Positions 1-28,390 of a stretch of 28,390 nucleotides of DNA are shown piece by piece. Position 1 is the first letter of the stretch, and each line of letters opens with the position of its first letter. Below the pieces are notes generated by a model. It searched no databases. It was not told the origin of the DNA and was given only the letters and a program-made list of their open reading frames with translations. This DNA is from a virus: positions 1-28,390 of the IMG/VR virus record IMGVR_UViG_3300021197_000767; one strand, given 5' to 3'. Both the position numbers and the translations under genes were made by a program.

Positions 1-63
1 AAATGGATAAAGAAAAAAAATAAAATAAAATAAGGAAACGTCAACAGAAACAAAACATAAAAA

Positions 64-528
64 ATGCAAAACAAAAAAAACGATATTACACTACATTTAA
101 ATAGTGAACAGTTAAAAGATATAACAAAACAAGTTCGTGATAATGGACAAGCAGATAAGCGTTTTGATATAAACCTGCTTGAAGGCAAACTTTCTGAATC
201 TGAATGGTCAGGTATTTTAAAGACAGTGGAAGTAAAAAAAGATTATCAGGCACACAAAACTGGTAACATAGCTGTAGAATATAGTTATAAGAATAAACCT
301 AGCGGAATATCAACAACTGAGGCTGAATATATAGCATATATATTAGTTGATAAAAACCAAAATGACAGTATAGCTTTTTTTGTAAAAACCGAAATCCTTA
401 AAAGGATGTGTAGAAAATATGTAGATACAGACCGCAACAGGTTAGGTGGGGATGACTTTAATTCTAAAATAATATTACTACCTATAAAAGAATTAACCAA
501 TCCTGAAAGTTTATTTGATGAAGTCTGA
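64..528 (+). CDS. PD-(D/E)XK nuclease-like phage protein
   Basis: This 154-residue protein contains the run VEVKKD (residues 55-60), followed by TGNIAVEY (67-73) and GISTTEAEY (81-89). E56 and K58 fit the E-x-K half of a PD-(D/E)XK nuclease core, and E72 and E86 are further acidic candidates. I recall this TGN...EY...GISTTEA pattern from uncharacterised phage proteins with a restriction-endonuclease or resolvase-like fold, so a role in DNA processing is an inference. The upstream 63 bases are A-rich with no ribosome binding site at ideal distance (AAGGAAA lies about 25 bases before the ATG), so the start is reasonable but not certain. It is the first gene of the early block and ends 48 bases before the small HTH-like gene. 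Confidence 0.6.
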   Translation: MQNKKNDITLHLNSEQLKDITKQVRDNGQADKRFDINLLEGKLSESEWSGILKTVEVKKDYQAHKTGNIAVEYSYKNKPSGISTTEAEYIAYILVDKNQNDSIAFFVKTEILKRMCRKYVDTDRNRLGGDDFNSKIILLPIKELTNPESLFDEV

Positions 529-576
529 AGCATTTAATTGGGTTGTAAATTTATTATTTGTAGAATTGATAGCGGT

Positions 577-780
577 ATGAAATTTGAATTTGTAGAAGAA
601 AAAGAAAACCTGATAAAAGATACAGCATTGCGGGATATAAAATTAGTTACTGCCTATATGATTTTGCAAAAATATGCTGTAGAATACAGCTATAGTCAAA
701 GGATTGAAATTTTATCAAAAGAATTCAGCCTTAGTTTTCAAGGTGTGAAAAACATCATACAGAAATTAAGGCATGAATAG
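577..780 (+). CDS. Small HTH-like protein
   Basis: This encodes a 67-residue protein. The C-terminal half, with IEILSKEFSLSFQGVKNIIQKL, has the length and hydrophobic spacing of a helix-turn-helix, with FSLSFQGVKNII as the possible turn and recognition helix. A DNA-binding regulator is therefore plausible, but no family is recognised. I chose the ATG at 577. The frame stays open to a TTG at 538, which would add 13 residues and has a GAAG eight bases upstream, so that longer form cannot be excluded. The gene is followed directly by an intrinsic terminator, so it closes the first transcription unit. Confidence 0.55.
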   Translation: MKFEFVEEKENLIKDTALRDIKLVTAYMILQKYAVEYSYSQRIEILSKEFSLSFQGVKNIIQKLRHE

Positions 781-815
781 ATAGACTGACATTTGAAATG
801 TTAGTTGGCATGAAG

Positions 816-851
816 AACCCTGTGAAACTGGTATGTGGCGCAGGGTTTTTT
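816..851 (+). terminator. Intrinsic terminator after the HTH-like gene
   Basis: AACCCTGTG at 816-824 pairs with CGCAGGGTT at 839-847 (one G-T wobble), with a 14-base loop and a run of six T at 846-851. It is the first of four hairpin-plus-T-tract terminators separating small early units. Confidence 0.8.
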
Positions 852-874
852 GTTTATATGTTTATATGTAAACA

Positions 875-908
875 ATACTTGACAAGTATAGTTTAAACAG
901 GCTACCTT
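875..908 (+). promoter_or_regulatory. Early promoter P1 with palindromic operator candidate
   Basis: TTGACA (879-884) is a perfect sigma70 -35 box. With an 18-base spacer the -10 position holds TACCTT (903-908), a poor match to TATAAT. The -35 lies inside a perfect 15-base palindrome, ATACTTG-A-CAAGTAT (875-889). The symmetry extends imperfectly outward, with TGTAAAC on the left and GTTTAAACA on the right. A weak -10 with a palindrome over the -35 suggests a repressed or activated phage promoter. Relatives are at 1774 and 2423. Confidence 0.65.
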
Positions 909-945
909 TAGGGGTATTTTAAAATTAAAGAAAGAGAGCAATAAA

Positions 946-1113
946 ATGAATAAACAAATTATAGAAAAATTAGAAAACGCTTTAAAAACAGTAACCATTG
1001 AGATTGTTGAATCACATAATTCTAAAACTAAACACATGAAAGACTTTGTTTTTCAAGCTCTTTGCTCTGTTGAGTTAGACCTTGAACAAGCGTTAAAACT
1101 AATTAAAAAATAA
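946..1113 (+). CDS. Small hypothetical protein, 55 residues
   Basis: The ORF starts ATGAATAAACAAATT and ends TAA at 1111-1113. It lies behind promoter P1 and behind the ribosome binding site AAAGAAAGAGAG, 6 to 7 bases upstream. The product is helical in character (MNKQIIEKLENALKTVT at the N-terminus; SVELDLEQALKLIKK at the C-terminus) with no recognised motif. Nearly the same leader (AATTAAAGAAAGAGAG) precedes the next gene, which supports both as translated genes of one operon. Function unknown. Confidence 0.65.
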   Translation: MNKQIIEKLENALKTVTIEIVESHNSKTKHMKDFVFQALCSVELDLEQALKLIKK

Positions 1114-1137
1114 CAATTAAAGAAAGAGAGAAATAAT

Positions 1138-1539
1138 ATGAAATACATAAAATCATTTGGTGGTAGGGAAAAATACAAACCTTGCAAATTAAAAAAAGAT
1201 AGGGTTGGTGATTGTGTTGTGCGTGCTATAGCTCATGCACTGGACCAAGACTACAAGCACACATTTCAAGACTTAATAAACATCAGTTGGGAAATGCTTG
1301 ATATGCCAAACAGTTGGACTGTTGCAGAAGAATACTTAAAAAGGCAGGGATGGGTAAAAAATAAACCTATGAGAAATAGCAGAAATAGAAAGTTGAAGGT
1401 AGTTCAATTTCCAACTTATGGGACTTTTATAATTATGACTACAGGCCACATGACTTGTGTGAAAGATGGTCAATTATTAGATTCATGGAATTGTGGCAAA
1501 TCAAGTGCTAACAGTTATTATACAAAGGAAGGTGTTTAA
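1138..1539 (+). CDS. Papain-like cysteine peptidase-fold protein
   Basis: This 133-residue protein has GDCVVRAIAHAL near the N-terminus and GHMTCVKDGQLLDSWN near the C-terminus. The arrangement C26, H104 and D115 (or N118) matches the Cys-His-Asp/Asn order of papain-like cysteine peptidases, with the Cys at the start of a helix and the His on a strand. Short phage proteins of this pattern are common and mostly uncharacterised. Proteolysis, deamidation or an isopeptidase activity on a host target are all possible. The start has a strong AAAGAAAGAGAG site. It sits in the P1 operon, which suggests expression early after infection. Confidence 0.6.
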   Translation: MKYIKSFGGREKYKPCKLKKDRVGDCVVRAIAHALDQDYKHTFQDLINISWEMLDMPNSWTVAEEYLKRQGWVKNKPMRNSRNRKLKVVQFPTYGTFIIMTTGHMTCVKDGQLLDSWNCGKSSANSYYTKEGV

Positions 1540-1540
1540 T

Positions 1541-1675
1541 ATGATAGAAGGACATTCATGCTTTAATGGTGTAGACTTTATACTGGTAATGGGCATAGCC
1601 CTTGCCTTACTAAGAATAAGCCTTTTAAAGGACAAATTAAGACCATATCAAAAGCGCAGATTTTATCAAAGATAA
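1541..1675 (+). CDS. Small single-pass membrane protein, 44 residues
   Basis: The ATG at 1541 follows the TAA of the cysteine protein by one base and has AAGGAAGG about 10 bases upstream. The frame is open back to 1493, but that longer version would overlap the previous gene and lacks a ribosome site. Residues 13-29 (FILVMGIALALLRISLL) form one hydrophobic helix, and the C-terminus is basic (KLRPYQKRRFYQR), which favours a cytoplasmic tail. No family recognised. Its position after a possible host-directed protease suggests an early membrane-active accessory, which is inference. Confidence 0.55.
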   Translation: MIEGHSCFNGVDFILVMGIALALLRISLLKDKLRPYQKRRFYQR

Positions 1676-1715
1676 TTTGTAGGTGGCAAGAAGCCACATT
1701 GCGTGTAACTACAAA
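1676..1715 (+). other. Nested stem-loop, possible structured 3' UTR or small RNA
   Basis: TTTGTAG (1676-1682) pairs perfectly with CTACAAA (1709-1715). Inside it, GTGGC (1683-1687) pairs with GCCAC (1693-1697) around an AAGAA loop, leaving an 11-base single-stranded arm ATTGCGTGTAA. The element starts right after the stop codon of the membrane protein and is followed by a strong terminator. A processed 3' RNA or an mRNA end stabiliser are both possible. Confidence 0.4.
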
Positions 1716-1721
1716 ACAATC

Positions 1722-1745
1722 AAGCCCCTTAACTGGGGCTTTTTT
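1722..1745 (+). terminator. Intrinsic terminator after the P1 operon
   Basis: AAGCCCC (1722-1728) and GGGGCTT (1735-1741) form a perfect 7-bp stem with loop TTAACT, followed by a T run to 1745. This ends the operon 946-1675. Confidence 0.9.
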
Positions 1746-1773
1746 GTTGCTTAAAATTAATTGTAAATAATAG

Positions 1774-1803
1774 TTGACAAGAATAGTTTAAATAAGTTAC
1801 CTT
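1774..1803 (+). promoter_or_regulatory. Early promoter P2
   Basis: TTGACA (1774-1779), an 18-base spacer, then TACCTT (1798-1803), the same boxes as P1. The flank TTAATTGTAAATAATA before the -35 is identical to that of P3 at 2407-2422. The predicted transcript start is near 1810, so the in-frame ATG at 1811 would be at the very 5' end, which favours the ATG at 1853 as the real start of the next gene. Confidence 0.65.
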
Positions 1804-1852
1804 TAGGTATATGAATTTATTTAATAACACAAATAAAAAAGAGGATAATAAA

Positions 1853-2344
1853 ATGAAAAATAAAATTAACTTAACACAGCTTCAAGCGCAGACATTTATA
1901 AGTATATTTGACACCTGCGCTTTTGACCAGTTTTGGAATGTAGATGGTGGTGTGCAAATCTGTATTGATTCAGATAGGGACACAACCCCTGACACATTCA
2001 GGGCAATAGCAAAGCAGGCAGGCTTTACTAAAGGACAAATAAAATCATTAGCAAAAAAAGGTATTTTGACTGATGTATTTACTGATGATGGGAATTTGTT
2101 TTTTACATTTCCTGATGATTTGCAAATTAGCATTGCTTCATTGCTTGTTGGATTAGATGATGTAGATGATGTAGCTGATGACACATTTTCTACAATTTGG
2201 TCTATTTGTCATGGTGTAGATTGTGCTAGTGATGATTTGGCAATGACAGGCAAAGCTGTCACCAAGTTTAATGACTGGCAAAGAGCAGGTGCAGATACGC
2301 AGGTTAATATATTTGATTTGCTTGCACCCCATTTTAAAAGCTAG
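1853..2344 (+). CDS. Aspartate-rich, glutamate-free protein with wHTH-like segment
   Basis: The gene encodes 163 residues from the ATG at 1853, which has GAGG 8 to 11 bases upstream. I count about 24 Asp and no Glu, against about 13 Lys plus Arg, so it is strongly acidic. Asp clusters include DSDRD and LDDVDDVADD. Residues from about 49 to 84 (FRAIAKQAGFTKGQIKSLAKKGIL, then a DDG turn and LFFTF) look like a winged helix-turn-helix with its wing. It is the only gene between P2 and a terminator. It could be a transcription factor or an acidic nucleic-acid mimic. No family is recognised. Confidence 0.6.
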   Translation: MKNKINLTQLQAQTFISIFDTCAFDQFWNVDGGVQICIDSDRDTTPDTFRAIAKQAGFTKGQIKSLAKKGILTDVFTDDGNLFFTFPDDLQISIASLLVGLDDVDDVADDTFSTIWSICHGVDCASDDLAMTGKAVTKFNDWQRAGADTQVNIFDLLAPHFKS

Positions 2345-2370
2345 TCAGAACCTTAATAAAGAAAGACATG

Positions 2371-2395
2371 AAGCCCCCTTTTCAGGGGGTTTTTT
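2371..2395 (+). terminator. Intrinsic terminator of the P2 unit
   Basis: CCCCCT (2374-2379) pairs with AGGGGG (2384-2389) around TTTC, extended by AAG and TTT flanks, and is followed by TTTTTT to 2395. It isolates the aspartate-rich gene as a one-gene unit. Confidence 0.9.
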
Positions 2396-2422
2396 GTTTA
2401 TATAATTAATTGTAAATAATAC

Positions 2423-2452
2423 TTGACAAGAATATAAGAAAATCATTATACT
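2423..2452 (+). promoter_or_regulatory. Early promoter P3
   Basis: TTGACA (2423-2428), 18-base spacer, TATACT (2447-2452). This is the strongest -10 of the three related promoters. The -35 again lies in the near palindrome ATACTTG-A-CAAGAAT, one mismatch from that at P1. The predicted transcript start near 2459 argues against the ATG at 2459 as the start of the next gene. Confidence 0.7.
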
Positions 2453-2494
2453 TACTACATGAATTATATTAATAAACAGAAAGAGAGTAACACA

Positions 2495-2761
2495 GTGAAA
2501 AAAACATTAAAAGACTTTAATTATACTGATTCAAATAACATGACTGTAAAAATGCTACCAAAACCTGAAGTGCAAGCAATGCTTAAGGGACTTAGAAGGG
2601 CTAATAAAGAAGCAGGTAAAACTATTTTTGCTATCTTTAAAGAAGACATGGGCTACAGCGTACTAGCACACTACCCAAAGCGTGGTATTGTTAGGGTCTT
2701 AAATGCTTTAAACTTTAATAGATGCTACACTGTTAGAATTGATAAAAACCTTTTTGCTTAA
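2495..2761 (+). CDS. Hypothetical protein, 88 residues, GTG start
   Basis: I chose the GTG at 2495, which has AGAAAGAGAG about 8 bases upstream, the same leader as the other early genes. The in-frame ATG at 2459 falls at the predicted transcript start of P3 and has no ribosome site. The protein is basic, starting MKKTLKDFNYTDSN (initiator GTG read as Met), with a helix MLKGLRRANKEAGK and a C-terminal part rich in Arg and aromatic residues (HYPKRGIVRVLNALNFNRCY). No known family is recognised. It heads a three-gene operon running to the terminator at 3814. Confidence 0.6.
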   Translation: MKKTLKDFNYTDSNNMTVKMLPKPEVQAMLKGLRRANKEAGKTIFAIFKEDMGYSVLAHYPKRGIVRVLNALNFNRCYTVRIDKNLFA

Positions 2762-2775
2762 TCAAACCAAAAACA

Positions 2776-2797
2776 GGGGTGGTGTAAAAGCCACCCC
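2776..2797 (+). other. GC-rich hairpin between two early genes
   Basis: GGGGTGG (2776-2782) pairs perfectly with CCACCCC (2791-2797) around TGTAAAAG. No T tract follows on the + strand, so it is not a standard terminator. It lies 23 bases before the next start codon and could set mRNA stability or processing inside the P3 operon. Confidence 0.5.
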
Positions 2798-2819
2798 ACA
2801 AAAGAGAAAGAAAATAAAA

Positions 2820-3155
2820 ATGAAAAGACCAGTAATAATTAGAAAAGAAATTGACTCACTTTTAGGAATTAGACAATCAAGCTATTATCTTATGAAGAAT
2901 AACAAAGAAGCAGATATTGCATTGATTAGCAAGCTTGGAAAAAATTATTTTAAAGTAGCAATCAGACTTGACTACTATAAAGAAGTAAGTGAAGCTGAAC
3001 TTTTTAACCACTTGAAGTCTTTAAATAAATTTAAATATTATGGCACTGTTAGTGAAATTAAAGCAGTCAGGCTTATACCTGCTGATGAAGATAGGACTGC
3101 CAGTTCAGCTTATTTAATATTTGATGTGGACTATAATATTAGTTTAAACATTTAA
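2820..3155 (+). CDS. Hypothetical protein, 111 residues
   Basis: The start at 2820 is preceded by AAAGAGAAAG, the local early ribosome site. The frame remains open to 2739, but that part runs through the hairpin at 2776-2797 and overlaps the preceding gene. The product begins MKRPVIIRKEIDSLLGIRQSS and has alternating strand-like segments toward the end (YLIFDVDYNISLNI). No motif is recognised. It is the middle gene of the P3 operon. Confidence 0.55.
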   Translation: MKRPVIIRKEIDSLLGIRQSSYYLMKNNKEADIALISKLGKNYFKVAIRLDYYKEVSEAELFNHLKSLNKFKYYGTVSEIKAVRLIPADEDRTASSAYLIFDVDYNISLNI

Positions 3156-3181
3156 CCAAATAAAAGAGAAAGAAAAATAAA

Positions 3182-3790
3182 ATGAAAAGAGTAAAATTAG
3201 AAAAAATGCTAGATGAACTTTTTGACAGTTGCCTTAGAGCTTCATTAAAAAACAGCAACAATGATTCCTGTGTTAAGAACAATAAAAATAAAATCACTTA
3301 CAGGCTTAAAAGAATGAGTGACAACTTAGGAATCAGAATGGTTGATAATAGACATTCTAAGGACCAAGTAGATGAAATAAAACATGAAGATGCTTTCTAC
3401 ACTGTAGCCTACAGAGAATTGTGCTATTTGTCACATCAAGGTCAAGAAGCAGGTTCAGTGTTTGGTTGTGAGTTTTACACTGATTTAATGTTTGTTGGGA
3501 ACAAATTAATTTCTTGCAGTGTTGTTGCTAATTTTGTTAATAATGAAAACCATGATGAACCACATGATTCTTTGCGCCCAAGTGTTGATGTGCATTGGAA
3601 ACTAAGGGAAGATGGTAAGTTCAATTTTGATTTAGGTTGTTCAAGCTTTAACAATACCAACTTCCATGAAATAAGAAAATACCAACACGCTTTAGCTTTG
3701 GTTGAAAAAGTTGTTGTTCCAAAAATGAAAACCATTACAGATGGAATTTGGAATCTTCCAAGAATCACAATAGCCAAAGACATAGACTAA
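3182..3790 (+). CDS. Hypothetical protein, 202 residues
   Basis: This is the last gene of the P3 operon, starting 26 bases after the previous stop with AAAAGAGAAAG upstream and ending just before an intrinsic terminator. The N-terminal 70 residues are charged and helical. The middle has a run of strand-like segments with several Cys and His residues (GCEFYTDLMFVGNKLISCS, then NENHDEPHD). The spacing does not match a metal site I know. Function unknown. Confidence 0.6.
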   Translation: MKRVKLEKMLDELFDSCLRASLKNSNNDSCVKNNKNKITYRLKRMSDNLGIRMVDNRHSKDQVDEIKHEDAFYTVAYRELCYLSHQGQEAGSVFGCEFYTDLMFVGNKLISCSVVANFVNNENHDEPHDSLRPSVDVHWKLREDGKFNFDLGCSSFNNTNFHEIRKYQHALALVEKVVVPKMKTITDGIWNLPRITIAKDID

Positions 3791-3813
3791 ATCACAACTT
3801 AAAAAGAAAGATG

Positions 3814-3844
3814 AAAAAGCCTTGCAGAAATGTGGGGCTTTTTT
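3814..3844 (+). terminator. Intrinsic terminator ending the early block
   Basis: AAAAAGCC at 3814-3821 pairs with GGCTTTTT at 3836-3843. The stem continues inward through TTGCA and TGTGG, using G-T wobbles, around a GAAA tetraloop, and a T run to 3844 follows. It separates early genes from the late control region. Confidence 0.85.
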
Positions 3845-3899
3845 ATTTATATAATATCAATATAATATTTTTATGTTTATAATATTATTAACACTTCGT

Positions 3900-3931
3900 G
3901 TACTGTTAGCTAGTACTTAAACAAAGTTACC
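3900..3931 (+). promoter_or_regulatory. Operator-like element related to P1 and to the right-end repeats
   Basis: GTACT (3900-3904) and AGTAC (3912-3916) form an inverted repeat around GTTAGCT. The following TTAAACAAAGTTACC resembles TTTAAACAGGCTACC of P1. TTAGCTAGTACTTA (3906-3919) matches TTAGCTAACACTTA at 28368-28381 at 12 of 14 positions. A shared regulator binding site is inferred. Confidence 0.4.
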
Positions 3932-3950
3932 AAACTATTTATTTTTTTAT

Positions 3951-3959
3951 TGGTATAAT
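3951..3959 (+). promoter_or_regulatory. Extended -10 promoter candidate for the packaging and structural genes
   Basis: TGGTATAAT is a perfect extended -10 (TG-n-TATAAT). No clear -35 lies 17 bases upstream, which is tolerable for extended -10 promoters. It is the best promoter between the terminator at 3814 and the terminase genes. The leader to 4083 contains only an 11-codon ORF (3965-4000) that I do not credit. Confidence 0.55.
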
Positions 3960-4045
3960 TGTGTATGGCTTATGGAAAGCTGAAACTGCCAAAGTTATAA
4001 TAAGAAGGCAATAGGGCAGAAGAACAAACAACCAAACTAAACTAA

Positions 4046-4055
4046 TCCTGCAGGA
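4046..4055. other. Perfect 10-bp palindrome upstream of terminase
   Basis: TCCTGCAGGA is fully self-complementary and is GC-rich against an A-rich surrounding. It lies 157 bases before the small terminase start, where packaging or regulatory sites often sit. No further evidence for function. Confidence 0.3.
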
Positions 4056-4083
4056 AAGGTTTTTAAATTAAGAGGTAATATCT

Positions 4084-4161
4084 ATGCCATATGGTGCATA
4101 TCCAAAAAAGAAGAAGAAGATGAAAAAGAAGAAGAAGGTCAACCTTAAAAGAAAAAAGTAA
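4084..4161 (+). CDS. Lysine-rich 25-residue peptide
   Basis: The ATG at 4084 has AGAGG about 10 bases upstream and opens a frame of 25 codons ending TAA at 4159-4161. The product is MPYGAYPKKKKKMKKKKK followed by VNLKRKK, with about 16 Lys or Arg. Such a peptide would bind nucleic acid or acidic surfaces non-specifically. It could also arise from A-rich DNA by chance, although the good ribosome site, the non-repetitive start and its place at the head of the late operon favour a real gene. Tiny lysine-rich ORFs next to terminase genes occur in other phages, as I recall. Confidence 0.45.
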   Translation: MPYGAYPKKKKKMKKKKKVNLKRKK

Positions 4162-4211
4162 TGAATCCACGCTCTATATAGCCCCAAAAACGCATTATTA
4201 TATTATAAAGC

Positions 4212-4547
4212 ATGCCTAACCCTACTAAGCCTGAATTTCAGGCAGAAAACAGGAATGAGGATGGTACATTTAAAAAAGGTACATCAGGCAATCCTAATGG
4301 TAGACCTAAGAAAGGTTTTGCCATAGCTGATATATTGGAAACAATCGGGGACACAGCTTTCAATGGGGATAAAACATTAAAGGAAGCTATCTTAGAAAAG
4401 GTGTACCAAAACGCATTAGCAGGGGACCTTAACAGCGCTAAGTTTATAGCAGATAGAACAGAAGGAACCGCCTTACAAAAGATGTCAGTAACTACAAATG
4501 AGCCAGTGCAGGTACTAAGAATTATTGATGAAAATGAAATTGATTAA
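4212..4547 (+). CDS. Small terminase subunit candidate (DUF5681-type)
   Basis: The 111-residue protein carries FKKGTSGNPNGRPKKG (residues 20-35), the hallmark of the DUF5681 family, whose members sit just before large terminase genes. The remainder is helical (ILEKVYQNALAGDLNSAKFIADRTEG), typical of the oligomerising part of small terminases that recognise phage DNA and hand it to TerL. It ends 11 bases before the TerL start. No strong ribosome site precedes this ATG, the only clear candidate being AAAG 3 bases upstream, so leader coupling or weak expression is possible. Role assigned from motif plus position. Confidence 0.75.
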   Translation: MPNPTKPEFQAENRNEDGTFKKGTSGNPNGRPKKGFAIADILETIGDTAFNGDKTLKEAILEKVYQNALAGDLNSAKFIADRTEGTALQKMSVTTNEPVQVLRIIDENEID

Positions 4548-4558
4548 ACAGCCTGCAA

Positions 4559-5785
4559 ATGGATATAAGGCTAGACAAAACTAGATGGGAAATTTTAAAG
4601 CACCCTGCAGATGTAAAAATTTTAATAACAGGCAGAAGATGGGGAAAGTCAGTTTTATCAGCAGTGTATCTGCTACACCAACCTTTTTTGGCAGGGGAAC
4701 GCAGGTTATATATAGCCCCTTATTACAGGCAGGCAAAGCTAATTATGTTTCCCCTGATGAAAGAATTAATGCTTCAATTTGGGGATGTAAAGATAAATGA
4801 AACAGAACTATCATTTAGATTTGACAATGGTGCAGAGCTATCACTTAAAGGTGCTGACAACCCTGACAGTCTTAGGGGTATTAGTTTGGGGCGCAACGGG
4901 TCCAATGGGGTTGTCTTAGATGAAATGGCTTTTATTAAAGAAGGGTTCTTTGAAGAAGTGATAACACCAATGCTACTGGACCATAATGCTAAAGCTCTTT
5001 TAACTTCCACACCGAATGGATTTAACCATTTATATTCAACCTATTTACTTGGCTTAGGCAAAAACCCTAGATACAAATCTTGGCAATACAGCACGCTTGA
5101 ACATGGGATGATTCCAAAGAAAGCTGTGCTTGAAGCTAAGAAGTCAATGACCAAAGACCAATACAAGCAGGAAATGCTTGGCACATTCCTTACATCAGGA
5201 AATAAAGCGGTTTGGGAATTTGACAGAAATGAGCATGTCAGGGCAATCAAAGACATGCCACCTAAGATGTTTTTTGGATTAGATTTTAATGTAGCCACTA
5301 TGGCTTGCGTACTGATGGGCAGGTACTCAGATGGAACCTTAGCAGTTGTTGATGAATTGGTTTTAAGCAATTCCAACACTGATGAAATGGCTAGACTAAT
5401 GAAAAAGAAATATCCACAAGTGGTAGACGTTTATCCCGACCCTGCGGGTAAAAGCAGGTCAACAGTTTCAATAAACAACCGCAGTGACCATTCTATTCTG
5501 CGTGAGCATGGATTTAATGTCTATGCTAAGAACAAAGCACCACATACAAAAGATAGGCTGTATAGTTTAAATAGAATGTTAAAAGATAGTGAAGGCAAAA
5601 TAAGAATGACAGTTGCACCTAAATGTGTAAATGTTATAAAAGATTATGAATTGTGTCAAAGGGAAAGCAATGGCTCTTTATCTAAGAAGGATGAAAACTT
5701 AACACACTTCTTAGATGCTTCGTCTTATTATATAGACTTAGTAGAACCTGCCTACAGAAGGACCGCAAAAACACTGGAATTTTAA
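4559..5785 (+). CDS. terL: Terminase large subunit
   Basis: This is the ATPase-nuclease that pumps DNA into the procapsid and cuts concatemers. The 408 residues contain a Walker A TGRRWGKS (24-31), Walker B VVLDE (118-122) and the coupling motif LLTSTPNG (147-154). The C-terminal RNase H-like nuclease domain starts at FFGLDF (D242), with D294 in VYPDP and D386 in THFLDA as further metal ligands. All catalytic positions are present and the length is normal for siphovirus terminases. It lies between the small terminase candidate and portal, with one base between its stop and the portal start. Confidence 0.95.
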   Translation: MDIRLDKTRWEILKHPADVKILITGRRWGKSVLSAVYLLHQPFLAGERRLYIAPYYRQAKLIMFPLMKELMLQFGDVKINETELSFRFDNGAELSLKGADNPDSLRGISLGRNGSNGVVLDEMAFIKEGFFEEVITPMLLDHNAKALLTSTPNGFNHLYSTYLLGLGKNPRYKSWQYSTLEHGMIPKKAVLEAKKSMTKDQYKQEMLGTFLTSGNKAVWEFDRNEHVRAIKDMPPKMFFGLDFNVATMACVLMGRYSDGTLAVVDELVLSNSNTDEMARLMKKKYPQVVDVYPDPAGKSRSTVSINNRSDHSILREHGFNVYAKNKAPHTKDRLYSLNRMLKDSEGKIRMTVAPKCVNVIKDYELCQRESNGSLSKKDENLTHFLDASSYYIDLVEPAYRRTAKTLEF

Positions 5786-5786
5786 A

Positions 5787-7169
5787 ATGATTATATCAGA
5801 CCTATCACTAAAAACTATTCAACAAACTTTAAAAGATGAACTAAGCAGGATTGAAACTGAAAGATGGCGGGAAGTGGAAATGTTTTTAGATTATTATGAG
5901 AACATTGAAACAGAAAAATATATAGCGCCTTACTTTGATTCAGAAACACTATCAAGCGTTCCTTTATTTACGCAGTCTATTGTAAGAAGATTTTGCAAGG
6001 CTTCAAGTTTAGTATATGGCAAGAGTTTGAACATTGAAAGAATAGTTGATGATAAATATAAAGATTATACAAAAGAACTAAACAATAAATGTAGACAGCT
6101 TGAAGAACTCACATGGCTATTAGGTAATATGTGTTTTAGGACTAGATGGAATGAAGGCAAACAGCAGTTACAATATGACTTAATACCATTCTATCATGTT
6201 TACTTTGTTGATGGTATGCAAGACGAACCAATGGCAATCATGTACCCTATTCAGCGCAGTGGATATGGTAAACTAGAAAAAGAAATGTTTGCTTTTTGGT
6301 CTAAGGGAATGGATGGGGAATTAGGACACCATTTCTTGATTGATTCAGATGGAAATATATATAGCGTAAATGAAGGTGATGTCAATCCTTATAAGAATAG
6401 TCAGGGTGAATCAATACTGCCATTTACATTCACAAGAAGACAACCTAGAGTGCGTGACTTCTTTGGTGGCAATGCTTCTGATGTGGTCCATGCTTCACAA
6501 CAGCTAGACCTTGCTATGACTGAACTAGCTTTAGCTGTCAGAATGGGTGCAACAGGCGGTGTTAAATGGATTAGTGGATTGGATGTTAACCCTAGTGAAC
6601 CAATTAAGGTAGGTATAGATAAAGTTCTTGTACTCCCTTCTGACGTTGATTTTAACATGACGGCACCTGCAGGCGGACTAAAAGAAATTATAGACACCAC
6701 TAAATTCTTTATTGAATCAGTAGCAAGCAATAATCATTTAAATATAGCATTTGCTGATGTAGGTAATAGCGCAATAAGTGGTGAAGCGTTAAAGATTTTA
6801 AACATAGAAAGTATTGAGCAAAGGGAAGCCAGTGTTGAAGATACATGGCGCATGTTTGAGCATGACAGATTTGAAGTTGATAGAACAGTTTTAAGTCAGG
6901 ATGCAAATATAAATCTTGCTGAAGACATCTATGTAGATTTCCCTGAATTATCATTCCCGATTAGTGAAATAGATGAACTAACTGTGTTAGAGAAAAAGCA
7001 CAGCATGGGACTAATTACTAAGAAAGAAATGCTATTGCATTTTAATAGGGATATGGATGAAGCAGAGTTAAGTGAAAAGCTTGGGGAGATAGCAGAAGAA
7101 AAGACACAAGAAACTGATGCCACAGCACAGCCAAGTGGAAGTTTAGTTGAAAGATTGATAAATGCTTAA
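5787..7169 (+). CDS. Portal protein
   Basis: This 460-residue protein forms the dodecameric DNA channel at one vertex of the head. It follows TerL by one base, the usual order. Portal features of the SPP1 gp6-like kind include an N-terminal helical part with FTQSIVRRFCKASS, a central segment ending SGEALKILNIESIE (about residues 330-345), and a C-terminal wing with EKKHSMGLITKKEMLLHFN, followed by an acidic helix and a low-complexity tail. Its stop TAA shares its last base with the ATG of the next gene (TAATG), indicating translational coupling. Confidence 0.9.
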   Translation: MIISDLSLKTIQQTLKDELSRIETERWREVEMFLDYYENIETEKYIAPYFDSETLSSVPLFTQSIVRRFCKASSLVYGKSLNIERIVDDKYKDYTKELNNKCRQLEELTWLLGNMCFRTRWNEGKQQLQYDLIPFYHVYFVDGMQDEPMAIMYPIQRSGYGKLEKEMFAFWSKGMDGELGHHFLIDSDGNIYSVNEGDVNPYKNSQGESILPFTFTRRQPRVRDFFGGNASDVVHASQQLDLAMTELALAVRMGATGGVKWISGLDVNPSEPIKVGIDKVLVLPSDVDFNMTAPAGGLKEIIDTTKFFIESVASNNHLNIAFADVGNSAISGEALKILNIESIEQREASVEDTWRMFEHDRFEVDRTVLSQDANINLAEDIYVDFPELSFPISEIDELTVLEKKHSMGLITKKEMLLHFNRDMDEAELSEKLGEIAEEKTQETDATAQPSGSLVERLINA

Positions 7170-8008
7170 TGGCAATAACAAAAGACATATTTGATGAATT
7201 TTATGATGACCTTGATAAGCTTAGTTTTAAACTGTTTGACAATGTTAAGAAAATGGGTAAATCCATTGAAGGCTTCTCAGATACAGAAATACTTAGAGTG
7301 GCTAGAGAACTTGATTTCTTTAGAGAGCTACAAGAATCAGGGTTTAATACATCTTTTCAAAAGCTCATGCAAGGTTATGACACAGAAGCTGAGGGCATAC
7401 TTAAAGACTTTCAAAAAACACTTAGGGCTAGAACAGGTGGCAAAGCTGTGGAATTATTGTTATCACCTGCTAATACTGAAGCCATTGCACAACGCTTACA
7501 ACTTCTTAGGGATTTGGATGGTCAGATTTTGTTAGGCAGATTTGCACAGGAAACAGCTACAATGAAAGCTGAATTATTCAAAGGTATTATAAGCGGTGAA
7601 CCCGCAGGCATTGTTGCAGAAAGACTAGCCCTAAACTTTGATGAACAGTTATTAAGCAAGAACGCTAGAATGATTGCTAGGGATGCCTATCAAGACTTTG
7701 GACAAACTGGAACCTTTGATGTGTTTAAGCAGGTCCCTGACCAAAAATTCAGATACAGTGGTAGTGTAGACAAAAAGAATAGACCCGCATGTAGATATTT
7801 CATTGATAACCAAAAAGACAAAAAAGGCTACACAGCAAAAGAGATTCAGGAACTATCTAAAAAGATGTCACAAGGTAAGATAGCCTTGCCAGTTTATGAC
7901 AAGAAAAAAGGATGGGTCTTAGAAAGAAAGAAAGCAAAATTTTCACAGATTCAAAGGGGTGGACACAACTGCAGACACCGCTTTATACCAGTTGGAACTA
8001 GGGCATGA
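7169..8008 (+). CDS. MuF-like minor head protein
   Basis: The 279-residue protein follows portal in the position of Mu gpF or SPP1 gp7. The C-terminal region contains KKNRPACRYFID and ends with RGGHNCRHRFIPV (about residues 263-275), the Cys/His signature at the end of the phage Mu F domain. The N-terminal 170 residues are helical. Members bind portal and enter the head, and some carry toxin or enzyme domains, but none is evident here. It starts on the portal stop codon and overlaps the next gene by 4 bases (ATGA). Confidence 0.85.
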   Translation: MAITKDIFDEFYDDLDKLSFKLFDNVKKMGKSIEGFSDTEILRVARELDFFRELQESGFNTSFQKLMQGYDTEAEGILKDFQKTLRARTGGKAVELLLSPANTEAIAQRLQLLRDLDGQILLGRFAQETATMKAELFKGIISGEPAGIVAERLALNFDEQLLSKNARMIARDAYQDFGQTGTFDVFKQVPDQKFRYSGSVDKKNRPACRYFIDNQKDKKGYTAKEIQELSKKMSQGKIALPVYDKKKGWVLERKKAKFSQIQRGGHNCRHRFIPVGTRA

Positions 8009-8460
8009 AGGCACAAGAATTAGCAGTATTTACAAGCAGGTTTATGAATCAAACCGCAGAGATTATGGCAGGTAGGATTGTACTGGATGCAGACAGTGGA
8101 AAATTTCAAAACAATAAAAAAAGATTAAAGTATAAGTCAGCAGAATATAAGCTTAGAAAGAAAGCAGGCAAGGCAGGAAAAGAAAATGTTTCAACAGATA
8201 CAGAAACAGGCTTTGTTAATATGCGCTTAACTGGTGACACACTTGGTAGAATAAAAGGTGTGGGAACTAAAAATGGTTTTGCTATTACCTATGATAATGG
8301 GGAAATAGTAGAAGGAAACGCAAAAAGAGGTTATGACTTGTATGGGTTATCCAACAAGAACATGTCCTATTTAGCAACTCATTTAGAAAATGAGATTGAA
8401 AGGAAGGTCCGCCTTTATGAAGCGCAGGACCAAACTTTGAACATTGGTAAAAACAAATAA
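8005..8460 (+). CDS. Small virion morphogenesis protein candidate
   Basis: This 151-residue basic protein overlaps the MuF-like gene by ATGA. A central segment VNMRLTGDTLGRIKG followed by YDLYGLSNKNM resembles Mu gpG-type or related head-tail completion proteins, but the similarity is by eye and weak. Lys-rich helices (KKRLKYKSAEYKLRKKAGKA) dominate the N-terminal half. The context between MuF and scaffold supports a head role. It could equally be an unknown minor capsid protein. Confidence 0.55.
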   Translation: MKAQELAVFTSRFMNQTAEIMAGRIVLDADSGKFQNNKKRLKYKSAEYKLRKKAGKAGKENVSTDTETGFVNMRLTGDTLGRIKGVGTKNGFAITYDNGEIVEGNAKRGYDLYGLSNKNMSYLATHLENEIERKVRLYEAQDQTLNIGKNK

Positions 8461-8477
8461 ACAATGAGGTCATCACT

Positions 8478-9047
8478 ATGTCAGAAGATGTAAAACAAGC
8501 TGAATCCACTATTGCAGAAGATAGTGTAAAACAAACTGCAGAAGAACCCACCAACACTGGTGCAAAAAGTGTAAGTGATTCAGTTCCATATTCTAGGTTT
8601 GTAGAAGTTAATGCAAAGCGCAAAGAAGCTGAAGCAGAACTAGAATCAGTAAAGCAAAAAGCAGAAGCTAGAAGAAAAGCAGAATTAGAAAAGCAGGGTG
8701 AATATAAAGTCTTGCTTGATGAATCTAAATCTGAAATGGACAAGCTAGAAGCACAAGCTAAACAGTGGGAACAGTATGAATTACAAAAAAGGGAACAGCT
8801 AATGAAAGCTGTTGAATTAACAGAATCACAGCAAAAGATTGCAAACAAGCTAGACTTGATTGAATTAGAATCTTATGTAAGTGATTTAAATACACAAAAT
8901 GTAAAACAGCCAGTAAGAACTGATGCTTCAATCCCTACATCAGGGATGCCAAATCTTGTAGACAATCCTTTCACCAAGCCTGATAGTCAAGGCGGGTTTA
9001 AAGAGAATTGGGCAGGAATTATGGCTAAGTATCAGAATAAAAAATAG
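8478..9047 (+). CDS. Head scaffolding protein
   Basis: This 189-residue protein lies directly before the major capsid gene. It has an acidic disordered N-terminus, the motif VPYSRFVEVN (about 47-56), a long Glu/Lys/Ala coiled coil from about 57 to 150, and a Pro/Asn-rich C-terminus. The SR-F---N motif followed by a coiled coil is characteristic of siphovirus scaffolds, which line the procapsid and leave before packaging. AATGAGGTC gives a GAGG ribosome site 11 to 14 bases before the ATG. No protease domain is visible, so scaffold exit without cleavage, or by another protease, is implied. Confidence 0.8.
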   Translation: MSEDVKQAESTIAEDSVKQTAEEPTNTGAKSVSDSVPYSRFVEVNAKRKEAEAELESVKQKAEARRKAELEKQGEYKVLLDESKSEMDKLEAQAKQWEQYELQKREQLMKAVELTESQQKIANKLDLIELESYVSDLNTQNVKQPVRTDASIPTSGMPNLVDNPFTKPDSQGGFKENWAGIMAKYQNKK

Positions 9048-9069
9048 GCTGTAGACAAGGACAATAATA

Positions 9070-9915
9070 ATGGCGAATGTAACTATTAGCACAAGTGCTG
9101 TTAATAAAAAGGCGATGCTCGCTGATGCTGTCTTAGCTTCTATGGAAAGGCAATTAGTGTGGGAAAACACTGTAGATTCAAGCTTTTCTGATATGGTTAA
9201 AGGCGGTGGCGGTCAAGTTTTAACAGTACCAAAAGCTACAACACCAAGTGCAGGCAGTAAGTCTGCAGGCTCAGATGTCACTTATGGCGCTGACACTCAT
9301 GGTAGCTTCACAATAACTGTAGACCAACACAAATATGTAGCAAAACAGATAGAAACAAGTTCACAAGTTTGGACCCAACCTTCTATGTTTGCTATGGAAA
9401 CAAATCAATTTGGTTACGCACTAGCAAAAGCTGTGGATGACTATATTGAAGGTGTTGCAGAAGCAGATACTGGGTCAATTTCAGACTTAGGTGCAGACAA
9501 CACATTCACCAGTGCTTTAATTAGAACTGGTATGACTTCATTAATGGGTGCAGATGTGCCTTTTGATGGTAATGTGTTTCTAACTGTAAACCCTGCAAGT
9601 TATGCTTCTTTACTAGCTATAGAAGATTTTGTAGATGCAAGCAAATATGGTAACGCACAGGCAGTTCAGACGGGAGTAATTGGAAAACTATATGGCATTG
9701 AAATTAGGGCAACAAATTCTATTTCAGGTGTAGCAGATGCAGATGAAGCAGGCTATCTATATCACAGAAGTGCTATTGCATTTGCAAGAGCAATGGATGT
9801 GAAAGTAGAAATGGATTATTCAGTAAGTGCATTAGCAGACCAAGTAGTAGCGCATACAATTTATGGCGGTGCTTTGGCTTTTGCTGATAGACTTTATGAG
9901 TACCATAATATCTAA
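9070..9915 (+). CDS. Major capsid protein
   Basis: This 281-residue protein follows scaffold, the canonical position. The sequence has the expected elements of an HK97-fold coat of the P22-like or TM4-like type: an N-terminal arm, VWENTVDSSFSDMVKGGGGQVLTVP (strand and E-loop region), a long spine-type helix around QFGYALAKAVDDYIEG, an Ala-rich axial region (FLTVNPASYASLL), and a final strand pair ending DRLYEYHNI. The start is preceded by AAGGACAATAATA, with AAGGA as ribosome site. A strong hairpin just after the stop codon separates it from later genes, which fits high expression of this gene. Confidence 0.85.
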   Translation: MANVTISTSAVNKKAMLADAVLASMERQLVWENTVDSSFSDMVKGGGGQVLTVPKATTPSAGSKSAGSDVTYGADTHGSFTITVDQHKYVAKQIETSSQVWTQPSMFAMETNQFGYALAKAVDDYIEGVAEADTGSISDLGADNTFTSALIRTGMTSLMGADVPFDGNVFLTVNPASYASLLAIEDFVDASKYGNAQAVQTGVIGKLYGIEIRATNSISGVADADEAGYLYHRSAIAFARAMDVKVEMDYSVSALADQVVAHTIYGGALAFADRLYEYHNI

Positions 9916-9929
9916 ACATCAGTAAAGTG

Positions 9930-9955
9930 TGTGGGGGCTGTTTACAGTTCCCACA
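9930..9955 (+). promoter_or_regulatory. Strong hairpin immediately after the capsid gene
   Basis: TGTGGGGGCTG (9930-9940) pairs with CAGTTCCCACA (9945-9955) in 11 consecutive pairs with two G-T wobbles around a TTTA loop. There is no T tract, so attenuation, RNase processing or 3'-end stabilisation of capsid mRNA are better guesses than termination. It overlaps an in-frame GTG (9927) upstream of the next gene, arguing against that start. Confidence 0.6.
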
Positions 9956-9971
9956 TGCCAAGAAAGAAAAT

Positions 9972-10310
9972 ATGGCAATATTTGATTACAAGTGTGAAGA
10001 CAGCAATGACTGTGGAAATATTTGGGAAGAAATAACACTACCCCAAGAAAAAGAACCTAAAGAATGTCCAAAATGTGAGAGTAAAAAAATTAAAAAGTGT
10101 ATGGGTGCGCCTATGTCAGTATTTAAAGGCAATGGGTGGACCACATGGGATGGCTATGTAGCCAATTCAATAAAAGAGATGAAAAAAGAGCATGCTAAAA
10201 AAAGCTATCTAAAAACAAATGATGGTAAAACCACAGCTTATGACAGCACTGACACAAATAAAGTAAAGACTGCAATGAAAAACGCAGATAAAATAAATAT
10301 AAATATTTAA
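9972..10310 (+). CDS. FmdB-like zinc-ribbon protein
   Basis: This 112-residue protein starts at the ATG at 9972 with AAGAAAG upstream. An alternative GTG at 9927 lies inside the hairpin. The N-terminus FDYKCEDSNDCG and then PKECPKCES give C8, C14, C32 and C35, a four-Cys zinc ribbon in the style of FmdB/YgiT-like putative regulatory proteins, with a fifth Cys at 43. The rest is Lys-rich with the motif GNGWTTWDGY. Zinc ribbons of this kind are frequent in aquatic phage structural operons. Whether it acts on transcription, or on the virion, is unknown. Confidence 0.65.
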   Translation: MAIFDYKCEDSNDCGNIWEEITLPQEKEPKECPKCESKKIKKCMGAPMSVFKGNGWTTWDGYVANSIKEMKKEHAKKSYLKTNDGKTTAYDSTDTNKVKTAMKNADKININI

Positions 10311-10319
10311 GGAAGTATT

Positions 10320-13300
10320 ATGGCAAGCCAACAAGACTTAACAAATGTGGCAATATCTTCAGGATATGCAACCCTTATTCATACAGAAGAATCAAGCGGG
10401 GTAAGTTCATCATTTACCACACTTTATGATGGTGATGGTACATTAATCCCAATGGCATTTGCCACTACAGGGGTCAAGATAATTGATGGTTCTTATGATT
10501 TTGATATAGCTTCACATGATGGCACAAATGGTTTGAAGCTTGGTGGTACTTTAGTCACAACAAGCGCAACAGAATTGAACTTATTAGATGGGATTACTGC
10601 AGGGACTGTTTCTGCTTCTAAATTCCTTTTGGTAGACAGTAATAAAGATTTAACTGGGATTAGAAACCTTACTGGAACTGGCACAGCACAATTTGCTAAT
10701 TTTACATCTACTGGAAATTCTAGTATTGGCGACAGTGTAGCAAATGACACAGTTGCTTTCAATGCAACAATCACAACAAATTTAGTTTTTGAAGGCTCCA
10801 CAGCAAATGACTATGAAACAACTTTAGCAATCACTGACCCAACCGCAGATAGAACATGGACCATTCCTGATTCTTCTGACACTTTTGTAGGTCTTGCCAC
10901 AACAGATACTTTAACAAATAAAACTTTAACAGCACCTGATATTAACACACCTGACATTGATGGTGGAACAGTGGATGCAATCACAAGCCTAACTGTAGCA
11001 AATAATGTTGACATTGGCTCTTATGATTTGAGAGCAGGAACGCTTACTGCAGATGGATTGACAAGTGGCAGGGTAGTATTTGCAGGCACAAATGGTGTTC
11101 TATCTGATGACAGTGATTTATCCTTTAGTGGTGCAACCTTATCTGCAACAAATATGACTTCATCAGGCACAGTCACTTATGGGTCACTATCTGATGGGTC
11201 CATAACTGTTACAGCTTTTGTTGATGAAGATGGCATGGATTCTAATTCAGCAACATTAGTGCCAACACAACAATCAGTCAAAGCTTATGTAGATGCACAA
11301 GTGACCGCACAAGATTTAGATTTTCAAGGTGATTCAGGTGGCGCATTAAATATTGATTTAGACAGTGAAACGCTAGACATTGCAGGTGGCACTGGAATTG
11401 ACACAGTAGGGTCAAGCAACACACTAACAGTTGCAATAGATTCTACAGTGGCAACTTTAGCAGGGTCACAAACTCTTTCAAATAAAACTTTAGCAAGTCC
11501 TGTAATAACCACACAATTTAACATTGGGTCCGCAACAATTACAGAAGCAGAGCTTGAAATATTAGATGGGGCAAATACTACAACCGCAGAACTAAATATC
11601 ATAGATGGTGACACTTCAGCAACTTCAACCACATTAGCTGATGCTGATAGAGTGGTAGTCAATGATAATGGCACAATGGTGCAGGTAGCCTTAACAGACT
11701 TTGAAACATATTTTGAAACAGCGCTAGATACACTTTCAAATGTAACAACAGTAGGCGCAGTTGATTCAGGTAGTCTTACATCAGGGTTTGGAAACATAAG
11801 TATTGGTTCAAGCACAATAACAAACACAGGTGCTGTGGATTTAGGCGCAACAACTGTAGACAGTCTAAGTGTCAGTGATGGAAACATTACTAATGTTGGT
11901 TCTATTGCTTTAGATAGTATAAGCGCAGATGATACTTCAATACAATTTAACAGCCCAATAGATTTTAACAGTCAAAACATGACTGAAGTGGATATTGATT
12001 CAGGGACCATAGATGGGGCAACTATTGCTACTTCTAATATAACAGTTGGAAGTGGTAAGACGTTAGACGTGAGCGCAGGAACCTTAACACTTGCAGACAA
12101 TCAAATTTCAGGTGACAAGGTTGAAGGCGGAACTATTGCAGGTACAACAATAACAGCACTTACAACCGCAGGCATTACAGCAAGCGGTAATTTAGATATT
12201 GGCTCACATGGCTTTAGAGCTTCAACGCTAACAGCAGACAGTCAGACTTCAGGCAGGGTTGCAATTTATGGCACTAATGGTTTGCTTACTGAAGATTCAG
12301 ATTTAACTTTTTCAGGCTCAACTTTATCTGCTACTAATGTTAATATAAGTGGCACATTGACCACCACAGGTAGTGTTCAGGAAGTTTCAACAACAAATTT
12401 AAATGTTGAAGACCCATTAATTCTTTTAAATAAATATGATTCACAGCCTAGCAATAATGCTTTTGATGCGGGTTTTGTTATTAAGCGTGGTTCAGGTGAC
12501 AGTGGACCTGCCAATGTTGCAATGATTTGGGATGAATCAGCAAACACATTTAGCCTGATTGATACTTCAGAAGATGGGACAACCGCAGGAAATGTCAGCA
12601 TAACAGATTATGAAAATTTAAGAGTTGGCGCACTTACTGCTGATGATGCTTCAACTTTCACAAGCACAATTTCTACAGCTACAGGTTCAACTATAGGAAA
12701 CTTAACATTTGCAAATGGTAGCATAACAGATTCAAGTGGTGCAATTAGCTTTGGTAATGAAAACTTATCAACAAGTGGAACATTGGGCGCAGGCGCAATT
12801 ACTGGAACCAGTTTTGTAATTGGTAGTGCTGATATTGGTGAAGCTGAATTAGAAATTTTAGATGGCGCAACAGTGACAACAGCAGAATTAAATATTATGG
12901 ATGGTGACACTAGCGCAACAAGCACAACAGTGGCAGATGCAGACAGGGTTGTGATGAATGATGGCGGGACCATGAAGCAAGTGGCTGTTACAGACCTGTC
13001 AGCATACTTTGATGACGAGATTACTGCAATGCCTAACCTAGCTTCAGTTGGAACATTAACTGCCCTTCAGGTGGATAATATCAACATCAATGGAAATACT
13101 ATTATTTCTTCAGATACCAATGGGCATATTAATCTTACACCAAATGGTAGTGGTGAAGTAAATATCTCTAAAGTAGATATTGACGCAGGAACAATAGATG
13201 GTGCAACAATAGCTACTTCCGATGTTACTGTTGGCTCAGGAAAAACTTTAGATGTATCAGGTGGTACATTGACTCTAGCAGATGACCAAATTCCAATGGC

Positions 13301-15095
13301 AAAGACTGCAATAGTAGCTGGAACTGGAATATCCCTTTCAACTAATACACTAAATGTGGATGCCTCGCAAACAGGACTTGAATCATTATTGAACGCAAGT
13401 TTGGTAGCTGGTAGAGATGCAGATAACCAAATAAAATTTAGTACAGACGACCAAATAATCTTTAGAGTTGCTGGTGGCGATGGTGTTACAATGAAAGCAA
13501 GTGGCGAGATTGAAGCAACTTCCTTAGACATTAGTGGTGCGGTTGCATCATCATCACTAACTACTACAGGAAATATAGGAGTTGGTTCAACTAGCACAAC
13601 AAGCCCATCTTCAGCATCTAGGACACTTAGAATACAACACGATACTGGTAGTGCAAGTCTTGTTTTATGTGGTGACAATAATAGTGAATCTGCTTGGGAT
13701 ATTCTTGCAAATGTAGATGGTGCTTTAGAAATAAGAAAAAATAATTACCCACAATTAAACATGGTAGGTGGAACGGGTGTGCGTATTGAGGCTGGTGGGT
13801 CTGGAGCAACAGCAGGTAGTCCAGGAGCAACCCTTCATACAGCACATAGCTCAAGTACAGCGTATAATGGAGGAGCTGAAATACTGGAATCTGCTATTAT
13901 ACAAAATACAAATGGTTCTGATGGTAGTGGTGTTAATAATGTTGCAAGTTTAGGATTGCAAGTTGCAAGTGGTGCTACATCTCAAGGATTTATAAATTAT
14001 GTAAGAACTGGTGATAATACTGGTGATTTTACATTTTCTCAAAGAACTGGTAGTTCAAGCTATGCAGAGCATATGCGTATTGCATCTGGTGGGAATGTTG
14101 GTATAGGAACTACAAGTCCAGCATATACACTTGACCTTGCTTCTTCAGACGCTATTGTTTCTCAATTTACAGGAAGTAGTGGAGAAACTATATTATCTTT
14201 AGACAATACTTCAACCAATGGTGATAAGTGGTACTTAATATCTGGTGGTAGTGGTGGAAGTTTTTCTGGTGGTAAATTTGGTATTTATAATGCTGATACT
14301 ACAACAGCAGTAGCAACTTTTACTAATTCTGGCAATGTAGGTATAGGAACTACAAGTCCTGCAGGTCTTTTAGAAGTAGAAAATTCAAGTGGGGATTGTA
14401 ATGTTTATATAACTGCTGAAAACGCAAGTAATTCAAGGTTATATTTTGGAGACCAAGCAGATGTAGGAGCAGGATTTGTAGATTATGACCATAATGGGAA
14501 TACTATGAAACTTGGAACTAACGGAACAACAAGACTAACTGTTGGTACTGATTTGTTTTACTTCAATGGAAATGTTGGTATAAACGAAACATCGCCTTTA
14601 AATAAGTTTTATGTTGTAGAAACAGAAAGTAAGGCTGTTGCGGCTTTTTATAATACAAGAAACCCTTCAAGCTCACCACCTCACGGTGTGGATATAAATT
14701 TTGCTTACACTCCTGATAACACAACATCTTATTTTGTAAGAGGTCAAGATAATCTCAGTACTGGTTCTCCTGTTGCTGAATTTCATATCTATTCAGATGG
14801 TTCTTTTGCGCAGTCATCTGATAGAAGAATGAAAGAAAATATTGTTGATTCAGCGAATACATTAGATAAGGTAAACAAATTAAAAGTTAAAGATTATAAT
14901 AAAATAAATGATTCATCTAAAAAGAAACATATTGGATTTATAGCTCAAGAACTACAAGAAGTATTCCCACATCTTGTTATTGAAGCCGAAGATGAAGCAA
15001 AAACTTTGCAAATTTACAAGATTGGTATTGTTCCATTACTTGTTAAAGCAGTACAAGAGCTATCAGCAAAAGTAGAAGCGTTAGAAAATGCGTAA
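10320..15095 (+). CDS. Giant tail fibre with C-terminal S74 intramolecular chaperone
   Basis: This 1591-residue protein is presumed to be the receptor-binding fibre. The N-terminal two thirds are repetitive beta-structure, with ATELNLLDG and two EAELEILDG/TTAELN blocks, plus a duplicated module (241-600 and 636-1000). From about 1258 onward there are GNVGIGTTSP repeats (about 1258 and 1338, with a degenerate copy near 1416). The C-terminus QSSDRRMKENI...HIGFIAQELQEVFP is the peptidase S74 (endosialidase chaperone) domain. It trimerises the fibre and then cleaves itself off at S1500-D1501, which are both present, leaving about 91 residues. The gene lies between head genes and the lysis cassette, rather than after the tail tip. 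Confidence 0.9.
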   Translation: MASQQDLTNVAISSGYATLIHTEESSGVSSSFTTLYDGDGTLIPMAFATTGVKIIDGSYDFDIASHDGTNGLKLGGTLVTTSATELNLLDGITAGTVSASKFLLVDSNKDLTGIRNLTGTGTAQFANFTSTGNSSIGDSVANDTVAFNATITTNLVFEGSTANDYETTLAITDPTADRTWTIPDSSDTFVGLATTDTLTNKTLTAPDINTPDIDGGTVDAITSLTVANNVDIGSYDLRAGTLTADGLTSGRVVFAGTNGVLSDDSDLSFSGATLSATNMTSSGTVTYGSLSDGSITVTAFVDEDGMDSNSATLVPTQQSVKAYVDAQVTAQDLDFQGDSGGALNIDLDSETLDIAGGTGIDTVGSSNTLTVAIDSTVATLAGSQTLSNKTLASPVITTQFNIGSATITEAELEILDGANTTTAELNIIDGDTSATSTTLADADRVVVNDNGTMVQVALTDFETYFETALDTLSNVTTVGAVDSGSLTSGFGNISIGSSTITNTGAVDLGATTVDSLSVSDGNITNVGSIALDSISADDTSIQFNSPIDFNSQNMTEVDIDSGTIDGATIATSNITVGSGKTLDVSAGTLTLADNQISGDKVEGGTIAGTTITALTTAGITASGNLDIGSHGFRASTLTADSQTSGRVAIYGTNGLLTEDSDLTFSGSTLSATNVNISGTLTTTGSVQEVSTTNLNVEDPLILLNKYDSQPSNNAFDAGFVIKRGSGDSGPANVAMIWDESANTFSLIDTSEDGTTAGNVSITDYENLRVGALTADDASTFTSTISTATGSTIGNLTFANGSITDSSGAISFGNENLSTSGTLGAGAITGTSFVIGSADIGEAELEILDGATVTTAELNIMDGDTSATSTTVADADRVVMNDGGTMKQVAVTDLSAYFDDEITAMPNLASVGTLTALQVDNININGNTIISSDTNGHINLTPNGSGEVNISKVDIDAGTIDGATIATSDVTVGSGKTLDVSGGTLTLADDQIPMAKTAIVAGTGISLSTNTLNVDASQTGLESLLNASLVAGRDADNQIKFSTDDQIIFRVAGGDGVTMKASGEIEATSLDISGAVASSSLTTTGNIGVGSTSTTSPSSASRTLRIQHDTGSASLVLCGDNNSESAWDILANVDGALEIRKNNYPQLNMVGGTGVRIEAGGSGATAGSPGATLHTAHSSSTAYNGGAEILESAIIQNTNGSDGSGVNNVASLGLQVASGATSQGFINYVRTGDNTGDFTFSQRTGSSSYAEHMRIASGGNVGIGTTSPAYTLDLASSDAIVSQFTGSSGETILSLDNTSTNGDKWYLISGGSGGSFSGGKFGIYNADTTTAVATFTNSGNVGIGTTSPAGLLEVENSSGDCNVYITAENASNSRLYFGDQADVGAGFVDYDHNGNTMKLGTNGTTRLTVGTDLFYFNGNVGINETSPLNKFYVVETESKAVAAFYNTRNPSSSPPHGVDINFAYTPDNTTSYFVRGQDNLSTGSPVAEFHIYSDGSFAQSSDRRMKENIVDSANTLDKVNKLKVKDYNKINDSSKKKHIGFIAQELQEVFPHLVIEAEDEAKTLQIYKIGIVPLLVKAVQELSAKVEALENA
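11040..13295 (+). repeat. Internal duplication in the fibre gene
   Basis: The segment from TLTAD (codon 241, base 11040) recurs from codon 636 (base 12225), an offset of 1185 bases. The same offset separates TIDGATIATS near 12005 from its copy near 13190. The EAELEILDG/TTAELN/DGDTSATSTT block inside differs in offset (about 1293), so insertions have occurred in one copy. DNA copies have diverged clearly, so the duplication is old. Confidence 0.65.
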
Positions 15096-15345
15096 AAAAC
15101 TAAACGAATGGGCAGATTTCTCAAAAATTCTTCACGGATTTGTAATAGTAGGATTTATGGTAGCTTTTATGTTTAGCATATTTAGCTGTCAAGATTATTA
15201 CATAGGCAAGACACGAGAAGAACTATCACAAGAAATGTTCGAGATAGATAGCTTAATGAAAAAGGTTATTTGGAAAGCAGATAGCTTGGGCATATATAAT
15301 GATTTGTATATAGATGCTCAAAGGATTAACAATGGCAGTAATTAG
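15088..15345 (+). CDS. Membrane or lipoprotein, 85 residues
   Basis: The gene overlaps the fibre 3' end by 8 bases. The protein starts MRKKLNEWADFSKILHG and has a hydrophobic segment at about 15-33 ending in IFSC (31-34), a possible lipobox, although the N-terminal part before it is long for a lipoprotein signal. A charged helical domain follows (TREELSQEMFEIDSLMKK). It may be a membrane-anchored lysis protein such as a spanin part, and the alternative is a simple inner-membrane protein. It overlaps the next, clearer lipoprotein gene. Confidence 0.55.
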   Translation: MRKKLNEWADFSKILHGFVIVGFMVAFMFSIFSCQDYYIGKTREELSQEMFEIDSLMKKVIWKADSLGIYNDLYIDAQRINNGSN

Positions 15346-15550
15346 AATAGCATTTGTATTAATAGCTTGGGTGTTTATTCTTTCTTGCGCTCCTAATGTT
15401 ATGGGCAATAGAATATTAGACAACAAAGATATTTCTCATGTTTACTTAATAGATGATATTTATAACGGAAAAAGTTATTGGTGCATAAAACACAGAATAC
15501 TAGAAACAGTAGAAATTAAAAACCCAGTTGTAACAAATAAAAATGACTAA
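15332..15550 (+). CDS. Small lipoprotein, o-spanin candidate
   Basis: The ATG at 15332 has AAAGGA 9 bases upstream and is preferred over the ATG at 15314, which would extend the signal with polar residues. The 72-residue product begins MAVIRIAFVLIAWVFILSCAPN, a short basic/hydrophobic signal ending in the lipobox ILSC, so C19 should be the lipidated first residue of the mature protein. A small outer-membrane lipoprotein near endolysin genes fits an o-spanin, which fuses inner and outer membranes in Gram-negative lysis. That assignment is positional. Confidence 0.6.
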   Translation: MAVIRIAFVLIAWVFILSCAPNVMGNRILDNKDISHVYLIDDIYNGKSYWCIKHRILETVEIKNPVVTNKND

Positions 15551-15827
15551 ACCAATAGGACAAGATTCAAGCCTCAACATATCACTTCCTATGCTGTTTC
15601 AAGCAGTTGGAATTATTGGTGCTATGGTCTGGGGTTATGGTGAGTTGAATGGTCGTATATCTTTTCTTGAGTATCAGGTAAAGATAAATGAAGAACATAT
15701 TACGGCTATTGAAGAGGATGCAAAAGCTAGTCAAAATGCTGAGATTCCTGCTGACATAAGACAGAATGAAAAGATTGAAGTTCTTGAAAGAGAATTAGAA
15801 AGATTAAGAAATGGCAAACGCAATTAA
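15543..15827 (+). CDS. Membrane-anchored coiled-coil protein A
   Basis: This 94-residue protein overlaps the lipoprotein gene by 8 bases. Residues 16-32 (PMLFQAVGIIGAMVWGY) form a membrane helix, and 36-94 form a heptad-like coiled coil (RISFLEYQVKINEEHITAIEE; KIEVLERELERLRNGK). The N-in, coiled-coil-out layout is that of i-spanins, which would suit a partner for the neighbouring lipoprotein. The N-terminal motif (SSLNISLPMLFQAVG) is echoed in the next gene, making a tandem pair. Confidence 0.6.
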   Translation: MTKPIGQDSSLNISLPMLFQAVGIIGAMVWGYGELNGRISFLEYQVKINEEHITAIEEDAKASQNAEIPADIRQNEKIEVLERELERLRNGKRN

Positions 15828-16074
15828 TACAGACAGCACTGTAAGCTTATCAGTTGCCATGCTTTTGAAGCTTGGATTTTTAGGATTGGTTATTGCTAGT
15901 TCATATTATCAAGCCCAAATAAAATTCAATACACTGGATTTAAAAATGCTAGAGCTTCATTCTGAAGTAACAATTTTAAATGAAAAAATGGCAAAAATTG
16001 AATCAAAAAAAATAGAAAATTTAGAAACAGAAAACAAAACTTTGATGCAAAAATTAGGACTAAAAAGACCTTAA
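15811..16074 (+). CDS. Membrane-anchored coiled-coil protein B, paralogue of A
   Basis: This 87-residue protein starts 17 bases before the end of the preceding gene. It repeats the same design: DSTVSLSVAMLLKLGFLGLVIASSYYQAQ (membrane helix about 15-33), followed by a coiled coil with KMLELHSEVTILNEKMAKIES and a basic end LKRP. The shared DS(S/T)-h-S-L-h-MLh opening, length and topology indicate an old duplication with strong divergence. Lysis (spanin or holin-like) is inferred from context. Confidence 0.6.
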   Translation: MANAINTDSTVSLSVAMLLKLGFLGLVIASSYYQAQIKFNTLDLKMLELHSEVTILNEKMAKIESKKIENLETENKTLMQKLGLKRP

Positions 16075-16155
16075 AATGGGGTGTTTTAACACAAAACCTA
16101 GAATAGCCTTTAAGGGGTCTAATAGCCCCATAGCGGACAGTTCTTGGTGTCAAGG

Positions 16156-16161
16156 TATAAT
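16156..16161 (+). promoter_or_regulatory. TATAAT box in the 232-base gap inside the lysis region
   Basis: The gap 16075-16306 holds TATAAT at 16156-16161 preceded by AAGG, without a good -35, and a second TATAAT at 16229-16234. It also holds a GGGG-TCTAATAG-CCCC hairpin near 16114-16129. No ORF of useful size is present. An internal promoter for the downstream genes is likely but not proven. The -10 context GGTATAAT resembles that at 3952-3959. Confidence 0.4.
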
Positions 16162-16306
16162 GACATCTAAAAAGTGTTTTCCTAGATTTACTGTCGTGAA
16201 AGTAGTAAAATAATCTTAACAAATTATGTATAATAAAAATGTAAAAAATTCCAATTTTAAGGTTGGATAAAACAAGCAAAAGTCAAATAAAAAAAAGGAA
16301 AATAAA

Positions 16307-16579
16307 ATGGCTAAAGAAGTTAAAGAACCAAAAGTAAAAAAGAAGCAAGACCCTAAAGCAGTAGTGGTAGTTGATGGGGTAGAACACAAATTTGAAGACT
16401 TGGATGAAACGCAAAAAACATACTTTATGCACATGCAAGATTTGAGCAGAAAAATACAAACAACTAGGTTTAATTTGGACCAGTTGAATGTAGGCATGGA
16501 AAAATTTAAAGAAATGTTTGTGCGTTCATTGCAAGATGAAGGAGAAAATAAACAGGATGCCAACGACTCAAGCAATTAA
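16307..16579 (+). CDS. Small soluble phage protein (DUF6447-like)
   Basis: The ATG at 16307 has AAGGAA 7 bases upstream. The 90-residue product has a Lys-rich start, then VVVDGVEHKFEDLDETQKTYF and a helical region QDLSRKIQTTRFNLDQLNVG. The pattern of a short strand (VDG--H/Y-hEDL) followed by a long helix with an L---h-hLQ periodicity is common in small phage proteins of the DUF6447 type. I assign this by memory of the pattern only. Function unknown. It overlaps the next membrane protein gene by 23 bases. Confidence 0.55.
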   Translation: MAKEVKEPKVKKKQDPKAVVVVDGVEHKFEDLDETQKTYFMHMQDLSRKIQTTRFNLDQLNVGMEKFKEMFVRSLQDEGENKQDANDSSN

Positions 16580-16811
16580 CTTAATTGTTGAAAGATTAGG
16601 GGTAATGGCTATTTTAGCTGTTGCCCTTATCTTTACATTAAAATACTTAACAAGCTCATTATCAAAACAGATTGAAGAATGTAAAGGTATTTTAATAAAG
16701 CTTATTGACAGGTTTAATGTGTCAGACAAGACAACCAAAGATTACAGGGATGACATAAAAGAAAAACTGGATTCACTTGAAAGCACAGTGGACAGAAAAT
16801 GGAAAGACTAG
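16557..16811 (+). CDS. Small membrane protein with cytoplasmic or periplasmic coiled coil
   Basis: I chose the ATG at 16557 with AAGGAG about 18 bases and ACAGG directly upstream. The open frame back to 16518 lies inside the previous gene. The 84 residues have a membrane helix at about 12-31 (ERLGVMAILAVALIFTLKYL) and then an amphipathic helix (KQIEECKGILIKLIDRF) and a charged coil. It may belong to the holin/accessory lysis group. Confidence 0.55.
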   Translation: MPTTQAINLIVERLGVMAILAVALIFTLKYLTSSLSKQIEECKGILIKLIDRFNVSDKTTKDYRDDIKEKLDSLESTVDRKWKD

Positions 16812-17044
16812 GATTACGCTATATGGATAAAGAAAACTTTGGCGGATATTTTGAAGCGCTAGTCAGAAAGATTGAAAGAATTGAAAATGATGTTAAATGG
16901 TTAAAAACAAATATGCAGGAAGACCAAAAACATATTAAACAAATTTATAGAAATAAAGAAGAATTGCAGAAAGTGAAAACTATTGGCACAGTTCTATTTG
17001 CAGTGTTTGCTTTTGTGTCTTCATTTTTTGGATTTAAAAACTAA
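16799..17044 (+). CDS. XhlA-like tail-anchored coiled-coil protein
   Basis: The 81-residue product has a coiled coil (VRKIERIENDVKWLKTNMQEDQKHIKQIYRNKEELQ, about 22-57, in pieces) and a single C-terminal membrane helix at about 61-79 (TIGTVLFAVFAFVSSFFGF). This is the layout of haemolysin XhlA-family proteins that cooperate with holins. The start at 16799 overlaps the previous gene by 13 bases. The ATG at 16823, after AGGA, is an alternative. Confidence 0.6.
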   Translation: MERLGLRYMDKENFGGYFEALVRKIERIENDVKWLKTNMQEDQKHIKQIYRNKEELQKVKTIGTVLFAVFAFVSSFFGFKN

Positions 17045-17057
17045 TTAAGGAATAATT

Positions 17058-17216
17058 ATGGAATGGCTACAATTAAACTGGGAATATGTGTTAGTGGGTT
17101 TTTATACCTTAGAAAAAATTGTAAAATTATCACCAAGTAAAAAAGATGATATTATTTTTGATATTATCTTTGATGCTATGAAAAAACTTTATGAATCAGT
17201 AAAAAAAGGAAAATAA
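17058..17216 (+). CDS. Small protein, 52 residues
   Basis: AAGGAATAATT precedes the ATG at 17058, giving a good ribosome site. The product begins MEWLQLNWEYVLVGFYTLEK and continues IVKLSPSKKDDIIFD. The hydrophobic start followed by K-L-(S/T)P-(S/T)K-KDD is, as I recall, a motif of small phage proteins located next to lysis genes. It ends two bases before the next ATG, so the two are likely co-translated. Function unknown. Confidence 0.6.
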   Translation: MEWLQLNWEYVLVGFYTLEKIVKLSPSKKDDIIFDIIFDAMKKLYESVKKGK

Positions 17217-17217
17217 A

Positions 17218-17373
17218 ATGTTCAAAAGAATCATAGGCAGAGCAGTTAGAAAAATTGGAGCAAAGAAACTTTTGTTGGCAGTCTTAGAAAGCGCTGTCAA
17301 GGCAACTAAAACAAAAGAAGATGACAAATTGCTAGAAGATGTAAAAATGTTTATAGAAGATTATGACGGATAA
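17218..17373 (+). CDS. Small basic amphipathic protein, 51 residues
   Basis: AAAAAAGGAAAATAAA gives a clear AAGGA site before the ATG at 17218. The N-terminal half (MFKRIIGRAVRKIGAKKLLLAV) is a basic amphipathic helix, and the C-terminal half is acidic (KEDDKLLEDVKMFIEDYDG). A peripheral membrane association is possible. It overlaps the endolysin candidate by 11 bases, which supports membership of the lysis operon. Confidence 0.6.
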   Translation: MFKRIIGRAVRKIGAKKLLLAVLESAVKATKTKEDDKLLEDVKMFIEDYDG

Positions 17374-17866
17374 AAAAATGTCAATACCACTTCAGCAAAT
17401 TGAAGGTTTGATTTCAGAAACTTTAAATGCTTTAGGGTCTAAATATGCAAACCCTATGGCTGTTGAATTAGTGTTGGCAACTGGGCTAGTTGAGAGTAGA
17501 TATAAATACTTGAAGCAGATTGGTTCAGAAATTGCTAGGTCTTACTGGCAGATTGAAGGTACTACAGCAAAAGATACTGTAGACAGCTATTTAGTTTACC
17601 GCAAAAAGTTAGCTAGTAGATGTGCTGAGGTGTCACAAACACCAGTGGACCTATGGCTAAAAGGGACTAAGGAAGAATGGGAAGAAATCTTAACATATAA
17701 CATGCGCTGTGCTATCATAGTCTGCAGATTAAAGTATTGGCGAGATAAGACCCCACTACCAAAGAATACGCAGGAAATGGCGCAAGTATGGAAGAAAGTC
17801 TACAACACTGAAGGTGGCGCAGGCACAGTTCCCCATTTTCTTGAAATTGTTGGGAAGCACATTTGA
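17363..17866 (+). CDS. Lysozyme-fold endolysin candidate (transglycosylase-like)
   Basis: The 167-residue protein has ELVLATGLVESRYKYLKQIG (35-54) with E44 in the position of the catalytic Glu of lysozyme-like muramidases and transglycosylases, followed by ARSYWQIE (58-65), the usual second motif, and a helical C-terminal half with YNMRCAIIVCRLKYW and YNTEGGAGT. No signal peptide or membrane segment is seen, so export would depend on a holin. It sits among small membrane proteins, as expected. The start is ATG 17363, with ATG 17378 as alternative. Confidence 0.65.
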   Translation: MTDKKMSIPLQQIEGLISETLNALGSKYANPMAVELVLATGLVESRYKYLKQIGSEIARSYWQIEGTTAKDTVDSYLVYRKKLASRCAEVSQTPVDLWLKGTKEEWEEILTYNMRCAIIVCRLKYWRDKTPLPKNTQEMAQVWKKVYNTEGGAGTVPHFLEIVGKHI

Positions 17867-18624
17867 ATATTAAAGACACAGTAGTAATTTTTCCTGATAT
17901 TCATTTCCCAATGGAAGACAAGAAAGCTTTAAATTGCGCTTTGAATGTTTTAGAATATGTAAAGCCCAGTGCCTTTCTCTGCATAGGGGATTTTGCTGAA
18001 GGCGCAAGCGTTTCCCACTGGCAGTGGAGTAAAAAGAAGCGCCCACCACTCGAATATCAGTTGCCTGCAATAAAAGAAGAAATCAAATTAGTCAATGAAG
18101 GTTTAGACAAAATTGATAAAGCTTGTAAAAATGCAGGTGTTAAAAAGAAAATTATGACAATGGGAAACCATGAACTTTGGTTTGATAATTTTGTTGAAGA
18201 AAATCCTTATTTGACACAGTATGGTGCTATGAAAGCTTTTAAGATTAAAGAAAGAGGCTATGATGCACACCCTTATGGAAAATATGTTAAAATATTAGGT
18301 TCAAAATTATATGCTTATCATGGTGGTCACTACATGGGAATAAATCACCCTAGAAGTCACGTTCAAAATTTAGGTGTTAATATTATTTATGGTCACACGC
18401 ATGATTCATTAAAATCAGTTGTGACACACTTAGATGGTCCAAAAATGGCATATTCTTTAGGATGCTTATGTAAGATGGAAAAAGAATTTTTAAAGAACAG
18501 GCAGACTAATTGGACACATAACGTAGGTGTGTTGGATATTTTTACTGATGGGAATTTTAATTTAAATGTTTTGACAATAATTAAAGGGCAGACTAGTTAC
18601 TGTGGGAAAGTCATTCATGGTTAG
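17863..18624 (+). CDS. Calcineurin-like metallophosphoesterase
   Basis: The 253-residue protein starts at TTG 17863, overlapping the TGA of the endolysin candidate (TTGA), with GGAAG upstream. It carries the complete metal-binding set: PDIH (D12, H14), IGD (D43), GNHE (N102, H103), YHGGH (H153) and GHTH (H178, H180). This family hydrolyses phosphoesters in nucleotides, nucleic acids or proteins, and the substrate cannot be read from sequence. A phosphoesterase between lysis and neck genes is not part of a standard siphovirus set. It has no signal peptide, so a cytoplasmic role is likely. Confidence 0.85.
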   Translation: MNIKDTVVIFPDIHFPMEDKKALNCALNVLEYVKPSAFLCIGDFAEGASVSHWQWSKKKRPPLEYQLPAIKEEIKLVNEGLDKIDKACKNAGVKKKIMTMGNHELWFDNFVEENPYLTQYGAMKAFKIKERGYDAHPYGKYVKILGSKLYAYHGGHYMGINHPRSHVQNLGVNIIYGHTHDSLKSVVTHLDGPKMAYSLGCLCKMEKEFLKNRQTNWTHNVGVLDIFTDGNFNLNVLTIIKGQTSYCGKVIHG

Positions 18625-18814
18625 TTTTGAACTAACATCAGAAGACACCTTCATACATCTACCAGTGCCACAGCAAATAATGGTAGTAAAGGAATTAGCA
18701 AACATGGTGCAAAATACTGGTGATATACACCTGCATGAAAAATTATTATTATTAATTAGGCTTTTAGAAGTGCCTGAAATTATTGGAATAAATGAAATAG
18801 AAGGATTAGCATAA
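18617..18814 (+). CDS. Small hypothetical protein, 65 residues
   Basis: The ATG at 18617 overlaps the phosphoesterase stop by 8 bases and has GGGAAAG upstream. The frame extends to a GTG at 18602, which I consider less likely. The product is helical, with LPVPQQIMVVKELANMVQNTG and LHEKLLLLIRLLEV. No motif recognised. It ends in TAATG, shared with the connector gene, so it is coupled to the neck module. Confidence 0.5.
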   Translation: MVSFELTSEDTFIHLPVPQQIMVVKELANMVQNTGDIHLHEKLLLLIRLLEVPEIIGINEIEGLA

Positions 18815-19851
18815 TGTCTACATATTATGAAGCTTACTGCAATATAACAGATGATTTGCAAGTGATAGAACCAAATTTAAATTCTTACAATGTTAGAAGG
18901 GCATTAGAAGGCTTTGTGCAATCTTCAGGGATTGTTTACAAGGTAGGCGGAACTGGATATGTTTCTGTATTGTATAGGGATGGACAAGAACTAGGCTCTG
19001 CTCAGGCTTCCGCAGGTGCTGTTGATAGTGATTCAGAATGGTTTTATGATGAAGATGCAGACTTACTACATGTAGCAAGCGCACTAGACCCCGCCACAGA
19101 ACATTTTTATGAAGCAGGCTTGGACTGGAAAACAACAAAGCAAGAAGCGGTGGACAGGGCTTCAGCTTTTATAAGAGAGTTTGTCAATAAACCAATTAGA
19201 AGATTATCAGGTGATGAAAGCACTGAAAGTGGTGGGAGTTATCAAGATATAATTATTAAATGCGCTTCACATTTAGCAGTTGCTACAATTATAAAACCAT
19301 ACGACTTTGAAAAAGGTATGCGTATTGAAGGTGTAGTCTATAACGAAGAAACAAACACTGGGCTTTTGAATTTAATTAAATCAGGTGAAATTCCATTATG
19401 GGATGAAACAACTGACAGGCAAAAAAGTGGAATAATTAAGCGCATTGTTTACAATGCTTCTTCTACTGGTGGAATTGTGGATGTTTACATGTCTAATAAT
19501 GCACCTTATGTAGATTTTGATAAGGTTAAATGTGTAATTTCAGATGATGGAAATTCAGGTAATGGTGCAAATTTCAATAGTGGGTCTTCTAATTCTTCTA
19601 TTAAATACAGTGTTTATGTAAAAAATGATGATGGCTTGAAAGTAGACCAAGTAGTAACTGATGAGCCTTTAAATGGTGGTTATCAGACATTAGCTTATGG
19701 TGTGCTTATTAGATTTGCTGTTAGTAGCACTTCTTCAGGCAGTAGTGCAAAATACTACACTAATGATGAATGGGAAATTTCATTAGATGGTAAACCTATT
19801 GAATCAGGCTCAGGAATCAAAACACTGCAAGTAGTCAGGTCAGATTATTAA
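18814..19851 (+). CDS. Head-tail connector candidate
   Basis: The 345-residue protein starts in TAATG overlap and precedes basic and tail-completion genes. The first part (about 100-200) is helical, with KTTKQEAVDRASAFIREFVNKPIRRL and IKCASHLAVATII, in the style of adaptor proteins that dock on portal. The second half is strand-rich and Ser/Gly-rich (NGANFNSGSSNSS; SSTSSGSSAKYY), ending DEWEISLDGKPIE. The adaptor assignment rests on context and the N-terminal helical region. The added beta-rich half could be a decoration or adhesion domain. Confidence 0.5.
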   Translation: MSTYYEAYCNITDDLQVIEPNLNSYNVRRALEGFVQSSGIVYKVGGTGYVSVLYRDGQELGSAQASAGAVDSDSEWFYDEDADLLHVASALDPATEHFYEAGLDWKTTKQEAVDRASAFIREFVNKPIRRLSGDESTESGGSYQDIIIKCASHLAVATIIKPYDFEKGMRIEGVVYNEETNTGLLNLIKSGEIPLWDETTDRQKSGIIKRIVYNASSTGGIVDVYMSNNAPYVDFDKVKCVISDDGNSGNGANFNSGSSNSSIKYSVYVKNDDGLKVDQVVTDEPLNGGYQTLAYGVLIRFAVSSTSSGSSAKYYTNDEWEISLDGKPIESGSGIKTLQVVRSDY

Positions 19852-20144
19852 TGGCGCATTTAGCCAAGAAAAAATCAATGCTTAAAAGGTTTGGATTGAA
19901 GGGTGTAAATAAACCCAAAAGAACACCAAGCCACAAGACTAAATCACACATGGTTTTAGCGCAAGTTGGTCATAAAATAAAACTTATTAGATTTGGACAG
20001 CAAGGTGTCAAGACAAATCAAACAGCCAAGCAAAGAAAGTCATTCAAAGCAAGGCATGCTAAAAATATAGCTAGGGGAAAAATGTCAGGCGCATTTTGGG
20101 CTAACAAGGTAAAGTGGAATCCTAGAAAGACTAGAGGGAAATAA
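19851..20144 (+). CDS. Small highly basic phage protein
   Basis: The 97-residue protein has about one quarter Lys or Arg. The segment KLIRFGQQGVKTN, then KQRKSFKARHAKNI, ARGKMSGAFWANKVKW near the C-terminus, is a recurring conserved pattern in small proteins of many phage structural operons, whose function is not established to my knowledge. It starts on the connector stop codon and ends on the next start codon (single-base overlaps), so it is fully coupled to the neck genes. Nucleic-acid or virion binding are possible. Confidence 0.65.
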   Translation: MAHLAKKKSMLKRFGLKGVNKPKRTPSHKTKSHMVLAQVGHKIKLIRFGQQGVKTNQTAKQRKSFKARHAKNIARGKMSGAFWANKVKWNPRKTRGK

Positions 20145-20605
20145 TGGCAACAGATTATTTTCAAACATATAAAGAAATTCAAGACAAGTTAGCTGATATT
20201 ATCAGAACAGAATTTAAAGGCTACGCTGTTTATTTTGATGAAAATTATATAAACAGAAAGCCTAGCTATTTTAACATAACAAAAATTAAAGATGAAGTAG
20301 TGCAAAATATGGTCCCAAAGGCACAACTAAGAAATTATGGATTTAGGGTTAAGTATTATTTACGCAGACCAAACTACAGCAAAGATTTAGTTTTAAATGC
20401 TTTGTTTAGAATAGGTGACAGGCTAAACCAATTAATTTACAATAATTCAAATGTTAAATATTTTTCTGATTCAAAAGATTATTATTTTACAGATGCTCAG
20501 TTTTTAAATTACACAGTTCAGCCTTCTAGGGATGAATCAGAAGACATTGATGAATTACACATAGCTAGTTTTGATTTTGATGTAACTGCTTTTGAGGTGG
20601 TTTAA
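20144..20605 (+). CDS. Neck or tail-completion protein 1
   Basis: The 153-residue protein has alternating strands and helices: an N-terminal helix (FQTYKEIQDKLADIIRTEF), a YFDENYINRKPSYFNI strand pair, GFRVKYYLRRP, and a C-terminal strand HIASFDFDVTAFEVV. This layout is that of tail terminator or head closure proteins (lambda gpU, HK97 gp10-like), and its position before tail tube agrees. The next gene repeats the same framework, suggesting duplication. Confidence 0.55.
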   Translation: MATDYFQTYKEIQDKLADIIRTEFKGYAVYFDENYINRKPSYFNITKIKDEVVQNMVPKAQLRNYGFRVKYYLRRPNYSKDLVLNALFRIGDRLNQLIYNNSNVKYFSDSKDYYFTDAQFLNYTVQPSRDESEDIDELHIASFDFDVTAFEVV

Positions 20606-21220
20606 ATGATTGCACATAGTGAAAGTTTTAAGGACCTTACTAAGGGCTTAGATGTTTTGTTAAGCGGTGAATTTAAAGTGCCTGTTTTTTTTGACAGGGG
20701 ATTTAAATACAGGAGAAGTCAATATTTTAATATTGAGCCTATAAGTTCTGATATTGTGGAGCTTAGGTCAGGAAGTCAGGTTAGGGAATTTTCAGCAACA
20801 ATAAAATTTTACTGGCACAGGGGTGGCAATAGATTTGGTGAGCGCTCAAACCATGTTAAGATTATGAACACGCTAAATAAAATTATGGAAAGGTCTAAGC
20901 AGTTACTGACAAATAATTCAAGTTACACTGTAGACAATACCCCTTCTTTTAGTGATATAAACTTAACTTTTAGTCAGGATAATACACAGTTTGTTTATCC
21001 TAAATTTGCATTAACAACAACATTTACACAGGACCCAACTTTTTTTGGTTCTGCAACAAGAAAAAGCAGAGATTATATTTTTTTTAGGGACACCTTATGG
21101 TATGATGGTAAGATAGAATCTGTGAACTATGACCCGCCTAGAAATGATACAGAACAAAGAGCAGATTTAATAATGACTTCAATGCTTTACAGCACAAAAA
21201 TTGAAGATGTAGCTAATTAA
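20606..21220 (+). CDS. Neck or tail-completion protein 2, relative of protein 1
   Basis: The 204-residue protein starts directly after the previous stop. It repeats the order VFFDRGFKYRRSQYFNIEPI, FSATIKFYWHRGG, a helix (HVKIMNTLNKIMERSKQLL), and strand-rich C-terminal segments. Y-F-N-I and R--Y/F--(V/I)K-(Y/F)Y motifs line up with the preceding gene, at about 50 residues greater length. One of the two is probably the tail terminator and the other a head closure or second neck ring. Confidence 0.5.
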   Translation: MIAHSESFKDLTKGLDVLLSGEFKVPVFFDRGFKYRRSQYFNIEPISSDIVELRSGSQVREFSATIKFYWHRGGNRFGERSNHVKIMNTLNKIMERSKQLLTNNSSYTVDNTPSFSDINLTFSQDNTQFVYPKFALTTTFTQDPTFFGSATRKSRDYIFFRDTLWYDGKIESVNYDPPRNDTEQRADLIMTSMLYSTKIEDVAN

Positions 21221-21233
21221 CTCAGGAAACAAA

Positions 21234-21419
21234 ATGGCAAAAGTAAAGAAAAAAAAAGACTGCATGATACCTTCAGCAGACAGCTTTAAAGGACTGGTCT
21301 TTAGTGACTGGGAAGCATTGAATGATGGTCAAGCAGTAGAATTAGAAAAGGTCCCTGATATGGCAAAACCATATTTAGAAGGACAATCAGATAACAAAAA
21401 CAACAAGAAAGGGGAATAG
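21234..21419 (+). CDS. Small protein before the tail tube gene
   Basis: The 61-residue product starts MAKVKKKKDCMIPSAD, with AGGAAAC upstream, and contains LVFSDWEALNDGQAVELEKVPDMAKPYLEG. This last part resembles short phage proteins of the MSD-F-DWEAL pattern beside neck genes. Function is not known. It ends 2 bases before the tail tube start. Confidence 0.55.
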   Translation: MAKVKKKKDCMIPSADSFKGLVFSDWEALNDGQAVELEKVPDMAKPYLEGQSDNKNNKKGE

Positions 21420-21421
21420 AA

Positions 21422-22429
21422 ATGGCATTAGATGGACAAGCTTTAAGCCCAAAAGAATTTCTTTTAGCTTTTAAGCCCGAAACTACTATTGGCACAGCCA
21501 ATGTTGCTACTATGAACCTGATTAATGTTGATTCTGTTTCTAGCCCTTCCATGAATCTAAGTCAAGTTTTAGACGTTAGAAATGGTGTAGGCAGAACCGC
21601 TAAAGTTGCGGATGCTTTCACTGAAGAAAAAGGGACTAGGAAAGAATTTTCATTTTCAGGGACTGCTGATGCAACCACACTTCCTATATTACTTCAAGCA
21701 ATCACAACTACTGCAGTAGGCTCAAGCCCTGCAAGTTATGATATTGCACACAACTACACACCACCTGAACTGCAAATAGGCACAGGGTCAATAAGTGACA
21801 GCTTGCACACATTTACTGTTGCAATCTCAAACCCTGAAGCAGGCAATGACCATTCTATGGTTTTTTCAGGATGTGTACTTACAACACTAAGCATAAATGG
21901 TTCAATGGGAACAGAATCAGGGCGCATAAAAGTATCAGGTACTTTTGCCACTGGTAATCTTGGAACCTATGGGCAAGCTAGACCAACTAGCACAGTTGCT
22001 TATAGCGCTACTAATTATAGCATGACACAATGGACCGCTAAAACTACAATAGCAGGCATTGGTGATTGTGTTATAAGTGATTTTTCATTAAACATTGAAA
22101 ACCCTTCAGAATTTATGGGCTTTAATGCAAGTGGAAATCCACAGGCTATAGTAAGGGCAGTCCCTGAAATTATGGTTTCAGTAGATGCTTCAATAAAAGC
22201 AGATGACAACACTTCAGCTTTGCACAATTCTCTTAAAGCAGGCGGTACAAGTGCAAGTGTTGAGGTGTCAAATCATGCAACATGGTCAAGTGCAACCACA
22301 TTTGGTATTAATATGGCTAATGGAGTATTAACTTCTGTGGATTTCAATGAGGCTTCAGCAATGTTCTACAATGTTTCTATTAAAGGACTTGCAAGCACAT
22401 CAGGTGATTTATTACAGATTATTGCATAA
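21422..22429 (+). CDS. Major tail tube protein
   Basis: The 335-residue protein lies directly ahead of the tail chaperone and tape measure, the usual place of the tail tube gene. It is rich in Ser, Thr, Ala and Gly with beta-strand character, opens LSPKEFLLAFKPETTIGTAN, and has VFSGCVLTTLSINGSMG and SDFSLNIENPSEFMGF, typical of the tube fold in siphoviruses. It is longer than the average tube protein, so an added surface domain in the middle (about 150-240) is possible. The frame is intact. Confidence 0.75.
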   Translation: MALDGQALSPKEFLLAFKPETTIGTANVATMNLINVDSVSSPSMNLSQVLDVRNGVGRTAKVADAFTEEKGTRKEFSFSGTADATTLPILLQAITTTAVGSSPASYDIAHNYTPPELQIGTGSISDSLHTFTVAISNPEAGNDHSMVFSGCVLTTLSINGSMGTESGRIKVSGTFATGNLGTYGQARPTSTVAYSATNYSMTQWTAKTTIAGIGDCVISDFSLNIENPSEFMGFNASGNPQAIVRAVPEIMVSVDASIKADDNTSALHNSLKAGGTSASVEVSNHATWSSATTFGINMANGVLTSVDFNEASAMFYNVSIKGLASTSGDLLQIIA

Positions 22430-22471
22430 AAGTGTTTAGACAGTTTCTAACAGAAAAGAAAGGTGAAACAA

Positions 22472-22759
22472 ATGCACACAGTGAAATGGAATAAAAAAGA
22501 CTGGGAAATATTAGATATTTCCTTTAGTGATAAAAGAAAATTACACATGCTAAATTCTATGTGTTTTATTGATAATAAGATTAACCAAGAAAACTACTAC
22601 AAATTACTAGAAGCAGTTAGGGATTTAGCAGGGTATGGAGATGGCACAGAAAAACAAAAACTTTTAGAAGAAATTACTATGGTTGAGGTTGATACATTAA
22701 TGCAAACTATTTTAATTGAATATTTAGGGCTTAATGTAAAAAAGACCAGTGGGAATTAG
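22472..22759 (+). CDS. Tail assembly chaperone, frame-0 product
   Basis: The ATG at 22472 has AGAAAGG about 8 bases upstream and gives a 95-residue protein, MHTVKWNKKDWEILDISFSD onward, ending NVKKTSGN. A small chaperone between tail tube and tape measure is the equivalent of lambda gpG. A GTG at 22463 in frame is a less likely start. Codons 90 and 91 are AAA AAG inside the slippery site at 22738-22744, so a part of translation is predicted to leave this frame. Confidence 0.75.
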   Translation: MHTVKWNKKDWEILDISFSDKRKLHMLNSMCFIDNKINQENYYKLLEAVRDLAGYGDGTEKQKLLEEITMVEVDTLMQTILIEYLGLNVKKTSGN

Positions 22760-23169
22760 CGCTTTATGTTTGGTGTTGCTTTTTTGGATGGCAGGATAGC
22801 TTATTCCCTGATGAAATTACTGCCATAAATTATCAAGCCACTTCACCTACGCTTTCTAAGCGTATTTGGTTTAAGGGTAAAAAGGACATAGATGCTGAGG
22901 TAGAAAGGATATTATTTGAAAACAAGAATAAATCTTATAGCGCAGGGCAGGCACTGTATTATAGTATGCCATTCTTTTGCAATGCTAAGATTTTTTCTAA
23001 ACAAATCTATCAAACTATGTTAGAAGAATATCAAATAATCCAAGATTACAAAGTACCGCTTGCACAATCAATAGATGATGTGCCAGTAATCAGAACAAGG
23101 TATTTTAATATTATAAGACAAGAATTATTAAACTGTCAAAGAAGACAAATGGAAATGCAAAATGGCTAA
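22472..23169 (+). CDS. Tail assembly chaperone frameshift fusion (gpG-T equivalent)
   Basis: After the heptamer A AAA AAG (22738-22744), a shift to the -1 frame rereads base 22744 and stays open to TAA at 23167-23169. The extension is 141 residues and starts DQWELALYVWCCFFGWQD. The fusion would be about 232 residues: 91 from frame 0 plus 141. The extension has no start codon of its own before 22966, is protein-like throughout, and overlaps the tape measure start by 8 bases, exactly as expected for gpG-T type proteins that recruit tape measure and tube subunits. Only a 67-residue tail of it (22966-23169) has an ATG. Confidence 0.8.
22738..22744 (+). promoter_or_regulatory. -1 programmed frameshift slippery site
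   Basis: A AAA AAG in the reading phase of the chaperone gene is the classic bacterial slippery heptamer, also used in dnaX. An SD-like AGGG at 22726-22729 lies 8 bases upstream, reminiscent of the stimulatory SD of dnaX. No clear downstream stem was found by eye, which is tolerated in this gene family. Confidence 0.8.
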
Positions 23170-25450
23170 AAAAATAAAATTAGTATTTGAAGTACAGGGC
23201 GCAGGTGGCGCAGAGCAAAAAACTAAAAAAGTAGACAATGCTTTAGGTGATTTAGCAAAAAAAGCGGGTGCGGTTACATTAGCATTTATAGGCGCAGGAA
23301 AATTAAAAGATGCCTTTGCTTCAACTGTTAGGGTTGGGTCTGAGTTTGAACAAAATATTAAAAATCTTTCAGTCATTGCAGGTGCTACTGGTGGAAAATT
23401 AAGACAGCTTGAACAGTCAGCACTTAAATTGGGTGGGTCCACTAAATTTACAGCTTCAGAAGTTGCTAACCTCCAAATAGAATTTTCAAAATTAGGCTTT
23501 ACATCAGATGAAATTTTAGAAGTAACTGAAGGCACCCTAAACCTATCTACAGCTTTCGGTTTAGACCTAGCACAGTCAGCCAGTGTTGCAGGTTCTACAT
23601 TAAGAGCCTTTGGCTTAGATGCTGAAGAAACAAATAGAATGACTGATGTCATGGCTACTAGTTTTGCTTCCACAGCCTTAGACATGGACAAATTCACTAA
23701 TTCTATGGCATTTGTAGCGCCAGTTGCTAAAGTGGCAGGATTTTCTTTGGAAGAAACCACCGCAGTGCTTGGAACGCTTGCCAATGCAGGTATTAGTGGC
23801 TCTATGGCAGGAACTGCGCTTAGGCAGGTGTTTTTAGAGCTTTCCAATGAAAATAGCAAATTAGCTAAAAGATTAGGTGGCACAGTAAGTAATTCAGCAG
23901 AATTGACTGAAGCACTTACAAAATTAAAAGAAGAAGGTATTGGGACTGCGGAAATGAAGCAGTTGGTGGGACAAAGAGCGGTTTCAGCTTTTAGTATTTT
24001 ATTAGATGGCGCAGGTACAGTTGCAGATTTAACAACCCAATTTAATGATGCTAATGGTGCAGGGCAAGCAATGGCAACTGAAATGCTTGACACTCTTGAA
24101 TCAAAGTTTAAGATTGTGAAAAGTGCAACAGAAGACTTAGGAATAGCCTTCTTTAAAACTTTTGATGAACAGTTAAAAAATGCAACTGATGTAATGATTG
24201 AAACTATAGGCAAAACTTCAGAATTTTTTAAACTGTTAGATGAAAGCCCAATGGAAACAGCTATCAGAAGAATTGATGCACTTGGTGGTAATACCTTAGA
24301 ACTTAGAACACAGCTTGCTGAAATGAATTTAGAGCAAGCAAAATTAGGCTCTGAAACACTACCCACTGTAAACGAAGCAATGCTTAAGCAGGCTGAAAAT
24401 AATGCAAAACTTATTGAGTTGGAAAAGGAATTAATACCATTAAGAGAGCAAGACAAAAAGACAACTGAAGCACTATCTTCAATGCAAGAAAATAGCTTCA
24501 CAACAACAGGTAAATTAAATGCAGTGATTACTAGAGTAATCGGTACGAGGCAATCAAATACCAAAGAACTGGAAGCAGAAAAAGAAGCGCTTTTAGCAGA
24601 TAATGAGGCACAGGCAGAAGCAATAAAAAAACAACAAGAGTTAAAACAGGCACAGACTGACTTGCTTGCTGTGCAAAAAGAAGCATTAGAAGTAAATAAG
24701 GAAAAGAAAGAGGGTGAAGAAGGTGAAGAACCAAAAAAGAAGGCTATAATTGAACAAGAATCTACGCAAGTTCAAATTCTTAGAGAAAAATTAGAATTAA
24801 TGAATCAAGATTTGGAAATTCATGAAATTCAAAAAGAGATGATAGAATTTCAAATAGAAAACGCAGAAAAATTTAATTTATCTCAAGAAAAAAGACTACA
24901 ACTACAAATTCAATTATTAGGGCTTAATAAAAAAGAAGTTGATGGAGAAAAGAAAAAATCAGATGCTATAAAAGCACAAAGAGAGCAAGACAGAAAAGAT
25001 GCAATATTACATTCAGATAATTTAGTTGAAGCCAGTGAAAGGCTACTATCAGCAAAAGCCACTGAAGTTGTTGCACATGCTATTTCAGGTGTATTTGCAA
25101 AATTCCCACCACCCATGAACGCAATTATGGCACCACTTGCAGGTGCTAGCGCTATGCGTATTGTAGGGGAAGGAATAAAAAAAGCTAAAGGAAATAAATT
25201 TAGACAAGGTGGATTTGTTGATGGATTTGGTGGCGGTGATAAGGTTCCCGCTATGTTAGAACAGGGTGAATTTGTAATGAATAAGGAATCTGTACAGGCA
25301 ATAGGAATTCAAAATTTACAAGAATTAAACGCAGGTAGAAATGGCGGTGGTATGAATCTTATATTTAATGCACCTGTAACAAATGAAGATTTTGTCAGGG
25401 ACTTTATTGCCCCAACTATAGAAGAAAACCTACAAAGGAATTTAAGCTAA
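23162..25450 (+). CDS. Tape measure protein
   Basis: The 762-residue protein sets tail length and is released during injection. The N-terminal 330 residues contain the phage tail tape measure domain: FEQNIKNLSVIAGAT, TASEVANLQIEFSKLGF, LAQSASVAGSTLRAFGL, TLANAGISGSMAGTALRQ. A long charged coiled coil spans about 380-600, and the C-terminus has FRQGGFVDGFGGGDKVPAMLEQGEF, a frequent ending of these proteins. At 762 residues a tail of roughly 110 nm would be expected from about 0.15 nm per residue. It overlaps the frameshift extension. Confidence 0.9.
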   Translation: MAKKIKLVFEVQGAGGAEQKTKKVDNALGDLAKKAGAVTLAFIGAGKLKDAFASTVRVGSEFEQNIKNLSVIAGATGGKLRQLEQSALKLGGSTKFTASEVANLQIEFSKLGFTSDEILEVTEGTLNLSTAFGLDLAQSASVAGSTLRAFGLDAEETNRMTDVMATSFASTALDMDKFTNSMAFVAPVAKVAGFSLEETTAVLGTLANAGISGSMAGTALRQVFLELSNENSKLAKRLGGTVSNSAELTEALTKLKEEGIGTAEMKQLVGQRAVSAFSILLDGAGTVADLTTQFNDANGAGQAMATEMLDTLESKFKIVKSATEDLGIAFFKTFDEQLKNATDVMIETIGKTSEFFKLLDESPMETAIRRIDALGGNTLELRTQLAEMNLEQAKLGSETLPTVNEAMLKQAENNAKLIELEKELIPLREQDKKTTEALSSMQENSFTTTGKLNAVITRVIGTRQSNTKELEAEKEALLADNEAQAEAIKKQQELKQAQTDLLAVQKEALEVNKEKKEGEEGEEPKKKAIIEQESTQVQILREKLELMNQDLEIHEIQKEMIEFQIENAEKFNLSQEKRLQLQIQLLGLNKKEVDGEKKKSDAIKAQREQDRKDAILHSDNLVEASERLLSAKATEVVAHAISGVFAKFPPPMNAIMAPLAGASAMRIVGEGIKKAKGNKFRQGGFVDGFGGGDKVPAMLEQGEFVMNKESVQAIGIQNLQELNAGRNGGGMNLIFNAPVTNEDFVRDFIAPTIEENLQRNLS

Positions 25451-27684
25451 TGGCATTAGCACAACCACACGCAGATTACACTTCAGCTTTAGCTAGTGGT
25501 ATGCAGGAAGATTACTTAGTGGTCCTGCATTATTACCATGCAAGTAGTAGTGGTCAAATTGGTTTAAGTATGAACAGCACAGCTACTATTTCTGTTAACA
25601 GTGTAAATACAAAATTCACACCTGCTATTATGAATGTCCCAACAATCAGGGAAAAAATAGACCTAAAAAGATACACTGCAAGTTTGGGAAATATAACACT
25701 ACAGATAGCTGATTTTCCTACTAGCGTATCTACTTTTGATTTATCAAACAGTGCGGGTTTATTTTCGGGCGAGTTTTGGAATAACAATGGTAATAGATTT
25801 TATATAAATCAAAAAGTAGAAATTTTTAGTATGCTTAATGATTCTAACAATATAAGCAAATGTTTAAAAATATTTGAAGGCAGGTTGGCTGATGTTATGC
25901 AAAATTATCAAGGCAAATCTGTTAAATTACAAATTACCGCCTATAATCCCTTTGACCATATTTCTGTGCCAATAGCAAGGGACAATGTAGAAAACACACC
26001 CGCACCTATAACCTATGGAAGCTACACACCTAATAGCTATAATGACTATGCAACAAGCGTAGACTTATGGAGAGCGCCAGTCTTAGACAAAGGTAAGCAG
26101 GGTTTTGTAAGAGCTTTATTAAGGGATAGTTCAATAGCTTCTGATGCACAGCCACATATTTGGGATGAATTATTAGAAAAATTTATCCCCATAGGAATTA
26201 ATGTTAATGGCACTTTAGATGGTGCTAGTGAAGCTTATAATGGTTTAAACATATCTTATGCAGACCAAAGGCTGTTTAGGGTTGCAAAGCAAAAACCCAT
26301 TGCTGTAAGTGGAACAGGGACAAATTTAGGCAATGCAATAGATGTGCCAAACGCAGACAGCACTGCTAACTTTGGAACCACACAACTGGCAGGGGTTTCT
26401 GCTACAGGTTCTACACAATCTACAGATGATAATAATGCTATTGTAACATTTGACCTTCCACAGTTTTCAGGCGCACCTACAGCTTACACAATTACAGTAG
26501 TTTATAAACTTAAAGCTGTTGCTGATGCGGGTGTAAACTATACTGATTTCACAGTAAGATTAAACACTAGAATAGATGATGATGATTTTTCAGAGTCTGA
26601 CAATAGCAATTCTATTTGGAATAAATCTACAAATGAATTAGATGCCTCAGGTGGGACCGCTACTTCAAGCTTGCACACACAAACATTTACTGCAACTGTT
26701 GCAAGCCTAGATGGATTTCCTAGTAAATTTTCAGTACGCACTGAAGCAAGCATGGCTGAATATGAAGGCAGTGGAAACCTAAACCACCAAGCAGAAATTT
26801 ATGATATTAGAATAAGTGCAACATGTTCTGTTGATTTATCCCAATCAAATAAAAACCTTCAATCAGGTATGCGTGAAATTATCGGTGTTAATTATCTTTA
26901 TTGTGGGGCTGATGGCTACACACAAAGCTATGCAACCAGTACGCTTACTACAACTATTGTAGATATGCACAGGGACCTTATTTATAGATTTGGTGGGATA
27001 ACAGCAGTTCCTACAAACTGGTCTACATTAGACAGTGCTAGGTCAAATTATACAATACAACATAGTACATTTCAAATTCAAACATTACAGCAATTATTAA
27101 ATAAATGCGCTTATGAAGGACAGTTTATTTTTAGAACAGATTGTCAAGGTTCTTATAAGTATATAGACCCGCACCCAAGTAGCTTTAGCCCAACAAGTAT
27201 TCAGGGTGGTAATCTTACATTTACTATTAATGATATTAATAATATTAGTTTTAAAATGTCACCTATATCAGACATAGTTACTAAAATAAAAGCAAATTAC
27301 AATCAACACCCCGCCACAGAAAAATGGCAAGACATAGACACCTTTACCAACTCAACACCTAGAACTAATTACAATTTTGGCAACCTTACAAATGAAAACA
27401 CACAAGAGCTTAATTTTAATATTTTAAATTCAAGTACAGGAATATCAGACTGGAAAACTAAATATTTTAGTAGGTTTGGTGAACCTAGAATGTTGGTTAG
27501 TTTTGATGTATTAGACCCAAAATTTTATTATTTAGAGGTAGGTGACGTTTTTCAATTTAATGCAGATGTTGGATATTTTTTTAATGAAGATGTTGGTGGT
27601 GATGAAATAGGTTTTTTAATAGTAGAAACAAAACGCACAATAGGAAAAATTAGCATTACTGGTATTTATTTAGGTGAAGCATAA
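25450..27684 (+). CDS. Tail tip or baseplate hub-like protein
   Basis: The 744-residue protein starts on the tape measure stop codon (TAATG). It is beta-rich with segments such as YTASLGNITLQIADFP and KIFEGRLADVMQNYQGKSVKLQITAYNPFDH near the N-terminus, and GVNYLYCGADGYTQ and FQIQTLQQLLNKCAYEGQFIF in the second half. The fold order (strand domain, long insertion about 270-480, then a hub-like C-terminal domain ending ISITGIYLGEA) suggests a tail-associated hub that connects tube and fibre. A specific family could not be named. Confidence 0.65.
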   Translation: MALAQPHADYTSALASGMQEDYLVVLHYYHASSSGQIGLSMNSTATISVNSVNTKFTPAIMNVPTIREKIDLKRYTASLGNITLQIADFPTSVSTFDLSNSAGLFSGEFWNNNGNRFYINQKVEIFSMLNDSNNISKCLKIFEGRLADVMQNYQGKSVKLQITAYNPFDHISVPIARDNVENTPAPITYGSYTPNSYNDYATSVDLWRAPVLDKGKQGFVRALLRDSSIASDAQPHIWDELLEKFIPIGINVNGTLDGASEAYNGLNISYADQRLFRVAKQKPIAVSGTGTNLGNAIDVPNADSTANFGTTQLAGVSATGSTQSTDDNNAIVTFDLPQFSGAPTAYTITVVYKLKAVADAGVNYTDFTVRLNTRIDDDDFSESDNSNSIWNKSTNELDASGGTATSSLHTQTFTATVASLDGFPSKFSVRTEASMAEYEGSGNLNHQAEIYDIRISATCSVDLSQSNKNLQSGMREIIGVNYLYCGADGYTQSYATSTLTTTIVDMHRDLIYRFGGITAVPTNWSTLDSARSNYTIQHSTFQIQTLQQLLNKCAYEGQFIFRTDCQGSYKYIDPHPSSFSPTSIQGGNLTFTINDINNISFKMSPISDIVTKIKANYNQHPATEKWQDIDTFTNSTPRTNYNFGNLTNENTQELNFNILNSSTGISDWKTKYFSRFGEPRMLVSFDVLDPKFYYLEVGDVFQFNADVGYFFNEDVGGDEIGFLIVETKRTIGKISITGIYLGEA

Positions 27685-27713
27685 ATGTTTAAACAGTACA
27701 AAGGAAAATTAAA

Positions 27714-28103
27714 ATGGCAGTGACTAGCGCAAAGTTTGGTGAAAATGATTCAGGAAATAATAATGCAAATTATAGCCCTTCCACTAATCCACAAATTGGT
27801 ATAAGATATGGCAGAAATTATAATGGAATTAATATTAAAAGGGCTTACAACAACACAGCTTACACTACACAAAAATATGGAAGAAAGCGCAGTTGGACTT
27901 TAAATTATACACATCTAAGTAGCGCAGATAAAGCAAAATTAGAAGCCCTGTTTGAATATACAGTAGGACAATTAAAGCCATTTTTCTTTTCTGAAGATGG
28001 AACTAATTATAGTTTTGAAGTTAGATTTTTACAAAGCACTTTGGAATTTTCTGAGGTTGCTTACAATGTTTTTAGCACACAATTAAGTTTTGAAGAAGTT
28101 TAA
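27714..28103 (+). CDS. Small distal tail protein
   Basis: The 129-residue protein has AAAGGAAAATTAAA before its ATG. It has an N-terminal part with GIRYGRNYNGINIKRAYNNTAYTTQKYGRKRSW, a helix (SSADKAKLEALFEYTVG), and KPFFFSEDGTNYSFEVRF. The pattern of an aromatic strand set with a short central helix and an FF-x-(D/E)D turn is known from minor tail proteins at the tube end. It is the last gene of the window's structural operon. Confidence 0.6.
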   Translation: MAVTSAKFGENDSGNNNANYSPSTNPQIGIRYGRNYNGINIKRAYNNTAYTTQKYGRKRSWTLNYTHLSSADKAKLEALFEYTVGQLKPFFFSEDGTNYSFEVRFLQSTLEFSEVAYNVFSTQLSFEEV

Positions 28104-28360
28104 AATTTAAGGTTTGGGGCATTTTATGGGGTTACTAAAAAACATAAAAAGTAGGTTGAAACACCTGTTTTTTGCCCATTTTTGCCTTCTCAGTAAAATC
28201 CCAAATTTGCCCCAAATTGCTACTTTTATGATTTTTTTGAATATATGTATGTCAAATTAAATTGACAAGATAACAAGAAAGCTACCCCCCTACAAATCAA
28301 TTTGCTCTATATTTTAAATATTTAGGCAAAACCCCCAATAACCTTTAAAATTTAAGGTTT
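28099..28360 (+). repeat. 17-base direct repeat bracketing the right-end non-coding region
   Basis: TTTAAAATTTAAGGTTT occurs exactly at 28099-28115 (starting inside the stop codon of the last gene) and at 28344-28360. The 228 bases between hold TTGACA, a run of CAAATTTGCC/CAAATTGC near-repeats at about 28202-28220 and no ORF of useful length. It could mark a past insertion or deletion, or be a regulatory pair. Confidence 0.6.
28250..28288 (+). promoter_or_regulatory. TTGACA element with inverted repeat (P4)
   Basis: TGTCAA (28250-28255) and TTGACA (28262-28267) are inverted copies around ATTAAA. The following AGATAACAAGAAAGCTACC resembles the AAG...GCTACC of P1. The spacer to TACCCC is only 15 bases, so promoter activity is less sure than for P1-P3, but the recurrence suggests the same regulator. 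Confidence 0.45.
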
Positions 28361-28362
28361 TT
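28340..28362 (+). terminator. Weak terminator-like hairpin
   Basis: AACCTT (28340-28345) pairs with AAGGTT (28354-28359), with a T-T mismatch and two more A-T pairs inside, followed by T to 28362. The stem is AT-rich and short, and it coincides with the second copy of the 17-base repeat, so function as a terminator is uncertain. Confidence 0.35.
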
Positions 28363-28389
28363 AACACTTAGCTAACACTTAGCTAACAG
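28363..28389 (+). repeat. Tandem TTAGCTAAC repeat at the right end
   Basis: AACACTTAGCT occurs twice in tandem (28363-28373, 28374-28384), followed by AACAG. Each unit contains the palindrome TTAGCTAA. A similar TTAGCTA-GT-ACTTA lies at 3906-3919. The array may continue past the window, so an operator or iteron cannot be separated. Confidence 0.6.
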
Positions 28390-28390
28390 C

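Follow-up and report, generated by a model that had tools for sequence, protein, structure and literature searches.

A probable G-GT tail assembly chaperone cassette, made by programmed -1 ribosomal frameshifting, in an uncultivated long-tailed phage

Described systems and the layout of the locus

The slip site of phage lambda is G GGA AAG, and the G protein of this phage is about 140 aa long. The signal in the dnaX gene of E. coli is A AAA AAG with an SD lying about 10 nt upstream and a stable stem-loop a short way downstream, and the shift, at about 50%, yields a shorter product. In lambda, G outnumbers GT by about 30 to one on the tape measure protein, and the tube subunit is brought in by the T part (PMC5009743). 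Frameshifting of the G-GT kind is widespread in long-tailed phages, and A_AAA_AAG, the dnaX slip site, reportedly shifts far more readily in E. coli than several other heptamers do (PMC5009743). GGGGGAA is a slip motif observed in annotated actinophage chaperone genes (PMC10885494), and it has also been proposed as the slip site of a corynephage (PMC5506516).

The window, by which we mean the whole stretch of DNA analysed here, is a viral contig of 28,390 bases with 35% GC. It very probably holds a G-GT tail assembly chaperone cassette of an uncultivated long-tailed phage, made by programmed -1 ribosomal frameshifting (Table 1). We infer both the ribosomal nature of the slip and the chaperone function, the latter from the position of the genes and by analogy. 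The mechanism itself is textbook for long-tailed phages.

Table 1. Positions of the cassette, its candidate signals and the two flanking tail genes in the window
Feature	Position	Strand	Basis or remark
Tail tube protein gene, upstream, expected partner of T	21422..22429	+	PF18906, E 3.4e-12
G, putative short tail assembly chaperone, 95 aa, zero frame	22472..22759	+	ATG 22472, TAG 22757-22759; homologues in all relatives
SD-like AGGG, candidate stimulator	22726..22729	+	8 nt before the heptamer
TAA in the -1 frame just 5' of the heptamer	22732..22734	+	bars entry into the T frame from further upstream
Slippery heptamer A AAA AAG	22738..22744	+	in phase with G; conserved as A AAA AAR in relatives
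T, -1 frame extension, 141 codons and TAA	22744..23169	+	fusion to G; protein-level conservation
Candidate stem-loop, GGGAAU 22751-22756 with AUUCCC 22803-22808	22751..22808	+	starts 6 nt after the heptamer
Tape measure protein gene, downstream, expected partner of G	23162..25450	+	PF10145, E 3.5e-37; PHROG tape measure, E 5.5e-63

The original prediction had placed an A AAA AAG heptamer in the reading phase of the 95-residue gene, and this is right to the base (22738-22744): the codons GTA AAA AAG occupy 22736-22744, so that the phase of the heptamer matches that of G. The coordinates and numbers given for the -1 frame and the joined protein are right as well. The T frame runs for 141 codons from GAC 22744 (DQWELALYVW...) to the TAA at 23167-23169, and joining 22472-22744 to 22744-23169 gives a GT product of 232 aa, predicted to read ...NVKKDQWELALY... 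across the junction. Simple gene calling had been expected to return a small gene and a 67-residue ORF, and ordinary ORF calling does return nothing beyond the 95-aa ORF (98 aa if a GTG is taken as its start) and a 67-aa ORF at 22966. The ATG as start of G is supported by AAAGG at 22459-22463. The GTG at 22463, which would make G 98 aa long, was set aside, because AAAGG overlaps it and the codon matching 22472 is an ATG in the relatives.

The locus is like lambda gpG/gpGT in its order, tube-G-T-tape measure, with a short ORF between the tube and tape measure genes, and in having a -1 slip near the 3' end of the short ORF followed by a long C-terminal extension. It is unlike lambda in the slip site, A AAA AAG as compared to G GGA AAG, and in its shorter G of 95 aa, and sequence similarity to the lambda proteins is undetectable through curated families. 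The location of G and T between the tail tube and tape measure genes is the same in a second clade of relatives, and in the window the ATG of the tape measure gene overlaps the end of T by 8 bases.

In the proposed mechanism, most ribosomes would terminate at the end of the 95-aa ORF and produce the short chaperone G. Some would move back by one base on the A AAA AAG, with the two Lys tRNAs re-pairing with AAA AAA, and translate 141 further codons to give the 232-aa GT. If lambda is a guide, the tape measure protein may then be coated by many G and few GT, the T part would recruit tube subunits and so let the tube polymerise to its proper length, and both G and GT would depart afterwards. This reading assigns a probable role to an ORF and a frame that would be overlooked, or labelled hypothetical, in annotation.

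Conservation of the frame relation and turnover of the slip site

A search through the joined protein and the tube reached five close IMG/VR relatives (L005-L009) with the same layout. The heptamer is kept in 5/5 and is immediately followed by a 0-frame TAG (AAAAAAGTAG). In the -1 frame they encode KKVEWELA..., with 54-70% identity to the extension in the window. A codon comparison gave dN well below dS in both the G and T parts; for T, dN was 0.11-0.38 and dS about 0.9-2.3 where computable, which is near saturation, and the substitutions in T are concentrated at third positions of the -1 frame. Judged by these codon patterns, the extension evolves as a protein, with protein-level selection in both frames.

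A search of IMG/VR with a profile of the extension gave 61 contigs, one of which (L103) is cut before the junction and was left out. An in-phase A AAA AAR is present at the junction in 60/60 of the junction-covering contigs, as A AAA AAG in 50 and as A AAA AAA in 10. Together with the window these contigs form 25 clusters at 95% and 10 clusters at 70% extension identity. They were reached via motifs well inside the extension, a route that did not select for the heptamer but did select for an open extension. In many of them a -1 stop directly abuts the heptamer, and therefore the extension cannot begin upstream of the heptamer there.

The relatives were also approached through the tube gene, with a profile search that does not select for the extension. 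This gave 47 contigs, one of them unusable as it ends 179 bases after the tube gene (L149), and in 46/46 of the usable ones a small ORF precedes a long ORF in the -1 frame. The junctions carry A AAA AAR in 35, GGGGGAA in nine (L118, L120, L138-L140, L145, L146, L148 and L152) and G GGA AAA in two (L150 and L151), counted as contigs of which several are near-identical and hence not independent events. The T of the second group, which has the other slip sites, is homologous to the T of the window (hhalign probability 98%, E 4e-14), and a profile comparison of the G of this group with the G of the window detected no relationship. Since T is homologous even with another slip site, the frame relation and T appear to be more stable than the slippery sequence. 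The locus thus offers an alignment-backed example in which the position of the frame shift and T are kept while the slippery sequence turns over.

Compared to the actinophage and corynephage chaperones (PMC10885494, PMC5506516), nine of the deeper relatives are alike in their GGGGGAA slip site, which lies at the same junction and goes with a T homologous to that of the window, whereas in the clades of the window itself the slip site is A AAA AAR. It is conceivable, if somewhat less than probable, that these contigs represent an uncultivated phage family in which T and the -1 arrangement have stayed constant while the slippery sequence was exchanged (A AAA AAR, G GGA AAA and GGGGGAA) and G diverged or was swapped beyond recognition. 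If true, such a family would be a natural series on the re-tuning of slip site and chaperone ratio, and the heptamer-abutting stop and the downstream stem would be lineage-specific tuning.

Programmed frameshifting, its alternatives and candidate stimulators

The comparison strongly supports the claim of a programmed -1 frameshift, through the gene order, the in-phase slippery site and the conserved open -1 frame, to which can be added that T has no usable start and that the arrangement is conserved in every testable relative, whether extension- or tube-anchored. Relatives with neither a slippery site nor an open -1 frame, which had been named as counting against the claim, were looked for, and none was seen among the 60/60 and 46/46 contigs.

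The heptamer A AAA AAG alone means little, because AAAAAAG occurs 27 times on the + strand of the window, and a common A-rich heptamer could by chance lie beside an accidentally open frame. A scan of both strands of the window for an ORF of at least 60 codons with a canonical heptamer in phase, a 0-frame stop within 20 codons and at least 60 open -1 codons nevertheless found exactly one full cassette, the G-T locus. Out-of-frame runs in the remaining main genes of the window all fall short of 141 codons, the maximum being 118 in one frame and 71 in the other, and the shuffled segment stayed open in 0/20,000 shuffles. Chance is already refuted by the protein-level conservation across contigs, and its probability is negligible. 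Homopolymer runs are error-prone in metagenome assemblies, and the frame break could in principle come from one continuous gene with a single base lost or gained in the A run. Such a sequencing or assembly error is extremely improbable and is likewise already refuted, here by independent contigs: the same break is found in 60 others, it occurs at other sequences in the deeper relatives, and the closest relatives have a 0-frame TAG directly after the heptamer.

Two further explanations would leave T a real protein sequence. T could be a separate protein, not a fusion, started in or near G, either at ATG 22966, where the 67-aa ORF 22966-23169 does exist, or at a non-AUG codon coupled to the stop of G; some relatives have a TTG or CTG 18 nt after the start of the heptamer. 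The conservation begins at the heptamer, however, far 5' of 22966. In the 120 bases that follow the heptamer, the -1 frame of the window contains no ATG, GTG, TTG or CTG; all it has there is an ATT at 78 and an ATA at 87. Re-initiation is unlikely, since a -1 stop abuts the heptamer in many relatives and no start codon near the junction is conserved among them, and coupled initiation would not need an in-phase A AAA AAR, GGGGGAA or G GGA AAA. Taken together, a separate start is very unlikely. Slippage could also be transcriptional, with the RNA polymerase adding or dropping an A in the run and the altered mRNA being read normally. This needs only an A run, and the run is 7-9 A long in the second clade, but in the window and its close relatives it is only 6 A, which is short for polymerase slippage. 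The heptamer is moreover always in the X XXY YYZ phase, and the deeper relatives have GGGGGAA or G GGA AAA at the same junction, so that transcriptional slippage, too, is highly improbable.

Returning to slippage on the ribosome, the original prediction had likened the site to the dnaX signal, and this likeness holds in part. The heptamer is identical, and a GG-containing purine stretch lies upstream in the window, with AGGG 8 nt before the heptamer. The AGGG is, on the other hand, constrained by conserved Leu/Lys-Gly codons, the spacing from the GG to the heptamer varies between 8 and 11 nt among the relatives, with the GG lying within the conserved glycine codon, and the SD-like motif is a candidate stimulator. 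The site also differs from dnaX in that there is no convincing hairpin and in that the shift would give a longer product, where that of dnaX gives a shorter one.

The pairs of the candidate stem are kept in 6/6 of the closest sequences, with one fully covarying synonymous pair; the covariation score was reached by 60/500 shuffles. For the window there was no excess RNA stability downstream of the heptamer (z -0.19), the stem in the window was not favoured in a longer sequence context, and none was found in the second clade. The stem includes the Phe codon TTC, which is rare overall (14%) and common before Pro in the window (4/7), and its conservation is therefore poor evidence. In view of the lack of excess stability, the shuffles and the usage of TTC before Pro, a downstream RNA structure is not accepted as a stimulator here. 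The AGGG and the downstream stem are possible weak stimulators of the slip, and the stop codon that abuts the heptamer in the nearest relatives is another possible stimulator.

Family and structure searches, and neighbouring genes

Pfam scans of G, T and the joined protein gave no match, and PHROG scans of the same three gave weak scores and no convincing named match. One relative of T has a score of 0.037 against a PHROG that bears the name tail assembly chaperone; tail assembly chaperone families are strongly divergent. The search of the joined protein against families, envisaged in the original prediction, thus gave no convincing Pfam or named PHROG match. Similarity of the extension to lambda gpT was not found; what it resembles are the extensions of its own relatives. 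Among cultured phages, T had matches at chance level only and the tube protein none. A search of one genome per bacterial or archaeal species gave no relative of T, and hence no host was inferred. The proteins make up a divergent family without a convincing Pfam or named PHROG match, and in mechanism, location and logic they follow the lambda-type tail assembly chaperones, which are already known and conserved widely.

A sequence search of solved structures gave no matches. The predicted structure of G is a small alpha/beta protein with a pLDDT of 91.5. The best PDB match of this model (22472-22744) is 5ir0, which comes from a PICI-like element of Vibrio cholerae and is a protein of unknown function, with a Z of 7.2 over 88 residues; the next match has a Z of 4.2. 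Solved tail assembly chaperones are absent among the listed PDB matches of the G model, which excludes nothing. In comparison with viral models, the G model had two strong matches without a name and several weak ones to annotated tail assembly chaperones, which individually are not significant. The T model is poorly predicted (pLDDT 64), and its PDB matches are meaningless.

Some other genes of the window can be mentioned. Of two adjoining genes just before the tail tube gene, the one at 20144-20605 has a weak match to the tail terminator family PF20765, with an E of 8e-4 that is below the cut-off, and the one at 20606-21220 is without a clear family match. Between the capsid gene and the tail genes lies an ORF of 1591 aa (10320-15095), fibre- or spike-like, which ends in a Peptidase_S74 chaperone-of-endosialidase domain (E 6.4e-17). 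A gene for a calcineurin-like phosphoesterase (17863-18624; PF00149, E 2.2e-8) is found among the structural genes.
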